From Acidimicrobiia bacterium (GTDB lineage: Bacteria; Actinomycetota; Acidimicrobiia; IMCC26256; JAMXLJ01), in contig DASRES010000069.1 of NCBI GenBank assembly GCA_035651955.1, positions 1 to 64,000 of the forward strand: a DNA stretch of 64,000 bases, given 5' to 3'. Within the stretch, counting starts at the first letter, position 1. Every line of letters begins with the position of its first letter. A program made the translations under genes and the position numbers. The notes beneath the pieces are model-generated. The model saw nothing but the letters and a program-made list of their open reading frames with translations, was not told the DNA's origin and did not search any database. Below are positions 1 to 64,000 of the stretch, in pieces.

Positions 1-1064
1 GGTTCGCGCGCAGCCTCGCGACGCTTCCGGAGGACCTGCCCGCCTGCCGGCCGACCATCTTCTTCGCGGTCCCGCGCGTGTGGCAGAAGATCCACGACGG
101 CGTGCTCGAGCAGGTCGGCAGGCAGACGGGTGTCGCGCGCGAGCTCGCGCACCGCTACTTCGCGCTCGGGCCGGCGTGGGTCGCGAGCGAGCAGGGCCGC
201 GAGCCGATGCCGGCGACGAAGCGCGTGCTGTACCGGGTCCTCGACCGGCTCGTCGGGGCGAAGATCCGTGCCCGCGTCGGCCTCGACCGCGCGCGCGTGC
301 TCGTCTCGGGTGCTGCACCCGTCCCCGCAGAGCTGCTCGGGTGGCTGCACGGCGTCGGCCTGCGCGTCGGCGAGGTGTACGGCCAGACCGAGGACTGCGG
401 GCCGACGACGCTCAACCCGCCTGAGCGGATCCGCATCGGCACCGTCGGGCCGCCGCTGCCGACCGTCGAGGTCCGCATCGATCCCGCCGACGGCGAGATC
501 CTCGTGCGCGGTCCGAACGTCTGCCGCGGCTACTTCCGCGACGAGCCCGGCACGCGCGCGCTCATCGACGACGACGGATGGATGCACTCGGGCGACACCG
601 GGAGCTTCGACGAAGCGGGCTACCTCGTCGTCACGGGCCGCAAGAAGGACCTCATCATCACCGCGCAGGGCAAGAACATCGCCCCGCAGGAGATCGAGAC
701 GCGCCTGCAGTACCAGCCGCTGATCTCGCAGGCCGTCGTCATCGGCGAGGGGCGTCCCTACCTGACCGCGCTGCTCACGCTCGACGCCGACGACCTCGCG
801 GCCTGGACGCGCGACAACGGGAAGCAGGGCGGTCGCGACGCGCTCGCCGATGACCCTGCGCTGCAGGCCGCGGTGCAGCGCGGCGTCGAGCGTGTGAACG
901 AGGAATTGTCGCGGCCGGAGACGATCCGCAAGTGGCGGATCCTCCCGCGCGACTTCTCCGTCGAGTCCGGGGAGATGACGCCGACGATGAAGGTGAAGCG
1001 TTCGGTCGTGGGCGAGCGCTACCGCGACGAGATCGAGGAGATGTACGCGGAGCCCCGCGGATGA
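1..1064 (+). CDS. Long-chain fatty acyl-CoA ligase (FadD-type), 5' truncated
   Basis: The C-terminal ~353 residues of an ANL-superfamily adenylating enzyme that activates fatty acids as acyl-AMP and then acyl-CoA; the reading frame is already open at base 3, so the gene starts outside the window. Visible core motifs: GEVYGQTE (A5, adenine binding), SGDTGSFDEAGY (A7, ribose-binding Asp), TGRKKDLIITAQGKNI (A8 hinge) and PTMKVKR near the C terminus (A10, catalytic Lys). The opening segment RPTIFFAVPRVWQKI is typical of FadD15-like long-chain ligases. Its TGA overlaps the ATG of the transporter by 4 bp (ATGA), so the two are translationally coupled, which suggests activation and export of a lipid. 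The family is clear; the substrate is not. Confidence 0.93.
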   Translation, partial: FARSLATLPEDLPACRPTIFFAVPRVWQKIHDGVLEQVGRQTGVARELAHRYFALGPAWVASEQGREPMPATKRVLYRVLDRLVGAKIRARVGLDRARVLVSGAAPVPAELLGWLHGVGLRVGEVYGQTEDCGPTTLNPPERIRIGTVGPPLPTVEVRIDPADGEILVRGPNVCRGYFRDEPGTRALIDDDGWMHSGDTGSFDEAGYLVVTGRKKDLIITAQGKNIAPQEIETRLQYQPLISQAVVIGEGRPYLTALLTLDADDLAAWTRDNGKQGGRDALADDPALQAAVQRGVERVNEELSRPETIRKWRILPRDFSVESGEMTPTMKVKRSVVGERYRDEIEEMYAEPRG

Positions 1065-3472
1065 GGGGCTTCTGGGAACGTCTCACCGACTTCATCTGTC
1101 GCCGCCACACCGCCATCCTCGTCGCCGCGCTCGTCGCCACGATCGGGCTCGCGGTCGGCGGGACGCTGATCAAGTTCGAGACGAGCCAGGACGCGCTCAT
1201 CGGCGGCGGGTCGACGGTCGCGAAGCAGAACCACCGCTACCAGTCGACGTTCGGCGGCGAGGCGATGCTCACCGTGTACCACGGCGACATCGAGAAGCTG
1301 TTCACGCCCACGAACATCGCGCGGATGCAGGCGCTCGAGGACGACCTGCACCGCACCGGGCTGTACCGCTACGTGCTCAGCCCGCTCACCGCGATGCGGT
1401 TCGCGCAGGGTGAGCTGAAGGTCGGCCCGCAGCTGTTCGACATCTCGATCAAGAACGACCCCGCGCACGCGGCGCAGTACAACGCAGTGCTGTCCGGCGA
1501 GCTCGCGCGGCTGTCGAAGGTCACCGGTCCGCAGGACCTCACGAACCCGTCGTTCGTACGGTTCCTGCTCTACGACGCGAACGGCAACATCCGCTCCGCG
1601 CTCAACACGAACTTCATCGACAAGCAGCACGCGTTGATGATCGTGCGCCTCTACGGCAACGATCCGATCGGCCGCATGGGGAACGCGGCGGACACCGTGA
1701 AGCGGCTCGTCGCGAAGCACCACCTCGACGGGTTCACCACGCTGTCGACCGGGCCGGCGGTGCTGCTGCAGACGATCAACGACTACCTGCAGCACGGCAT
1801 CGTGACGCTCGGCGCGCTCGCGGTGCTCGTGATGATCGTCGTGCTCTGGCTCGTGTTCCGTGTGCGGTCACGGTTGCTCGCGCTGCTGTGCGTCGTCGTC
1901 TCGGCCGTGTCGACGTTCGGGATCATGGGCCTGATCGGACTCCCGCTGACGCTCGTCACGATCTCGGGCCTCCCGATCCTCATCGGCATCGGGGTCGACT
2001 TCGCGATCCAGATGCACAGCCGGTTCGAGGAGGAGCTCGCGTACGACCACGACCCGGGTGCCGCGATGTCACGCGTCATGGTCGATCTCGCGCCCGCGCT
2101 GTCGATCGCGATGATCGCGGCCGTCCTCGGGTTCGTCGCGATGCAGATCTCGAAGGTGCCGATGATCCGCCAGTTCGGCGCGATGCTCGACCTCGGCGTC
2201 GCGGTCATCTTCGTCGTCGTACTGTTGTTCCCGCTCGCGTTCCTCTTCCGGCGCGAGCAGAAGCACCCGTCGCCGCCGACGCCGCCGCCGACGGCCCGGG
2301 AGCCGCTCGAGCGCGGCGTGCGCGCGCTCGCGCTCGCGGCACGCGGCGCCGTCCTCCCGATGGTTCTGGTCGGGCTCGTGATCGTCGTCGCAGGGTTCGC
2401 GGTCGACGGAAAGTTCACGATCCAGACCGACCCGGAGAAGTGGATCCCGCCGGGCAGCTCGACCGAGCAGGGCCTGAAACAGCTTCGCGCGCAGGCGGGG
2501 TTCTCGACCGAGCTCGACTTCCTGGTCGAGGCGCCCGACGTGATCGAGACGCGCGTCGCGCAGTGGATGGACGCGTACGCGAACGGCGAGAAGGCGAAGT
2601 ACCCGCACGCGATCGTCGCGACGACCAGCCTGCCCGGCGTGATCAGCGGCGTGACCGGTGGTCCGCCGTTCCGCGAGCAGATGGAGCTGATGCTGTCCGT
2701 CGCGCCGCCCGACGTGAGGACCGCGTTCGTGAGCCCGGACCACACGAAGGCGAACCTCATCTTCCCGATCGCCAACATCTCGCTGCACGACCGCGGGGTG
2801 CTCCTCGACCGGATGCGCGCCGATGCCCACCCGCCGCCGGGCGTGCACGTGACCGCCTCGGGCCTCGTGGTCGTCGGCATCGCGCTCGTCGACGCGCTCC
2901 AGGCGAACCGCACCGGCATGACGTACGTCGCGCTCGGGCTCGTGGCCCTGTGGTTGCTCGTCTACTACCGCAACCTCGTGAAGACGATCCTCACGCTCGT
3001 CCCCGTGCTGATCGCGGTCGGCCTGTCGTCGCTCGTCGTGTACGCGACCGGTCTCGAGCTCAGCCCGCTGACGAGCGTGGCGGGGCCGCTCGTCATCGCG
3101 GTCGGCACCGAGTTCGCGGTGCTGATCCTCACGCGCTACGTCGAGGAACGGGAGCGGGGCCGGAGCCGCGAGGACGCCGTCGACGTCGGCGCGGTGCGGA
3201 TCGGCCGGGCGTTCGTCGCGTCGGGACTGACGCTCGTGGGCGGTTTCGCGGTCATCGCGCTGTCGGCGTTCCCGCTGCTACGCGACTTCGGGATCATCGT
3301 CGCCCTGAACACGCTGGTCGCGCTGCTCGTCGCGCTCATCGTCCTCCCGCCGCTGCTCGTCTGGGCCGACCGTCACCCGCGCCTCGGCGGCTTCTCTCCG
3401 GGCTTCGACCCCGAGCGTGCTGAGGAGCGGGAGGTCGAGCACCGCGACATCGGTCTCACACAAGGCACCTGA
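1061..3472 (+). CDS. MMPL/RND-family lipid transporter
   Basis: 803-residue membrane protein with the duplicated RND layout: TM1 at about residues 18-38, a large extracytoplasmic loop, a bundle of about five TMs at 245-400, then TM7, a second loop and a second bundle at about 620-780. TM4 carries GIGVDFAIQMHSRF, the charged Asp proton-relay segment of MMPL/HpnN-like proteins; the matching segment in the second half (AVGTEFAVLILTRY) has Glu instead. The ATG was chosen because it overlaps the ligase stop (ATGA) and gives a short basic N terminus before TM1; longer upstream in-frame sequence lies inside the ligase. Family members export complex lipids or hopanoids with proton motive force. The acyl-CoA ligase partner supports a lipid cargo, but its identity cannot be read here. 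Confidence 0.9.
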   Translation: MRGFWERLTDFICRRHTAILVAALVATIGLAVGGTLIKFETSQDALIGGGSTVAKQNHRYQSTFGGEAMLTVYHGDIEKLFTPTNIARMQALEDDLHRTGLYRYVLSPLTAMRFAQGELKVGPQLFDISIKNDPAHAAQYNAVLSGELARLSKVTGPQDLTNPSFVRFLLYDANGNIRSALNTNFIDKQHALMIVRLYGNDPIGRMGNAADTVKRLVAKHHLDGFTTLSTGPAVLLQTINDYLQHGIVTLGALAVLVMIVVLWLVFRVRSRLLALLCVVVSAVSTFGIMGLIGLPLTLVTISGLPILIGIGVDFAIQMHSRFEEELAYDHDPGAAMSRVMVDLAPALSIAMIAAVLGFVAMQISKVPMIRQFGAMLDLGVAVIFVVVLLFPLAFLFRREQKHPSPPTPPPTAREPLERGVRALALAARGAVLPMVLVGLVIVVAGFAVDGKFTIQTDPEKWIPPGSSTEQGLKQLRAQAGFSTELDFLVEAPDVIETRVAQWMDAYANGEKAKYPHAIVATTSLPGVISGVTGGPPFREQMELMLSVAPPDVRTAFVSPDHTKANLIFPIANISLHDRGVLLDRMRADAHPPPGVHVTASGLVVVGIALVDALQANRTGMTYVALGLVALWLLVYYRNLVKTILTLVPVLIAVGLSSLVVYATGLELSPLTSVAGPLVIAVGTEFAVLILTRYVEERERGRSREDAVDVGAVRIGRAFVASGLTLVGGFAVIALSAFPLLRDFGIIVALNTLVALLVALIVLPPLLVWADRHPRLGGFSPGFDPERAEEREVEHRDIGLTQGT

Positions 3473-3590
3473 GCGTCTGGCGAGGCGCGCCGGGGCAAGG
3501 TAGACACAACGGCCGGGCCTCTTCGACGTCGTGTGATTCGCGGTACCGCTGAGTGCTGCGTGCAGGAGGCGCGGAGGCGGAGGTGGTCGC

Positions 3591-5261
3591 ATGGCGAAGG
3601 TTGCCGCGCTCGGGCTCGACGCCGCGGAGTGGCAGTTCACGGAGGAGCTCGTCGCCGCGGGCGACATGCCGCACCTCGCCGCCCTTCGCGAACGCTCGCT
3701 GGTGTGCCGTCTCGAGGGTCCCCGGCTCTACCGCTCCGAGGTCCCGTGGCCCCGCTTCGCCACCGGCCGCAGTGGGCTCGGGATGGGCTACTGGGGGACG
3801 ATGACCTTCGACCCCCGGACGTATCGCGCGGTCGGGCGCGGCGCGTACATCGGGCGCCCGTTCTGGGCGCGTCCCGACGTGCGCAGCCTCGTGTTCGACG
3901 TGCCCGAGGTCGGCATGCACGCCGACGTGCTCGGCACGCAGATCACGGCGTGGGGCGCGCACTCCCCCGAGTACCCGCGCGCGTCACGCCCGGTCGGCTT
4001 GCTCACGGAGCTGGACGAGCGGTTCGGTCCGCACCCCGCGTTCGCGAACGACTGCGACCCGGGATGGCACTCGCCCGAGTACCTCGACAACCTCACGCGC
4101 GCGCTGCAAACCGGCGCGCACCGGCGCATGGACGCGCTCGAGTGGTTGCTCGATCGCGACGACTACGACTTCGTCCTCGTCGCGATGTCCGAGGCGCATT
4201 CCGGTGGCCACCACCTCTGGCACGGCGCGGATCCCGACCATCCGCTCGCCGCGTCACCGCTCGCGGGCATCGCGCGCCGGCACCTGCGGACCGTGTTCCG
4301 CACCCTCGACGAGTGCGTCGGCCGCTTCGTGGACGCGGTCGGTCCCGATACGACGACGGTCGTCTTCTCGCTCCACGGCTTCGTCGGTGACGGCAACGAC
4401 CTGCCGTCCGCCGTGTTGCTCCCCGAGCTCCTGCACCGCGCGCACTTCGGCCGGGGCCTGCTGAAGAGTCCTGACACCGCGGCATGGCGCGCCGCCGGGA
4501 TGCCCCCGGTCGTGCCGCGCCGCGACGAGCACTGGATCGCGTACATGTCCGAGCGCTTCGGCGAACGTCCGCGCGACCACCTGCGCAACGTCGTCAAGCG
4601 GACGGTGCCGCGCCGCGTGCTCGAACCGGCACGGCGCGCACTGGGTCGCCCGCCCGGGACGCTCGGGCCGTTCACGACGCCGATCCCGCCCGAGGATCGG
4701 CGTGACGTCGGCGAGCTGCGCGCCGACCCACGCGACCCCGACTACCAGATCGCGTGGAGGTATCACGCGCACTGGCCGCAGATGCGCGCGTTCGCGCTGC
4801 CGACCGTCTCGGACGGGCACGTCCGCGTCAACGTCCGGGGACGTGAAGCGCGCGGCATCGTGCCCCCGGAAGACCTCGCCACGACGTGCGACGAGATCGT
4901 CGACCTCGTGCGCGCGTGCACCAACCCGCGCACGGGACGGTCGGTCGTCGCCGACGCGATCCGCACGCGTGACGACCCGGCGCAGCCCGGCCCGCCGGCC
5001 GACCTCGTGATCCTCTGGGACGGTGCACCGGACACGTTCGACCATCCTGAGCTCGGAACGATCGGGCCGTTCCCGTACTGCCGGACCGGTGAGCACAGCA
5101 CGCACGGGTTCGCGCTCGTCGCCGGTCCGGGGATCGTCCCCGGCGACGTCGGCACCCGCAACGTCCTCGACCTCACCCCGACGGTGCTGTCGTTGCTCGG
5201 CCAGTCGCTCGGCGACGGCGAGTACGAGGGCGTCCCGCTGCCGATCGGAGCGCCCGCGTGA
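3591..5261 (+). CDS. AlkP-superfamily phosphoesterase, cassette copy 1
   Basis: 556-residue cytoplasmic-looking protein (no signal peptide) of the alkaline phosphatase/type I phosphodiesterase fold. Metal-site hallmarks: an N-terminal Asp in GLDAAEW (residues 6-12), a presumed nucleophile Ser in YRSEVPW before the ATG turn, EAHSGGHHLWHG (about 201-212) with clustered His, SLHGF, and GEHSTHGF near residue 500. It resembles the bacterial phosphoesterases with a GHxxWH motif often found beside glycosyltransferases; the substrate is unknown (nucleotide sugar, lipid-linked phosphate or phosphonate are all possible). The stop overlaps the GTG of the next glycosyltransferase (GTGA), so the pair is coupled. 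A full paralogue starts at 6661, and the first 23 bases of the two genes are identical. Confidence 0.8.
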   Translation: MAKVAALGLDAAEWQFTEELVAAGDMPHLAALRERSLVCRLEGPRLYRSEVPWPRFATGRSGLGMGYWGTMTFDPRTYRAVGRGAYIGRPFWARPDVRSLVFDVPEVGMHADVLGTQITAWGAHSPEYPRASRPVGLLTELDERFGPHPAFANDCDPGWHSPEYLDNLTRALQTGAHRRMDALEWLLDRDDYDFVLVAMSEAHSGGHHLWHGADPDHPLAASPLAGIARRHLRTVFRTLDECVGRFVDAVGPDTTTVVFSLHGFVGDGNDLPSAVLLPELLHRAHFGRGLLKSPDTAAWRAAGMPPVVPRRDEHWIAYMSERFGERPRDHLRNVVKRTVPRRVLEPARRALGRPPGTLGPFTTPIPPEDRRDVGELRADPRDPDYQIAWRYHAHWPQMRAFALPTVSDGHVRVNVRGREARGIVPPEDLATTCDEIVDLVRACTNPRTGRSVVADAIRTRDDPAQPGPPADLVILWDGAPDTFDHPELGTIGPFPYCRTGEHSTHGFALVAGPGIVPGDVGTRNVLDLTPTVLSLLGQSLGDGEYEGVPLPIGAPA

Positions 5262-6427
5262 CGGCGCCCACCGAGCCGCGCCCGTCGCCGCGCGTCAGCG
5301 TCTGCATCGTCAACCACAACTACGCCGAGTACCTCGCCGACGCGATCGACAGCGCGCTCGCGCAGGACTACGCGGATCTCGAGGTCGTCGTCGTCGACGA
5401 CGGCAGCACGGACGACTCCGTCGCCGTCGCCCGGCGATACGGGCATCGCGTGCGCCTGGTCACCAAGCCCAACGGCGGGCAGGGCTCCGCGATGAACGCG
5501 GCGTTCACGGCCGCGACCGGCGACGTCGTGCTGTTCCTCGACGCCGACGACATGTTGACGGACGGCATCGTCGCCGCGGTCGCGTCGGCGTTCCGCGATC
5601 CGTCGCTCGCCAAGGTGCAGTTCGCGCTGGAGGCCGTCGACTCCGACGGCACGCCGCTCGGCGTCAGGATCCCGGGCCCGCACGCGATCCCCGTCAACGG
5701 GGATCTCCGTCACCACGTCCTCCGAACCCGCAACTATCCCTGGCCGCCGAACAGCGGCAACGCGTTCTCGGCCGACGCGCTCGCGGTGGTGCTGCCCGTC
5801 CCCGAGGACGCATACCGGATCGACGCCGACTGCTACCTCGCGGAGACGGTTCCGCTGTGCGGACGCATCGCGACGCTCGACCGCGTCGGTGCGCTGTACC
5901 GGTGGCACGGCGCGAACAACTTCATCGGCCGCGACGGCCTCCGCGAGTGGTTGTACCGCAAGATGCGGCTCACCGCGATCGGGCACGCGGAGGTCCGCCG
6001 GATCGCGGGGACGCTCGGGCTCCCGCTCGACGGGTGCCCCACCGATCCGGCTCGCGTCCCCGACATCGCACACCTGGGCGTCCGCCTCGCGTCCGTGCGT
6101 CTCGACGCGGCGAGGCACCCGATCCGGGGCGACACCCCGCGTGCGCTCGCCCTCCGAGGGATCCGCGCCTGCCTGACCCACCCGTACGTGCCGATGGTCG
6201 GGCGGCTCGAGCGGGCCACGTGGTTCGCCGCGATCGGGTTCCTGCCCGGTCCGCTCGCCCGCCCCATCGTGGAGACGTACATCCCGGACGGCCCGAATCG
6301 CGGCCGCGCCAACCCCCGACTCGGCCGCAGGAGCCGCGCGCGCCGACGCGAGCCGGGTCCCGCGCTCGCGCGCGGAGCGCAACGGGACCGCGATCGGCAC
6401 GACCTCGGCGTGACCGGCCGCATCTGA
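5258..6427 (+). CDS. Family 2 glycosyltransferase, cassette copy 1
   Basis: 389 residues with an N-terminal GT-A fold: VSVCIVNHNY at the first strand, VVVVDDGSTDDS (nucleotide-binding DDGS), the GGQGSAMNAAF segment and FLDADDM as the metal-binding DxD at about residue 90. The C-terminal half holds the acceptor region with ETVPLCG, LYRWHG and a basic Arg-rich tail, and no convincing transmembrane helix. The GTG start overlaps the phosphoesterase stop, so expression is coupled. It probably moves a sugar from a nucleotide sugar to an envelope acceptor on the cytoplasmic side; donor and acceptor are unknown. Its close paralogue at 8325 is linked in the same way to the second phosphoesterase. Confidence 0.88.
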   Translation: MTAPTEPRPSPRVSVCIVNHNYAEYLADAIDSALAQDYADLEVVVVDDGSTDDSVAVARRYGHRVRLVTKPNGGQGSAMNAAFTAATGDVVLFLDADDMLTDGIVAAVASAFRDPSLAKVQFALEAVDSDGTPLGVRIPGPHAIPVNGDLRHHVLRTRNYPWPPNSGNAFSADALAVVLPVPEDAYRIDADCYLAETVPLCGRIATLDRVGALYRWHGANNFIGRDGLREWLYRKMRLTAIGHAEVRRIAGTLGLPLDGCPTDPARVPDIAHLGVRLASVRLDAARHPIRGDTPRALALRGIRACLTHPYVPMVGRLERATWFAAIGFLPGPLARPIVETYIPDGPNRGRANPRLGRRSRARRREPGPALARGAQRDRDRHDLGVTGRI

Positions 6428-6522
6428 CGAGACGCCGCGTCACCGCGGCCACACCGTGTGACCGCCGCCGTGAGGGCAGTCGAGCGCCCAGCGGGCCGCC
6501 GCACCCGGACACGACGGTCGTG

Positions 6523-6553
6523 ACCAGGAAAAATGGGTCGAACGACCCCTGGT
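6523..6553. terminator. Nested hairpin between cassette copies
   Basis: Two nested inverted repeats: an inner GGGTCG-AA-CGACCC and an outer ACCAG/CTGGT pair. They lie in the 233-bp gap between the two cassettes. There is no clear T tract after it, so it may be an attenuator or operator rather than an intrinsic terminator. Confidence 0.35.
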
Positions 6554-6660
6554 AACCCGTCGCCGTCCGAGGTAAACACTTCCCAGGGCTCGGTACGCAG
6601 GGTGCGGGCGACGTCACGTCGCGCCGTGAGTACCGAGGGGAGCGGCGGGGAGAGGGCGGA

Positions 6661-8328
6661 ATGGCGAAGGTTGCCGCGCTCGGCCTGGACGCGGCCGAGT
6701 GGACGTTCATCGAGGATCTCCTCGCGCGAGGAGTGATGCCCCACCTCGCGCAGCTCCGCGAACGCTCGGCGGTCGCCCGCCTCGGGAACGTCACCGCCTA
6801 CCGCTCGGAGCTGCCCTGGACGCAGTTCGCCACCGGACACGACGCCCGCAACCTCGGGTACTGGGGGACCGTCGCGTTCGACCCCGAGACGTACCGGGCC
6901 ACCGCGGCCGGCGCGCTCGACGCGAAGCCGTTCTGGGCCCGACCCGGCCTGCGCTCCCTCGTGTTCGACGTCCCGCACACCGTGCTGCGCGACGACGTCG
7001 ACGGGACCCAGGTCACGGCGTGGGGCGCGCACTCACCCGAGTACCCGCGCGCGTCGCGCCCCGCCGGCGTGCTCGCGGACATCGACGCACGCATCGGCCG
7101 GCACCCTGCCTTCGCGAACGACTCGGACCCGGGCTGGTACTCGGCCGAGTACCTCGAGAACCTCGCCGGCGCGTTGCGCCTCGGCGCGCACCGCCGCATC
7201 GACGCCGTCGAGTCGCTCGTCGCGTCGGGCGACTACGACTTCGTCGTCACGACGATGTCGGAGGCGCACTCCGGCGGCCATCACCTCTGGCACGGCGTCG
7301 ACCCCGCGCACCCGCTCGCCCGCACCGGCACGGCCGAGATCGCGCGACACCACATGATCTCGGTGTACCGGTCGCTCGACGACTGCATCGGGCGGTTCGT
7401 CCGGCTCTTCGGTGACGACACTGCGGTCGTCGTGTTCTCGCTCCACGGCATGCAGACGAACGCCAACGACCTGCCGTCGATGGTGCTGCTCCCCGAGCTC
7501 CTCCATCGCGACAGGTTCGGAGCCCGGATCCTGCGCGATCCCGACCAGCGCGCCTGGCGTGCCGCGGGGATGCCGCCGGTCGTCCCGCCCGGAGACCGCA
7601 CGTGGATCGGCCTGATGGCCGAGCGCTTCGCGGACAGTCGCGCCGCCTCCGTGCGCAACGCGGTCAAGCGCGCGCTCCCGCGCCGGGTCCTGCATCCAGT
7701 CCGCCGTGCGCTCGGCCGCCCGGGCGACCGTCTCGGTCCGCTCGCGACGCCGATCCCGCCCGAGGACCGGCGTGACCGCGACGCATTGACGCTCGGCGCT
7801 CGCGAGCCCGACTACCAGATCGTGTGGCGGTATCACGAGCACTGGCCGCGGATGCGTGCGTTCGCGCTGCCCACCTTCTCCGACGGACACGTGCGCATCA
7901 ACGTGCGCGGGCGCGAGCGCGACGGGATGGTCGCGCCCGACGACTTCGCCGTCGCGTGCGAGGAGGTGGTGCAGCTCGTGAGCGAGTGCCGCGACCCGCG
8001 TACGGGCGCGCCCGTGCTCGCGGACGCGATCCGGACCCGCGCGCGGCCCGGTGACGACGGGCCTGCGGCCGACCTCGTGCTGCTGTGGGCCGGCTGCGCC
8101 GACGCGTTCGAGCACCCCCGCGTCGGGACGATCGGGCCGTTCCCGTTCTGCCGCACGGGCGAGCACAGCTCGAACGGGTTCGCGATGGTCGCCGGCCCGA
8201 ACGTCGAGCCGGGCGACGTCGGGAAACGCAGCGCGTTCGACCTCACGCCGACGCTCCTCGCGCTGCTCGGCGAGGAACCCGGCGAGGATCTGGCCGGCCG
8301 GCCGTTCCCGATCGCGGTGCGGACATGA
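6661..8328 (+). CDS. AlkP-superfamily phosphoesterase, cassette copy 2
   Basis: 555-residue paralogue of the protein at 3591, aligning end to end: GLDAAEW, YRSELPW, GAHSPEYPRASRP, EAHSGGHHLWHG, SLHGM, the conserved stretch TPIPPEDRRD, and GEHSSNGF. The His/Asp metal ligands and candidate Ser nucleophile are kept, so both copies look active. The copies differ at many positions throughout, so this is not a recent assembly duplication. The stop overlaps the next ATG (ATGA). Preceded by a purine-rich ribosome site (GGGGAGAGGGCGGA). Specific substrate unknown. Confidence 0.8.
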   Translation: MAKVAALGLDAAEWTFIEDLLARGVMPHLAQLRERSAVARLGNVTAYRSELPWTQFATGHDARNLGYWGTVAFDPETYRATAAGALDAKPFWARPGLRSLVFDVPHTVLRDDVDGTQVTAWGAHSPEYPRASRPAGVLADIDARIGRHPAFANDSDPGWYSAEYLENLAGALRLGAHRRIDAVESLVASGDYDFVVTTMSEAHSGGHHLWHGVDPAHPLARTGTAEIARHHMISVYRSLDDCIGRFVRLFGDDTAVVVFSLHGMQTNANDLPSMVLLPELLHRDRFGARILRDPDQRAWRAAGMPPVVPPGDRTWIGLMAERFADSRAASVRNAVKRALPRRVLHPVRRALGRPGDRLGPLATPIPPEDRRDRDALTLGAREPDYQIVWRYHEHWPRMRAFALPTFSDGHVRINVRGRERDGMVAPDDFAVACEEVVQLVSECRDPRTGAPVLADAIRTRARPGDDGPAADLVLLWAGCADAFEHPRVGTIGPFPFCRTGEHSSNGFAMVAGPNVEPGDVGKRSAFDLTPTLLALLGEEPGEDLAGRPFPIAVRT

Positions 8329-9554
8329 ACGGAAGGGACGCGACGACCTCCGGGGGGCGGGCGATGAGCAGCACCGCGACGGCGTTGGACGGACACGGAC
8401 GGGACCGTGCGCACCTGCGGGTCGTCGATCCCGATGCGTCGGCGCTCGACACCGTCAAGGTCAGCGTCTGCGTCATCAACTTCAACTACGCACGGTTCCT
8501 GCCCGACGCGATCGAGAGCGCGCTCGCGCAGGACCACGGCAACCTCGAGGTCCTCGTCGTCGACGACGGCAGCACCGACGACTCCGTCGCGGTCGCGCAG
8601 CGCTACGCGCCGCGCGTGCGCGTCATCCGCAAGCAGAACGGCGGTCAGGGCTCCGCGCTCAACGCCGCGTTCACGGCCGCGACCGGCGACGTCATCTTCT
8701 TCCTCGACGCCGACGACATGCTGACACCGGGGACGGTCCGTCTCGCCGCCAGCGCCTACTACGAGGACCCTCGCGTCGCGAAGATCCAGTTCGGCATGGA
8801 GATCGTCGACGGCGCGGGGACGCCCGTCGGGCGCCAGATCCCGGGTCCGAACACCGAGTTCCCCAGCGGCGACCTCAGCCGGCGCGTTCTGCGGGCCCGC
8901 AACTACCCGTGGCCGCCGAGCAGTGCGAACGCGTACTCGGTGCGCGCCCTCAGCATCGCCCTGCCGATCCCCGAAGACGTCTACCGCGGCGACACCGACT
9001 GCTACCTCGCCGAGACCACGCCGCTGTGCGGGCCGATCCGCTCGTTCCGTCACATCGGCGCGCTGTACCGCTGGCACGGGAGCAACGACTTCGCGGGCAG
9101 CGCCGGCGGCGTGTCGTGGCTGCACCACAAGATCGACCTCGTGCACGCCGGTCACGAGAGCGTCTGTCGCGTCGCGCGCGACGTCGGGCTCTCGATGCGG
9201 GGCGCGCCGCGCGACGCGGACGCCGTACCCGACATGGCCTTCCTCGGCGTGCGGCTCGGTTCCGTCCGTCTCGACCCGGCGTCGCACCCCATCCGCGGCG
9301 ACGGCCCGCGCCGGCTCGCGCTGCGGGGGATCGTCGCGGCCTTGCGCCACCCGTACCTGTCGACGCCCGCGCGCGTGAAGCGCATCGCGTGGTTCGTCGC
9401 GGCCGGGTTCCTACCTCAACGCGCCGCGGCACGCGTCTGCGACGCGTTCATCCCGGACGGTCCGTACCGGCCGCGGTGGGAGCGACTCTTCGGTCGCTCG
9501 TCCGACGAGACGCTGGCGGAGTCGAACGCCAGGACCCGCGCAGTCGCTGGGTGA
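8325..9554 (+). CDS. Family 2 glycosyltransferase, cassette copy 2
   Basis: 409 residues, paralogous to the enzyme at 5258. After a ~40-residue N-terminal extension comes the GT-A domain: VSVCVINFNY, VLVVDDGSTDDS, NGGQGSALNAAF and FLDADDML (DxD). The acceptor half again has ETTPLCG and LYRWHG. The ATG at 8325 was chosen because it forms an ATGA overlap with the phosphoesterase stop; further upstream in-frame sequence lies within that gene. The last 107 bp overlap, tail to tail, the 3' end of the PAP2-type gene on the other strand. Donor and acceptor unknown. Confidence 0.88.
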   Translation: MNGRDATTSGGRAMSSTATALDGHGRDRAHLRVVDPDASALDTVKVSVCVINFNYARFLPDAIESALAQDHGNLEVLVVDDGSTDDSVAVAQRYAPRVRVIRKQNGGQGSALNAAFTAATGDVIFFLDADDMLTPGTVRLAASAYYEDPRVAKIQFGMEIVDGAGTPVGRQIPGPNTEFPSGDLSRRVLRARNYPWPPSSANAYSVRALSIALPIPEDVYRGDTDCYLAETTPLCGPIRSFRHIGALYRWHGSNDFAGSAGGVSWLHHKIDLVHAGHESVCRVARDVGLSMRGAPRDADAVPDMAFLGVRLGSVRLDPASHPIRGDGPRRLALRGIVAALRHPYLSTPARVKRIAWFVAAGFLPQRAAARVCDAFIPDGPYRPRWERLFGRSSDETLAESNARTRAVAG

Positions 9555-10332
9555 CAGTTTCAAGCGCGCGCACGGCGAGGTACGCGACGCACGTCGTCGC
9601 GACGCCCGCGACCGCGTCGAGCAGCCAGTGGTTCCCGGTCACGACGATCGCGAGCGCGATGGTGAACGGGTACGCGACGAGCAGCGCGCGTGACCACCAG
9701 CGGCGCAGCTGCGGGTACAGCGCGAAGACGCACCACGACGACCACCCGAGGTGCAGGCTCGGCACGGCGGCGTAGAGGTTGCCGAACGCGTTCTTGTCGG
9801 CGTGGGCGGGCTTCCCGAGGCCGAAGAACTTGTACGCGGTGTCGACGAAGTCGTAGTGGGCGGGCATCAGGCGCGGCGGCATGACGGGATACACCCAGAA
9901 CCCGAGGAGCCCGAGGCCGAGCACGAGACCCAGCACGTTGCGCCAGCGGACGTAGCGCGCGGGCGCCTTCCGGTACAGCCACACCAGCACGACGACCGGC
10001 ATGACGAAGTGGATGCTGCCGTACCAGATGTTCTCGAACGAGATGAACGGGTGGTACGGCAGGAAGAAGTGTTGGAGGGCGTGCTCCCAGTAGATGTGGA
10101 GCGTCCTCTCCGCGTGCACGATCTGCTTCGCGTTGCGGAAGGCGAGCCCGGTAGGGCCCTGCACGTGATCGCGCAGCGAGTCGTACAGGTAGTAGACCGC
10201 GAAGACGACCACGATCTCGCCGATCCACCCGAACCGGACTCGTCGCGAGAGCGGTTCACGCGGGCGCGGCTCGTCGACGGTCGTGGATCGGGGCGCGGGC
10301 TGCGGACGGGGGACGGGCTCGGCGGCGTGCAT
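9448..10332 (-). CDS. PAP2/AUR1-type membrane phosphatase or inositol-phosphotransferase
   Basis: 294-residue integral membrane protein with about six TMs. The catalytic signature of the PAP2_3/AUR1 group is visible: AAVPSLHLGWS (His in motif 2) and VTGNHWLLDAVAGV (His and Asp of motif 3); the region PVMPPRLMP takes the place of the first motif. Members are lipid phosphatases or transfer a phospho-headgroup between lipids (inositol-phosphorylceramide-synthase-like). The ATG at 10332 leaves a ~35-residue Pro/Arg-rich cytoplasmic N terminus; an upstream in-frame ATG would run into the thioesterase gene. The hydrophilic C-terminal tail overlaps the end of the convergent glycosyltransferase. Next to the two phosphoesterase-GT2 cassettes it may act on the same glycolipid or phosphoglycan; that is inference. 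Confidence 0.8.
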   Translation of the reverse strand: MHAAEPVPRPQPAPRSTTVDEPRPREPLSRRVRFGWIGEIVVVFAVYYLYDSLRDHVQGPTGLAFRNAKQIVHAERTLHIYWEHALQHFFLPYHPFISFENIWYGSIHFVMPVVVLVWLYRKAPARYVRWRNVLGLVLGLGLLGFWVYPVMPPRLMPAHYDFVDTAYKFFGLGKPAHADKNAFGNLYAAVPSLHLGWSSWCVFALYPQLRRWWSRALLVAYPFTIALAIVVTGNHWLLDAVAGVATTCVAYLAVRALETVTQRLRGSWRSTPPASRRTSDRRVAPTAAGTDRPG

Positions 10333-10384
10333 GACGGCGCCACCAGCGTAGGGCTGCCGCCGGTTCGTTCCCGGAGCCGGGCGG

Positions 10385-10801
10385 CTACGGGGTCGGCTCG
10401 CGGCGCTTGATCGAGAACGTGGCGGTCGCGGATGCGACGACGTCGCCGTCGGCGTCACGGACGGTCGCCTCGACGAACGCGACGCTGCGTGCGAGGCGCG
10501 CGACCTCGCCCCGGACGCGCAGCGGGTCGCCCTGCTTCGCGCCGCGCGGCATCGAGTACTGCAGTTGCAGCGTCGACGCGCGGTCGCCGCGCTCGAGCGC
10601 CGCGTTGAGCGCGAAGTTCATGGCCGCGTCGAGCACGACGCCGTAGACGCCGCCGTGCACGATCCCGAACAGGTTCGACGCCATCTCGGTGGGATCCCAC
10701 CGGGCTTCCGACCATCCGTCGCCGTAGGACTCGAACGAGAGCCCGATCGCGCCGAGCAGCGGCATGCCGCCGTCGCCGAGTTGGGAGTCCATGTCACGCA
10801 T
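10385..10801 (-). CDS. PaaI-family hotdog thioesterase
   Basis: 138 residues, single hotdog domain. The helix motif IVHGGVYGVVLDAAMNFAL contains the HGG and Asp typical of the PaaI/YbgC-like acyl-CoA thioesterase group, followed by the strands LQLQYSMPR and DPLRVRGEV. It probably hydrolyses an aromatic or medium-chain acyl-CoA. The start may be the ATG at 10801 or the one at 10792; both lie just upstream of the domain. It precedes the PAP2 gene by 52 bp on the same strand and is divergent from the thiolase at 10889, so it may share a promoter region with acyl-CoA metabolism. Confidence 0.85.
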   Translation of the reverse strand: MRDMDSQLGDGGMPLLGAIGLSFESYGDGWSEARWDPTEMASNLFGIVHGGVYGVVLDAAMNFALNAALERGDRASTLQLQYSMPRGAKQGDPLRVRGEVARLARSVAFVEATVRDADGDVVASATATFSIKRREPTP

Positions 10802-10888
10802 GCGGGCGGAATGTACGCCAGTTCGTCGGCGGCACCTCCGGGCATACACTTGACCAGCCGGTCCAGTTGCTTCCCGGGAGGCCTTTCC

Positions 10889-12043
10889 ATGCCCACCGCA
10901 GTGATCGTCGACGCCGTTCGCACCGCACTCGGTCGCCGCAACGGGAAGCTCAAGGACACCCACCCCGTCGACCTCGCCGCGATCACGCTCCAGGCGCTCG
11001 TCGAGCGCAACGGCCTCGATCCCGCGCTGATCGACGACGTGATCATGGGCTGCGTCATGCAGGTCGGCGACCAGGCCGTCAACGTCGGGCGCAACGCGCT
11101 CCTCGCGGCCGGGTTCCCGGAGACCGTGACCGGGACGACGGTCGACCGCCAGTGCGGCTCGTCGCAGCAGGCCGCCCACTTCGCCGCGCAGGGTGTGATC
11201 GCGGGCGCGTACGACGTCGTCGTCGCCGCGGGCGTCGAGAACATGACGCGGGTCCCGATGGGCGCGTCGTTCATCGCGGGCAGCGTCCCGTTCGGGCCGC
11301 GCGTCATGGAGCGCTACAACCTGGTTCCGCAGGGCATCTCGGCCGAGCTGATCGCCGAGAAGTGGAACATCTCCCGCGAGGACAACGACCGGCTGTCGCT
11401 GGAGTCGCACCAGCGGGCTGCACGCGCGACCGACGAAGGTCGGTTCGAGCGCGAGATCGTGCCGGTGACCGTCACCACCGAGGGCGGCACCGAGGAGTTC
11501 CGCGTCGACGAGGGCATCCGCCGCGACACGACGATGGAGAAGCTCGCGAGCCTCAAGCCCGCGTTCAAGCCGGACGGCGTCGTCACCGCGGGGAACTCGA
11601 GCCAGATCAGCGACGGCGCGTCCGCGCTCCTCATCATGAGCGAGGAGAAGGCCGCGCAGCTCGGTCTCACCCCACGGGCCCGCTTCCACGCGTTCGCGCT
11701 GGCGGGCGTCGACCCGGTGATGATGCTGACCGGTCCGATCCCCGCGACGACGAAGGTGCTCGAGCGGGCCAAGATGACGCTCGACCAGATGGACCTCGTC
11801 GAGATCAACGAGGCGTTCGCTCCCGTTGTGCTCGCATGGCAGCAGGAGCACCACCCCGACATGAGCAAGGTCAACGTGAACGGCGGCGCGATCGCGATCG
11901 GTCACCCGCTCGGGTGCTCGGGCGCGCGACTGATGACCACGTTGCTCAACGAGCTCGAGCGCACGGGCGGCCGGTGGGGCCTGCAGACGATGTGCGAGGG
12001 CGGCGGCATGGCCAACGCCACCATCATCGAACGACTCGGGTGA
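10889..12043 (+). CDS. Acetyl-CoA acetyltransferase (thiolase)
   Basis: 384 residues, full-length thiolase. Nucleophile Cys in VDRQCGSSQQA (about residue 88); the C-terminal His and Cys sit in GGAIAIGHPLGCSGARL; EINEAFA is also present. It catalyses reversible condensation or cleavage of 3-ketoacyl-CoA with CoA. The ATG was chosen because GGGAGG lies 7 bases upstream and the protein then begins with the conserved strand TAVIVDAVRTALGRRNGKLK. A TACACT -10-like hexamer at 10845-10850 fits a short leader. Degradative versus biosynthetic role cannot be decided from sequence alone; the neighbouring divergent thioesterase suggests fatty-acid turnover. Confidence 0.93.
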   Translation: MPTAVIVDAVRTALGRRNGKLKDTHPVDLAAITLQALVERNGLDPALIDDVIMGCVMQVGDQAVNVGRNALLAAGFPETVTGTTVDRQCGSSQQAAHFAAQGVIAGAYDVVVAAGVENMTRVPMGASFIAGSVPFGPRVMERYNLVPQGISAELIAEKWNISREDNDRLSLESHQRAARATDEGRFEREIVPVTVTTEGGTEEFRVDEGIRRDTTMEKLASLKPAFKPDGVVTAGNSSQISDGASALLIMSEEKAAQLGLTPRARFHAFALAGVDPVMMLTGPIPATTKVLERAKMTLDQMDLVEINEAFAPVVLAWQQEHHPDMSKVNVNGGAIAIGHPLGCSGARLMTTLLNELERTGGRWGLQTMCEGGGMANATIIERLG

Positions 12044-12077
12044 CGCGCCGGGCGGTCGTTCGCCGCGCCGGAGCGTG

Positions 12078-12338
12078 ATGCTCGCGCTCAAGATCGTCGT
12101 CGCGGTCGTCGCCGCGCTCGTCATCTACGTCGTCGTCGCGGGGATGATCCGCTCGTTCAACGCCGAGCCCGAACCGGAGCCCGAGCCGGGCGAGCTGCAT
12201 CCCGTCGACTACCGCTACCGCTGCGTCGTGTGCGGTGCCGAGGTCACGATGACGGCCGCCCCGACCGAGGACATCCCAGAGCCGCCCCGCCACTGCCGCG
12301 AGGCGATGGCCCTGGTCGTGGAGGCCGACGGTCCCTGA
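12078..12338 (+). CDS. Small membrane protein with zinc-ribbon-like tail
   Basis: 86 residues: one N-terminal TM helix (residues 4-23), a PEPEPEPEPG spacer, then CVVCGAE (Cys49, Cys52) and a distal His-Cys pair in PPRHCREAM. This looks like a membrane-anchored rubredoxin/zinc-ribbon module. A GTG three bases upstream is an alternative start. It follows the thiolase by 34 bp and is convergent with crgA. Function not recognised; such small ribbons often serve as partners or sensors in envelope complexes. Confidence 0.7.
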   Translation: MLALKIVVAVVAALVIYVVVAGMIRSFNAEPEPEPEPGELHPVDYRYRCVVCGAEVTMTAAPTEDIPEPPRHCREAMALVVEADGP

Positions 12339-12356
12339 CGACCGCCCCGCCCGGCT

Positions 12357-12391
12357 CGTTGTCCACAGACTGGGGACAACGCTGTGGGGAA
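12357..12391. other. Palindromic DnaA-box-like cluster
   Basis: A 25-bp imperfect palindrome (12357-12381; 11 of 12 arm pairs) made of TTGTCCACA (12359-12367, the GC-rich actinobacterial DnaA box) facing TTGTCCCCA on the other strand (12371-12379), followed by a third, weaker box TTCCCCACA on the minus strand (12383-12391). It lies in the convergent gap between the zinc-ribbon gene and crgA, so a bidirectional terminator is the alternative reading. Confidence 0.5.
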
Positions 12392-12420
12392 GTTACACCG
12401 GTGGTATTCGGGCTGGCGCC

Positions 12421-12651
12421 TCAGCGGTAGCGCGTGGCGAAGACGAAGCCGGCGCAGATCTCGACCAGGCCCAGGATCAGGTAGCGGTTCTGGGCGCCGT
12501 CGGGGAAGAGGCCCAGGTAGTTCACGACGACGACCGCCGTGCCGAGCAGCAGCAGCGTGAACATCGCGGTCGGCACCCACAGCGGGCTCGACGGCGCCTT
12601 CTTCGGCGGGGGCGGCGTGTAGCGGGACCGCTTGCTCTTCGACTGCGGCAC
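12421..12651 (-). CDS. crgA: Cell division protein CrgA
   Basis: 76 residues: a basic N terminus (PQSKSKRSRYTPPPPKK) and two TM helices, WVPTAMFTLLLLGTAVVVV and YLILGLVEICAGFVFATRY, the fixed architecture of actinobacterial CrgA (UPF0233). CrgA sits at the septum and bridges FtsZ, FtsQ, FtsI and the Wag31 zone. The GTG at 12651 was chosen because it starts right at the conserved PxSK segment; the longer in-frame extension overlaps trpG's promoter. As in Mycobacterium, it lies close to trpG and the pknB-pbpA-rodA-pstP operon. Confidence 0.88.
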   Translation of the reverse strand: MPQSKSKRSRYTPPPPKKAPSSPLWVPTAMFTLLLLGTAVVVVNYLGLFPDGAQNRYLILGLVEICAGFVFATRYR

Positions 12652-12706
12652 GGCCCACAAGATATCGACGGCTCCCGCCCACCCCGCGGCCGGTACCGTG
12701 GCGGGC

Positions 12707-13300
12707 GTGCCCGGTGCGCGCGTGCTCGTGATCGACAACTACGACTCGTTCGTCTACAACCTCGTGCAGTACCTCGGGGAGCTGGGCGCGGAGCCCGTCG
12801 TGCACCGTCACGACGCGATCACGCTCGACGAGGCGCGTGCGATCGAGCCCGACGCGCTCCTCGTGTCGCCCGGACCCGGCCGCCCGGAGGACGCCGGCAT
12901 CTCCGACGACGCGATCCGCGCGTTCGGCGAGGACGGCATCCCGGTGCTCGGCGTGTGCCTCGGCATGCAGTGCATCGGGCAGGTGTACGGCGGCGAGATC
13001 GTCCGCGCGCCGCGCGTCATGCACGGCAAGACGTCCGAGATCCGCCACGACGGCCGGGGTGTGTTCGAGGGCCTGCCCGACGTGCTGACCGCGACGCGCT
13101 ACCACTCGCTCGTCGTCGAACGCGAGAGCGTGCCTTCGTGTCTCGCGATGACGGCCGAGGCGGAGGACGGCACGGTCATGGGGCTTCGCCACCGCGACCA
13201 CCCGATCGAGGGGGTGCAGTTCCACCCCGAGTCGATCCTCACCGACGCCGGTCACGACATGCTCCGCAACTTCCTGGCGCGCACCTCGGCGCCGGTCTGA
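12707..13300 (+). CDS. trpG: Anthranilate/aminodeoxychorismate synthase glutamine amidotransferase
   Basis: 197 residues, class I glutamine amidotransferase that supplies ammonia to TrpE or PabB. Oxyanion segment SPGPGRPEDAG, nucleophile Cys84 in GVCLGMQCIGQVYGGE, and the His-Glu pair in GVQFHPES. No trpE/pabB or trpD is adjacent, so trpG versus pabA cannot be separated; the symbol follows the mycobacterial gene at the same locus. Start: GTG 12707 is preceded by TACCGT (12694-12699) with a 7-base gap, a leaderless arrangement; GTG 12698 is the alternative. Divergent from crgA. Confidence 0.88.
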   Translation: MPGARVLVIDNYDSFVYNLVQYLGELGAEPVVHRHDAITLDEARAIEPDALLVSPGPGRPEDAGISDDAIRAFGEDGIPVLGVCLGMQCIGQVYGGEIVRAPRVMHGKTSEIRHDGRGVFEGLPDVLTATRYHSLVVERESVPSCLAMTAEAEDGTVMGLRHRDHPIEGVQFHPESILTDAGHDMLRNFLARTSAPV

Positions 13301-13338
13301 CACGCGCAGCCCCTTCGCGTCGCACCCGTCCTTCCGCG

Positions 13339-13379
13339 TTGGGACGGTTTGTCGCGCATACGCCGCGGAAACGTCCCAA
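13339..13379. terminator. Inverted repeat between convergent genes
   Basis: TTGGGACG (13339-13346) pairs with CGTCCCAA (13372-13379), with an inner TTT/AAA pair, separated by a GC-rich loop. It lies between the convergent trpG and mutY stops and could act as a terminator in both directions. There is no long T run. Confidence 0.4.
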
Positions 13380-13406
13380 TGCAGCGGTCGGGTGGGACGG
13401 GAGGGA

Positions 13407-14180
13407 TCAGGGCAGGCGCGCGAGATCGCCGTCGACGACCGCGAGGCCGTCGTCGACGAGTGACGCGAGCGCGTCGGCGTCCAGCCCGGCGAGTGCGCTC
13501 GGTGCGCGGCGCAACGCGGCGAGCACCGTGCCGCGTCGTTCACGGAACGAGCCCGCGAACGCGGGTTGGCGGGATGCCCGCGTCTCGCCGTCGACGGGCC
13601 CGCGCGCGGCACAGCGTCCGCGCAGCGGGCACGCGTCACACCGCGGCTCGCGCGGGCGACACAGCAGCGCGCCGACGTCCATCAGCGCGAGGAGCCGATC
13701 GCGCCCGCGCAGCGGCGCGCCGATCTCGACGGCCGCGCGCTCCGCGTCACGCGTCGTGAGCCGCGCACCTCGCACGCGTTCGACGACGCGTCGCACGTTC
13801 ACCTCGACCGCGGGCACGTCGACGTCCTCCGCCTGGGCGAGCACCGCGTTCGCGGTGTAGCGACCGACGCCGGGGAGCGACGCGAGGTCGTCGGGCCAAC
13901 CGTGTACGTCGATCACCGTCGCGGCCTCCCACAACCGCCGCGCGCGTCGCGGGTAGCCGAGGCGACCCCACGCCTCGATCACCGCGCCCGGCCCGGCGTC
14001 GGCCATCGCCGCGGGCGTCGGGAAGCGGGTGATGAACGCGTCCCACGCCGCGCAGACGCGCGGCACCTGCGTCTGGTGGAGCATGACCTCGCTGACGAGG
14101 ATCGCCCAGCGGTCGCGCGTCGCTCGCCACGGCAGGCCGTGACGGCCGTGCGCGCGGTACCACGCGCGGAGGCTCGTCAC
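13407..14180 (-). CDS. mutY: A/G-specific adenine glycosylase (MutY-like)
   Basis: 257 residues: HhH-GPD fold plus iron-sulphur loop. It removes adenine mispaired with 8-oxoG. Visible: catalytic Glu in SEVMLHQTQV, the helix-hairpin-helix LPGVGRYTA, and the 4Fe-4S ligands C-x6-C-x2-C-x5-C in CRPREPRCDACPLRGRC. Odd points: the second catalytic position, normally Asp in (V/L)D-x-NV, reads VEVNVRRV (Glu), and the C-terminal NUDIX-like 8-oxoG recognition domain is reduced to about 60 residues. It sits between trpG and pknB, a place with no mutY in the mycobacterial cluster. Activity may be altered. Confidence 0.85.
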   Translation of the reverse strand: MTSLRAWYRAHGRHGLPWRATRDRWAILVSEVMLHQTQVPRVCAAWDAFITRFPTPAAMADAGPGAVIEAWGRLGYPRRARRLWEAATVIDVHGWPDDLASLPGVGRYTANAVLAQAEDVDVPAVEVNVRRVVERVRGARLTTRDAERAAVEIGAPLRGRDRLLALMDVGALLCRPREPRCDACPLRGRCAARGPVDGETRASRQPAFAGSFRERRGTVLAALRRAPSALAGLDADALASLVDDGLAVVDGDLARLP

Positions 14181-16069
14181 GACGTGGTGGTCGTGCCCGC
14201 GGTCGTCGTCGAGGTCGCCTGCCCGACCGTGATCGTCACTGTCGAGCCTTGCGGCGCGGACGCGTTCGGCAGCGGGCTCTGCGCGATGACGCGGCCGTTG
14301 TTCGCCGGTGTCGACGGCTGCGTGAGCACCGACACCTGGAACCCCGCGCCGGTGAGCGCCGCGGTCGCGTCCGACTGCGTCTGACCGAGCACATTCGGCA
14401 CGGTCGTGGTCTGCGGGCCGGTCGACACGATCAACCGGACCGTCGAACCCTGCGCGGCCTGGCTCCCCGCACTCGGATCCGTCCCGATCACGGTGCCGGC
14501 CGGCACGGAGTTGCTCGCCTGACTGATCGTGCGCCCGACGCGGAAGCCCGCGCTGTTCAGCGTCTGTGCCGCGGTGGCGGGGTCGTTGCCGCTGACGTCG
14601 GGGATGCGAGTCGCGGCGGGGCCGGACGACACGACGACCGTCACCGTCGAGCCCTTGTCGACCTTCGCCAGCGCGGGCGGGTCGGTGCTGATCACCGAGC
14701 CCTTCTGCACGCTCTCGCTCGGCTGGCCCTGCGGCGACACCTTGAGCCCGAGCGCGGTCAGCTGGTTGTTGGCGTCGGTGAACGGCAGGCCGGTCACGTC
14801 GGGCACGGTCACCGTCCCGGGGCCGTTGCTCACCTGCAGCGTCACGGTGCTGCCCTTGCCGGCCCTGCTCGCGGCGGCGGGGTCCTGCGACAGCACCGTG
14901 CCCGTCGCGGCCGCGTTCGCGACGTGGTCGACCTTCACCTTGAAGCCGGCGTTCTCGAGCGTCGTGCGCGCCGCGGCCTCCTGCTGGCCGACGACGTTCG
15001 GCACCGTCACCTTCGGTCCGCTCCCGCCTCTGGTGAGCAGCAGCGCGGCGACGACCGCGGCGATGACGACGAGCAACGCGATCACCGCGATGATCGGACC
15101 GCGGCGCGACCGGCGCTCCTCGGTCTGCGTGACGCGCCCGGTCGCCGTCGGCGGCACCGCCGGTGCGGCCACCGTCGGCTGCGCGGCCGTGTAGTCGCCC
15201 GTGATCGCGGCGATCTCCGCGGTGACGGGTGCCGCGATCGGTGGTTGACCGCGCAGGAACCGCAGGAGGTCGGTGCGCAGGTCGTCCGCGGACTGGTACC
15301 GCGAGTCGGGATCCTTCGCCATCGCGGTGAGCACGATCCGCTCGAGGTCGGGCGACAGGCCGGGCACCTGGCGCGACGGCGCGGACGGCTCCTCGCGCAC
15401 GTGCTTGTACGCGACCGCGATCGGTGTGTCGCCCGAGAACGGCGGAGCACCCGTCAGCATCTCGTAGAGCACGACGCCGAGCGAGTAGACGTCGGAGCGG
15501 CCGTCGACCGGCAGACCCTGCGCCTGCTCGGGCGAGAAGTACGTCGCCGTCCCCATGACCGAACCGGTCTGCGTGAGCGCCTCGCTGGTGCCTGCGCGCG
15601 CGATGCCGAAGTCGGTGACCTTCACGACGCCACCCGGCGTGATGAGCACGTTGCCGGGCTTCACGTCGCGGTGGACGACACCGCTCCGGTTCGCGTAGGC
15701 GAGCGCGCCCGCGATCTCGGCCGCGATCTGCACGGACTCGTGCACGGGCAGCTTCCCGCGCGAGCGCAGGACCTCACGGAGGCTCTGACCGTCGACGTAC
15801 TCCATGACGATGAAGTACGTGTCGTCTTCCTGGCCCCAGTCGTAGATCGCGACGATGTTCGGGTGGCTGAGGTTCGCGGCGGCCTGCGCCTCGCGCCGGA
15901 ACCGCTCGACGAAGCTCGGGTCGCGCGCGAACTCGGGGAACAGCACCTTGACCGCGACCGGGCGGTCGAGGAGCTGGTCGCGCGCCAGGTAGACGTCCGC
16001 CATCCCACCGCGGGCGATCGTGCGGACGATCTCGTAGCGGTTGGAGAAGGAGCGCGGGGCCGTCGCCAT
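14177..16069 (-). CDS. pknB: PASTA-domain Ser/Thr protein kinase PknB
   Basis: 630 residues. Kinase domain at about 11-270 with glycine loop ARGGMADVYLA, VAVKVL lysine, HRDVKPGN, DFG and activation loop TQTGSVMGTATYFSPE carrying the phospho-Thr positions. Juxtamembrane linker, one TM helix at about 335-358, then four extracellular PASTA repeats (VTVPNVVG, VTVPDVTG, TRIPDVSG, TTVPNVLG) and a Thr-rich tail. It senses muropeptides or lipid II and phosphorylates division proteins and FHA partners. Start ATG 16069 begins just before the kinase domain; GTG 16114 would add 15 residues. The 3' end overlaps mutY by 4 bp (ATGA). Confidence 0.95.
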   Translation of the reverse strand: MATAPRSFSNRYEIVRTIARGGMADVYLARDQLLDRPVAVKVLFPEFARDPSFVERFRREAQAAANLSHPNIVAIYDWGQEDDTYFIVMEYVDGQSLREVLRSRGKLPVHESVQIAAEIAGALAYANRSGVVHRDVKPGNVLITPGGVVKVTDFGIARAGTSEALTQTGSVMGTATYFSPEQAQGLPVDGRSDVYSLGVVLYEMLTGAPPFSGDTPIAVAYKHVREEPSAPSRQVPGLSPDLERIVLTAMAKDPDSRYQSADDLRTDLLRFLRGQPPIAAPVTAEIAAITGDYTAAQPTVAAPAVPPTATGRVTQTEERRSRRGPIIAVIALLVVIAAVVAALLLTRGGSGPKVTVPNVVGQQEAAARTTLENAGFKVKVDHVANAAATGTVLSQDPAAASRAGKGSTVTLQVSNGPGTVTVPDVTGLPFTDANNQLTALGLKVSPQGQPSESVQKGSVISTDPPALAKVDKGSTVTVVVSSGPAATRIPDVSGNDPATAAQTLNSAGFRVGRTISQASNSVPAGTVIGTDPSAGSQAAQGSTVRLIVSTGPQTTTVPNVLGQTQSDATAALTGAGFQVSVLTQPSTPANNGRVIAQSPLPNASAPQGSTVTITVGQATSTTTAGTTTTS

Positions 16070-16126
16070 TCGCTGCGAAACCCTACCGGTCGTCCGTCGG
16101 GCGGAGGCGGACACGCATCGTGGTCG

Positions 16127-17593
16127 TCACCCCGCCGGCTGCAGCAGCTTCTGCAGCATCTGGCGCGCGATCGGCGCCGCGACCCGACCGCCCGTCGCGT
16201 CACTGCCGCTGTTGCCACCTTCGACGACGAGCACCGCGACCGCTACGCGCGGCGCCTCGGCCGGCGCGAACGCGATGAACCACGCGTTCGGCTCGGGCTG
16301 GCCCTGCACCTGCGCGGTACCCGTCTTGCCGGCGACGGTGACGCCCGGGATCTGCGCGGGTGTGCCCGTGCCGTTCGGCGAGCTCACGACGCTCTCCATC
16401 ATCGTCGTGACCTGCGCGGTCACGTCGGGCGTGGTCGCGGTCTTCCACGCCTTCGGCTGGTACTTCCGCACGACGCCACCCTGCGCGTCGAGGATCTCGG
16501 ACATGACGTGCGGCTGCATGATCACGCCGTGGTTCGCGATGCCGGCCGCGACGAGCGCCATCTGCAGCGGCGTCACCGCGATGAACCCCTGCCCGATCCC
16601 GGCGAGACCGTAGAAGGCCTGGTTCTGCGCGAACGGCCGGTTGTCCATGTCGATCGACGACACCGCACCCGGCGCGACGTCGAGTGGTGGCGTCTCGCCG
16701 ATGCCGAACTGATGCATGCCCGGCGGGAACTTGTCGCCCAGCTCGATTCCGACGCGCGCGAACGTCGTGTTGCACGACACGGTGAAGCTCTGCGAGAGCG
16801 TGCCGCCGCAATTCTCGTTGCCGAAGTTCGACAGCGTCTTGTTCGAATCCGGGAGGGGGATCTGCGTCACGCTGGGGAACGGTGTGTCGGGCGTGACGGT
16901 TCCCGTCTCGAGCCCGACGCTCGTCGTGACGACCTTGAACGTCGAGCCCGGCGCGTAGATCTCGCGGTACGAGCGGGCGAGGTTGGGACGCGTCGGGTCG
17001 TTGTTCAGCGCGGTGTAGTACGCGTTCACCGTGGCGCCGTTGTGCGCGGCGAGCGGCTGCGGGTCGAACGACGGGTTCGAGTACATGGCGAGGATGGCGC
17101 CGGTGCGCGGGTCGAGCGCGACGACGGAGCCGCGCTGGTTCCCGAGCGCGGCGCGTGCTGTCTCCTGCGCGTCGGCGCGCAGGGTGAGCACCACCGATCC
17201 GAACTGGTCCTTGTTGGACAGGATCCCGGCGAAGTTCTTGAGGGACACGCCGAAGTCGCGACCGACCAGCTCGTCGTTGTACGTCGCCTCGACCCCGGTG
17301 TTGCCGACGACGAAGGACTGGTAGCCGACGACCTGCGAGAACAGCGATCCCAGCGGGTACTCGCGCTGGAGCTTGAACAGGTCGTTGGACGGAACGGAGC
17401 GGGCGACGACCTGACCGTCGGCGGTGCGGATGTCGCCGCGCGGCTTCGAGTAGTCGCGCACGAGACGACGCACGTTGCGCGGGTCGTCGGCGAGCTTCTT
17501 CGCGTCGACGACCTGGTAGTAGGTCAGGTTGGCGACGAGCGCGAGCAGCAGCACCACGATGACGATGCCGACCTGACGGATCGTCCGGTTCAC
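16127..17593 (-). CDS. pbpA: Penicillin-binding protein (class B transpeptidase) PbpA
   Basis: 488 residues, N-terminal TM anchor (residues 7-27) followed by a short dimerisation region and the transpeptidase domain. Active-site motifs: APGSTFKV (SxxK, nucleophile Ser), VSCNTTFA (SxN) and AGKTGTAQ (KTG). Length matches mycobacterial PbpA. It crosslinks new peptidoglycan with its cognate SEDS polymerase RodA, whose stop overlaps this GTG start (GTGA). Gap to pknB is short, so the run is one operon. Confidence 0.95.
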   Translation of the reverse strand: MNRTIRQVGIVIVVLLLALVANLTYYQVVDAKKLADDPRNVRRLVRDYSKPRGDIRTADGQVVARSVPSNDLFKLQREYPLGSLFSQVVGYQSFVVGNTGVEATYNDELVGRDFGVSLKNFAGILSNKDQFGSVVLTLRADAQETARAALGNQRGSVVALDPRTGAILAMYSNPSFDPQPLAAHNGATVNAYYTALNNDPTRPNLARSYREIYAPGSTFKVVTTSVGLETGTVTPDTPFPSVTQIPLPDSNKTLSNFGNENCGGTLSQSFTVSCNTTFARVGIELGDKFPPGMHQFGIGETPPLDVAPGAVSSIDMDNRPFAQNQAFYGLAGIGQGFIAVTPLQMALVAAGIANHGVIMQPHVMSEILDAQGGVVRKYQPKAWKTATTPDVTAQVTTMMESVVSSPNGTGTPAQIPGVTVAGKTGTAQVQGQPEPNAWFIAFAPAEAPRVAVAVLVVEGGNSGSDATGGRVAAPIARQMLQKLLQPAG

Positions 17594-18918
17594 GGCACCG
17601 CCACCGGAACGGCGCGCGTGTTGGCGGCCGCCTCCGCCTCGGCGACCGTCTCGTCGGATATTCGCAGCAGCAGGGCGATGATGACCCAGTTCGCGACGAG
17701 CGACGACCCGCCGTAGGAGATGAACGGCAAGGTGATGCCGGTCAGCGGGATCAGCCGGCTCACGCCGCCGACGATCACGAACATCTGCACGCCGAGGATC
17801 ACCGACAGGCCCGCGGCGAACAGCTTCGAGAACGGCCGGTCGGTCTGGCGCGCGATGCGGAACCCGGTGCCCACGAGGAGCAGGAACGCGATGACGACGG
17901 CGATCGTGCCGATGAGCCCGAGCTCCTCGCCGATCGCCGAGAAGATGAAGTCGGTCGACGCGTTGGGGATCTTCTGCGGGCTGCCGAGCCCGAGGCCCGT
18001 CCCCGCGAACCCGCCGCTGCCGAACGCGAACAGCGACTGCACGAGCTGGTAGCCCTTGCCCTGCGACGTGGGCCACGGGTTGATCCACGTCGAGACGCGC
18101 ACCGTCACGTGGCTGAACATGTTGTACGCCACGACGGACGCGCCGACGAACAGCACGAGCGCCGCGACGAGGTAAGCGGACCGCGCCGTCGCGATGTACA
18201 GCATCGCGGTGAACAGCGCGAAGAACAGCAGTGACGAACCGAGGTCCTTGCCCCCCGTCATGAGGAGGATCGCGACCGCCCACGCGAGGACCAGCGGGCC
18301 GAGGTGCTTCGGGTCGGGGAGCATCATCCGCCCGATGCGGCGACTCCCGGAGCTCAGCAGCTCGCGCTTCTCGACGAGGTACGCCGCGAAGAACACGACG
18401 AACAGCACCTTGGCGATCTCGCCGGGCTGGAACGTGACCGGCCCGACGCGAGCCCACAGGCGCGCGCCGTTCACTTCGCGACCGATGCCCGGTGCGAGCG
18501 GCAGCAGCAGGAACGCGATGCCGAGGAACGCGAACGTGTACCGGTACTGCTCGAGGACGCGGACGCGCCGCACGATCACCAGCGTCGCGACGAACGCGGC
18601 GATGGCGACGGCCGTCCACACGGACTGCGTCCGCGCGAGGCCCTTGTCGAGCCGCGAGATCATCACGAACCCGATGCCGTTCAACAGGGCGACGAGCGGG
18701 AGGAGCGTCGCGTCCGCCCGCGGTGCGAACGCCCGCACCGCGAGGTGCGCGACGGCGAACAGGCCGATGACGACGGCGAGGAGCACCCAGAGATCGGGTG
18801 GCAGCGTCAGCTTCTGGGACAGCTCGACGAGCAGGTAGCCGGCGACGCCGATGATGACCGCGAGCAGTCCGAGCCCGAGCTCCGTGGTGCGGCGCCGGCG
18901 TGCGACGAGCGACTTCAC
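17590..18918 (-). CDS. rodA: SEDS peptidoglycan glycosyltransferase RodA
   Basis: 442 residues with about ten to twelve TM helices. SEDS signatures: GPVTFQPGEIAKVLFVVF, the catalytic-loop Asp in GKDLGSSLLFF, FIFSAIGEELGLIG and TLPFISYGGSS. It polymerises lipid II into glycan strands together with PbpA. The GTG start overlaps the pstP stop (GTGA) and its own stop overlaps the pbpA start, so translation is tightly coupled. Confidence 0.95.
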   Translation of the reverse strand: MKSLVARRRRTTELGLGLLAVIIGVAGYLLVELSQKLTLPPDLWVLLAVVIGLFAVAHLAVRAFAPRADATLLPLVALLNGIGFVMISRLDKGLARTQSVWTAVAIAAFVATLVIVRRVRVLEQYRYTFAFLGIAFLLLPLAPGIGREVNGARLWARVGPVTFQPGEIAKVLFVVFFAAYLVEKRELLSSGSRRIGRMMLPDPKHLGPLVLAWAVAILLMTGGKDLGSSLLFFALFTAMLYIATARSAYLVAALVLFVGASVVAYNMFSHVTVRVSTWINPWPTSQGKGYQLVQSLFAFGSGGFAGTGLGLGSPQKIPNASTDFIFSAIGEELGLIGTIAVVIAFLLLVGTGFRIARQTDRPFSKLFAAGLSVILGVQMFVIVGGVSRLIPLTGITLPFISYGGSSLVANWVIIALLLRISDETVAEAEAAANTRAVPVAVP

Positions 18919-20240
18919 GGGCCCGACGGGTTGAGCGGCGCGGTCGGGACCGTGGGCGCGCTCGTCGTCGTGGTCGTCGCCGCGACCGCGGCGCGCTCGG
19001 CGGCCTTGGACTTCAGCGCGGCGACGTAGCGCTTCGCCTTCGCCTCGTCCGTGAACCTCTTCTTGGCGCTGACGTCGGCGCGGTCCGCGGGTGAGAGGTC
19101 GTTCGCCGTCAGCTTCGTGCGCTGCTTCACGGTCGGGTTGAACCCGAGCACGCCGCCCGGCCGGCCCTGGAACAGCGTGACGCGCCCGTTGTCGAAGGCG
19201 ACGAAGAACGCCTTGCGCGCGTACCAGCCGACCGCGCCGATCGCGACGGCGATGACGACGAGCACGGGCAGCAGCCACAGGACGACGCGGAGGATGCGTC
19301 TCGCGGTGCCCTTCGGCGCGAGGCGGATCGGCTCGGGGAGCGGTTCGTCGGGCAGCGCGTCGTCCGCGCGAGGTTCGTGCGCGCCGACCGCGTCGACGAC
19401 GGACACCACCCCGGTGTCGACCGCGTCGGGCGCGGACGCAGGTGTCGCGCGCGTGATGTCCTCCGGTGCCGCGGCAGTCGTCGCGGCGGGCGTGTCGGTC
19501 GCGACCGCCGCGCCCTCCTCCGCGGGGGCGTCGTCGCTCGCCGCGAGGACGACGGCGGTGACGTTGTCCTCGCCGCCGGCTGCGTTCGCGGCGTCGACGA
19601 GTGCCTCGGCCGCGCGCGTCGGGTCGTCCTCGCGCCGGAGGATGCGCGCGATGTCGTTGGGCCGGACCATCGACGTCAACCCGTCCGAGCACAGCAGGAC
19701 GCGGTCGCCGGTCGCGAGGTCGACGTCGTAGACGTCCACCTGCACCTGCTCGTCGACGCCGAGCGCGCGCGTGATGATCGACCGTTGCGGGTGCACGCTC
19801 GCCTGCTCGGGCGTCAGGCGACCCTCGCGCACGAGCTCCTCGACGAGGCTGTGGTCCTCGGTGATCTGCACGAGCTCGCCGTCGTGCAGGTGGTACGCGC
19901 GCGAGTCGCCGACGTGGCCGACGACGATCGCCTGCCCGTCGCCCGCGACCGCGACCGTGATCGTCGTGCCCATCCCGCGCAGCTCGGGATCGTCGAACGC
20001 CTTCGAGAACACGGCGCTGTTCGCGCTCGCGATCGCGTCGGGAACCGGGCGGCCGGACGCGATCGCGGCCCGCAACGCCTCGAGCGCGGTCGCGCTCGCG
20101 ACCTCGCCGGCTCGGTGGCCGCCCATGCCGTCGGCGACCGCGAAGAGATGCAGACGGTCGTCGACGAGGACGGCGTCCTCGTTGGGCTTGCCCTGGCGGA
20201 CTCGCCCGACGTCGGTGGCCGCCCCGGCCACGAGCCTCAT
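18915..20240 (-). CDS. pstP: PP2C-type Ser/Thr phosphatase PstP
   Basis: 441 residues. Cytoplasmic PP2C domain at about 1-240 with the metal-binding motifs NEDAVLVDD, ADGMGGHRAGEVAS, GDSRAYHL, CSDGL and GGEDNVTAVVL. An Ala/Thr/Pro-rich linker follows, then one TM helix (about 310-332) and a ~105-residue external domain ending in a Thr/Pro-rich tail. It reverses phosphorylation by PknB and acts on FHA and wall enzymes. The ATG overlaps the fhaB stop (ATGA); the stop overlaps rodA's GTG. Confidence 0.95.
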   Translation of the reverse strand: MRLVAGAATDVGRVRQGKPNEDAVLVDDRLHLFAVADGMGGHRAGEVASATALEALRAAIASGRPVPDAIASANSAVFSKAFDDPELRGMGTTITVAVAGDGQAIVVGHVGDSRAYHLHDGELVQITEDHSLVEELVREGRLTPEQASVHPQRSIITRALGVDEQVQVDVYDVDLATGDRVLLCSDGLTSMVRPNDIARILRREDDPTRAAEALVDAANAAGGEDNVTAVVLAASDDAPAEEGAAVATDTPAATTAAAPEDITRATPASAPDAVDTGVVSVVDAVGAHEPRADDALPDEPLPEPIRLAPKGTARRILRVVLWLLPVLVVIAVAIGAVGWYARKAFFVAFDNGRVTLFQGRPGGVLGFNPTVKQRTKLTANDLSPADRADVSAKKRFTDEAKAKRYVAALKSKAAERAAVAATTTTTSAPTVPTAPLNPSGP

Positions 20241-20710
20241 GCCCCGACCTCGGCCACCGTCTGCCCGAACTGCACGCGGTCGCCGCGTCGCAGACGCGTC
20301 GCGACGTCGATGCGCTTGCCGTTGACGAACGTCCCGTTGCGCGAGCCGAGGTCCTCGACGTACGCGCGGCCGTCGCGCGTGAACACGCGCGCGTGCACCT
20401 GCGAGACGAACGTGTCGTCGGCCAGCACGACCTGGCACCCGCCGCCGCGACCGACGGTGATCTCGCCGTCGAGCGGGAACACCTCACCGGCGCGCGTCGC
20501 AGGTTCGAGGATGTGCAACACCGGTGCGCGCCGGCGTTCCTTGCGCGGCGGCTGGGCGCGCGCCGTCTCGGCCGGCTTGACCGGTGGCTCGACGACGACG
20601 CGGTCCGCGCGCAGCTCGGCGACGACGACTCGCACGACGCGGGCGAGGAAGAGGTAGAGGAGCGCGAGGAAGCAGAACTTCAGGACGGTGAGCAGGCTCT
20701 CGGTGCTCAT
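20237..20710 (-). CDS. fhaB: Membrane-anchored FHA protein FhaB
   Basis: 157 residues: N-terminal TM helix (about 7-27), basic linker, then a C-terminal FHA domain with VGRGGGCQVVL, VSQVHARV and GSRNGTFVNGKR, which form the phospho-Thr pocket. In actinobacteria this protein (FipA/FhaB) binds phosphorylated kinase or FtsZ/FtsQ partners and links PknB signalling to the septum. It lies 12 bp after fhaA and overlaps pstP. Confidence 0.93.
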   Translation of the reverse strand: MSTESLLTVLKFCFLALLYLFLARVVRVVVAELRADRVVVEPPVKPAETARAQPPRKERRRAPVLHILEPATRAGEVFPLDGEITVGRGGGCQVVLADDTFVSQVHARVFTRDGRAYVEDLGSRNGTFVNGKRIDVATRLRRGDRVQFGQTVAEVGA

Positions 20711-20722
20711 ACAAGTCCCGCT

Positions 20723-21376
20723 CTACGAGGCCTCGAACCGAATCTTCGCCGGTCCGACGCCGATCACGTCACCGTCCGCGAGCAGGCGCTCACCAACCGG
20801 CTCACCGTTGACCGTCGTGCCGTTGAGCGAGCCGAGGTCGTGGACGACGTAGCCCTCGATGTCCGCCCGGATCTCGGCGTGACGGCGCGAGACCTGCGGA
20901 TCTGAGATCGGGACCGTGCAGTCCGAGAGGCGCCCGATGACGGCTGGTTCCTCGGACAGCGGGATGCGCCGCCCGTCCGGCAGCACCAGGGATCCGACCC
21001 GACCCTGCGGACCCTCCTTGATGACGGCGTGCACGTCCAGCTCGCCGCGCCGCAGGTGGTCGTCGACGACGAGGTCCACGTGGACGGGGCCGAGGAAGTG
21101 GTAACCCTCGTCGTGCGCGTGCTCGCGGGCGGCATCCTCGAGCTCGCGTGTGAGCGAGTCGGTGAACGATTCGAACTGGTCGTAGTCCTCGGGGGCGAGG
21201 TACACGGTCACGTCGTTGGGCGCGACGGTGCCGCGCACCCCGATCGTCCGGTTCGTGTCGAGCTCGCGGACCATGCGACGAGCGATCTCCACGGGCTGCA
21301 GGCCACTCCGGAACGCCTTGGCGAAGGTACCTTCCACGAGCCGTTCGAGCCGTCGCTCGAACCGCTGGAGTCCCAT
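20723..21376 (-). CDS. fhaA: FhaA: DUF3662 plus FHA domain protein
   Basis: 217 residues: DUF3662 domain (about 1-115, starting MGLQRFERRLERLVEG), a very short linker, and a C-terminal FHA domain (IGRLSDCTVPISD, VSRRHAEI, LGSLNGTTVN). Mycobacterial FhaA is much longer because of a Gln/Gly-rich linker between the two domains; here the linker is almost absent. FhaA binds the phosphorylated MviN/MurJ pseudokinase complex and PknB. First gene of the fhaA-to-pknB operon. Confidence 0.93.
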   Translation of the reverse strand: MGLQRFERRLERLVEGTFAKAFRSGLQPVEIARRMVRELDTNRTIGVRGTVAPNDVTVYLAPEDYDQFESFTDSLTRELEDAAREHAHDEGYHFLGPVHVDLVVDDHLRRGELDVHAVIKEGPQGRVGSLVLPDGRRIPLSEEPAVIGRLSDCTVPISDPQVSRRHAEIRADIEGYVVHDLGSLNGTTVNGEPVGERLLADGDVIGVGPAKIRFEAS

Positions 21377-21509
21377 CGCGGGGGAGTGTACCGGCGCCCC
21401 GCCGCGGTCCCTGTGGCACGCCCGCCACCACGGTGAGCAGCGAGGAAGGCCCTTGCTAACCTCGTCGACCCGGTGCGTGGCGTCACGCGGTGACGTCCAC
21501 GCGTGCCAC

Positions 21510-21593
<84 letters not shown>

Positions 21594-21600
21594 CACAGGG

Positions 21601-21641
21601 TTGCCGACACATCTCGGCGATTCCGTCGAATGCAACGCTGG
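21601..21641 (+). repeat. Imperfect 35-bp repeat, copy A
   Basis: Starts 7 bases after tRNA-Leu with TTGCCGACACATCTCGGCGA. It matches copy B at 25306 with a 2-base insertion and two small differences over about 35 positions. Together they bracket the catalase islet. Confidence 0.55.
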
Positions 21642-21775
21642 TCGGCGCCCCAACCGACAACGCAGCCACCCGAACCCGACGCGAGGACGAGGATCACGGC
21701 TCTGCGTCCTCGCCCAGGGGTTCACCGGCGGGTCTGCATCTTCCACCCGCGCGCAGCCGGATCTCGCCGCGGCCG

Positions 21776-21943
21776 TCAGCGCGCGGGGCGCCGGAACCGG
21801 TGCCTGATGTGCGCGCCGAGGAATATGAAGGCGAGGAGGAAGATGATGACGCCGATCGCCAACAGGTACAGCAGTCCTTTGACGACCGCTCCGATGATGC
21901 CGAGCGCGATCGCGGCGATGATGATCAGGAGGAACAGGACCAC
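21776..21943 (-). CDS. 55-residue hydrophobic membrane protein
   Basis: GTG start preceded by a strong GGAGGT site 7 bases upstream. The product is 55 residues: two closely spaced hydrophobic stretches (about 2-21 and 24-43) around a single Lys, ending in a basic tail HRFRRPAR. It follows the PRC-barrel gene by 14 bp on the same strand. It resembles the tiny stress-linked membrane proteins (hydrophobic UPF0060/DUF-type hairpins), but no family was recognised. Context with catalase and CsbD suggests general stress. Confidence 0.65.
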   Translation of the reverse strand: MVLFLLIIIAAIALGIIGAVVKGLLYLLAIGVIIFLLAFIFLGAHIRHRFRRPAR

Positions 21944-21957
21944 GATCTCAACCTCCG

Positions 21958-22314
21958 TTACCGGCGGGCGAGCTTGCGTTCACCCGCGGCTCCCGGTGCG
22001 TAGGGCAGCGCGTAGTGCGCGAAGACAGCAGCCTCGTCTCCGGCCGGCAGTTCGCCGTCCATATCGATCGTGGGTGCGTCCTTCACCTGTTTCTTGTGGT
22101 AGGCGACGCGAATCCACCCGGGCCCCACGCTCGTGCCCGCGAGCGGCACGAACGCCAGACGGTGGCGGCCGATCATGCCGACCTTCACGGTCGCGAACGC
22201 CGGTTCGTCGGTAGTGGTGTCGACATAGACCGCTTCGAGCTCACCGATCTTGTGACCGTCGGGATCGAGCACGTCGCGGTCGCGCCAATCACGGATGTTC
22301 TCGGCCTCGAACAA
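21958..22314 (-). CDS. PRC-barrel domain protein
   Basis: 118 residues. N-terminal PRC-barrel (about 5-75): [20 protein letters not shown], then [16 protein letters not shown] and [21 protein letters not shown]-barrels are small beta folds found in RimM and in stress-associated or photosynthetic proteins. The C terminus ([18 protein letters not shown]) is basic. It heads a two-gene unit with the 55-residue membrane protein and is divergent from the catalase, again a stress-related setting. Binding partner unknown. Confidence 0.82.
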
Positions 22315-22519
22315 CGTGGTGCCTCCGGTGTGGCTGTGGCATCCACTCTTCGCAAGCGCACCTACCCAGCGGCACGCCGCGCGACACGAACCGTCCGCCC
22401 GCGCCAGCGGCCGGCGCCCAGGACCCGGCCGGGATCACGCGCTGTCGGCCAGGGATTCTCGGTGTAGCGGCTCGGGTAACGAGCGCACACGCCGAATCGA
22501 GCCGCGGGAGACGACAGCC

Positions 22520-24628
22520 ATGCCTGACCAACGCGACGAAGTGACGTACGGCGAGACGCGGGTCGAGCGCGGGAGCGGTGGTGAGACCCATCAGGTCGCC
22601 GGTGACGATCGCCCGCGGCTGACCACGCAGCAGGGCGTACCGGTCGCTGATGACCAGAACACCCTCCGGGTCGGCGAGCGCGGTCCGGATGCGCTCGAGG
22701 GCTTCCACTTTCGCGAGAAGTTGTTCCACTTCGATCACGAGCGCATCCCGGAGCGTGTCGTGCACGCACGCGGGTTCGGCGCGCACGGTTACTTCGAGAA
22801 CTACGAGTCGCTGGCCGACATCACGCGCGCCGACCCGTTCCAGGAGGCAGGGTTGCGCACGTCGGCGTTCGTGCGGTTCTCGACCGTCGCCGGGAACAAG
22901 GGCTCGTCGGACCTCGCGCGCGACGTACGCGGCTTCGCGGTGAAGCTCTACACGCGCGAGGGGAACTGGGACATCGTCGGCAACAACATCCCGATCTTCT
23001 TCATCCAAGACGCGATGAAGTTCCCCGACCTCGTCCACGCCGCCAAGCAGGAGCCGGATCGCGGCTTCCCGCAGGCGCAGACCGCCCACGACAACTTCTG
23101 GGACTTCGCGTCGCTCATGCCCGAGTCGACGGCGATGCTCATGTGGATCATGTCGGATCGTGCGATCCCGAGGTCGTTCCGATTCATGGAGGGCTTCGGC
23201 GTCCACACGTTCCGGTTCGTCAACGCGCAGGGCACCGCGACGTTCGTGAAGTTCCATTGGAAGCCCAAGCTCGGTCTCCAGTCGGTCGCATGGAACGAGG
23301 CCGTGAAGATCAACGGCGCCGACCCCGACTTCCACCGGCGCGACCTGTGGGACGCGATCCGGTCGGGCGCGTATCCCGAATGGGAGCTCGGCCTGCAGCT
23401 CTTCGACGACGACTTCGCGGAACGGTTCGAGTTCGACGTGCTCGACGCGACGAAGATCATTCCCGAGGAGCAGGTACCGGTCCGGCGCGTCGGTCGGCTC
23501 GTCCTCGACCGCGTCGTCGACAACTTCTTCGCGGAGACCGAGCAGGTCGCGTTCTGCACCCAGAACGTGATCCCGGGCGTCGACTTCACGAACGACCCCC
23601 TGCTGCAAGGACGTAACTTCTCGTACCTCGACACGCAGCTCAAGCGTCTCGGCAGCCCGAACTTCATGCACCTGCCCGTCAACGCGCCGAAGTGCCCGTT
23701 CGCCACGCTGCAACAGGACGGGCACATGACGACCGTGAACCCGACGCGCCGGGCGAACTACGAGCCGAACTCGTGGGCGGGCGAGGAGGGCGGCCCGCGG
23801 GAGGACCCGATCTCCGGTTACCGGACCTGCCCGTCCGTCGAGCGCGGCGAGAAGCGACGGCTCCGTCCCGAGAGCTTCGCCGACCACTACAGCCAGGCCC
23901 GCCAGTTCTACACGAGTCAGACTCCGATCGAGCAGAGGCACATCGTCGACGCGTTCGTGTTCGAGTTGAGCAAGGTGGAGACGTCGGCCATTCGGCATCG
24001 GATGGTCGCGAACCTCCGCAACGTCGACGAGAAGCTCGCGACCGCGATCGCGGACGGTCTCGGGCTCGCCGAGCTGCCGAAACGGTCGTCGCCGGCACGC
24101 GAGCCGATCATGGACCTGCCTGGGTCGCCGCCGCTCAGCATCGTGGGCAACGGGCCCGAGTCGTTCACGGGTCGCAAGGTCGGCGCGCTCGTGAGCGACG
24201 GGGTCGACGACGCGCTCCTCGGAGCGCTCGTCGAAGCCGTGGAACAGGAAGGCGCCACGCTCGAGCTCGTCGCGCCGAAGGTCGAAGGTTTCACGACCAG
24301 TGACGGGAAGCGCCTCCCCGCGAAGCAGAACATCGACGGCGGACCGTCGGTCCTCTACGACGCGGTCGCCGTCCTGGTCTCGCGAGATGGCGCCGATCAG
24401 CTTGCGGGCGACGCGACGTCGAAGGACTTCCTGTCGGACGCGTTCGCGCACTGCAAGTTCATCGGCTACGCGCCGGACGCGGCGCCGTTGCTCGTCGCCG
24501 CGGGCGTGGATCCGGCGGCGGACGACGGAATCGTCGCGCTCGACGGCCCTGGCCGTGCTCCGTCGTTCGTTGCGCGGTGTCGGCAGCTTCGCTACTGGGA
24601 CCGCGAGGGGCTGGTCGACCAGCCCTGA
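22520..24628 (+). CDS. katE: Large-subunit monofunctional catalase (HPII/KatE type)
   Basis: 702 residues. Haem catalase core at about 50-520: distal His in [14 protein letters not shown], Asn in GNNIPIFF, proximal haem-ligand Tyr in [14 protein letters not shown]. The C-terminal ~150 residues ([17 protein letters not shown]...) form the DJ-1/glutamine-amidotransferase-like domain that marks clade II large catalases. It disproportionates hydrogen peroxide. ATG chosen at 22520, preceded by GGGAG and giving the usual polar N terminus. Part of the islet after tRNA-Leu with CsbD and a PRC-barrel protein. Confidence 0.96.
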
Positions 24629-24735
24629 GGTGAGCCGCGGTACCCCGGCGCGTCGGACCGCCGCGGTTCGCGCGGCCGATCCGTGGGCAGGTTCACGCGT
24701 ACGCGATGAGCAACGACCGACGACGGAGGTACGAC

Positions 24736-24972
24736 GTGCCGAGCAAGGACACCGGCCCTGAGGCCGGCGCCAAAGGGATCGTGGAAGACGTCAAGGGCCG
24801 GGCGAAAGAAGCGGCGGGCACGCTGACCGGCAACGACAGGCTGAAGAACGAAGGCAGCGCGCAGCAGGAGAAGGCGGCCGCCGAACGCGAGGTGGCGAGC
24901 AAGGAGGCCGCCGCCGAGAAGGCCCGTGCCAAGGCGGAGGCCAAGGAAGCGGAGCAGCGCGCCAACCAGTAG
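24736..24972 (+). CDS. CsbD-like stress-response protein
   Basis: 78 residues, highly charged and helical. The core GPEAGAKGIVEDVKGRAKEA followed by GTLTGNDRLKNEG is the CsbD family signature; the C terminus is an Ala/Lys/Glu-rich helix. CsbD-like proteins are abundant, natively flexible products of general stress regulons. The GTG at 24736 is preferred because GGAGGT lies 5 bases upstream; an ATG at 24706 would add 10 residues. It lies ~100 bp after the catalase. Confidence 0.85.
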   Translation: MPSKDTGPEAGAKGIVEDVKGRAKEAAGTLTGNDRLKNEGSAQQEKAAAEREVASKEAAAEKARAKAEAKEAEQRANQ

Positions 24973-25056
24973 CGCGCGCAGTGCCGAGCGGTTCGGCGTT
25001 CGGGTGCACCGCGTGGGTCGCCGCGACGTGCCGTGACCGCACCTTCCGGCCGGGCA

Positions 25057-25180
25057 ACGGCCGACTTGCTGGTGAACGTGATACACGACTGGCCGGATGA
25101 CGCGCTCCGCCTTCTCGGCTCGGTCGCGTCTCGCCCAGTGGCGCGCTCGCCGGGCGCGCGGGTCGTCGGATCGTCGACGC
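25057..25180 (+). pseudogene. Possible O-methyltransferase remnant
   Basis: One frame reads ADLLVNVIHDWPDDALRLLG followed by SPGARVV, close to the IxHDWxDD...ILRN...PGGRVLVVE block of SAM-dependent O-methyltransferases. Nothing recognisable precedes or follows it, so this would be a decayed fragment. Short match, low confidence. Confidence 0.3.
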
Positions 25181-25305
25181 CGCGCGGACGCGCGCTGGGA
25201 ACTGGCGACGGGGAGCGTGGGGAACGGCGCCACCGGCTGTGCCCGAACTTGGGCCGTGGCCAGGCGCGACGGCTTGCGTGCGCACTCCACTCACCACGCG
25301 ACCGC

Positions 25306-25340
25306 TTGCCGACATCTCGGCGATCCCGTCGACGCAACGC
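25306..25340 (+). repeat. Imperfect 35-bp repeat, copy B
   Basis: TTGCCGACATCTCGGCGATC then CCGTCGACGCAACGC. Same orientation as copy A at 21601, 3.7 kb apart, with two small gaps. It marks the right side of the katE-csbD islet. Confidence 0.55.
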
Positions 25341-25374
25341 CTGACCGAGCGGCGAACGCGCGGGATGGGCCGCG

Positions 25375-27576
25375 TCAGCGCGGTGCGGTCGACGCGACCG
25401 GCACGACGGCCACGGGAAGGGCGCCCATCCTCGGGATGCCGGTGTACCGGTCGTACTCGACGTCGTTGCGGAACAGGCGGTTGGTGTTCCCGCCGTCCAC
25501 GCGCGGGTCCTCGTCGTCACCGGGGTTGCCGCCGAAGTTGTGACTGATCGAGACCACGCCGGGGCGCAGGTCGGCGTCGGCCTGGGCGACGCTCGCGATG
25601 GCGTCGTACTCGGACCGGATCTCCACCACCTGACCGGCCCGGATGCCGAGGCGGGACAGATCGTCGGGGTGCATGAAGGCGGGGTTGTAGCTGCGGCCCC
25701 GCATGAGTCCCGGGATCGTGCGGCCGGTCGAGTTGATCACCCGGTTCTCGCGCCGGGGAACCAGCAGGAACGGTCGCTCGTCGTCGACGCGTACCGTGCG
25801 CGCTCGCTCCAGGATCTCGCCGAGCTCGGCGAGCATGTCGGCGTTGCCGACGTCGAGCCGGTCCTCGCAGTCGGGGTCGCCCGGGCCGACGCGCTGGTCG
25901 AGGAGCTCGTCGAACAGGTGACCGTGGGGATGACGCTTGACCTCGTCGAGCGGGACATGGGAGCCGCGACACATGATCTCGTAGAGGTCGTCGGTGGTCG
26001 GCTCGTTCTCCATGTCGAGCGGCACCACCTGGATGGGGGCCTCGAGGTGGGCTCCGATGCGGCCGAAGACGTTGACGACGTTGAGCGCGAGTCCGAGACG
26101 CTGCGCGACCCGGTAGTACAGCTGCCAGTCCTCGATGAGGTCGGAGCCCGCAGGCGGGTCGACGAGCGCCGGCGTGTACTGGGCGTACGGCGCGCGAAAG
26201 CCGTAGCCCGGATGGAAGTACTTGATGACCTCGGTCACCTGGGTCATGGACGGCGTCTCGAACGTCATCTTGGTCGCGACCACGTAGTCGGCCATACGGG
26301 CGGTGGGTGAGTACTCGACGTCGGTCGTCACGAACAGCTCGAGCGATTGCAGTGCTTCGTGGGTTCTGCGTTGGTCGGGCCAGGCCATCATCGGGCTCCC
26401 GCCGACGTTGAGCAGCGCGCGGATCTGTCCGTCACCGGGAAGCAGGATCTCGTCGGCCAGTGCTGCGGTCGGCAGCCCGCCGTTCGTCTGCTCGAGCCCG
26501 CGCACGCGCATCTTCTGCCCGAAGCCCAACGCGCGATAGGGCCGGCGCGCCTGGGCCTTGGCGCGGTTCGGGGGCATCAGGACGTTCGGCCGTTCGATGC
26601 GATCGCCCTCACGGGCCCACCAACCTCGCACCGACATCAGGCACAGCAGCAGATACGACACGACGCTGGTGCAGCTGGTCATGCTGATCCCGGTGCCGCC
26701 GCCGGCGCCGCCACGACGCGCGGTACCGAGTGTGCGGGCCGCCTCAACCAGGTCGTCGATCGACACGTCGGCGTGCCGGGCCACGAGCTCCGGCGTGAAC
26801 GGCGCGACGGCAGCCTCGAGCCGCTCGACACCTTCGACGTGCCGCCGGATGAAGTCGTGGTCGACCAGCCCCTCGCGCACGATGACATGGAGGAGCCCGG
26901 CGACGACGAGGGCGTCCTGTCCGGGCCGCGCCTGCAGGTGGACGTGCGCCCACCGGGCCGTCTCGGTTCGCCGAGGATCGATGACGACGATCTTGGTGCC
27001 GCGCTCGACCGCGCGCGCCAGACGCCGCGCGGGATTCTCGGCGAGGAACTGCTTCGAGATGACGGGGTTGGTCCCTGCGAAGAGGAACGCGTCGACGTCG
27101 TCGAACGGAGTCCGGCCGCCGAGCCACAGACCGTGCATCGCGTCGGCGATGCGCGTCCCGGGCTGGTCGATCGACGCGGCCGAGAAGACCATCTTGCTGC
27201 CGAGCGCGGTGAGGAACGACGCCGCGATGGAACCGAACGCGGGATACGCGGCGCTCGACGTCCCGATGTAGATCGCGACCGCGTTGGGGCCGTGGCGTTC
27301 GACGACGTCGCGGATCCGATCGGCGATCTCGTCCACGACCTCGACGCTTCCGATCGGCTCGTGGGATCCGTCGGGACGACGCCGCAGACTGTGCAGCAAC
27401 CGCTCCGGGTTCGCGTGGATCTCGGGGAGGGCCCGACCCTTCGGGCAGGTGTAGCCCTCGAACAGCGGCGCGTCGCGATCACCGTGCACCGCGACAGCTC
27501 GCCCGTCCTCGATCGTCACGACGATCGGGCACATGGCAGTGCACAGCCGACAGGTGCTGGTCTTCGTGATCGTCAT
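25375..27576 (-). CDS. Molybdopterin (bis-MGD) oxidoreductase, 4Fe-4S type, A
   Basis: 733 residues of the DMSO-reductase/formate-dehydrogenase superfamily. N-terminal 4Fe-4S site CRLCTAMC with a fourth Cys in GYTCPKG; GTNPVISKQ and VIDPRRTETA are pterin-dinucleotide segments; the C-terminal MopB domain contains SYNPAFMHPDDLSRLGI and ISHNFGGNPG. Where classical formate dehydrogenases have Sec/Cys as Mo ligand, the aligned region reads SIDQPGTRIA, so the ligand is unclear (Asp possible). No electron-transfer subunit or chaperone is adjacent and there is no Tat signal, so it is probably cytoplasmic. Substrate unknown. ATG 27576 leaves the Cys cluster about 9 residues in. Confidence 0.85.
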   Translation of the reverse strand: MTITKTSTCRLCTAMCPIVVTIEDGRAVAVHGDRDAPLFEGYTCPKGRALPEIHANPERLLHSLRRRPDGSHEPIGSVEVVDEIADRIRDVVERHGPNAVAIYIGTSSAAYPAFGSIAASFLTALGSKMVFSAASIDQPGTRIADAMHGLWLGGRTPFDDVDAFLFAGTNPVISKQFLAENPARRLARAVERGTKIVVIDPRRTETARWAHVHLQARPGQDALVVAGLLHVIVREGLVDHDFIRRHVEGVERLEAAVAPFTPELVARHADVSIDDLVEAARTLGTARRGGAGGGTGISMTSCTSVVSYLLLCLMSVRGWWAREGDRIERPNVLMPPNRAKAQARRPYRALGFGQKMRVRGLEQTNGGLPTAALADEILLPGDGQIRALLNVGGSPMMAWPDQRRTHEALQSLELFVTTDVEYSPTARMADYVVATKMTFETPSMTQVTEVIKYFHPGYGFRAPYAQYTPALVDPPAGSDLIEDWQLYYRVAQRLGLALNVVNVFGRIGAHLEAPIQVVPLDMENEPTTDDLYEIMCRGSHVPLDEVKRHPHGHLFDELLDQRVGPGDPDCEDRLDVGNADMLAELGEILERARTVRVDDERPFLLVPRRENRVINSTGRTIPGLMRGRSYNPAFMHPDDLSRLGIRAGQVVEIRSEYDAIASVAQADADLRPGVVSISHNFGGNPGDDEDPRVDGGNTNRLFRNDVEYDRYTGIPRMGALPVAVVPVASTAPR

Positions 27577-27658
27577 GCGACCTCGTAGCTGGCGGCGCGA
27601 ATCCCGCACAGCGTGCCGCCTGGCCGCCGGACCATCAACTACTCGCGAGTCACGCGAA

Positions 27659-28312
27659 TCAACCCTGCGCGCCCGCGACCACGCGGAAGCTCGCCCGCGC
27701 GGTCGTGCCCAGGTTCCCGGTCGCGATCACCTGGTACGTCCCGACGGGGTCGCCGACGGACGGTATGTAGGTCGCGGTCACCGAGCCGTCGTCCGCCGCG
27801 AGGTGCGGATGGCCGGTGTACTTGCCCGCGGGCGAGTCGATCTCGAAGACGACGGCCTCGGCCGGCTTCGCGCCGGTGAGGTCGAGCTGGAATCCCTCAC
27901 CGACGTGCCCCTGCGCCGGTGTCACACGGAGCGCGAGCGCAGCCGGCGGCGGGATCAGGAGCGTCTGGCCCTCGGTCAGGTGGTTCGGATCCGCGAGACG
28001 GTTCAGGAAGATGATCGTCGCCGGCGACGTCCGGAAGCGCTTCGCAACGCTCGTCAGCGTGTCGCCGCGCTGCACGCGGTAGCTGATGAGCGGGGCCGTC
28101 GTGGTCGTCGTCGGTCGTGTCGTCGTGGTCGTCGCCGGCCGGTGCGTACGGGCGCGCCGCGCGGAGTGCGCGCCGGTGGCACAGCCGGTCGGCATCGCCA
28201 CGCACGCCACGACGACGATCACGCGGACGACGGCTCTGATGCCCGGCGACCCTAACCGCGGCAACCGGTCGTCCGTTCGAGCGCCGCGCGTGGGCAGACG
28301 CCTCGGACCCAC
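27659..28312 (-). CDS. LysM-domain exported protein
   Basis: Up to 217 residues. Hydrophobic export segment VVRVIVVVACVAMPTGC (about 28-44; PTGC is a weak lipobox), a Thr-rich linker, a LysM domain (about 76-121: YRVQRGDTLTSVAKRF, LNRLADPNHLTEGQTLLIP) and a C-terminal ~90-residue beta domain (FQLDLTG, GTYQVIATG). LysM binds peptidoglycan GlcNAc, so this is likely a wall-attached protein. The start is uncertain: GTG 28312 gives a long basic N terminus, TTG 28264 a more usual signal peptide. Divergent from cysQ. Confidence 0.75.
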   Translation of the reverse strand: MGPRRLPTRGARTDDRLPRLGSPGIRAVVRVIVVVACVAMPTGCATGAHSARRARTHRPATTTTTRPTTTTTAPLISYRVQRGDTLTSVAKRFRTSPATIIFLNRLADPNHLTEGQTLLIPPPAALALRVTPAQGHVGEGFQLDLTGAKPAEAVVFEIDSPAGKYTGHPHLAADDGSVTATYIPSVGDPVGTYQVIATGNLGTTARASFRVVAGAQG

Positions 28313-28347
28313 GTTCGTGAGCCCGACCTCCCGCCTACGATCCGCCC

Positions 28348-29103
28348 GTGCCCGACCTCGTGACGACGGCCGATCATGTCGCTGCGGCCGAGATCGCGAC
28401 GGCCGCAGGTGAACTGCTCCTGCGCGTGCGCGCGAGCGGCGCGACGGGCGGCGAGCTCAAGGCGGCCGGGGACCTCGCGTCGCAGGACCTCATCGCGCGT
28501 GAGCTGCGCGCACGGTTTCCGGACGATCCGGTGCTGTCGGAGGAAGCCGTTGACGACGTCGCCCGTCTCGACAGCAGGCGTGTGTGGATCGTCGACCCGC
28601 TCGACGGCACTCGCGAGTTCTCGGAGCCGCCGCGTGACGACTGGGCCGTGCACGTCGCTCTCGCGGTGGACGGTCACGCGGTCGTGGGCGCGGTCGCGCT
28701 GCCCGCGCTCGACGTGACGTTCACGACTGCGTCGCCATCGTCCGTTCCGCCGCGGCCGGAGCACCCGGTCCGTCTGGTCGTCAGCCGGACGCGTCCCACC
28801 GAGCACGCGCGCTTCCTGGCCGATCGGCTCGACGGCGAGCTCGTCCCGATGGGCTCCGCGGGCGCCAAGGCGATGGCCGTCGTGCGCGGCGACGCTGACG
28901 TGTACGCGCACTCGGGCGGTCAGTACGAGTGGGACTCGGCCGCGCCCGTTGCGGTCGCCGCCGCGGCCGGGCTGCACGTGTCGCGCATCGACGGCGCACC
29001 ACTCGTCTACAACCGCGCGGATCCGTGGCTGCCGGATCTGCTCGTCTGCCGGCCCGAGCTCGCGGAGACCGTGATCGCGGCGATGCGCGAAGCGACGTCG
29101 TAA
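28348..29103 (+). CDS. cysQ: 3'(2'),5'-bisphosphate nucleotidase CysQ / inositol-monophosphatase family
   Basis: 251 residues, FIG superfamily. Metal-binding motifs: Glu pair in LSEEAVDD, VWIVDPLDGTREF (DPLDGT) and YEWDSAAPVAVA (WD). The absence of inositol-phosphatase-specific segments and the actinobacterial CysQ-like motif order favour PAP phosphatase in sulphate assimilation. The GTG start is preceded by TACGAT with a 6-base gap, a leaderless arrangement. No other sulphur genes adjacent. Confidence 0.85.
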   Translation: MPDLVTTADHVAAAEIATAAGELLLRVRASGATGGELKAAGDLASQDLIARELRARFPDDPVLSEEAVDDVARLDSRRVWIVDPLDGTREFSEPPRDDWAVHVALAVDGHAVVGAVALPALDVTFTTASPSSVPPRPEHPVRLVVSRTRPTEHARFLADRLDGELVPMGSAGAKAMAVVRGDADVYAHSGGQYEWDSAAPVAVAAAAGLHVSRIDGAPLVYNRADPWLPDLLVCRPELAETVIAAMREATS

Positions 29104-29110
29104 CCCGCGC

Positions 29111-29740
29111 TCAGCAGTGTGGAACCGTCGTTGACGTCGTGCTCGTGCCCGCCGTCGTGTCGGTCGTCGGCGGACACGTCGTCGTCGTGGTCGTCGTCGT
29201 GTCGGTCGACGGTGGCGTGGTCGTCGGGGGAGTGAATGTCGTGGTCGTCGTCGACGACGTGCCGTCACCCGGTGACGTGATGACGAGCGGCGTCGGGTCG
29301 GTGATCACGGGAGACCCCGATCCCGCTGCCTGCGGCTGGAGGTTCGGCGTGCTCGCCGAGGTGGTCGACGGTGTCGAACGTGCTCGCGCGGCTGAGTGCG
29401 GCGTCGCCCGCCGGGGGTTCGCGCTCGCCGTGGTCGTGCTCGCCGGCTCGGGGCTCAGCCCCCCGCCTCGGCTACCGCTCGGTGGCGTCGTCGTCCCGTG
29501 CGGTCCGGCGGCGCGCGCGGTGGAGGGGTAGTGCGACGACGTCGACACCCCGAGCGACGTCCCGATCGCGAACACCGCGACGACGACCGCAACGACGACG
29601 GCGGCACCTGCGGCGACCCGCCGGCGCACCTCGCGTTGGCGGGTCCGGTGCTCGATCCGCGCAACGAGACCGTCGGACGGCACGTAGCCGCGCTCGACGT
29701 TCGCGAGCCCGCGGCGCAGGGCGTCCTCGAAGCTACTCAT
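29111..29740 (-). CDS. Single-TM protein, putative anti-sigma factor
   Basis: 209 residues: short cytoplasmic domain (1-42, SFEDALRRGLANVERGYVPS), one TM helix (about 43-64, AAGAAVVVAVVVAVFAIGTS) and a ~140-residue external region that is almost pure Thr/Ser/Pro, ending in VPHC. The ATG overlaps the sigma-factor stop by 8 bp, the usual arrangement for a cognate anti-sigma factor. No HxxxCxxC zinc motif was seen, so it is not a ZAS-type protein; the assignment rests on context and topology. Confidence 0.65.
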   Translation of the reverse strand: MSSFEDALRRGLANVERGYVPSDGLVARIEHRTRQREVRRRVAAGAAVVVAVVVAVFAIGTSLGVSTSSHYPSTARAAGPHGTTTPPSGSRGGGLSPEPASTTTASANPRRATPHSAARARSTPSTTSASTPNLQPQAAGSGSPVITDPTPLVITSPGDGTSSTTTTTFTPPTTTPPSTDTTTTTTTTCPPTTDTTAGTSTTSTTVPHC

Positions 29741-30293
29741 CGCTGCTTCCGACCAGTGCGCGGAGTTGCGTGAGTCCGCGTGCGCAACGCGACTTCACGG
29801 TCCCGGTCGGGACGCCGAGCAGTGTCGCGACCTGCTCCTCGCTCATGTCCTCGTAGAAGCGCAGCACGATCACGGCACGCTGTGCCGCGGGGAGCCGTCG
29901 CAGCGCGGGCTCGAGCAGCTCGCGCTCCTCGACGTTGCGATGCGGCGACGTTCCCTCACGCCAGTCGACGCGCTGGCGTTGCTCCTCGCGACGTTCGAGC
30001 AGCCGTCGTCGCAACCCGCCGCGCACTTGGTTGACGACCGCGGTGCGCAGGTACACCGGCGGGTTCTCGACGTGACCCCTGCGGAACCGCGGCCACACCT
30101 TCGCATACGCCTCGGACACCGCGTCCTCGGCTTGCTCACGATCGCTGCACAACAGGTACGCGAGGCGCGCGAGACGCTCGTGGTACGTCGCGACGAGCGC
30201 GGCGAACGCCGCGTCGGGACCGGCCTGGACGAACGACGTCGTGGTCTCGTGCGCGACAGCCTGCACACCGGAACCCGTGTCCTCGAGTGCCAT
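29733..30293 (-). CDS. ECF RNA polymerase sigma factor (SigE-like family)
   Basis: 186 residues. Region 2 (ATYHERLARLAYLLCSDREQ, EDAVSEAYAKVW) binds the -10 element, region 4 (LPAAQRAVIVLRFYEDMSEE, LLGVPTGTVKSR) is the -35 helix-turn-helix. Close to the actinobacterial SigE/SigM ECF subgroup. Its own upstream region carries GGAAC-N17-CGTC on the minus strand (30343-30368), so it is probably autoregulated; the same promoter faces the divergent SGNH gene. Translationally coupled to the putative anti-sigma factor. Confidence 0.92.
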   Translation of the reverse strand: MALEDTGSGVQAVAHETTTSFVQAGPDAAFAALVATYHERLARLAYLLCSDREQAEDAVSEAYAKVWPRFRRGHVENPPVYLRTAVVNQVRGGLRRRLLERREEQRQRVDWREGTSPHRNVEERELLEPALRRLPAAQRAVIVLRFYEDMSEEQVATLLGVPTGTVKSRCARGLTQLRALVGSSDE

Positions 30294-30342
30294 GCGCGGC
30301 CCTGCCGTCTCGAAGAACGTCCTGCCGGCCGCACAGGCTAGA

Positions 30343-30368
30343 GACGCGTGAACGAGCGTGCTCGTTCC
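30343..30368 (-). promoter_or_regulatory. ECF-type promoter of the sigma operon
   Basis: GGAAC (30368-30364), 17-base spacer, CGTC (30346-30343), read on the minus strand. A start site near 30336 would leave a ~43-base leader before the sigma ATG. Matches the GGAAC/CGTC consensus of SigM/SigX-like ECF factors. Confidence 0.6.
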
Positions 30369-30379
30369 CCGAATCGCGC

Positions 30380-30405
30380 GGAACCTTCCGGGCGACCAGC
30401 GCGTC
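30380..30405 (+). promoter_or_regulatory. ECF-type promoter of the SGNH gene
   Basis: GGAAC (30380-30384), 17-base spacer, CGTC (30402-30405). It is only 11 bp from the divergent copy and has exactly the same spacing. It would give a ~60-base leader to the SGNH ATG. Confidence 0.6.
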
Positions 30406-30471
30406 GAGAGGGGTGCCGGAGCGGACAGGGCAGGGGTCCGCTCCGGCCGCGTCGGGGGCGAGGGGGCAGCG

Positions 30472-31683
30472 ATGAACGGGGCGTCGCGGACGGTGCTCGC
30501 ACTCGCACTCGTCGCGACCGCGTCGCTCGCGACGGCTGCTTTCCCGACGACCGGGGCGGCAGCCTCGCAGTCGTCGGCGCCCGAGGCCGTCTACTACGTC
30601 GCGGTCGGCGACTCCCTCGCGGCCGGGTACGCCGCGCCGCCCGGTACGGGTTACGCCGACGACCTGCTCACCGCGTACCGGGCCGAGCTCCCGAGCTTGC
30701 AGTTGCGCGACTTCGGCTGCGCGAGCGAGACGACCGACACGATGCTCCACGGCGGGATCTGCAGCTACCCCGAGGGCTCCCAGCTCGCGGCCGCCGAGGC
30801 CTTCCTGCGCGCGCACGCCGGGCGCGTCGCGGTCGTGACGATCGACATCGGCGGCAACGACGTCGTCGGGTGCGGGCTCAACGGTCTCGACGTCGCGTGC
30901 CTGCAACGAGGGCTCGCGACCGTCGGCGCGAACCTGCGGACCATCCTGACCGGTCTGCGCGACGCGGCGGGCGCGGGCGTGCCGATCGTCGGCATGAACT
31001 ACTTCGACCCGTTCCTCGCGCGCTGGCTGGAAGGACCCGACGGTCAGGCGTTCGCGCGCGCGACGGTCCCGCTCGACGATCAGGTCAGCACGATCCTCGC
31101 GCAGGCCTACGGTGCATCCGGTGTGCCGGTCGCCGACGTCGAGGCGGCGTTCGAGACGCACGACTTCTCGACCATGGTCACGCGCCCGTACGGCACGATC
31201 CCGCGCAACGTCGCCGACGTCTGCGACTGGCTCGACATGACGTGCAGCAGCACCGGCCCCGACTTCCTCGGCGACGACGCGAACGCGACGGGATACGCGG
31301 TGATCGCGGGTGCGATGCGCGCCGTCACGCCGCCGTTGGGTTCGATCCCCCACGCGATCGACAACGGTGTCGCGACGCCACCAGTGCTGGGCCCGGCCGG
31401 GGGGAACGACGTCGTCGCGCCGCCTCCTGCGACGGACCCGCCGTCGTCCCAAGGGTCGCCCGCGCCGACCCTGCCCTCGACAGGTGGTGCGCAGGCCGTT
31501 CTCGCGCTCGGTGCGATCGCGGCGATCGTGCTCGGTACCACGCTCGCGCGGCGGGCGCGGGTCAGCTCCGGCGCGTCGCGACGAACACCGGGATCGTCCG
31601 GTCCGTCTTCTCCTGGTACTCCGCGTACGGCGGGTATGCGTCGACCGCGCGGCGCCACCACACGTCGCGCTCCTCACCGGTGA
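30472..31683 (+). CDS. Exported SGNH/GDSL-hydrolase-like protein with LPxTG-type tail
   Basis: 403 residues: signal peptide (about 1-31, ending AAFPTTGAAA), SGNH domain (about 40-290) with AVGDSLAAGY (Ser block) and TIDIGGNDV (Asn oxyanion block). The usual C-terminal D-x-H block reads GDDANATGY, so the catalytic His and Asp seem missing. After a Pro/Ser linker comes LPSTGG, a hydrophobic helix and RRAR, a sortase or anchoring signal; the frame then runs on for ~38 basic residues, overlapping the convergent reductase by 122 bp. Start ATG 30472 fits the signal peptide. The divergent ECF promoter predicts stress control. Confidence 0.8.
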   Translation: MNGASRTVLALALVATASLATAAFPTTGAAASQSSAPEAVYYVAVGDSLAAGYAAPPGTGYADDLLTAYRAELPSLQLRDFGCASETTDTMLHGGICSYPEGSQLAAAEAFLRAHAGRVAVVTIDIGGNDVVGCGLNGLDVACLQRGLATVGANLRTILTGLRDAAGAGVPIVGMNYFDPFLARWLEGPDGQAFARATVPLDDQVSTILAQAYGASGVPVADVEAAFETHDFSTMVTRPYGTIPRNVADVCDWLDMTCSSTGPDFLGDDANATGYAVIAGAMRAVTPPLGSIPHAIDNGVATPPVLGPAGGNDVVAPPPATDPPSSQGSPAPTLPSTGGAQAVLALGAIAAIVLGTTLARRARVSSGASRRTPGSSGPSSPGTPRTAGMRRPRGATTRRAPHR

Positions 31684-32008
31684 CCTCGCGGACCGTCGCG
31701 TCGAAGGGCTCCGGACCGTCCTGGATCGTGACGGCGTCCGGGTCGGCCTTGAGGTTGTGGTACCAGACCGGGTGCTTCGGCGCGCCGCCCATCGACGCGA
31801 CCAGCGCGTACTCGCCGTCGTGCTCGACGCGCATCAGCGGGGTCTTGCGGAGCTTCCCGGACCTCTTCCCGCGGGTCGTGACGATGACGATCGGCAGGCC
31901 GGTGTCCAGCAGCGTGTTCGCCTCACGCCCGCCCGTGCGCTCGTAGGTCTCCACCTGAGTGCGGACCCACTCCCACGGGCTCGGTTCGTACTCACCGTCG
32001 AGCGACAT
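31562..32008 (-). CDS. Ddn-like F420-dependent nitroreductase-family protein
   Basis: 148 residues of the deazaflavin-dependent nitroreductase family (split beta-barrel). Core: VIVTTRGKRSGKLRKTPLMR, YALVASMGGAPKHPVWYHNL and the C-terminal RDVWWRRAVDAYPPYAEYQ. Such proteins use reduced F420 to reduce quinones or related substrates at the membrane. The ATG at 32008 is the only good start before the csoR promoter region, with which it is divergent. The 3' end overlaps the end of the SGNH gene. Confidence 0.87.
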   Translation of the reverse strand: MSLDGEYEPSPWEWVRTQVETYERTGGREANTLLDTGLPIVIVTTRGKRSGKLRKTPLMRVEHDGEYALVASMGGAPKHPVWYHNLKADPDAVTIQDGPEPFDATVREVTGEERDVWWRRAVDAYPPYAEYQEKTDRTIPVFVATRRS

Positions 32009-32044
32009 GCGAGCCACGCTACCGCGACCGCACCACGACCGGCG

Positions 32045-32066
32045 ATATACGGGCATGGGGTATACT
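32045..32066 (+). promoter_or_regulatory. csoR promoter with operator-like palindrome
   Basis: TATAC (32046-32050) and GTATA (32060-32064) form an inverted repeat around a G-rich 9-base centre, overlapping a TATACT -10 box (32061-32066) just 9 bases before the csoR ATG. G/C-rich centres flanked by TA-rich arms are typical of CsoR operators, so autoregulation is likely. Confidence 0.5.
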
Positions 32067-32075
32067 GCATCGGTA

Positions 32076-32357
32076 ATGCACGGGTACACCGACGACAAGG
32101 ACGCCATCCTCAAGCGGCTGCGCCGGATCGAGGGGCAGGTGCGCGGGTTGCAGCGCATGGTCGACGAGGACCAGTACTGCATCGACGTCCTGACCCAGGT
32201 CTCGGCGGTGACGAAGGCGCTGCAGGCCGTCGCGCTCGAGCTGCTCGACGACCACCTCGACCACTGCGTCCGGCAGGCCGTGGGCGAGGGCGGGGCCGAG
32301 GCCGACGCGAAGCTCGCGGAGGCGTCCGCAGCCATCGCGCGGCTCGTCCGCTCCTGA
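32076..32357 (+). CDS. csoR: CsoR-family copper-sensing repressor
   Basis: 93 residues, all helical DUF156 fold. The Cu(I) ligands C-x24-H-x3-C are present: Cys in DQYCIDVL, then DDHLDHC. N-terminal KRLRRIEGQVRGLQRMV is the DNA-contact helix. It should bind DNA when copper-free and release it with Cu(I). The ATG lies 9 bases after the -10 box, so the transcript is nearly leaderless. No copZ or copA is next to it; the following gene is an unknown small protein. Confidence 0.9.
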   Translation: MHGYTDDKDAILKRLRRIEGQVRGLQRMVDEDQYCIDVLTQVSAVTKALQAVALELLDDHLDHCVRQAVGEGGAEADAKLAEASAAIARLVRS

Positions 32358-32450
32358 CAGCGCGGCTCGTCCGCTCCTGACGGCAATCCGGTTGGTCCCG
32401 GCGGCCGTACGCTCTCCCAGAGGAGCATCGACTTCCTCGGGAGGTGTGCG

Positions 32451-32879
32451 ATGCAGCAGTACCTCGTCGTCGCCAACCAGACGCTCGCCGGGAACGCGCT
32501 CGCCGACGAGCTGTGCGCGCGTGCCGGGCGCGAACGCTGCCGGTTCCACGTCGTGGTCCCGGCGACGCGTCCACACGACCACGTCGTGTGGACCGAGGGG
32601 GAGGCGCGCGCGATCGCGTCGCGCCGGCTCGAGGAGGCACTCGCCTGGTTCGGTGGGCTCGGGCTCGACGTCGACGGCGAGGTGGGCGACGAGCGCGCGT
32701 TCGACGCCGTGCGCGACGCGCTTCGCGAGGCCCGCTACGACGGCGTCATCCTGTCGACGCTCCCGTCCGGCGTGTCACGCTGGATCGGTCAGGACCTCCC
32801 GAACCGCCTGACACGCGCGTTCGGCATCCCGGTCCACCACATCGTCGGCGCGTCGTGGACGGTGCCCACCGGCTCCTGA
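32451..32879 (+). CDS. Small alpha/beta protein of unknown function
   Basis: 142 residues with alternating strands and helices: YLVVANQTLAGNALADEL, CRFHVVVPATRP, then YDGVILSTLPSGVSRWIGQD and VHHIVG. The layout resembles a universal-stress-protein/HUP-like fold (N-terminal strand, late GVILSTLPSG loop), but the USP ATP-binding GxxG motif is not clear. Strong start: GGGAGG 6 bases before ATG. It follows csoR by 93 bp on the same strand and may share its control. Confidence 0.6.
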   Translation: MQQYLVVANQTLAGNALADELCARAGRERCRFHVVVPATRPHDHVVWTEGEARAIASRRLEEALAWFGGLGLDVDGEVGDERAFDAVRDALREARYDGVILSTLPSGVSRWIGQDLPNRLTRAFGIPVHHIVGASWTVPTGS

Positions 32880-32940
32880 CGCGGCGCCCGCGTCTCCAAC
32901 CATCCGCGCGCCGCGCGGCGCAGACGGCTCTACTCGAATC

Positions 32941-33726
32941 ATGCGCCGCCTGTTCCCGGATCCGCTCGAAACGGTCGATCTCGACACGCTCGTCGACATG
33001 TACGCGCCCGAGCGCATCCCGGCCGGTCCCGCGCACGTGCGCGTGAACATGATCTCGAGCCTCGACGGGGCGATCAGCGTCAACGGACGGTCGGGTCCGC
33101 TGGGCGGCGAGCCCGACCACAAGGTGTTCGCGGTGCTGCGCTCGCACGCCGACGTCATCGTCGTGGGCGCCACGACGATGCGTTCCGAGGCGTACGGCCC
33201 CGCGCGCCTCGACGAGGACCACGAGCGTCGCCGAGGCGAACGGGGCCAGTCGCCGCAACCGCCGATCGCGGTGATCACGGGCCGTCCGGAGTTCGACTGG
33301 ACCTCGCCGTTCTTCACCGGTGCACGCGCGCGACCGATCGTCCTCACGACCACCGACGCAGCGACGCAGCTCGAGCAGCGCGACGACGTCGCGAACGTCG
33401 CGGACGTGGTGGTCGCGGGCGATCAGCGCGTCGACCTCGCGACCGCGCTCGGCGTCCTCGCGCATCGCGGCGCCCGCGCGGTGCTCGTCGAGGGTGGGCC
33501 CGGCATCAACGGTGAGCTCGCACGCGCCGATCTCGTGGACGAGCTGTGTCTCACCCTCTCGCCCCGCATCGTCGGCGGCGAGGGGCCGCGCATCCTGGCC
33601 GGACCCGTGATCTCCCCGCCGTACGAGCCCGAGATCCGTCACGTCCTCGAAGAGGACGGGTTCATGTTCCTGCGGATGCGACTGCGTCAGGGCGTGCGCG
33701 ACGCGGCGCGCGCCTCCTCGGCCTGA
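32941..33726 (+). CDS. RibD C-terminal-type pyrimidine reductase
   Basis: 261 residues, dihydrofolate-reductase-like fold of the RibD C-terminal family. Motifs: VRVNMISSLDGAISVNGRSG, DVIVVGATTMRSEAYGPARL, AVLVEGGPGINGEL (NADPH and substrate site) and LCLTLSPRIVGGEGPRIL. It may reduce a ribosylamino-pyrimidine in riboflavin/F420-linked metabolism or another pterin-like substrate; no deaminase domain and no rib genes nearby. The 3' end overlaps the convergent thioredoxin gene by 40 bp. Confidence 0.85.
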   Translation: MRRLFPDPLETVDLDTLVDMYAPERIPAGPAHVRVNMISSLDGAISVNGRSGPLGGEPDHKVFAVLRSHADVIVVGATTMRSEAYGPARLDEDHERRRGERGQSPQPPIAVITGRPEFDWTSPFFTGARARPIVLTTTDAATQLEQRDDVANVADVVVAGDQRVDLATALGVLAHRGARAVLVEGGPGINGELARADLVDELCLTLSPRIVGGEGPRILAGPVISPPYEPEIRHVLEEDGFMFLRMRLRQGVRDAARASSA

Positions 33727-34064
33727 CGTCGCACGTCGTCCATGTCGAGCGCGCGCACCTGACCGATCAGGTCGTCGAGGACGGGTCCGGGGAGCGCGCC
33801 CGGCTGCGCGAACAGCAGGACCTTGTCCCGGAAGACCATCAGCGTCGGGATGGACGAGATCCCCATCGCGGCCGCGAGTTCCTGTTGCGCCTCGGTGTCG
33901 ACCTTCCCGAACACGATGTCGGGGTTGCTCTCGGACGCGGCCTCGAACACCGGCGCGAACATCCGGCACGGCCCGCACCACGACGCCCAGAAGTCGACGA
34001 GCACGATGTCGTTGTCGACGATCGTCGACTCGAAGGTGTCGGCGGTCAGTTCGGTGGTGGGCAT
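33687..34064 (-). CDS. trx: Thioredoxin
   Basis: 125 residues, single thioredoxin fold: VLVDFWASWCGPCRMFAPVF (active-site WCGPC at about 29-33), cis-Pro in ISSIPTLMVF, and a ~20-residue charged C-terminal helix beyond the usual fold. Cytoplasmic (no signal). It reduces protein disulphides with thioredoxin reductase. It is divergent from the second molybdopterin oxidoreductase and overlaps the RibD-C gene end by 40 bp. Confidence 0.93.
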   Translation of the reverse strand: MPTTELTADTFESTIVDNDIVLVDFWASWCGPCRMFAPVFEAASESNPDIVFGKVDTEAQQELAAAMGISSIPTLMVFRDKVLLFAQPGALPGPVLDDLIGQVRALDMDDVRRQAEEARAASRTP

Positions 34065-34197
34065 GGGACGGCTCCGTGGGTGAGCGTGCGGTGTCTCGGA
34101 GTCGAACGAGGCGACGGCGTGCGGTATTCCGCCGTCGTCGAGACTGGCGACGCGACGGTGGGGCCGTCACACTGCACGGACCCGACAGGGAGTCGCC

Positions 34198-36456
34198 ATG
34201 ACCGTCGACGCCGGCGCCGCCGCTTCGGCCGACATCAGGCTCCGCACGTGCCCGCTGTGCGAGGCGATGTGCGGGCTGCAGTTGCACGTCGAGGACGGGC
34301 GGGTGACGCTCATCCGACCGAACCGCGACGACGTGTGGAGCAAGGGCTTCATCTGCCCGAAGGGCACGACGCTCGGTCACATCCACGAGGATCCCGACCG
34401 CGTGCGCGTCCCGATGGTGCGTGATGGCGAGACGTGGCGCGAGGTCTCGTGGGACGACGCGTTCGCGCGCTGCGAGGAGCTGTTGCGCGGTGTGATCGAC
34501 CGTCACGGCATGGAGGCCGTCACAGCGTTCGTCGGGAACCCGACCGCGCACAACTACTCGCTGTCCCGTTACGTCGCCGCGTTCATCGCGATGTCGGGGA
34601 TCTCGCCGATCTACTCGTCCGGCACCGTCGACCAGTGGCCGAAGAACGTCGTCTGCCAGCTGCTGTACGGGAACATGTGGCAGATCCCCGCGCCCGACGT
34701 CGCGCGCACCCACTACTGGCTCGTGATGGGCGCGAACCCGCACGCGTCGATGGGCAGCCTGCTCGCGCGGCCCGACGTGCTCGGCGACATCGAGCGCATC
34801 CGTGAACGCGGCGGACGGACCGTCGTCGTCGATCCTCGGCGAACGGGGACCGCCGAGCGTGCCGACGAGTGGGTCCCGATCGTTCCCGGTACCGACGCCG
34901 CGTTCCTCCTCGCGATCGTGCACGTGCTGTTCGCGGACGGCCTTGTGACGCTGGGCGACGTCGCGGATCTCGTGGACGGCGTCGACGACGTGGACGCCGT
35001 CGCACGCGAGTTCACGCCCGAGGTCGTCAGTCACGCCTGCGGTGTGCCCGCCGAGACGATTCGCCGTCTCGCGCACGAGATCGCCGCCGCGCCGAGCGCC
35101 GCGGTGTACGGGCGCATCGGGTTGTGCAACCAGGAGTTCGGCACGCTCGCGTCGTGGCTCGTCGACGTCGTGAACATCCTGACGGGGAACTTCGACCGTC
35201 CGGGCGGCCTGATGTTCGGCAACCCGATCGCGTGGCCCATCTCGAGCCTGCCCAACCCCGCGTTCGCGGAAGGTGCCGCGTTCGGGCGCTTCCACAGCCG
35301 CGTGCGCGGTGCTCCGGAGGTGCTCGGCCAGTTCCCGGTCTCGTGCCTCGCCGAGGAGATCGCGACGCCGGGTGACGGGCAGTTGAAGGCACTCGTGACG
35401 ATCGCCGGCAATCCCGTGATCAGCGCGCCCGAGTCGCAACGGCTCGACGACGCGCTCCCGATGCTCGAGTGCATGATCAGCGTCGACAACTGGATCAACG
35501 AGACGACTCGTCACGCGCACGTCCTGCTCCCGGGGCTGTCGCCGCTCGAGCAACCGCACTACGACGAGATGATCTGGTCGTGGGCGAGCCGCTCGGCGGG
35601 GAAGTGGTCCCCGGCCGTCTTCCCACCCGATCCCGCACGGCCCGACGAGTGGGAGGTGCTGCTCGGGCTCGCCGCGATCTGCCTCGGGCAGCCGCCGACG
35701 ACCGAGGTGGTCCGTGGACTCGACGACGCGTTCTTCTCCGGTCTCGTCGCTGCGAAGTGCGCCGACGACACGTCACCCGTGTTCGGGCGCGACCCGCAGG
35801 AGATCGTCGCCGCGTACGACGCCGGGGGTCCCGATCGCATGGCCGACTTCGCCGTCCGCAGCGGCCGGTGGGGCGACGGATACGGCGCGCGGCCTGACGG
35901 GCTCACGCTCCAACACTTCAAGGACGAGCCGAACGGGATCGATCTCGGTCCGATGGTCCCGCGCGTGCGCGAGGTGCTGCGCACACCGTCGCGGCGGATC
36001 GAGGTCGCGCCGCGCTACATCACCGACGACGCCGCCCGGCTGCGCGCGCGTCTCGAACGGCCGCGTGACGGTCTCGTGCTCGTGAGTCGTCGGCAGGTCC
36101 GCTCCAAGAACTCGTGGCTCCACAACGTCCGCGTGCTCATGAAGGGCAAGGACCGCTGCACGCTCCTCGTCCACCCGGACGACGCGTCGCGCCTGGGGCT
36201 CGTCGACGGCGCCCTCGCGCGTGTCGCGTCCGAGGCCGGCAGCGTCGAGGTCCCCGTCGAGGTGAGCGACGAGATGATGCTCGGTGTCGTGTGCCTGCCC
36301 CACGGCTGGGGCCACGACCGGCCCGGTACGCGCCAGTCGGTCGCGTCCGAGCACGCGGGCGTCAACAACAACCATCTCGCGCCCGGCCGGCTCGTCGACG
36401 CGATCTCGGGCAACGCGGTCGTCAACGGGATCCCGGTCGAGGTCGTGCCCGCCTGA
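34198..36456 (+). CDS. Molybdopterin (bis-MGD) oxidoreductase, 4Fe-4S type, B
   Basis: 752 residues, same superfamily as the enzyme at 25375 but clearly diverged. 4Fe-4S site CPLCEAMC plus CPKG; MopB motifs GANPHASMGS, VVDPRRTGTA, GLCNQEFG and HNVRVLMKGKDRC; C-terminal cap VCLPHGWGHDRPG and NNNHLAP. The presumed Mo-ligand region reads GTVDQWPKNV, again Asp-Gln rather than Sec/Cys. No small subunit, FdhD or Mob gene adjacent. A soluble formate-dehydrogenase-like or other reductase; substrate unknown. Confidence 0.85.
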   Translation: MTVDAGAAASADIRLRTCPLCEAMCGLQLHVEDGRVTLIRPNRDDVWSKGFICPKGTTLGHIHEDPDRVRVPMVRDGETWREVSWDDAFARCEELLRGVIDRHGMEAVTAFVGNPTAHNYSLSRYVAAFIAMSGISPIYSSGTVDQWPKNVVCQLLYGNMWQIPAPDVARTHYWLVMGANPHASMGSLLARPDVLGDIERIRERGGRTVVVDPRRTGTAERADEWVPIVPGTDAAFLLAIVHVLFADGLVTLGDVADLVDGVDDVDAVAREFTPEVVSHACGVPAETIRRLAHEIAAAPSAAVYGRIGLCNQEFGTLASWLVDVVNILTGNFDRPGGLMFGNPIAWPISSLPNPAFAEGAAFGRFHSRVRGAPEVLGQFPVSCLAEEIATPGDGQLKALVTIAGNPVISAPESQRLDDALPMLECMISVDNWINETTRHAHVLLPGLSPLEQPHYDEMIWSWASRSAGKWSPAVFPPDPARPDEWEVLLGLAAICLGQPPTTEVVRGLDDAFFSGLVAAKCADDTSPVFGRDPQEIVAAYDAGGPDRMADFAVRSGRWGDGYGARPDGLTLQHFKDEPNGIDLGPMVPRVREVLRTPSRRIEVAPRYITDDAARLRARLERPRDGLVLVSRRQVRSKNSWLHNVRVLMKGKDRCTLLVHPDDASRLGLVDGALARVASEAGSVEVPVEVSDEMMLGVVCLPHGWGHDRPGTRQSVASEHAGVNNNHLAPGRLVDAISGNAVVNGIPVEVVPA

Positions 36457-36487
36457 CGACGGTCGGCGTGCACGCGACGATGTCGAC

Positions 36488-37135
36488 ATGAGCGACCACC
36501 AGCCCGGCGCCCGGCTGCCGAGCGAGAGCGACATCGGCATGATCGAGAGCGGCGAGGCGGAGGCGTACGGGCACGTCGCCGCGCGTGCGTTCCACGACGA
36601 TCCTGCGTTTCGCTACCTGGTCCCCGACGACGCACGACGCCGGCGCGGCCTGCCGACGTTCTTCCGTGCGTCGATCGACGCGACCGCGCCCGAGGGTGCG
36701 ACGTTCGTCGCGCGCCGGGGCGGGGTCGCGGCGGGTGTCGCGTCGTGGGTGCCGCCCGGCCGGTACCCGCTCCCGGCGGGAACGCAGCTCCGCCAGGCGT
36801 TCGGCACGTTGCGGGCGCTGCTCCATGCGCCCCGCGCGATCCCCGACGGCGTGCGCGCGCTCGTCGCGATGGACCGCACGCACCCGCACGACGAGCACTG
36901 GTACCTCGCGCTGCTCTGCGTCGACCCGGCCGAGCAGAGCCACGGCTACGGCGCCGCGCTCGTGATGCGAGGACTCGAGCGCGCCGATGCCGACGGGCTG
37001 CCCGCGTACCTCGAGACGTCCAATCCCCGGAACCTCGCGTGGTACGGCCGCTTCGGCTTCGTGGTCGAGCGTGAGCTGCGACCGTGGCGCGCGGGCCCGC
37101 CGCTGTGGACGATGCGTCGCCCCGCACGCGGGTGA
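36488..37135 (+). CDS. GNAT-family N-acetyltransferase
   Basis: 215 residues. GNAT fold with the acetyl-CoA loop in LCVDPAEQSHGYGAALVMRG (Q-x-x-G-x-G/A) followed by YLETSNPRNLAWYGRFGF, the C-terminal arm common to actinobacterial acetyltransferases. An Arg/Pro-rich middle segment precedes it. ATG 36488 gives a start 32 bp after the oxidoreductase; the longer frame overlaps that gene. Substrate unknown. Confidence 0.85.
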   Translation: MSDHQPGARLPSESDIGMIESGEAEAYGHVAARAFHDDPAFRYLVPDDARRRRGLPTFFRASIDATAPEGATFVARRGGVAAGVASWVPPGRYPLPAGTQLRQAFGTLRALLHAPRAIPDGVRALVAMDRTHPHDEHWYLALLCVDPAEQSHGYGAALVMRGLERADADGLPAYLETSNPRNLAWYGRFGFVVERELRPWRAGPPLWTMRRPARG

Positions 37136-37138
37136 CCG

Positions 37139-37765
37139 TCAGCCGTTCGCGTCCTCGGGCACCGGCAAGAGGTCGGCGGCCTCGTTCCACGTGCGTACGA
37201 CCCGCGTCTCGTGCTCGAACCCGAGGACGCACAGCGCGGCGGTGTCGAGCGCGAGGAGCCGCCCCGTGTGTGGGTCGACGTCGAGCCAGCACGCGGCGAG
37301 GACGCGGAGGATGTGTCCGTGCGCGAACAACGCGGCATCGCCGTCGACGGCCGCCACCTCGGCCAGCACGTGACGCGCGCGCGCCGCGACCTCGTCGATC
37401 GTCTCGCCGCCCGGCACCGGACCGTTCCAGATGGTCCATCCGGGCACTCGTTCGCGGATCCGCTCGGTCGTCAGTCCCTCGTACTCGCCGTAGTCCCACT
37501 CGCGCAGCGCGGGCTCGACGCGCGCGACGTCGAGGTATCCGGCGATGCGGCACGTCTCCGTCGCGCGCTGCAACGGGCTCGTCAACACGGCGCCGAACGG
37601 CCGTCCCCCGAGCCGCCGTCCGAGGGCGCGCGCCTGCTCGCGCCCCTCCTCGGTCAGCGCGACGTCGGTGCGACCCGTGTGCCGCCCCGACGACGACCAC
37701 TCCGTCGCGCCGTGACGTACGAGCCAGACCTCTCGGACGCGCGGTCGCGCGCCGTCGACGGCCAC
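37139..37765 (-). CDS. Histidine phosphatase family protein (phosphoglycerate-mutase-like)
   Basis: 208 residues. Catalytic RHG in EVWLVRHGATEWS, TSPLQRATETC, the second His in FAHGHILRVLAACW. The enzyme forms a phosphohistidine and dephosphorylates small phosphorylated molecules (sugar phosphates are typical). It lies directly downstream of zwf (6 bp) and probably belongs to the pgi-gnd-zwf operon. Confidence 0.87.
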   Translation of the reverse strand: MAVDGARPRVREVWLVRHGATEWSSSGRHTGRTDVALTEEGREQARALGRRLGGRPFGAVLTSPLQRATETCRIAGYLDVARVEPALREWDYGEYEGLTTERIRERVPGWTIWNGPVPGGETIDEVAARARHVLAEVAAVDGDAALFAHGHILRVLAACWLDVDPHTGRLLALDTAALCVLGFEHETRVVRTWNEAADLLPVPEDANG

Positions 37766-37771
37766 GCGCCG

Positions 37772-39211
37772 CTACGCCTTCGGGTCGTGCCAGCCGCCGT
37801 CCGCGGCGACGAGCGCATCTGCCTCGCTCGGTCCCCACGAGCCCGGGTCGTACGGGATGGCGCGCGGGTGGTCGCGGATGACCGGGTCGACGACACGCCA
37901 CGCGGCTTCGACGCCGTCCTCCCGCGCGAACAGGAGCTTCTCGCCCTCGAGCGCGTCGCCGATGAGACGCTCGTACGGCGTCATCTCGTCCGTCGAGCTG
38001 TTGCACAGGTAGAGCTCGAGCTGGCGCCCGACGAAGTCCTCACCGGGTCTCTTCGCGCGCGCGCCGAGCGCGATGACGACCTCCGGGTTGAGCCGGAAGC
38101 GCAAGTAGTTCGTCTTCCCTGGTGGCGGCTCGGAGTCGGCGAAGACCCGCTGCGGCGGCGCCTTGAGCTCGACCATGACCTCGGTGCACGTCGCCGGCAG
38201 CTTCTTGCCGGCCCGCACGTAGAACGGCACGCCCTCCCAGCGCCACGAGTCGATGAAGAAGCGCACCGCGACGTACGTCTCGACGTCGGAGTCGGCGGCG
38301 ACACCGGGTTCGTCGTGGTAGCCGACGAACTGGCCGCGCACGATGTCGCGCGGTGCCAGCGACCGCATCGCGCGGAACACCTTCTCCTTCTCGTCCCGCA
38401 GCGGCTCGATGCCGTCGCCGACGGGCGGTTCCATCGCGAGCAGCGCGATCACCTGGAGCAGGTGGTTCTGGACGACGTCGCGCAGCGCGCCGACCTCTTC
38501 GTAGAACTTGCCCCGCCCCTCGACGCCGAACGCCTCGGCCATCGTCACCTGCACGCTCGCGACGTAGTTGCGGTTCCAGATCGGCTCGAGGAACGAGTTC
38601 GCGAACCGGAAGTACAAGATGTTCTGGACGGGTTCCTTCCCGAGGTAGTGGTCGATCCTGAACACGCGGTCCTCGGGGAACACGGCGTGCAGCGCCTGGT
38701 TCAGCTCGCGCGCGGACTGGAGGTCGCGGCCGAACGGCTTCTCGACGATGACGCGGCCGCCCTTCTCGCACTTCGACGTCGCGAGCCCCTGGATGACCGT
38801 CGCGAACAGGCTCGGCGGGATCGCGAGATAGTGCGCGGGGAAGTGCGAGCCGACGAGCGCGGCGGCGAGGCGCTCGAACGTCGTCCCGTCGCGGTAGTCC
38901 CCGTGCACGTAGCGCAGCATCGACGCCAGCTTGTCGAAGGCCGGCTCGTCGTCGACGCCGCCGCCGAACTTCTCGATCCCGTCGCGCGCGCGGTCGCGCA
39001 ACTGGTCGACGGTCCACTGCTCGACCGCGACACCGACGACGGGGACGTCGAGGCGACCCGACTTCGTCAGCTCGTACAGCGAGGGGAAGATCTTCTTGTG
39101 CGCGAGGTCGCCGGTCGCGCCGAACAGCACGAGCGCGTCCGAGGGCCGGCCGGGTTCGGTCGCGGCCGGACCGGTCGTGGTCGCTGCAGCGGTGTCGCCG
39201 ACCGCGGTCAC
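37772..39211 (-). CDS. zwf: Glucose-6-phosphate dehydrogenase
   Basis: 479 residues. NAD(P)-binding [28 protein letters not shown], active-site [13 protein letters not shown] (His and Lys) and the conserved [16 protein letters not shown]. It oxidises glucose 6-phosphate, the first step of the pentose-phosphate pathway. The GTG start overlaps the gnd stop (GTGA); a longer in-frame extension lies inside gnd. An ~18-residue Ala/Thr-rich lead precedes the Rossmann fold. Confidence 0.96.
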
Positions 39212-40227
39212 TGCTGGGCCTGCTTCTCGAGGTGCCCGCCGAACTCCTTGCGCATCGCGGACTGCAACCGGTTCGCGAACTCGGCGTTGCCCTGCGACGC
39301 GAAGCGCGAGTAGAGCGCGGCGGCGAGCACCTGCGCGGGCACGCCCTCCTCGATCGCGGCCTGGACGGTCCAGCGGCCTTCGCCGGAGTCGGAGACGCGA
39401 CCGGTGAACCCGTCGAGCGTCGGCGACTCGAGCAACGCGGTAGCGGTGAGGTCGAGCAGCCACGAGCTGATCACGCTGCCGCGTCGCCACACCTCCGCGA
39501 CCGCGGTCGTGTCGATGTCGAAGTGGTAGTACTGCGGGTCCTGGAGCGGCGCGGTCTCGGCGTCGAACTCCTGCTTGCGCGAGCCGACGTCGGCGTCGTG
39601 CAGGATCGCGAGCCCTTCCGCGTACGCGGCCATGATCCCGTACTCGATCCCGTTGTGGACCATCTTGACGAAGTGGCCTGCGCCGTTGGGACCGCAGTAC
39701 AGGTAGCCGTGCTCGGCGGTCGACGGCTCACCGCTCCGCCCCGGCGTGCGTGGCGCGGCGTCGACACCGGGCGCGAGCGACCGGAAGACCGGGTCGAGCC
39801 GTTCGACGACGTCGCGCTCGCCACCGATCATCATGCAGTAGCCGCGTTCGAGGCCGAACACGCCGCCGCTCGTGCCGACGTCCACGTAGTGGATGCCGGT
39901 CGGTGCGAGCATCTCGGCGCGGTCGACGTCGTCGCGGTAGTACGAGTTGCCGCCGTCGATGATGACGTCGTCGCGGTCGAGCAGCTTCACGAGCTGATCA
40001 ACGGTGTCGGCGACGAACGCGGCCGGGACCATCATCCATGCCGCACGCGGACGTTCGAGCTTCGCCACGAAGTCCTCGACCGAGCCCGCGCCGGTCGCGC
40101 CCTCGCTCTCGAGCGTCTTCACGGCGTCGGCGTTCACGTCGTACACCACGCAGTCGTGTCCGTCGCGCATGAGGCGGCGCACGAGGTTCGCGCCCATGCG
40201 GCCGAGCCCGATCATCCCGAGTTGCAT
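39208..40227 (-). CDS. gnd: 6-phosphogluconate dehydrogenase, decarboxylating (short form)
   Basis: 339 residues, the short (GntZ/YqeC-like) class. Rossmann [28 protein letters not shown], substrate-binding [20 protein letters not shown] and the catalytic Lys in [13 protein letters not shown]. Arg/Asn choice after the first strand is typical of the NAD-linked or dual forms. Sits 4 bp after pgi and overlaps zwf. Confidence 0.95.
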
Positions 40228-40231
40228 CGCT

Positions 40232-41911
40232 TCACCCTTCGTCTCGATCCGTGGCCGTGCGACTCGCGGCGCCCGCCGGAGGCGGTGGCTCGGCCAGCGC
40301 GCGGTACCGGCGGATCAGCGCGTTCGTCGAGCTGTCGTGGTCGAGTGGCGCGTCCCCAACATCGCGCAGCTGCGGGACGATCCGGTTCGCGAGCACCTTC
40401 CCGAGCTCGACACCCCACTGGTCGAAGGAGTTGATGTCCCAGACGGTCCCCTGCGTGAACACCTTGTGCTCGTACGTCGCGACGAGCTGGCCGAGCGTGT
40501 AGGGCGTCAGCTGCCCGAGCAGGAGTGTGTTCGTCGGCCGGTTGCCGGGAAACGTCCGGTGCGGCACCTGCTCGGGCGGCACCCCTTCCGCTTCGACCTC
40601 GCGGGCCGTCTTGCCGAACGCGAGCGCCTCGGTCTGCGCGAACAGGTTGGCGACGAGGAGGTCCTGGTGGTCGCCGACGTCGTGGTTCGGGCGCACGAAC
40701 CCGACGAAGTCGCACGGGATCAGCCGCGTGCCCTGGTGGATGAGCTGGTAGAAGGCGTGCTGGCCGTTCGTCCCCGGCTGTCCCCACACGACCGGGCCCG
40801 TCTGCAACCGGACGGGGTTGCCGGCGAGGTCGACCGACTTCCCGTTGCTCTCCATGTCGAGCTGCTGGAGGTACGCCGTGAAGCGCGACAGGTACTGGCT
40901 GTAGGGCAGCACCGCGTGCGTCTGGGCGCCGAAGAAGTCGATGTACCAGATGCCGATCAGGCCGAGCAGGACGGGCAGGTTCTCGTGGAACGGCGCCCGG
41001 CGGAAGTGCTCGTCGATCGCGTGGAACCCGGCGAGCATCTCCGCGAAGCGCTCGGGCCCGATCGCGACCATCAACGACAGGCCGATCGCGGAGTCGTAGG
41101 AGTAGCGCCCGCCGACCCAGTCCCAGAAGCCGAACATGTTCGCGGTGTCGATGCCGAACTCCGCGACCTTCTGCGCGTTCGTCGAGACAGCGACGAAGTG
41201 ACGCTCGACCGCGTCCTCGCCGAGCGCGGCGACGAGCCACTCGCGCGCGGTGCGTGCGTTCGTCAACGTCTCGAGCGTCGTGAACGTCTTCGACGACACC
41301 ACGAACAGCGTCTGCGCGGGATCGAGATCGTGGAGGGCCTCCCACACGTCGGTGCCGTCGACGTTCGACACGAACCGGAACGTCAGGTCGCGTCGGCTGA
41401 AGTCGCGCAACGCCTCGTAGGCCATCGCGGGTCCGAGGTCGGAGCCGCCGATCCCGATGTTGACGACGTTCCGGATCGGCTGCCCCGTCGCGCCGCGCCA
41501 TGTGCCCGATCGGACCTGCTCCGAGAACGCGCTCATGCGGTCCAGGACGTCGTGGACCTCGGCGACGACGTCGACACCGTCGACGACGAGCGACGTCGCA
41601 CGCGGCATCCGCAGCGCGACGTGCAGGACGGAACGATCCTCGGTGACGTTGATCCTCTCGCCGGCGAACATCGCGTCGATCCGCTCGCGAAGGCCGGCGC
41701 GTGTCGCGAGCGCGCACAGCAGCCGGATCGTCTCCGCCGTGAGGCGGTTCTTCGAGTAGTCCAGGTAGATCCCGTCGACCTCGAGCGTCATGCGCTCGCC
41801 GCGGGCCGGATCCGTCGCGAAGAGGTCGCGCAGGTGGACGTCGCGGATCGCGGCGAAGTGGTCGGCGAGCGCCTGCCACTCGGGTGACTCGATGATCGAC
41901 TGCTCCGGCAC
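40232..41911 (-). CDS. pgi: Glucose-6-phosphate isomerase
   Basis: 559 residues. SIS-domain motifs [51 protein letters not shown] and [20 protein letters not shown] (active-site His), and a C-terminal Lys helix. Interconverts glucose 6-phosphate and fructose 6-phosphate. First gene of pgi-gnd-zwf, divergent from the AlkA-like gene. Confidence 0.96.
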
Positions 41912-41986
41912 CGGGGGCTCCTGAGGACGGGGACGGGAAGATCATGGCTCCGCCGAGCGGGACGCGGGCGCGGGCAGAATCCGTCG

Positions 41987-42892
41987 GTGCACGAACGCCG
42001 GTTGCAACCCCGGGTGCCGGTCGACCTCGCGGCCACCTTGGCGCCGTTGCAGCGCGGTCGCCACGACCCGTGCACGCGGGTTCGGCCCGACGACGTCTGG
42101 CGGGCGACCCGTACTCCGTGCGGTCCCGTCACGACCCGCATCATGCGCGACCGCGACGACGTCGTCGTGCGCGCGTGGGGTCCTGGGGGGGCATGGGCGC
42201 TCGAGCGCGTCGAGGCGCTCCTCGGGCTCGACGACGACGCGACGGACTTCGTCCCTCGCGACGGGCTGGTCGCCGAGCTGCACCGGCGGAACCCCGGTCT
42301 CCGGCTCGGCGCGAGCGGAGCGGTCGTGGAAGCCGCGGTGGCGTCCGTCGTCGAGCAGCGCGTCACGTCGATCGAGGCGCACCGCAGCTACGCGCGGCTC
42401 GTGCGCCGATACGGCGAGCGCGCGCCGGGACCGGCCGGTGCGGCCGGGCTGATGGTGCCGCCGGTACCGGAGCGGCTTCGCAGCCTCCCGTACTGGGCGT
42501 TCCACCCGCTCGGCATCGAGCGACGCCGTGCCGACACGATCCGGCGTCTGTGCGCCCGGGCGACGAGCCTCGAACGCATCGCGACGCTCGACGCGCACGA
42601 CGCGCAGCGCGCGCTGCGATGTGTCGACGGTGTCGGCCCGTGGACCGCGGCCGAGGTCGCGAGCGTCGCGCTGGGTGACCGCGACGCGGTGAGCGTCGGC
42701 GACTACCACCTGCCCGGCATCGTGTCGTGGTCGCTCGCGGGCGAGCGCGACGGCGACGACGCGCGCATGCTCGAGCTGCTCGAGCCGTACCGGCCGCAGC
42801 GGGCCCGTGTGATCAGGCTGCTGATGCGGGGTGGGTCGGGCCCGCCCCGCCGTGCTCCGCGCGCGCGTCTGCGCGCCATTGAGCGCATCTGA
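41987..42892 (+). CDS. AlkA-like DNA-3-methyladenine glycosylase
   Basis: 301 residues. HhH-GPD fold in the C-terminal half: VASVVEQRVTSIEAHRSYAR, LGIERRRADTIRRL, HhH CVDGVGPWTAAEVA and the catalytic-Asp loop VSVGDYHLPGIVSW. Removes alkylated bases by flipping. GTG 41987 was chosen after CAGAAT and a short gap; the N-terminal ~90 residues match AlkA-N-like regions weakly. Divergent from pgi. Confidence 0.85.
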   Translation: MHERRLQPRVPVDLAATLAPLQRGRHDPCTRVRPDDVWRATRTPCGPVTTRIMRDRDDVVVRAWGPGGAWALERVEALLGLDDDATDFVPRDGLVAELHRRNPGLRLGASGAVVEAAVASVVEQRVTSIEAHRSYARLVRRYGERAPGPAGAAGLMVPPVPERLRSLPYWAFHPLGIERRRADTIRRLCARATSLERIATLDAHDAQRALRCVDGVGPWTAAEVASVALGDRDAVSVGDYHLPGIVSWSLAGERDGDDARMLELLEPYRPQRARVIRLLMRGGSGPPRRAPRARLRAIERI

Positions 42893-42910
42893 AGCGAGAC
42901 CCCGACTCGT

Positions 42911-43285
42911 TCACGCCGGTGGTCTCGCGAGCGGCTGCCGCCCCGCGAACCCGTCCTCGGGCCAGTGCCACCACGCGAGCTCGGGCTCGTCGACGATCCA
43001 GCACAGCCAGTAGTCCCGCCCGCTGGGAGCCACCGCGTGGAAGTCGACCAGTCCGCGCTCGACGTCGCGCAGGACGATGCCGTCCCGGTCGAGCTCGGCG
43101 AGCAGCGCCTGCACCTGCGTGTCGAGCGGTCCACCCTCGCGGTGCCCGTTCGTCCCGGCGTGGCCGTTGCCGGCGACGTTCGCCGCGCGCTCGCGGGCCT
43201 CGGTCATCAGGTCGCGGACGCGCTCGACGATCGCGTGCACGCGCTCGAGGGCGGCGTTCGCCTCGTCGACCGTCCAGATCCGCAT
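42911..43285 (-). CDS. DUF2203-family protein
   Basis: 124 residues, begins MRIWTVDEANAALERVHAIV, a helix typical of DUF2203, then a C-terminal WCWI/HWPEDGF segment (YWLCWIVDEPELAWWHWPED). Function unknown; the family is common in actinobacteria. Start ATG 43285 chosen at the conserved N terminus; upstream TAGCGT with a 7-base gap fits a leaderless transcript. Convergent with the AlkA-like gene, divergent from pheA. Confidence 0.8.
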   Translation of the reverse strand: MRIWTVDEANAALERVHAIVERVRDLMTEARERAANVAGNGHAGTNGHREGGPLDTQVQALLAELDRDGIVLRDVERGLVDFHAVAPSGRDYWLCWIVDEPELAWWHWPEDGFAGRQPLARPPA

Positions 43286-43356
43286 CGGCGGAACGCTAGA
43301 TGTGCCGTGAAGCGTCGGCACGGACCCCGCCGGTGACGCCGGTACGATGCGCGGAC

Positions 43357-44343
43357 GTGTCACCGCGCCGCGACTCCGAGCCCGACGACGCCCGCACGCG
43401 CGCGGCGCGCGATCGCGTCGCGTACTTCGGACCGCGCGGAACGTTCACCGAGGAGGCCGTGCTCACACAGGCGGACCTCGCCGAGCAGTCGCTCGTGCCG
43501 ATCGCGACCGTCCCGCAGGTCATCTCGACCGTCGAGCACGGCGACGCCGATTGGGGTGTCGTCCCGATCGAGAACTCCATCGAGGGATCGGTCTCGGTCA
43601 CGCTCGACACGCTCGCGTTCGAGAGCGAGCTGCTGATCCAGCGCGAGATCGACCTGCCGATCGTGCTGAACCTCTGCGCGCGCCCGGGGACGCGCATCGA
43701 CGATGTCACGACCGTCCTGTCCCATCCGCACGCGCACGCGCAGTGCCGGGGTTGGATGTCGCGCAAGCTTCCCGACGCGACGCTCGTGGCCGCGAACTCC
43801 ACGGCCGAGGCGGCGCGGCAGGTGTCGCGCTCGCGCCGGACCGACCAGGCCGCGATCGGAACGGCGTTCGCCGCGGAGCTGTACGGGCTCGAACTGCTCG
43901 CCAGCGAGATCGAGGACCACCCCGAGAACCGCACGCGCTTCGTGCTGCTCGGCCGTGGCGTCCCCGGTCCGACGGGGCACGACAAGACGTCGATCGTGTG
44001 CTTCCAGCGCGAGGACAAGCCCGGCTCGCTGCTCGCGATCCTCCAGGAGTTCGCGGCGCGAGGCATCAACCTCAACAAGCTCGAGTCACGTCCGACGAAG
44101 CGGGGGCTGGGCCAGTACTGCTTCTTCATCGACTGCACCGGACACATCGCCGACGAGGTCGTCGCCGACTGTCTCCGAACGCTCGCCGCGCGGCAGGCCG
44201 AGGTGAAGTTCCTCGGCTCGTACCCCGTCGCGGGTGAAGAGGAGGCGCACGCGCGCCGGACCGCGGTCGGGCGCGCCGCGCGTGCCGCGGAGCGTTGGAT
44301 GGACGGCCTCCGGGCCCAGATCCGCGCCGAGGGACACGCGTGA
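43357..44343 (+). CDS. pheA: Prephenate dehydratase
   Basis: 328 residues. Catalytic PDT domain (about 20-205): VAYFGPRGTFTEEAV, VPIENSIEGSV and the NRTRFVLLG (TRF) motif. C-terminal ACT domain (about 215-290) with SLLAILQEFAARGINLNKLE and ESRPTKRGLGQY, the Phe-binding regulatory site. Converts prephenate to phenylpyruvate. GTG 43357 follows TACGAT by 8 bases (leaderless). The TGA overlaps serS (GTGA), as in mycobacteria where pheA and serS are neighbours near the origin. Confidence 0.94.
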   Translation: MSPRRDSEPDDARTRAARDRVAYFGPRGTFTEEAVLTQADLAEQSLVPIATVPQVISTVEHGDADWGVVPIENSIEGSVSVTLDTLAFESELLIQREIDLPIVLNLCARPGTRIDDVTTVLSHPHAHAQCRGWMSRKLPDATLVAANSTAEAARQVSRSRRTDQAAIGTAFAAELYGLELLASEIEDHPENRTRFVLLGRGVPGPTGHDKTSIVCFQREDKPGSLLAILQEFAARGINLNKLESRPTKRGLGQYCFFIDCTGHIADEVVADCLRTLAARQAEVKFLGSYPVAGEEEAHARRTAVGRAARAAERWMDGLRAQIRAEGHA

Positions 44344-45593
44344 TCGACCTCCGCCGACTCCGCGACGACGCCGAGTACCGCGCCGGTGTCGAGCGCAAGC
44401 GCGTTCGCGCGGGCCTCGTCGACGAGGTGCTCGCGGCCGACGAGGAGCGACGCCGCGTGCAGAGCGAGGTGCAGGAGCTGCGCGCCCGCCAGAACGCGGC
44501 GTCGAAGGAGATCGGCAAGGCGTCGCCCGACGAACGGCCGGCGAAGATCGCCGCCGCGACGGAGCTCAAGGAGGCGGTCGCGGCCGTGGAGCCGCGACTG
44601 ACGGAGGTCGAGGCGCGCCTGCGCGAGCTCGCGCTGCAGGTCCCGAACCCGGCTGACCCGCGCGTGCCCGAGGGCGGCGAGGACGAGGGCGAGGTGCTGC
44701 GCGAGGTCGGGGAGGTCGGTCCGGCGCCCGCGCTGGACCACGCCGCGTTCGGTGCCGCGCTCGGCCTGGTCGACACCGAGCACGCCGCCGAGGTGAGCGG
44801 CTCCCGGTTCGCGTACCTGATGCGCGAGGCTCCCTTGCTCGAGCTCGCGCTCGTGCAGTGGGTGATGGCGCGTCTCGTCGCGGGCGGATTCACGCCCGTC
44901 GTCCCGCCCGTCCTCGTCCGCGAGTCCGCGATGGAGGAGGCGGGCTTCTTCCCGACCGACCGCAACCAGGTGTACGACGTCGACGAAGGCGAGCTGTTCC
45001 TCGTGGGCACCGCGGAGGTGCCGTTGTCGGGGCTGCACCGCGGCGAGATCGTCGACGCGGACGCGCTGCCGCTGCGTTACGGCGGGTTCTCGTCGTGCTT
45101 CCGCCGCGAGGCAGGCACGTACGGCAAGGACACGCGCGGCATCTTCCGCGTCCACCAGTTCGACAAGGTCGAGATGTTCTCGTACGCGCACCCGAGCCGG
45201 TCCTGGGAGGAGATGGACGCGCTGCTCGCGGTCGAGGAGTCGATCGTCGGTGGTCTCGGGTTGCCGTACCGCGTCGTCGACATCGCGGCCGGCGACCTCG
45301 GTCCGGCCGCGGCACGCAAGCTCGACATCGAGGTGTGGCTGCCGTCCGAGCAGCGCTACCGCGAGCTGACGAGCTGCTCCAACTATCTCGACTTCTCCGC
45401 GCGCCGCCTCGGCACGCGCGTCCGCGACGACCGCGAGACGATGCTCGTCCACACGCTCAACGGCACCGCGTGCGCGATCTCGCGCACGCTCGTCTTCCTC
45501 TTCGAGCACTGCCAGGAGCCCGACGGGTCGTTCGCCGTCCCCGACGTGTTGCGCCCCTACTGCGGCTTCGAGCGCATCGAGTCCCGTACCTGA
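44340..45593 (+). CDS. serS: Seryl-tRNA synthetase
   Basis: 417 residues. N-terminal coiled-coil arm (about 25-100, LAADEERRRVQSEVQELRAR), then class II core: LVGTAEVPLSGL (Ser site), motif 2 CFRREAGTYGKDTRGIFRV, and motif 3 NGTACAISRTLVFLFE. Charges tRNA-Ser, and a tRNA-Ser gene lies 30 bp downstream. The GTG overlaps the pheA stop. Confidence 0.96.
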   Translation: MIDLRRLRDDAEYRAGVERKRVRAGLVDEVLAADEERRRVQSEVQELRARQNAASKEIGKASPDERPAKIAAATELKEAVAAVEPRLTEVEARLRELALQVPNPADPRVPEGGEDEGEVLREVGEVGPAPALDHAAFGAALGLVDTEHAAEVSGSRFAYLMREAPLLELALVQWVMARLVAGGFTPVVPPVLVRESAMEEAGFFPTDRNQVYDVDEGELFLVGTAEVPLSGLHRGEIVDADALPLRYGGFSSCFRREAGTYGKDTRGIFRVHQFDKVEMFSYAHPSRSWEEMDALLAVEESIVGGLGLPYRVVDIAAGDLGPAAARKLDIEVWLPSEQRYRELTSCSNYLDFSARRLGTRVRDDRETMLVHTLNGTACAISRTLVFLFEHCQEPDGSFAVPDVLRPYCGFERIESRT

Positions 45594-45623
45594 ACGAGTA
45601 CGCGCACGCGTACGCTCGTCACC

Positions 45624-45709
45624 GGAGGGATGCCGGAGTGGCCGAACGGGGGAGTCTTGAAAACTCTTGAGCGCGAGCTCCGCGGGTTCGAATCCCGCTC
45701 CCTCCGCCA
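45624..45709 (+). tRNA. tRNA-Ser (UGA)
   Basis: 86 nt, class II. GGAGGGA pairs with TCCCTCC, discriminator G, CCA encoded. The anticodon loop CTTGAAA gives TGA; long variable arm; T arm CGGGTTCGAATCCCG. Directly follows serS. Confidence 0.96.
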
Positions 45710-45749
45710 GACACGCAAGGCCTCGTGACGATGACGACGCACGGCGCCG

Positions 45750-47279
45750 TCATCGTCGTTCGCAGCCGAGCCGCAGCAACGCGACCGATTGTGACGCCAT
45801 CGGCACCGTGACGGCCTCGTGGTGCGCCGGATGGAGAACCGAGACGTCCGCGAGGCTCGTCGAGCTCGCGTCGAGCGTCGCGAGTGTCGTCGTCCGTTCA
45901 CCGAGGCAGCGCGGGAGCTCGCCGTGCAGGTCGACCTCGACCGTGCGTGCGGGCGCGCCGGTGGCGACGAAGTTCGTGAGCAGTACGTCGATGCAGCTCC
46001 GGTCGCGCGTCGCTCGCGCCCACAGGCCCGATGCCGGGTCGTCGCCGCCGGTGAGCAGCCGGTCGCCGGTCACCGTCCACGCGCGGAACACCCACCACGA
46101 CGGCTTCGGTGTGCCGTCGGCGTGGACGAGCCCCCAGTCGCCGGGGTGGTCGTCGCTCCCCGAGATCGCGCGGTAGAACGCGGCGGCGTCGAGCCCGGCG
46201 CGCTCCATCTCGATGAGGATGCCGGCGTCCAGCGCGGCGCCCTCGGCGTCGTCGTGGCGGAGGTCGTAGCCGCCCGCGGACACGTTCCACTCGTCGATGA
46301 TCAGCTGCGGTGAGAGGCCACTGCCCTGGAGCGCGGTCTGGATCCGGGACCGCATCGCGGCGATCTCCGACGAGTACTGCAGCGGCGTGGAGTTCGGGTT
46401 GCGCTTCGCGAGCGCCTGGTAGATCGGGAGAGGCAGGTTGCCCTCGGGACCGTCGGGACCGAGGAACGGCGAGTTGGCGTACTTGTGCCAGCTCACGAAG
46501 TCGAGCGGCAGTCCGGCCGCGGCCACGGCCTGCACGTAGGGAACGAGGTTCGAGCTGTTCGGCCCCGCGTCGGCCGGCCCGCCGATCTGGAGCGGCAGGC
46601 CCGTCTCGCGCTTCACGTCGGCGACCGCCTGGTGGTCACGGAGCGCCATGGCGACGAACTCCGCGATCGTGTCCTGCCAGAAGATCGTGATGTCCGGCTC
46701 GTTCCACACCTCGAACCGGTAGGCCGGTTGCGGCGCCGTCGCCAGTGTCCGCACGACCTGCGTGACGAGCGCCTGCCACGCGTCGAGATCGGAGGGTCCC
46801 ATCCGCGTGGGGTCGTGCGTCGTCCCGGCTCGCGCCGCGCCGAGCCACGTCGGCATGTACGACAGGATCACCAGCGGCTCGGCCCCGATCGCCCGCACCT
46901 GCGCGACCCTTTGCAGCAGCGGTTGGAGGTCCAGCTGACCGGGCCCGGTGCTGCGGTCCTGCAGGCTGCCGTCGATCCGCACGATCGCAGGCTGCACGGG
47001 CGCGACAGGTGCGACCGTGCTGCCGCTGTTCCACACCACGCCCGTCAGGTTCCGGTTCGGTGCTCCGACGGACAGGTCGACCGCGACGTTCACGTGGTCG
47101 GTCGGCGTGGCTGCCGGCGCGCTCGCCGGTCGAGCGGCGATCGGTGTGTCGCCGCCGGCGGCGATCGGCGGGCACTCGGTGGCCTGCGGCGAACCGATCG
47201 GGATCGGGCGGCAGGCCTGGAGCGTCCCGGCACCCAGGACGAGGACGAGGACCGCGACTGCCCGCCGACCGAACCGCAT
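45750..47279 (-). CDS. GH39-like glycoside hydrolase lipoprotein
   Basis: 509 residues. Lipoprotein signal ending LQAC (Cys about 24), Pro/Ala spacer, then a (beta/alpha)8 domain: FEVWNEPDITIFW (acid/base Glu after Asn-Glu-Pro), FVSWHKYANSPF, LIIDEWNVSAGGY (nucleophile Glu) and a C-terminal beta-sandwich. The NEP/DEW pair and loop order match GH39 (beta-xylosidase/iduronidase) and related retaining families. Likely a surface glycan hydrolase; the exact sugar is unknown. It lies 110 bp after an Rpf-like gene on the same strand, so both may act on the wall. Confidence 0.82.
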   Translation of the reverse strand: MRFGRRAVAVLVLVLGAGTLQACRPIPIGSPQATECPPIAAGGDTPIAARPASAPAATPTDHVNVAVDLSVGAPNRNLTGVVWNSGSTVAPVAPVQPAIVRIDGSLQDRSTGPGQLDLQPLLQRVAQVRAIGAEPLVILSYMPTWLGAARAGTTHDPTRMGPSDLDAWQALVTQVVRTLATAPQPAYRFEVWNEPDITIFWQDTIAEFVAMALRDHQAVADVKRETGLPLQIGGPADAGPNSSNLVPYVQAVAAAGLPLDFVSWHKYANSPFLGPDGPEGNLPLPIYQALAKRNPNSTPLQYSSEIAAMRSRIQTALQGSGLSPQLIIDEWNVSAGGYDLRHDDAEGAALDAGILIEMERAGLDAAAFYRAISGSDDHPGDWGLVHADGTPKPSWWVFRAWTVTGDRLLTGGDDPASGLWARATRDRSCIDVLLTNFVATGAPARTVEVDLHGELPRCLGERTTTLATLDASSTSLADVSVLHPAHHEAVTVPMASQSVALLRLGCERR

Positions 47280-47388
47280 GCCAGAACCGCGATTGTCGCG
47301 CGGCCGCGCGCGTCGCCGCCTTCCGGGCGCTCGCGTGACTCGCGATCGTCGTGGCGACGTCGCTCGCGCCGGGGTCGCTCGGCTCAGA

Positions 47389-48081
47389 TCACAGGCCGAC
47401 GCGCGGCGCGCAGCCCCAGCCGGTGTAACCGAACTGCGCTCGCACGCGCTCCGCGACGACGATCTGCTGGTCGCGCGTCGCCATGCCCGCGTTCGGCGCG
47501 AACTCGCGTCCACCGAACGCGTCCCACGTGCCGTTGTAGAAGCCGAGCCCGCCGGAGTAGCGCGCGCCGCGCATGCTCCAGTTCCCGCCCGTCTCGCATT
47601 GCGCGAGCCGGTCCCACACCGCGTCCTGCGCCGCGCGCGCCTGCGCCGCGGCAGCGAGCTGCGCGGCGAGGTCGCGTTGCCTCTGGAGCTCGGTCGCGGC
47701 CGCGAGTCGCGTGACGCGCGAGAACGTCGTCGTCATCGGGTGACCGACCGCGTCGCGTGCGAGCCCGTCGCCGGCGGAGACGGGTACGAGCTGACGGGCG
47801 AGCGCGAGGTCTGCATCGAATTGCCTCGTGTGCAGGTCCTGTTTCGTGTGGACGTCGTCGGGCTTCTGCGACGTTCCCGCGTCCGCAGGTGTGTTCGCGG
47901 TCACCGCGAACGCGGCTGTCGTAGCGACCGCGGCCGCGCAACACGTCGCGACGAGCGTGACGACGCGATGTCGGCGGTGTCGCCGCCGGTGTCGTGATGT
48001 TGGCGCCGTCCTGCGCGCTGCGTGGTGGCGCGAGCGCGAGTCGAGGCGTGACGCGACGAAGCCGGAACGGCGCGTGGGCAT
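47389..48081 (-). CDS. Rpf-like transglycosylase
   Basis: 230 residues: basic N terminus with an export helix (about 46-64), helical linker with ATELQRQRDLAAQLAAAAQA, then a C-terminal transglycosylase-like (resuscitation-promoting) domain, WDRLAQCETGGNW with the catalytic Glu, YSGGLGFYNGTWDAFG, and RDQQIVVAERVRAQFGYTGW. It cuts peptidoglycan glycan strands during growth or resuscitation. ATG 48081 is preceded by GAGGAG. Probably co-transcribed with the GH39-like lipoprotein. Confidence 0.87.
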   Translation of the reverse strand: MPTRRSGFVASRLDSRSRHHAARRTAPTSRHRRRHRRHRVVTLVATCCAAAVATTAAFAVTANTPADAGTSQKPDDVHTKQDLHTRQFDADLALARQLVPVSAGDGLARDAVGHPMTTTFSRVTRLAAATELQRQRDLAAQLAAAAQARAAQDAVWDRLAQCETGGNWSMRGARYSGGLGFYNGTWDAFGGREFAPNAGMATRDQQIVVAERVRAQFGYTGWGCAPRVGL

Positions 48082-48225
48082 GACTCGGTTCTCCTCGGGT
48101 TCTCGCACGGCAACGGTCCGCCCGCCGGCCGCGCATGACGGGAACCTCCGCACACGTGCATGCGAAGGGTCGGGATCGGGGAAGCACAGGCACCGGTGCC
48201 CGCCGGACACGCGACGGGAGAGCCC

Positions 48226-48723
48226 GTGCGGCTGATGGCGCTCGCCGATACCCACGTGCGTCCGGGAGCGAAACCGCAGCTCCCGGAGGCCGTCTACGAC
48301 GCGCTCACGGGCATCGACCTGGTGTTGCACGCCGGCGACGTGGTCGGCCGGGACCTCCTGCTCGAGCTGTCGGCGTTCGCCCCCGTGCACGCAGTGCTGG
48401 GGAACAACGACCACGAGCTGGTCGGCGTGCTGCCCGAGACGCTAACGACGACGGTCGAGGGCGTTCGCATCGGGATGGTCCACGAGCCGGGGCCGCGTGC
48501 CGGTCGAATGTCACGTTTGCGCCGTCGCTTCCCCGACTGCGACCTGGTCGTCTTCGGGCACACGCACGAGCCGTGTGACGAGATCGGCGTCGACGGCCAG
48601 CGCCTGTTCAATCCGGGTTCGCCGACCCAGCGTCGCCGCGCGCCCTACCGGTCGTACGGGCTCCTGGACGTGCACGAGGGAGCGATCACGTCGCACCGCA
48701 TCGTCCAGATCCCCGCGACGTGA
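48226..48723 (+). CDS. YfcE-type metallophosphoesterase
   Basis: 165 residues. Calcineurin-like metal motifs ALADTHV, LVLHAGDVVGRD, VLGNNDHEL and VVFGHTHEPC give the di-metal site of the MJ0936/YfcE group. Hydrolyses phosphodiesters (cyclic nucleotides or bis-pNPP-like). GTG 48226 has GGGAG 5 bases upstream and begins the fold; a longer frame adds a low-quality N terminus. Ends 44 bp before the ABC exporter. Confidence 0.85.
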   Translation: MRLMALADTHVRPGAKPQLPEAVYDALTGIDLVLHAGDVVGRDLLLELSAFAPVHAVLGNNDHELVGVLPETLTTTVEGVRIGMVHEPGPRAGRMSRLRRRFPDCDLVVFGHTHEPCDEIGVDGQRLFNPGSPTQRRRAPYRSYGLLDVHEGAITSHRIVQIPAT

Positions 48724-48767
48724 GCGGAGGACGGGGGCCCGACGCCGGCGGTTACCCTCGTCACACG

Positions 48768-51700
48768 ATGAGCACCGTCCGCGATGGCACGCGCGTGGAG
48801 CAGCGCGGGTGGATCCGTCGGATGGGCACGTACCTGCGCCCGCACAGCGGCAAGGTGTTCGTCGCGTTCGGCGCGGCGGTGCTCGGCACGACGATCGCCG
48901 CGTTCAGTCCCATCGTCGAACGCGCGGTCGTAGACGACGGGATCGTCGCGCGGCACGGGTCGCTCACCGGATGGTTGATCCTGCTCGTCGTCTTCGGTGT
49001 CGCGCGCTTCGGTGCGGCATACGTGCGTCGCTACTGGGGCGGTCGCGTCAGCCTGGACGTGCAACACGACCTGCGCACTGCGATCTTCGAGCAGCTGCAA
49101 CGCCTCGACTTCGCGCGACACGACGAGATGCAGACCGGTCAGCTCGTGAGCCGCGCGAGCTCCGACGTCACGCTCATCCAGGGTCTGCTCGCGTTCCTGC
49201 CGATCGCGCTCGGCAACGTGATCATGTTCATCGTCTCCGTCGCGCTCATGGTGTGGCTGTCGCCGCTCCTGACGGTGATCATGCTCGTCGTCGCGCCGCT
49301 GCTGCTGTTCACCGCGGTGAAGCTGCGGACGACGATCTTCCCGGCCAGCTGGGACGCGCAGCAAAAGGCCGGCGAGGTCGCGATCGTCGTCGAGGAAGCC
49401 GTCACGGGTGTGCGCGTCGTGAAGGGCTTCGGCCAGGAGCAGCAGGAGCTCGACCGGCTCGTCGCCGACGCACGCCGGCTGTACGGGTCGCGCACGCGGC
49501 TCGTCCGGATCCAGGCGCGGCTGCAGGCCGTGCTGCAGACGATCCCCGCGCTCGCGCAGGTCGCGGTGCTCGCGCTGGGCGGGTGGCTCGCGCTGCACGG
49601 TGAGATCACGATCGGCACGTTCTACGCGTTCATGGCGTACGTCTCGAACCTCGTGCCTCCCGTGCGCATGCTCGCGGGCGTCCTGACGGTCGGGCAGCTC
49701 GCGCGCGCCGGCGCGGAGCGCGTCTTCGACCTGCTCGACTCCAACCCGCTCGTCACGGAGTCACCCGACGCCACCGAGCTGCCACGTTCACACGGGGACG
49801 TGGCGTTCGACGGCGTCACGTTCGGCTACCTGCGCTCCGAGCCCGTGCTGCACGAGTTCTCGTTGCACGTCGCTCCCGGCGAGACGGTCGCGCTCGTCGG
49901 GACCTCGGGCTCGGGGAAGTCGACGGTCGGTTTGCTCCTCCCTCGGTTCTACGACGTGCAGCAGGGTGCCGTGCGCGTCGACGGCGTGGACGTGCGCGAC
50001 GTGACGCTGTCGTCGTTGCGCAACCAGATCGGTGTGGTGTTCGAGGACAGCTTCCTCTTCTCCGACACGGTACGGGCGAACATCGCGTTCGGCCGGCCCG
50101 ACGCGACCGACGACGACGTGATCGCTGCCGCGCGCGCCGCCGAGGCGCACGAGTTCATCGAGCGCCTCCCGGAGGGGTACGACACGGTCGTCGGGGAGCA
50201 GGGCCTCACGCTGTCGGGCGGTCAACGACAACGCGTCGCACTCGCGCGCGCGTTGTTGACCAGGCCGCGGATCCTGCTGCTCGACGACGCCACGTCGTCC
50301 GTCGACGCGCGCGTCGAGGAGGAGATCCACGCGACCTTGTCACGGCTGCTCGAGGGACACACGACGATCCTCATCGCGCACCGCCGGTCGACGCTCGCGC
50401 TCGCGGACCGCATCGTCGTCGTCGACGCCGGCGCGGTCCTCGACAGCGGCACGCACGACGAGCTGTGGGCGCGGTGCCGGCTCTACCGGACCCTGCTGTC
50501 CGGCCCGGGCGAGGACGCCGAGGGCGTCGACGCGGAGGACGACCTCGCCGAGGCGGCGGCCGGAGCGGATCCCCTCGACGTGTTGAGCGACGAGGGCGTC
50601 ACCGTGTCCGCGTGGCAGGTCCGCGAGGAGCAGGACGGGCTCGTCGGCGCCGCGCCGGTGGCGGCCGCCAACCGGGGCATGGGGTTCGGCGGCGGCGGAG
50701 GTGGCGGCGGTTGGGCGGGCGGGGCCGGGATGGCGCTCGCCCCGACCCCGGAGCTGCTCGCCAAGGTCGCGCGGCTCCCGGCCGCGCGCGAGGAGCCGCG
50801 CGTCGACGTCACGTACGAGACGCGCATGGGTGAGCGGTTCCGCCTGGCGGAGTTCCTCCGCCCGTACCGCGCCGCGCTCGCGTTCGGCATCCTGCTGGTC
50901 GCGCTCGACGGCATCGCGACGCTGCTCGGTCCCGCGCTCGTGAAGGCGGGGCTCGACCGCGGTGTGGCGGCGCGCTCGACGGGCGCGCTGTTCGCGATCA
51001 CGGGCGCGTTCCTCGTGGTCACGCTTCTCGACTGGCTCGACATGTGGGCCGAGACCGTCGTGACCGGAACGACCGCGGAGCGGTTGCTGTTCGCACTCCG
51101 GGCCAAGATCTTCGCCCACCTCCAGCGTCTCGGCGTCGACTACTACGAGCAGGAGATGGCCGGGCGCGTCATGACGCGCATGACGACCGACGTCGACGCG
51201 CTCTCGCAGCTCCTGCAGAACGGGCTCGTGAACGCGCTCGTCAACGTCGTGACGTTCGTCGGCGTGGGCATCGCGCTCGCCGTCATGAACCCGCGGCTCG
51301 CCGGGATCGCGGCGCTCGCGCTCCCACCGCTCGTCGTCGCGACGCTCCTGTTCCGCCGGGCGTCGAGCCGCGCGTACGAGCGCGCCCGCGAGCGGATCGC
51401 CGCGGTGAACGCGAACCTCCAGGAGGGACTGTCCGGCGTTCGGGTGTCGCAGGCCTTCGGGCAGGAAGGGCGCAGCTCCCGCGAGTTCGAGGACGTCGCC
51501 CGCGGATACCTCGACGCCCGTCTCCGCGCGCAGCAGCTCGTCGCGATGTACTTCCCGTTCGTCGAGATGCTCTCGGAGCTCACCGCGGCGATGGTCCTCG
51601 CGGCGGGCGCAGCACTGCTGCCGAGCGGTGCCCGGTCGGGCGCCGCCGTGATCGCCTTCCTCCTGTACCTCGATCTGTTCTTCACGCCGATCCAGCAGCT

Positions 51701-52562
51701 GTCGCAGGTCTTCGACTCCTGGCAGCAGGCGCGAGTGTCGCTCGGTCGCATCGGGGAGCTGCTCGACACGCCGAGCTCCGTCCCGCCGCCTGTCGACGCG
51801 GTGGTGCCCGGACGTCTCCGTGGGGAGATCACGTTCGAGCACGTTCGCTTCCGCTATCCGACCGCGGTCGACGACGCGCTGCGCGACGTCGATCTGCGCG
51901 TGTCGCCGGGTGAGTCCGTCGCGCTGGTCGGCGAGACCGGTGCGGGCAAGTCGACGATCGTGAAGCTGGTCGCGCGCTTCTACGACGTGAGCGGCGGCCG
52001 CGTGCTCGTCGACGGCGTGCCCGTCGACCGCTACGAGCCCTCCGCGTACCACGCGCAGCTCGGCGTCGTCCCCCAGGAGGCGTTCCTGTTCTCGGGCACG
52101 ATCCGCGACAACATCGCGTACGGACGGCGGGACGCGACCCACGCCGAGGTCGAGGCCGCCGCGCGCGCGGTCGGGGCGCATGCGTTCATCGCGTCACTGC
52201 CGAACGGCTACCTGCAGCACGTCAGCGAGCGCGGCCGGTCCCTGTCGTCCGGGCAGCGTCAGCTCATCGCGCTCGCACGCGCGCGACTCGTCGACCCCGC
52301 GATCCTGCTGCTCGACGAGGCGACCTCGAACCTCGACCTCGCGACCGAGGCGGTCGTCACGCGCGCGATGGGCATCGCGGCCCGGGGCCGCACGACGTTG
52401 TTGATCGCGCACCGTCTGCAGACCGCGCGCCTCGCGGACCGGATCGTCGTCGTCGACGACGGTTGCATCGTCGAGGACGGGACACACGACGAGCTCGTGC
52501 GCCACGAGGGCCGGTACGCAGAGATGTGGGCGGCGTCCGCCCCCGAGGCACGCGCCGTCTGA
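48768..52562 (+). CDS. Fused full-length ABC exporter (TMD-NBD-TMD-NBD)
   Basis: 1264 residues, two ABCB-type half-transporters in one chain. First TMD ~1-320, NBD1 ~335-600; Gly-rich linker (MGFGGGGGGGGW at about 642-653); second TMD ~700-1000, NBD2 ~1020-1255. Walker A: GTSGSGKST and GETGAGKST; signatures LSGGQ and LSSGQ. The Walker B of NBD1 is ILLLDDATSSVD (Asp in place of catalytic Glu), of NBD2 ILLLDEATSNLD. So one nucleotide site is degenerate, as in TM287/288 or BmrCD. Substrate unknown (drugs or lipids). A TACCCT box 9 bases before ATG suggests a near-leaderless start. Confidence 0.93.
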   Translation: MSTVRDGTRVEQRGWIRRMGTYLRPHSGKVFVAFGAAVLGTTIAAFSPIVERAVVDDGIVARHGSLTGWLILLVVFGVARFGAAYVRRYWGGRVSLDVQHDLRTAIFEQLQRLDFARHDEMQTGQLVSRASSDVTLIQGLLAFLPIALGNVIMFIVSVALMVWLSPLLTVIMLVVAPLLLFTAVKLRTTIFPASWDAQQKAGEVAIVVEEAVTGVRVVKGFGQEQQELDRLVADARRLYGSRTRLVRIQARLQAVLQTIPALAQVAVLALGGWLALHGEITIGTFYAFMAYVSNLVPPVRMLAGVLTVGQLARAGAERVFDLLDSNPLVTESPDATELPRSHGDVAFDGVTFGYLRSEPVLHEFSLHVAPGETVALVGTSGSGKSTVGLLLPRFYDVQQGAVRVDGVDVRDVTLSSLRNQIGVVFEDSFLFSDTVRANIAFGRPDATDDDVIAAARAAEAHEFIERLPEGYDTVVGEQGLTLSGGQRQRVALARALLTRPRILLLDDATSSVDARVEEEIHATLSRLLEGHTTILIAHRRSTLALADRIVVVDAGAVLDSGTHDELWARCRLYRTLLSGPGEDAEGVDAEDDLAEAAAGADPLDVLSDEGVTVSAWQVREEQDGLVGAAPVAAANRGMGFGGGGGGGGWAGGAGMALAPTPELLAKVARLPAAREEPRVDVTYETRMGERFRLAEFLRPYRAALAFGILLVALDGIATLLGPALVKAGLDRGVAARSTGALFAITGAFLVVTLLDWLDMWAETVVTGTTAERLLFALRAKIFAHLQRLGVDYYEQEMAGRVMTRMTTDVDALSQLLQNGLVNALVNVVTFVGVGIALAVMNPRLAGIAALALPPLVVATLLFRRASSRAYERARERIAAVNANLQEGLSGVRVSQAFGQEGRSSREFEDVARGYLDARLRAQQLVAMYFPFVEMLSELTAAMVLAAGAALLPSGARSGAAVIAFLLYLDLFFTPIQQLSQVFDSWQQARVSLGRIGELLDTPSSVPPPVDAVVPGRLRGEITFEHVRFRYPTAVDDALRDVDLRVSPGESVALVGETGAGKSTIVKLVARFYDVSGGRVLVDGVPVDRYEPSAYHAQLGVVPQEAFLFSGTIRDNIAYGRRDATHAEVEAAARAVGAHAFIASLPNGYLQHVSERGRSLSSGQRQLIALARARLVDPAILLLDEATSNLDLATEAVVTRAMGIAARGRTTLLIAHRLQTARLADRIVVVDDGCIVEDGTHDELVRHEGRYAEMWAASAPEARAV

Positions 52563-52766
52563 CTCGCCGTACGCTCCCACGCCATGCCCGACTCGACCGA
52601 GATGACGCGCGGCGACCGGAGCGACGGAGGAGCGCAGGTCGCTCGCCAGGGAGACGTAGCGCAGGCCTGGGCGGAGCCCGGGAGGCCCGAGCGGAGTCGA
52701 CCCGACGGAACACGAACGAACGATGTGGGCGGTGCAGGGCGAGCACCCGAGCCGTGCAGCGAGGGA

Positions 52767-54350
52767 GTGAGCGAGAAGGCATGGTGGCGCGACGGCGTCC
52801 TGTACCAGATCTACCCGCGCTCGTTCGCGGACACGAACGGTGACGGGGTCGGCGACCTGCGCGGCATCCTCGACCACCTCGATCATCTCCAACGACTCGG
52901 CGTCGCCGGCGTCTGGCTCAACCCGGTGACCGTGTCTCCCGATGCCGACTGGGGCTACGACGTCGCGGACTACACGGCCGTGCAACCGGTCCTCGGGACG
53001 CTCGACGACCTCGACGCGCTGATCGCGGCAGCCGGCGAGCGAGGGATCCGCGTGCTGCTCGACCTCGTCCCGAACCACACGAGTGACCGCCATCCGTGGT
53101 TCGTCGAGTCGCGCTCGTCGCGCGACAACCCGAAGCGCGATTGGTACGTGTGGGCCGACCCGAAGCCCGACGGGTCGCCCCCGAACAACTGGATCAGCAG
53201 CTTCGGCGGTCCCGCGTGGACCTTCGACGACGCGACGGGCCAGTACTACCTGCACAACTTTCTCACCGAGCAGCCCGACCTCAACTGGTGGAACGAGGAG
53301 GTGCGCGACGAATTCGACCGCATCCTGCGGTTCTGGTTCGACCGTGGCGTCGCCGGGTTCCGCATCGACGTCGTGCACATGATGGTGAAGGACCGGTTGC
53401 TGCGCGACAACCCGGCCGCGACCGAGGACGACCACTGGTTCGTGCAGCTCCAGGCTCAGCGGCAGGTGTACAACGCGAACCGTCCCGAGGTGCACGACGT
53501 CCTGCGGCGGTGGCGTCGCCTCGCCGACTCGTACTCACCCGGACGGATACTCGTCGGCGAGACGCACGTCTTCGACTACGCGACGCTGGCGTCGTTCTAC
53601 GGCGACGACGACGAGCTGCACCTCGCGTTCAACTTCATGATGCTGCACGCGCCGTTCGACGCCACGACGCTCTGCGACGTCGTCACGCGCACGCTCGCCG
53701 CGATCCCCGACGGGTGCTGGCCGGTCTGGACGGGCGGCAACCACGACACCTACCGGTTCCCGAGTCGTTGGGCCAACGGCAACGTGGACGCGGCGCGCTG
53801 CGCGCTGCTCATGCTCGTCACCTTGCCGGGTACGCCGTTCCTCTACTACGGCGACGAGCTCGGCATGCCGGACACCGACGTCCCCCGCGACCGATTGCTC
53901 GATCCGGTCGGCGTGCGGCTCTACCCGGTTTACGGCCGCGACCCCGAGCGCACCCCGATGCCGTGGACCGGTGGTGCAGGTGCCGGCTTCACCGACCCGG
54001 GCGTCGAGCCGTGGCTGCCGTTCGGCGACGTGGACGCGTGCAACGTCGCCGACCAGACCGACGATCCGGCGTCCACGCTCACGTTCACACGCGACCTCGT
54101 CGCGTTGCGCGCTGCCTCCGAGGACGTGCGTCGCGGTCGCTACGAGCTGCTCGACGGGCCGCCCGGCACGTGGACCTTCCGGCGCGGCTCGGGCACCGTT
54201 GTCGCGCTGAACCTCAGCGACCGCGCGGTCGAGACGAAACCGGGCCGCGGCACCGTGCGCCTCGGGACGCGCCGCGACCGCGAGGGCGAGCTCGTGGACG
54301 GTGCTCTCACGTTGCGACCGTGGGAAGCAGCCGTCGTCGAGCTCGGGTAA
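52767..54350 (+). CDS. GH13 alpha-glucosidase-type enzyme
   Basis: 527 residues, alpha-amylase fold. WWRDGVLYQIYPRSFADTNG at the start, LDLVPNHTSDRHPWF, nucleophile Asp in GFRIDVVHMM, acid/base Glu in ILVGETHVFDY, and the transition-state His-Asp in GGNHDTYRFPS. Fits oligo-1,6-glucosidase/alpha-glucosidase (GH13_17/30/40-like). GTG 52767 begins right at the family N terminus; ATG 52584 would add 61 low-complexity residues with no family match. 205 bp after the ABC gene. Confidence 0.88.
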   Translation: MSEKAWWRDGVLYQIYPRSFADTNGDGVGDLRGILDHLDHLQRLGVAGVWLNPVTVSPDADWGYDVADYTAVQPVLGTLDDLDALIAAAGERGIRVLLDLVPNHTSDRHPWFVESRSSRDNPKRDWYVWADPKPDGSPPNNWISSFGGPAWTFDDATGQYYLHNFLTEQPDLNWWNEEVRDEFDRILRFWFDRGVAGFRIDVVHMMVKDRLLRDNPAATEDDHWFVQLQAQRQVYNANRPEVHDVLRRWRRLADSYSPGRILVGETHVFDYATLASFYGDDDELHLAFNFMMLHAPFDATTLCDVVTRTLAAIPDGCWPVWTGGNHDTYRFPSRWANGNVDAARCALLMLVTLPGTPFLYYGDELGMPDTDVPRDRLLDPVGVRLYPVYGRDPERTPMPWTGGAGAGFTDPGVEPWLPFGDVDACNVADQTDDPASTLTFTRDLVALRAASEDVRRGRYELLDGPPGTWTFRRGSGTVVALNLSDRAVETKPGRGTVRLGTRRDREGELVDGALTLRPWEAAVVELG

Positions 54351-54357
54351 CCGGCGC

Positions 54358-55011
54358 CTACGTCCGGTGCGCGCGGCCGGCGATGCCGGCGAGGCGCGCG
54401 TTCTCCTCCTGGACCGCGTGTCCGAGACGTGCCGCCGCCGGTCCGGTCTCGGGCCAGTCGTCGACGTGTTCGCGTGCCCATGCCGACCACTCGACGAGCG
54501 CGCGCGAGTACTCGAAGAGGAATCGCCCGATGAGCGACCCGATGTGCAGGCGCTCGGGGAAGGGACCGGGCCCGTCCGCGTACGACGCGGTGATCGCGCG
54601 GAAGGCGTCCTGCAGCGCCTCCCCGTGCGACGCCAGCTCGTCGAGCATCCGCTTCGCGTCGTCCGGCGCGCCGCGGTCGGCGAAGAAGAACTTCACGAGA
54701 GCCTCCGACTCGAACTGCGGTGGCGCGGACGGCGCGCGCAGCCACCGCCGCAGCGCCCGTCGGCCGCTCGGCGTCGCGGAGTACACCTGCTTCGTGCGGC
54801 GCGGCCCCGCCGCGACGTCGCGGACGCTCGCGTGGCCCAACGCGACGAGCTTCTGCGGCTCCCGGTAGATCCCGCTCTCGGCGCGCGGCCACATGAAGCG
54901 CATGCTCCGCGCCATCTGCTGCGTGAGCTCGTAGGCCGACCACGGCCGGACGCACAGCAGCCCGAGCACCGCGTACGTCGTGGTCGTCATCTCCTGCCGG
55001 GGTCTTGACAT
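54358..55011 (-). CDS. PadR-family transcriptional regulator
   Basis: 217 residues. N-terminal winged helix: YAVLGLLCVRPWSAYELTQQ, then IYREPQKLVALGHAS and TKQVYSATPSGRRALRRWL; C-terminal PadR-C helical domain. ATG 55011 lies 1 base after a perfect 19-bp palindrome, so it probably represses itself; ATG 54990 is the alternative start. Divergent from the FAD oxidase, the likely target. Confidence 0.86.
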   Translation of the reverse strand: MSRPRQEMTTTTYAVLGLLCVRPWSAYELTQQMARSMRFMWPRAESGIYREPQKLVALGHASVRDVAAGPRRTKQVYSATPSGRRALRRWLRAPSAPPQFESEALVKFFFADRGAPDDAKRMLDELASHGEALQDAFRAITASYADGPGPFPERLHIGSLIGRFLFEYSRALVEWSAWAREHVDDWPETGPAAARLGHAVQEENARLAGIAGRAHRT

Positions 55012-55030
55012 CTGCTATATCGTATAGCAG
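55012..55030. promoter_or_regulatory. PadR operator-like palindrome
   Basis: CTGCTATATCGTATAGCAG, 8-bp perfect arms around TCG, abutting the padR ATG and next to a TTGACA on the plus strand (55005-55010). It overlaps any padR promoter and lies 105 bp before the divergent oxidase. Confidence 0.6.
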
Positions 55031-55135
55031 TCCGTCCGTGTGGGCGGGATATCGAGTGAACGGGACAGTGAACGGGATTGGTGAGCGGCGGGCGTCGCCG
55101 GCTCGTCGGTGACGGGACGAGGAAGGCACTGACGT

Positions 55136-56566
55136 ATGACCGCGCCCTCGCAACCCGAGACGTCGGCCAGCGCTCGCGCGCAGCTCCGCTCCGTTTTCAC
55201 CGGCGAGCTGGTGGAACCGACGGACGGCTCTTACGAAGACGTCCGCCGGAGCCTCCTGTTCAACGGGATGCACGACCGCCGTCCCGCGCTGATCGCGCGG
55301 TGCGCCGATCGTCACGACGTGCAGGCCGCCCTCGCGTATGCGCGGTCGCGACAGCTCGTCGTCGCCGTGCGCGGCGGCGGTCACTCGACACCGGGCTACT
55401 CGAGCTGTGACGGCGGGATCGTCATCGACACGAGCCCGATGAAGGCGATCGACATCGACGTCGACGGCCGGCTCGGACGCTTCGGTGCGGGTCTCACGTG
55501 GGCGGAGCTCGACGCCGCGACGCAGCAGCACGGTCTCGCGGTCACCGGCGGACGCGTGTCGCACACCGGTGTCGCCGGGTTGACGCTCGGAAGCGGTTCC
55601 GGGTGGCTGGAACGAAAGTTCGGGATGACGTGTGCCAGCCTCGTCGGCGCGGAGGTCGTCACCGCAGACGGTCGAGTCGTGCAGGCGGGCGCCGACGGCG
55701 ACGCGGACCTGCTGTGGGGTCTCAAGGGTGGTGCGGGGAACTTCGGCATCGTCACGGAGTTCCGGTTCCGCCTGCACGCCGTCGGACCGCTCGTGTTCGC
55801 GGGGATGGTGCTCCATCCGCGATCGGCCGCGGGAGGGCTGATGCGCGCGTTGCGCGACTTCATGGCCGACGCGCCCGACGAGGTCGGCGCCGGGCTCGCG
55901 TTGATCACGGCGCCGCCCGCGGACTTCGTGCCGGAGGAGGCGCGCGGGAAGCCCGCGTGCGGTCTCGTCGTCGTGTACGCCGGCGAGCCCACCGAGGGGC
56001 ATGAGGTCCTCCGACCCCTGGTCGAGTGGGGGCGCCCATGGCTCGACGCGGTCCAGCCCATGCCCTACGTCGCGGTGCAGCAGCTGCTCGACGGCGGCTA
56101 CCCGTGGGGGATCAGGGACTACGGCAAGGTCGACTACCTGCCCACGCTCCCCGACGAGGCGATCGACGAGATGGTCGGGCAGGCGGCCCGTTCGAGGTCG
56201 CCGTTCTCCGCGGTGATCCTCTGTCCGCTGGGCGGCGCGGTCGCGCGCATGGATCGAGACGCGATGGCGCTCGAGATCCCCGATGCCAAGTGGATGTACT
56301 TCTGCGAGGCGAACGCGTGGGACGCGGCGGACCAGGCGCGCGAGATCGAATGGGCGAAGGCGTTCATGGCTGCGATGCGTCCGTGGTCGGTCGACAAAGC
56401 GTTGCCGAACTTCCTCGAGCCCGACGAGGGGACCAGTCGTCTCCGTATGTCCTTCGGAGAGGAGAAGTTCGGGCGCCTGGTCGCGCTGAAGGATCGTTAC
56501 GACCCGGACAACGTGTTCGCGCTGAACACGAACATCGCTCCGTCCCGGTACGCGCGCCGCGGGTAG
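55136..56566 (+). CDS. BBE-type FAD-linked oxidase
   Basis: 476 residues. FAD-binding PCMH domain (about 45-215) with VVAVRGGGHSTPGYSSCDGG; the His in GGGHS is the usual covalent-FAD site; VSHTGVAGLTLGSGSGWLER and LWGLKGGAGNFGIVTEFRF follow. C-terminal berberine-bridge segment KDRYDPDNVFALNTNI. Oxidises a sugar, alcohol or aromatic substrate with oxygen. Start ATG 55136. Divergent from PadR with the palindrome between them, so it is probably induced by a small phenolic-like ligand. Confidence 0.88.
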   Translation: MTAPSQPETSASARAQLRSVFTGELVEPTDGSYEDVRRSLLFNGMHDRRPALIARCADRHDVQAALAYARSRQLVVAVRGGGHSTPGYSSCDGGIVIDTSPMKAIDIDVDGRLGRFGAGLTWAELDAATQQHGLAVTGGRVSHTGVAGLTLGSGSGWLERKFGMTCASLVGAEVVTADGRVVQAGADGDADLLWGLKGGAGNFGIVTEFRFRLHAVGPLVFAGMVLHPRSAAGGLMRALRDFMADAPDEVGAGLALITAPPADFVPEEARGKPACGLVVVYAGEPTEGHEVLRPLVEWGRPWLDAVQPMPYVAVQQLLDGGYPWGIRDYGKVDYLPTLPDEAIDEMVGQAARSRSPFSAVILCPLGGAVARMDRDAMALEIPDAKWMYFCEANAWDAADQAREIEWAKAFMAAMRPWSVDKALPNFLEPDEGTSRLRMSFGEEKFGRLVALKDRYDPDNVFALNTNIAPSRYARRG

Positions 56567-56573
56567 CTCGGCC

Positions 56574-57590
56574 TCAGGCCGTTTCGTGTGACGCGGTCCA
56601 CGCGAGCAGGTCGTCGAGCGGCCAGGTGTTCACGATGGACTCGACGGGGACGCCGCACGCCGCCGCACGGTCGGCGCCGTAGTGCTGCCACTCGAGCTGA
56701 CCGGTTGCATGCGCGTCGGTGTCGAGCGAGAACTTGCAACCGAGCTCGAGCGCGCGCTGCATGAGGCGGGTCGGAGGATCCAGCCGCTCGGGACGGCAGT
56801 TGATCTCGACCGCCTTGTCGTACCGGGCGCACGCCGCGAACACGAGGTCCTCGTCGAAGGTCGACTCGGGCCGCCCGCGTCCGACGACGATCCGCCCGGT
56901 GCAGTGCCCGAGGATGTCCGAGTGCGGGTTCGCCATCGCGAGCACCATGCGCTCCGTCATCGCGTCGCGCTCCATGCGCAGCTTCGAGTGCACGCTCGCC
57001 ACGACGACGTCCAGACGCGCGAGGAGCTCCTCCTCCTGGTCGAGCGTCCCGTCCTCGTTGATGTCGACCTCGATGCCGGTCAGGACCCGAAACGGTGCGA
57101 GCTCCTCGTTGAGCGCGTCGACCACGTCGAGCTGCGCGCGCAGCCGGTCGGCAGACAGACCGCGTGCAACGTTGAGGCGCGGGGAGTGGTCGGTCAACGC
57201 GACGTACTCGTGACCGAGCGCGGACGCCGTGCGCATCATCGCGTCGATCGTCGACCCGCCGTCCGACCAGTCGGAGTGCATGTGCAGGTCGCCGCGGACC
57301 GCGGCGAGGATCGACGCTCCCGCACCCGCGTCCGGACCGGGCTCGCCCTCGAGCTTCTGCAGGTACGCGGGCACCTCGCCGCGCAGCGCCTCCTCGATGA
57401 CGCGCGCCGTCTTGTCGCCGACATTCGGGAGCGACTGGAGACGGCCCTGCTCCGCGAGGTCGCGCAACGTCTGCGGGTCGACGTCGCGGATGGCGTCGGC
57501 GGCGCGCCGGAACGCCATCGGCCGATACGCCTTCTCGCGCGCGCGCTCGAGCAGGTGCGCGATGCGCTCGAGCGCCTCGACGGGCTCCAC
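56574..57590 (-). CDS. HhH-PHP phosphoesterase (PolX-like, no polymerase domain)
   Basis: 338 residues. N-terminal helix-hairpin-helix part (about 1-85: ERAREKAYRPMAFRRAADAI, SLPNVGDKTARVIEEAL) then a PHP domain with GDLHMHSDWSDGG, ALTDHSP, GIEVDI, ASVHS, ILGHCTGR and SLDTDAHATGQL, the metal-binding set. This is the PolX C terminus with an 8-kDa-like N-terminal part but no polymerase palm. Likely 3' phosphatase or exonuclease in repair. GTG 57590 chosen; the frame upstream runs into the tRNA. Confidence 0.82.
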   Translation of the reverse strand: MEPVEALERIAHLLERAREKAYRPMAFRRAADAIRDVDPQTLRDLAEQGRLQSLPNVGDKTARVIEEALRGEVPAYLQKLEGEPGPDAGAGASILAAVRGDLHMHSDWSDGGSTIDAMMRTASALGHEYVALTDHSPRLNVARGLSADRLRAQLDVVDALNEELAPFRVLTGIEVDINEDGTLDQEEELLARLDVVVASVHSKLRMERDAMTERMVLAMANPHSDILGHCTGRIVVGRGRPESTFDEDLVFAACARYDKAVEINCRPERLDPPTRLMQRALELGCKFSLDTDAHATGQLEWQHYGADRAAACGVPVESIVNTWPLDDLLAWTASHETA

Positions 57591-57630
57591 GGCACGACCG
57601 TACCCGGACGGGCGTCCTCCTCCGCGGCCG

Positions 57631-57636
57631 TATACT
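57631..57636 (+). promoter_or_regulatory. -10 box of tRNA-Ser (GCU)
   Basis: TATACT 12 bases before the tRNA, the best -10 match in this region; the -35 is weak. Confidence 0.5.
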
Positions 57637-57647
57637 CGCCCGGATCC

Positions 57648-57740
57648 GGAGGGATGACTGAGCGGCCGAAAGTGCTCGCCTGCTAAGCGAGTAGGGGGTG
57701 TTGAGCCCCCTCGAGGGTTCAAATCCCTCTCCCTCCGCCA
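57648..57740 (+). tRNA. tRNA-Ser (GCU)
   Basis: 93 nt, class II. GGAGGGA with TCCCTCC, G discriminator and encoded CCA. Anticodon stem CTCGC/GCGAG with loop CTGCTAA gives GCT; long variable arm; T arm GAGGG-TTCAAAT-CCCTC. Confidence 0.96.
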
Positions 57741-57750
57741 AGGAGCCTGC

Positions 57751-58404
57751 ATGCCGAGCCCGGACCGAACCGCCGACGCGTTGCTCGCGCTCGGCGCGGC
57801 GACGTTGGGCGAGTCAGGTGCGTGCGCGATGCGCGACCGCATCCGCGCGGCATGGTCGGGCGCGCGTGTCGCGGCGCCCGCGTACCCCGTGCGGTGCAGC
57901 ACCGGCGACAACCTCGCCGTGCACGTCGCCGTGACTCGCGCACCGGCGGGTTCCGTCCTCGTCGTCGACGTCGGTGAGCTGCGCGAGCTGGGCTACTGGG
58001 GCGAGGTGCTGACGACCGCGGCCGAGGCGCGCGGGCTCGCAGGCCTCGTCATCGACGGTGGCGTTCGCGACGTCGCCGCGCTCCGCGCACACGCGTTCCC
58101 GGTCTTCTCGACGACGATCGCCCTGCGCGGCGCGACCAAGTCGCGGCCCGGCACGATTGGCGCGCCGGTCCGCGTGGGCGACGCGACCGTCGAAGCAGGC
58201 GACTGGGTCGTCGGCGACGAGGACGGCGTCGTCGTTATCCCGGGACCCGCGCTCGACGACGTCCTCGCCGCGGCGCGCGCACGCGCCGAGAAGGAGGACG
58301 GCTTCTTCACGGCGCTGCGGTCCGGTGCGACGACCGTCGAGCTGCTCGGTCTCGACCCGGCACCGATCGAGGGCGCACGAGCCCGGCCGGTGGAGGGCGC
58401 GTGA
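57751..58404 (+). CDS. RraA-family protein (HMG/CHA aldolase-like)
   Basis: 217 residues. RraA/MenG-like fold with the signature VIDGGVRDVAAL (G-x-R-D) and the strand VRVGDATVEAGDWVVGDEDG with metal-binding Asp; VFSTTIALRGATKSRPG matches the family loop. The group includes RNase E regulators and 4-hydroxy-4-methyl-2-oxoglutarate aldolases; without a partner RNase E, an aldolase role is more likely. ATG 57751 is 10 bp after the tRNA. Confidence 0.85.
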   Translation: MPSPDRTADALLALGAATLGESGACAMRDRIRAAWSGARVAAPAYPVRCSTGDNLAVHVAVTRAPAGSVLVVDVGELRELGYWGEVLTTAAEARGLAGLVIDGGVRDVAALRAHAFPVFSTTIALRGATKSRPGTIGAPVRVGDATVEAGDWVVGDEDGVVVIPGPALDDVLAAARARAEKEDGFFTALRSGATTVELLGLDPAPIEGARARPVEGA

Positions 58405-58423
58405 CGGAGGAGGAGACGACCGC

Positions 58424-58900
58424 GTGAAGGTCCTCATCGCGACCGACGGCTCGGAGCTCGCGGTCCACGCCGCGCGCCGCGCGGTCGAGCTCCTCGGCTC
58501 GCCCGCCGAGGTCGTCGTGCTGTCCGTGGTCGGCGACGTCCCGGGCGACGAGGCCGGCGGCTTCGAGGGCCCGGTCGAGAGCCCCGAGGAGCAGGAGCAG
58601 ACGTGGCGGCAGGAGCAGTCCGACGCCGACGGCGCGGTCGCCGCGACCGTCACCGCGCTCGGCTCCTCGGGCGCGAACGTCGTCCGCCGCGTGGAGGTCG
58701 GTGACCCGGGCGGCGTGATCTGCGTGGTCGCCGAGGAGGTCGGCGCCGACGTCGTCGTCGTCGGCTCGCACGGCAGGAACGTGCTCGCGCGGGTGTTCCT
58801 CGGCTCGGTCAGCGAGCACGTCCTGCACCACGCGCCGTGCCCCGTGCTCGTCGTCCGCCGGGGCGCCGAGGGCGGCGCCGACGGGTCTGACGCGCGCTAG
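58424..58900 (+). CDS. Universal stress protein (UspA family)
   Basis: 158 residues. KVLIATDGSELAVHAARRAV at the N terminus, then GDPGGVICVVAEEVGADVVV and GSHGRNVLARVFLGSVSEHV with the ATP-binding GS-x-GR pattern, and PCPVLVVR at the end. GTG 58424 has a GGAGGAGGAG site upstream. Its TAG stop is shared with the stop of the convergent dehydrogenase in the tetranucleotide CTAG. Confidence 0.92.
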   Translation: MKVLIATDGSELAVHAARRAVELLGSPAEVVVLSVVGDVPGDEAGGFEGPVESPEEQEQTWRQEQSDADGAVAATVTALGSSGANVVRRVEVGDPGGVICVVAEEVGADVVVVGSHGRNVLARVFLGSVSEHVLHHAPCPVLVVRRGAEGGADGSDAR

Positions 58901-59844
58901 CGGTTGACCGCGTTCGCGGGTCGCTCGCCGGCGAGCACCGACACCACCGCAGCCGCCGCCATGCGGGCCATGCGCGTGCGCGTCGCGAAGGACGCGCTCC
59001 CGATGTGCGGGAGCAGCACGGCGCGCGGCGCGGCGAGGAGTCGCGGATGGACGGTCGGCTCGTGCTCGAACACGTCGATGCCGGCGGCGAAGATCGTCCC
59101 CCGCTCGAGCGCGTCCGCGAGGGCCTCCTCGTCGACGACCGGCCCGCGCGCGGTGTTGACGAGCACCGCGGTGTCCTTCATGCGCGCGAGCTCGCGCGCA
59201 CCGATGAGGTGGCGAGTCTCCGGGGTGAGCGGCACGTGCAGGCTCACGACGTCGGACTCGGCGAGGAGCGTATCCAGCTCCGGCACGTAGCCGGGCTCGC
59301 CGACGTCGTTGCGCGCGTGGTGCAGGACCTGCATCCCGAAACCCGCGGCGCGTCGCGCGACGGCCTGCCCGATGCGCCCGTACCCGACGATCCCAAGGGT
59401 CGCGCCGTGGACGTCACGACCGAGGTACTGGTTGATGCCCCAACCCGGCCAGCGTCCGGCACGCAGGTCGGCCTCCGCCTCGGACGCGAGCCGCGACGCC
59501 GCCAGGACGAGGAGGAACGCGACGTCGGCGGTCGTCTCGTCGAGCACGCCGGGCGTGTTGCACACGATCACGCCGAGCTCGGTCGCCGTCGTGACGTCGA
59601 CGTTGTCGTATCCCACGGCGACGTTCGCGACAGCGCGCAGCCGGGGTGCTCCCGCGCGCAGCACCTCGGCGTCGACCCGGTCGGTCAGCAGGCAGACGAT
59701 CGCGTCGACGTCGCCCGCGAGCGCGACGAGCTCGTCGTGCGTGTACGGGACGTCGTCGTCGCGTGTGACGAGCTCGACGTCGGGACGGTCGAGCGGGTCG
59801 AGCCCGCCCGCGGGGAGTCGGCGGGTGACGAGAACGCGGGCCAC
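58897..59844 (-). CDS. D-2-hydroxyacid dehydrogenase (glyoxylate/glycerate type)
   Basis: 315 residues. Rossmann GIVGYGRIGQAVARRAAGFG, VNTARGPVVDE (catalytic Arg), DVFEHEP (Glu) and LPHIGSAS (His). N-terminal VARVLVTRRLPAGGLDPL matches glyoxylate/hydroxypyruvate reductases. NAD(P)H-dependent reduction of glyoxylate or hydroxypyruvate is likely. GTG 59844, 17 bp after the cupin gene. Glyoxylate chemistry fits the ureidoglycolate lyase next door. Confidence 0.9.
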   Translation of the reverse strand: MARVLVTRRLPAGGLDPLDRPDVELVTRDDDVPYTHDELVALAGDVDAIVCLLTDRVDAEVLRAGAPRLRAVANVAVGYDNVDVTTATELGVIVCNTPGVLDETTADVAFLLVLAASRLASEAEADLRAGRWPGWGINQYLGRDVHGATLGIVGYGRIGQAVARRAAGFGMQVLHHARNDVGEPGYVPELDTLLAESDVVSLHVPLTPETRHLIGARELARMKDTAVLVNTARGPVVDEEALADALERGTIFAAGIDVFEHEPTVHPRLLAAPRAVLLPHIGSASFATRTRMARMAAAAVVSVLAGERPANAVNR

Positions 59845-59861
59845 GGGCGCGGGTCGCGCGG

Positions 59862-60245
59862 TCAGTGCGTCGTGTAGTCGACGGGACCCGAGTCGCGGAC
59901 GCCGACCGCGAAGCAGAAGCAGTGGATCGGCGCGTGGTCGCTGACGGGCCGGAGACTGTGCACGGTGTCGGGCGGGATGTGGACGAGGTCGCCCTGCGCG
60001 ATCTCGCGTTCCTCGTCGGCGATGGTCATGATCCCGCGCCCGGAGGTCACGTAATAGAACTCGTGGGTCGGGTGCTGGTGCGGGTCGACCATCCCGCCGC
60101 CCGCGACCTCGAACTCGCTGACGAGCTCCAGGAACCCGCCGTCGGTGACGTCCTTCATCTCGCGCGGGTTCACGAGCCACCACACGGGCACGGTCCCGTT
60201 GTGCTCCACGACCGGGGCGACGTCCTCGATCGACCGCACGTCCAT
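59862..60245 (-). CDS. Cupin-domain protein
   Basis: 127 residues, single cupin barrel: VDPHQHPTHEFYYVTSGRGI (H-x-H...E metal ligands) and GDLVHIPPDTVHSLRPV (third His). N-terminal PVWWLVNPREMKDVTDGG is typical of small cupins that act on or sense organic acids. It heads a two-gene unit with the 2-hydroxyacid dehydrogenase and is divergent from the ureidoglycolate-lyase-like gene across a palindrome. Confidence 0.85.
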   Translation of the reverse strand: MDVRSIEDVAPVVEHNGTVPVWWLVNPREMKDVTDGGFLELVSEFEVAGGGMVDPHQHPTHEFYYVTSGRGIMTIADEEREIAQGDLVHIPPDTVHSLRPVSDHAPIHCFCFAVGVRDSGPVDYTTH

Positions 60246-60259
60246 CCCGACCTCCTCCT

Positions 60260-60307
60260 GCTCTGGCTCCCGCGCGCTCGGGCTCCCGCGCGCTCTGGCT
60301 CCCGCGC
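60260..60307. repeat. 16-bp tandem repeat, three copies
   Basis: GCTCTGGCTCCCGCGC at 60260-60275 and 60292-60307, with one T-to-G change in the middle copy (60276-60291). In the divergent gap before the large palindrome. Confidence 0.75.
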
Positions 60308-60308
60308 G

Positions 60309-60338
60309 CCGTAAGCTGACGGGCCCGTCAGCCTACGG
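60309..60338. promoter_or_regulatory. 30-bp palindromic operator candidate
   Basis: Perfect core CTGACGGGCCCGTCAG (60316-60331) with outer CCGTA/TACGG arms, 13 of 15 pairs matching. Between the divergent cupin and ureidoglycolate-lyase genes; TetR- or GntR-like in style. Confidence 0.6.
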
Positions 60339-60349
60339 CAGGAGACGGC

Positions 60350-60853
60350 GTGAGCGACGGCGAGACGATCGCACTCGATCCCGAGCGTGTCACCGTGGAG
60401 TCCTGGGCGCCCTTCGGCGAGTTGCCCGTCGACGAGACCGAGCCGGACGACCCGCTGCACCTCGAGTTCCGGCTCGCCGATCCGCACCTCAACTTCATCT
60501 TCCACTCGTTCGACGAGATCGAGCACACGCCTGCCGGCGTCGTGTGCGATCACCTGAACCGCCACGACACCGCGACCCAGGCGCTCATGCCGATGAACTG
60601 CGACGCCGTGCTCGTCGTCGCGCCCGCGTCCGTCGACTTCTCGGCGCCCGAGCACGCACGGACGATCCGGGCGTTCCACCTTCCCCGCTACGCGATCTGC
60701 AACCTCGCGATCGGCACGTGGCACTGGGGCCCGTTCCCGGTCGCACCGGGCCGCGTGCGCCTGCTCAACCTGCAGGGGAAGGGGTTCCCCGACGACAACG
60801 CGGTCGCCCACCTCACCCGTGATCTCGGCATCCGGGTGGAGGTTCGGCTCTGA
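60350..60853 (+). CDS. Ureidoglycolate lyase family protein
   Basis: 167 residues. AllA-like: VESWAPFGELPVDE, ALMPMNCDAVLVVAPAS, then TWHWGPFPVAPGRVRLLN, a conserved strand pair of the family. Splits ureidoglycolate to glyoxylate and urea; a glyoxylate-reductase-like gene lies across the divergent gap. GTG 60350 has AGGAG 5 bases upstream. No other allantoin genes in view, so the assignment to purine breakdown is inference. Confidence 0.82.
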   Translation: MSDGETIALDPERVTVESWAPFGELPVDETEPDDPLHLEFRLADPHLNFIFHSFDEIEHTPAGVVCDHLNRHDTATQALMPMNCDAVLVVAPASVDFSAPEHARTIRAFHLPRYAICNLAIGTWHWGPFPVAPGRVRLLNLQGKGFPDDNAVAHLTRDLGIRVEVRL

Positions 60854-60891
60854 TCGGGCTCGGTACGCTGGAGTCGCACGGGAAGGCTGCG

Positions 60892-61377
60892 GTGCTCAAG
60901 CCGGAGGCGGCCGGCGACGATGCACTCGACGTCCGCTCGCAGGCGACGGGGCGGCGCGAAAGGACATGTGACGTGGCCACGACTGGCGACCGCGACGGGG
61001 ACGCCTTCCCGAGCTCGGAGACGTTCGTCGACCTGACGGCCGTCCCCGCGCGCGAGGTCGCGCCCGTCCGGACGGTCTACGACGAGGTCCGCCGCCTGCT
61101 CGTCGACCGGGGCTGGGCCCGGGGCCGCGAGCACGACGACGAGGGCCGGATCGGGCTGGTCGCGGCGATCGACGAGGCCGTTCGGGACGACGCCGCCGGG
61201 CCCGGGACGGGTGCGTCGGACGGCCGGGTCATGGCTCGGGGCGCGCGGCTCGCCCGCCATCTCCGGGAGCTCGCGGGGACCAGCAACCTGTCGGCGTGGT
61301 GCGACAGCGCGGAGCGGTCCTTCGACGAGGTCCTCGCCCTTCTCGACCTCGCCGCGTTCGCGTACCCGGACGACTGA
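60892..61377 (+). CDS. Hypothetical actinobacterial protein
   Basis: 161 residues, no recognised domain. The part from ~residue 55 is helical: APVRTVYDEVRRLLVDRGWA, GLVAAIDEAVRDD, RLARHLRELAG and SFDEVLALLDLAAFAYPDD. This loosely recalls small DUF6197-like regulators. GTG 60892 has GGAAGG 5 bases upstream; GTG 60973, also with an AGGA, would drop 27 residues. A hairpin (61495-61512) lies downstream. Confidence 0.55.
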   Translation: MLKPEAAGDDALDVRSQATGRRERTCDVATTGDRDGDAFPSSETFVDLTAVPAREVAPVRTVYDEVRRLLVDRGWARGREHDDEGRIGLVAAIDEAVRDDAAGPGTGASDGRVMARGARLARHLRELAGTSNLSAWCDSAERSFDEVLALLDLAAFAYPDD

Positions 61378-61494
61378 CGCGCGGGGCCGCGCGGGCCGCC
61401 GCATCGCCCCCGCTCGCCGTCCGTTTTGCCGGGTTTCTGGGCGCTGGGTAGTGCTACCCCTTTGCGCGCGCGCTCGCGCGGACCGTCTCGACGG

Positions 61495-61512
61495 AGGGGC
61501 TCAGGAGCCCCT
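61495..61512 (+). terminator. Hairpin downstream of the hypothetical gene
   Basis: AGGGGCT-CAGG-AGCCCCT followed by TATT; a second small hairpin GGGTA-GTGC-TACCC lies at 61446-61459. Probable terminator for the gene ending at 61377. Confidence 0.5.
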
Positions 61513-61571
61513 TATTGCCACGGAGCGCGCGCATTTTGGGTGACAAGGAGGGAACAATCAGACATGGTGTG

Positions 61572-61601
61572 TTGACCCTGCGTGAACTTGTCGTTTACCT
61601 T
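61572..61601 (+). promoter_or_regulatory. Sigma-A-type promoter of the GT2-kinase gene
   Basis: TTGACC (61572-61577), 18-base spacer, TACCTT (61596-61601). A start near 61608 gives a ~39-base leader with GGGGCGGGG before ATG 61647. Confidence 0.55.
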
Positions 61602-61646
61602 GCTCACCCACTGGGGCCGATCTTCGAACTTGGGGCGGGGTGACCC

Positions 61647-63695
61647 ATGACGAGCAAGCCGGAACAGCGATCGGGGACGCGCAGAGCGGTCCCGGTCGAG
61701 GCAGGGGCTGCGACCGGAAGCGTGTGGACGGGGGCCGAGCGGGTCCCCGCGTTCTCGTTGTCCGTCATCGTGCCCACACGCAACGAGGCCGACAACATCG
61801 AGGCCCTCGTCGACCGGGTGGCGGCGGCCCTCGCCGGCATCCCCGCCGAGGTGATCTTCGTCGACGACAGCGACGACGACACGCCCGCCGTGGTGGAGGA
61901 CGTCGTTCGCAGCCGGGAGGGCGAACGCGATCTCGTCGTGTCGCTGCTGCACCGTCCGATCGGGACGCGTGACGGCGGCCTCGGCGGCGCGGTCGTCGCG
62001 GGGCTGCGTCTCGCCCGGGCGCCGTGGGTCTGCGTGATGGACGCCGACCTCCAGCACCCGCCCGAGACGATCCGCCGGATGCTGGCGGCGGCCGACGCCG
62101 AGGACGCGACCCTCGTCGTCGCGAGCCGCTACCGCGAGGGCGGCGACGCGACCGGGCTGGCCGGGGGCACACGCACCGCGCTCTCGATCGCCGCGTCCGC
62201 GGCAGCGAAGGCCGCGTTCCCGCGCGTCCTGCGCTCCGTCACCGACCCGATGAGCGGGTTCTTCCTGTTCCGTCGGGACGCCGTCGACCCGAACGCTCTG
62301 CGTCCGCAGGGGTTCAAGATCCTGATGGAGATCGCCGTGCGCACTCCCGACCTGCGTGTCGCCGAGGTTCCGTACACGTTCGCCGAGCGTCACGCGGGTG
62401 AGAGCAAGGCGAACAGCCGCGAGGGCATGTCCTACCTTCGCCACCTCGGTCGGCTCCGCGCCGATCTGGCGAAGCAGCGGTGGGAGGACCGTCGCGAGCA
62501 GCGCGGCGCGTCGCACCGCTACGACATCCACGGCATCATCACCGTCGAGGCCGACGCGCGCCTGCCCGAGCTCGAGGCGTTCCGCGTGCGCGAGCTGAGC
62601 GGGCCGCCGACGATCCGTGTCCGCATCGGCAAGCTTCCCGAGCGCGCGCCGGCACCGACGCGGCGCGACCCGTTCCGCCGTCACCTCCGCTACGAGGAGA
62701 AGCTCGGGAACAACGGCTTCGCGGCGGACATCACGATCGGCGAGCGCGTCGAGATCCTTGCCACACCGCTGCTGCGCCGTTCGCCGCACGTGCTCTACAC
62801 GAACCTGGTGGAGCCGATCCTGCGGTGGAGCTTCGTCGCACGCGGCTACGCGCTCGCGCACGGCGCGTGCGTCGTGCAGGGTGGCGACGCGTTCATGATC
62901 ACGGCGCGCACCGACACCGGCAAGACGACGACGATGCTGAAGCTGCTCGACGCGAAGCCGTACGACTTCGTCGCCGACGACCTCACGATCGTCTGCCCGG
63001 ACGGCAGCGTCCTCCCGTACCCGAAGCCGTTGACCATCAGCAACCACACGGTCGCGGCCGTCAGCACGCCGCTGCTCAACTGGCGCGAGCGTCTCACGCT
63101 CCCGCTCCAGAGCCGGCTGCACTCGCGCTCGGGCCGGAAGTTCGCGTTCTTCCTGACGCGTACGGGTCTGCCCGTCGCGACGGTCAACACCGTCGTCCAG
63201 CTGCTCGTCCCGCCGCCGAAGTACCCGGTGCAGCGGCTGGTGCCCGGCGTCCGGGTCGCGGAGCCCGCGAAGCTCGCGGCGCTGTTCGTGATCCAGCGCT
63301 CGAAGGACGGCTTCGAGTGGCTCGACGAGGACGACGCGCTCGAGATCCTGCTCGGCAACTGCGAGGACGCGTACGGGTTCCCGCCCTACCACTCGATCGA
63401 GGACTTCCTCCTCGCGTCGACGGGCGACAACCTGCGTGCCGTCGAGCGCCAGATCATCGCGGGCGCGCTCGAGGGTCGTCCCGCGGCCCTGCTGTCGAGC
63501 ACGACGCTGGACTGGGCGACGCGCATCCCGCACCTGATCGACCAGGTGCAGGACGAGCGCTCGGTGGCGATCGACGCCGAGGAGCGCCCGGAGGCGCCGG
63601 TCCTCGCCGCCGCGAACGGCACCGACGGAACAGCGCACGCGAGCACCACGAGCGAGGGCGTCGCCACGATCGTCCCGGTCGAGGCCCAGGAGTGA
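61647..63695 (+). CDS. GT2 glycosyltransferase fused to HPr-kinase-like P-loop domain
   Basis: 682 residues. N-terminal polyprenol-phosphate-glycosyltransferase-like GT2 domain (about 37-260): LSVIVPTRNEADNIEALVDR, VIFVDDSDDDTP, CVMDADLQHPPE (DxD) and MSGFFLFRRDAVD. No TM pair follows as in GtrB/DPMS. Instead the C-terminal half (about 300-640) is a nucleotide-binding domain of the HPrK/PEPCK type: FMITARTDTGKTTTMLKLL (Walker A, about 420-427) and DFVADDLTIV (Walker B-like), as in the HPr-kinase homologues of polysaccharide clusters. The next gene is GtrA-like, a normal GtrB partner. The fusion suggests a phosphorylating or scaffold role in glycan export. Confidence 0.85.
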   Translation: MTSKPEQRSGTRRAVPVEAGAATGSVWTGAERVPAFSLSVIVPTRNEADNIEALVDRVAAALAGIPAEVIFVDDSDDDTPAVVEDVVRSREGERDLVVSLLHRPIGTRDGGLGGAVVAGLRLARAPWVCVMDADLQHPPETIRRMLAAADAEDATLVVASRYREGGDATGLAGGTRTALSIAASAAAKAAFPRVLRSVTDPMSGFFLFRRDAVDPNALRPQGFKILMEIAVRTPDLRVAEVPYTFAERHAGESKANSREGMSYLRHLGRLRADLAKQRWEDRREQRGASHRYDIHGIITVEADARLPELEAFRVRELSGPPTIRVRIGKLPERAPAPTRRDPFRRHLRYEEKLGNNGFAADITIGERVEILATPLLRRSPHVLYTNLVEPILRWSFVARGYALAHGACVVQGGDAFMITARTDTGKTTTMLKLLDAKPYDFVADDLTIVCPDGSVLPYPKPLTISNHTVAAVSTPLLNWRERLTLPLQSRLHSRSGRKFAFFLTRTGLPVATVNTVVQLLVPPPKYPVQRLVPGVRVAEPAKLAALFVIQRSKDGFEWLDEDDALEILLGNCEDAYGFPPYHSIEDFLLASTGDNLRAVERQIIAGALEGRPAALLSSTTLDWATRIPHLIDQVQDERSVAIDAEERPEAPVLAAANGTDGTAHASTTSEGVATIVPVEAQE

Positions 63696-63792
63696 CAGTG
63701 TCCCGCCGCGGACGCCCGGACGCGGCGGGACGCGCGCTCCGTCGGCCCGTGCCGCGCCGCGAGGCGGCGCGCACAAGGAGGTAGCTGCGCCC

Positions 63793-64000
63793 GTGCCCGG
63801 CACGAGCACACTCGAGACCCCAGCGCGGACGCTCCCGGCGCCGCTCGCGCTCGTCGCGCGCCGGTGGCCGCGCCTGTGGGCGATGGTCTACCGCTTCACG
63901 CGCTTCGGTCTCGTCGGCGTCACCGGGATCTTCGTCAACGAGGCCGCCGTGTGGGCGTTCCTCGTGATGGGCCTCCCCGGGCTCGGCGCGGTCGTCGCGG
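63793..64000 (+). CDS. GtrA-family membrane protein, 3' truncated
   Basis: At least 69 residues, still open at the window end. GTG start with AAGGAGGT 10 bases upstream. After a ~30-residue basic N terminus the frame enters YRFTRFGLVGVTGIFVNEAA and a hydrophobic helix, the first TM signature of GtrA-like flippases of polyprenyl-linked sugars. Partner of the preceding GT2-kinase fusion. Confidence 0.75.
   Translation, partial: MPGTSTLETPARTLPAPLALVARRWPRLWAMVYRFTRFGLVGVTGIFVNEAAVWAFLVMGLPGLGAVVA

Follow-up and report, generated by a model that had tools for sequence, protein, structure and literature searches.

It is common for a sigma factor gene to stand beside a target gene that is transcribed divergently, and sigma factors can share ECF promoters. 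AAC and CGT boxes, a co-transcribed anti-sigma factor, and autoregulation are usual for ECF sigma factors (PMC8103513, PMC3817407). Published matrices for Streptomyces sigma-E contain spacers of both 16 and 17 bp (PMC6767563), so the motif cannot by itself identify a single sigma factor. The locus described here lies in a 64-kb window (the whole stretch of DNA that was analysed), and consists of an ECF sigma factor gene of the stress type, an overlapping downstream gene for a membrane protein, and a divergent gene for a secreted SGNH protein. Judging from the sequence and its comparison with relatives, we put the probability at slightly above 70% that two divergent ECF-type promoters in the intervening gap let the local sigma factor drive both its own operon and the SGNH gene. 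The relevant features are as follows.

29111-29740, minus strand: gene for a downstream protein with one transmembrane segment (TM), a candidate anti-sigma factor, overlapping the sigma factor reading frame
29733-30293, minus strand: SigE-family ECF sigma factor gene, 186 aa, with sigma-70 regions 2 and 4 (PF04542, PF08281/PF04545)
30343-30368, minus strand: predicted sigma-operon promoter, GGAAC (30368-30364), N17, CGTC (30346-30343), then TCTAG
30350-30367, no strand assigned: 8-bp inverted repeat, GAACGAGC-GT-GCTCGTTC, spanning the spacer and -35 element of the sigma promoter
30380-30405, plus strand: predicted SGNH-gene promoter, GGAAC (30380-30384), N17, CGTC (30402-30405)
30415-30447, plus strand: perfect 12-bp inverted repeat with a 9-nt loop, beginning about 4 nt past the predicted SGNH transcription start
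30472-31683, plus strand: gene for a secreted SGNH/GDSL hydrolase-like protein, 403 aa (PF13472, 50.5 bits)

The original prediction, which was of twin GGAAC-N17-CGTC sites on opposite strands 11 bp apart, describes the sequence exactly: the two GGAAC boxes (the -35 elements) are separated by the 11 bp from 30369 to 30379, and both sites fall within the 178-bp gap between the sigma ATG at 30293 (minus strand) and the SGNH ATG at 30472 (plus strand). On the sigma side, CGTC ends 50 nt before the ATG; on the SGNH side, the site is on the right strand for a divergent target promoter and its CGTC is 66 nt from the ATG, a fitting distance. A scan of the gap for sigma-70-type promoters and terminators found none, and an Rfam search of the gap returned no match. 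Both sites are very probably ECF promoters.

It is position and cross-species comparison, rather than motif count, that carry the promoter case. GGAAC-N16-18-CGTC occurs 7 times in the window versus 6.3 expected, and the bare motif is present in 193 copies genome-wide at a spacing of 17, compared with 209 at 14 and 191 at 20; since N17 shows no enrichment over these other spacings, nearly all of these copies must be noise, and for the same reason we rejected genome-wide counts as evidence. A reversed-pattern control was set aside because its composition was unmatched. Frequent occurrence at random sites had been named in advance as an argument against the twin promoters, and our genome scan finds just such frequency genome-wide, but the comparison with relatives exempts these two positions from that argument. 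When the 178-bp gap was shuffled with its dinucleotides preserved, about 0.2% of the sequences had a site on any one strand, and 0 of 20,000 had both sites.

The sigma side can be followed into a congener (G001, the single congener compared), where the sigma ortholog is 73% identical and is preceded by GGAAC-CGTCACGACCTGCGACG-CGTCTGTAG, that is GGAAC-N17-CGTCT, with 48 nt between the end of CGTC and the ATG, a distance that matches the one in the window. The spacer letters differ from those of the sigma promoter in the window, and the divergent neighbour is an alpha/beta hydrolase, unlike the SGNH gene of the window; conservation thus picks out the boxes and not the sequence as a whole. No AAC-N17-CGTC promoter was found on the hydrolase side of the congener gap. 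Across the order, which we sampled by 58 mostly draft genomes, AAC-N17-CGTC stands upstream in sense orientation of 17 of 26 homologous sigma genes, as against a mean of 0.55 and a maximum of 4 in 2000 shuffles of the same 26 upstream regions, and 0 to 2 occurrences at neighbouring spacings. The antisense strand of the 26 regions contains one AAC-N17-CGTC, which is the SGNH site of the window, and a divergent twin promoter occurs at 1 of the 26 sigma loci, again that of the window. An AAC-type -35 and a CGT-type -10 are therefore conserved before the sigma gene itself in relatives, and the autoregulation put forward in the original prediction is well supported by the ortholog and the 17 upstream regions as a family pattern, in which AAC-N17-CGTC would serve as a promoter shared by members of the family before their own genes; this part of the interpretation is stronger than could have been known when it was made. 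A scan of the genome contigs with a three-sigma alignment yielded distant relatives only (best 49%), and was not used for footprinting.

Both sites also resemble the promoters of other genera in detail. We built a weight matrix from 14 such promoters, taken from other genera only, and applied it to the window on both strands; out of 127,926 positions the top score is that of the SGNH site (19.6 bits), followed by that of the sigma site (13.7 bits), and a matrix that includes the congener likewise places the SGNH site above the sigma site. Because the training sites had been chosen for AAC and CGTC, we repeated the scan without the seven core columns, and the SGNH and sigma sites were still first and second among the 27 AAC-N17-CGTC sites in the window, for which the odds are 1 in 351.

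The identity of the sigma factor as an ECF protein, assumed from the outset, is borne out by its Pfam domains and by TIGR02983 (SigE family), which it passes narrowly at 143.1 bits with a cut-off of 141.55; having regions 2 and 4 only, in 186 aa, it fits the ECF (group IV) pattern of about 190 aa. The first 8 bp of the partner gene lie within the sigma reading frame, and the gene encodes about 40 cytoplasmic residues, one TM, and an outer part rich in Thr, Ser, and Pro. This protein had no match in Pfam or NCBIfam, and none to a known anti-sigma family. As many as 24 of 25 homologous sigma genes are trailed by an overlapping or closely coupled gene with a TM at about residue 40-57, and because a gene of the same layout follows so consistently, the one-TM protein is a likely partner of the sigma factor, presumably its anti-sigma factor.

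The SGNH protein has a signal peptide and, on inspection of the sequence, LPSTGG-TM-RRAR near its C-terminus; the genome encodes two sortases, and the original description of the target as a surface protein is plausible on these three grounds. A further tail of some 35 to 40 residues follows RRAR, an uncommon feature in a sortase substrate, and this tail overlaps a convergent gene at 31562. The GDS and GGND blocks are present, and DDAN stands where some homologs have DIHP, so that block V shows no clear counterpart of its usual catalytic His. We could not find an SGNH ortholog in the congener, the motif is absent upstream of distant SGNH homologs in other families, and conservation of the motif before orthologs of the target was not seen. 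Because there is no conservation in either the congener or the other-family homologs, the claim that the SGNH gene is a target of the sigma factor is limited to this genome, where it is likely, and does not extend to a conserved rule. The SGNH gene can be kept as a probable target, its site being the best matrix match in the window, but not as a conserved or "first" target, and the description of the arrangement as a switch stays a proposal; the original interpretation as a whole is supported in part.

The gap contains two inverted repeats. The 12-bp repeat, which like the sortase-like C-terminus had been overlooked in the original prediction, has no counterpart of equal size in the window (by shuffling, P about 0.001, or 0.12%), lies within a predicted fold of -41.2 kcal/mol (z -2.2), is unique in the genome, and is absent from the congener. 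It could act in the RNA, as a protective stem-loop at the 5′ end of the message, or in the DNA, as an operator; a classical terminator was ruled out by the lack of a T-run. The 8-bp repeat (P about 0.03 by shuffling) is missing from the promoter of the congener and is probably due to chance.

We propose that an envelope signal would cause the membrane partner to release the sigma factor, and that RNA polymerase carrying the freed sigma factor would start at both divergent promoters, at about 30336 on the minus strand and about 30412 on the plus strand, some 75 bp apart. One promoter would serve the sigma operon (the sigma factor and the one-TM protein, presumably an anti-sigma factor), so that the sigma factor amplifies itself, and from the other the SGNH protein would be made. 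In this account we infer the start sites, the reading of both promoters by the local sigma factor, the anti-sigma role, and the signal. Some competition between the two promoters is likely, because with -35 elements 11 bp apart and starts about 75 bp apart the polymerases would crowd each other. A stronger version, which we regard as quite unlikely, is that the promoters are too close for joint occupancy, so that self-amplification and SGNH expression compete on one 75-bp stretch, and the hairpin, or a regulator bound to the hairpin DNA, tips the balance; if true, competing promoters plus a hairpin would limit an ECF feedback loop at a single site.

The sigma factor has 10 matches in its own genome at E <= 0.001, including a 57% identical paralog (L061, G000 C24) with TTTGGAAC-N17-CATCTGG upstream, which keeps the layout except for a single change in the -10 box. 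A search for further regulon members with tighter patterns returned mostly intragenic sites (as judged with a simple codon-usage gene caller); the best intergenic candidate is a GGAACG-N14-ACGCGTCTC-like site at L084 1501-1526 (G000 C18:25131), a near-match to the sigma factor's own promoter, and the Ser/Thr kinase gene downstream of it is a candidate further target.

These relatives bear on whether the promoters, if real, are read mainly by the local sigma factor, or whether one or both answer instead to another SigE-like sigma factor through cross-talk or a sigma cascade. The number of matches in the genome, the similar GGAAC-N17-CATCTG before the paralog, and the order-wide use of the motif by sigma genes all speak for such a reader; adjacency and the conserved promoter of the ortholog favour the local sigma factor, and ECF subgroups are mostly orthogonal (PMC3817407), so that we consider control by another sigma factor unlikely. 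Doubt could also attach to the SGNH side alone, where the match might be coincidental and the gene expressed from another promoter: the motif is common genome-wide and this side lacks conservation, but the site is the best match of all 64 kb to a matrix that did not include it, is on the correct strand at a suitable distance from the ATG, and would arise in the gap by chance about 0.2% of the time, all of which make coincidence distinctly improbable. That neither site is a promoter, and both are chance matches in G+C-rich DNA, would accord with the 193 genome copies and the lack of an excess over other spacings; it is opposed by the conservation and matrix tests, and is very improbable indeed.

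AAC-N17-CGTC offers a testable promoter signature for SigE-family sigma factors across the order, and the locus names a concrete likely target, an SGNH-type and possibly sortase-anchored protein. The locus also illustrates that a motif without meaning as a bare count can be validated by its neighbourhood together with comparison across genera.

Compared with known systems, the locus shares with canonical autoregulated operons of ECF sigma factors and membrane anti-sigma factors i) a two-domain sigma factor; ii) an AAC -35 and a CGT -10; iii) an overlapping downstream one-TM membrane protein; and iv) a promoter before the sigma factor's own gene. It differs in that the cytoplasmic part of the membrane protein is only some 40 residues long, in that this protein is without a match to any anti-sigma family, and in that autoregulation is here predicted. 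With the SigE family (TIGR02983) and the sigma-E regulon of Streptomyces coelicolor it shares the NCBIfam subfamily, the 16-17 bp spacer of the published matrices, and an envelope-type target; it differs from S. coelicolor sigma-E in that no two-component neighbours were seen beside the sigma gene of the window, and in that autoregulation is here supported by comparison. Like other sigma genes with a divergent target, the two genes are head to head, each with what would be the sigma factor's promoter, but the present pair stands out by -35 elements separated by no more than 11 bp and by the nature of the predicted target, an SGNH-type surface protein that few relatives have. The circuit is of a textbook type and not new, but it is convincingly placed here.
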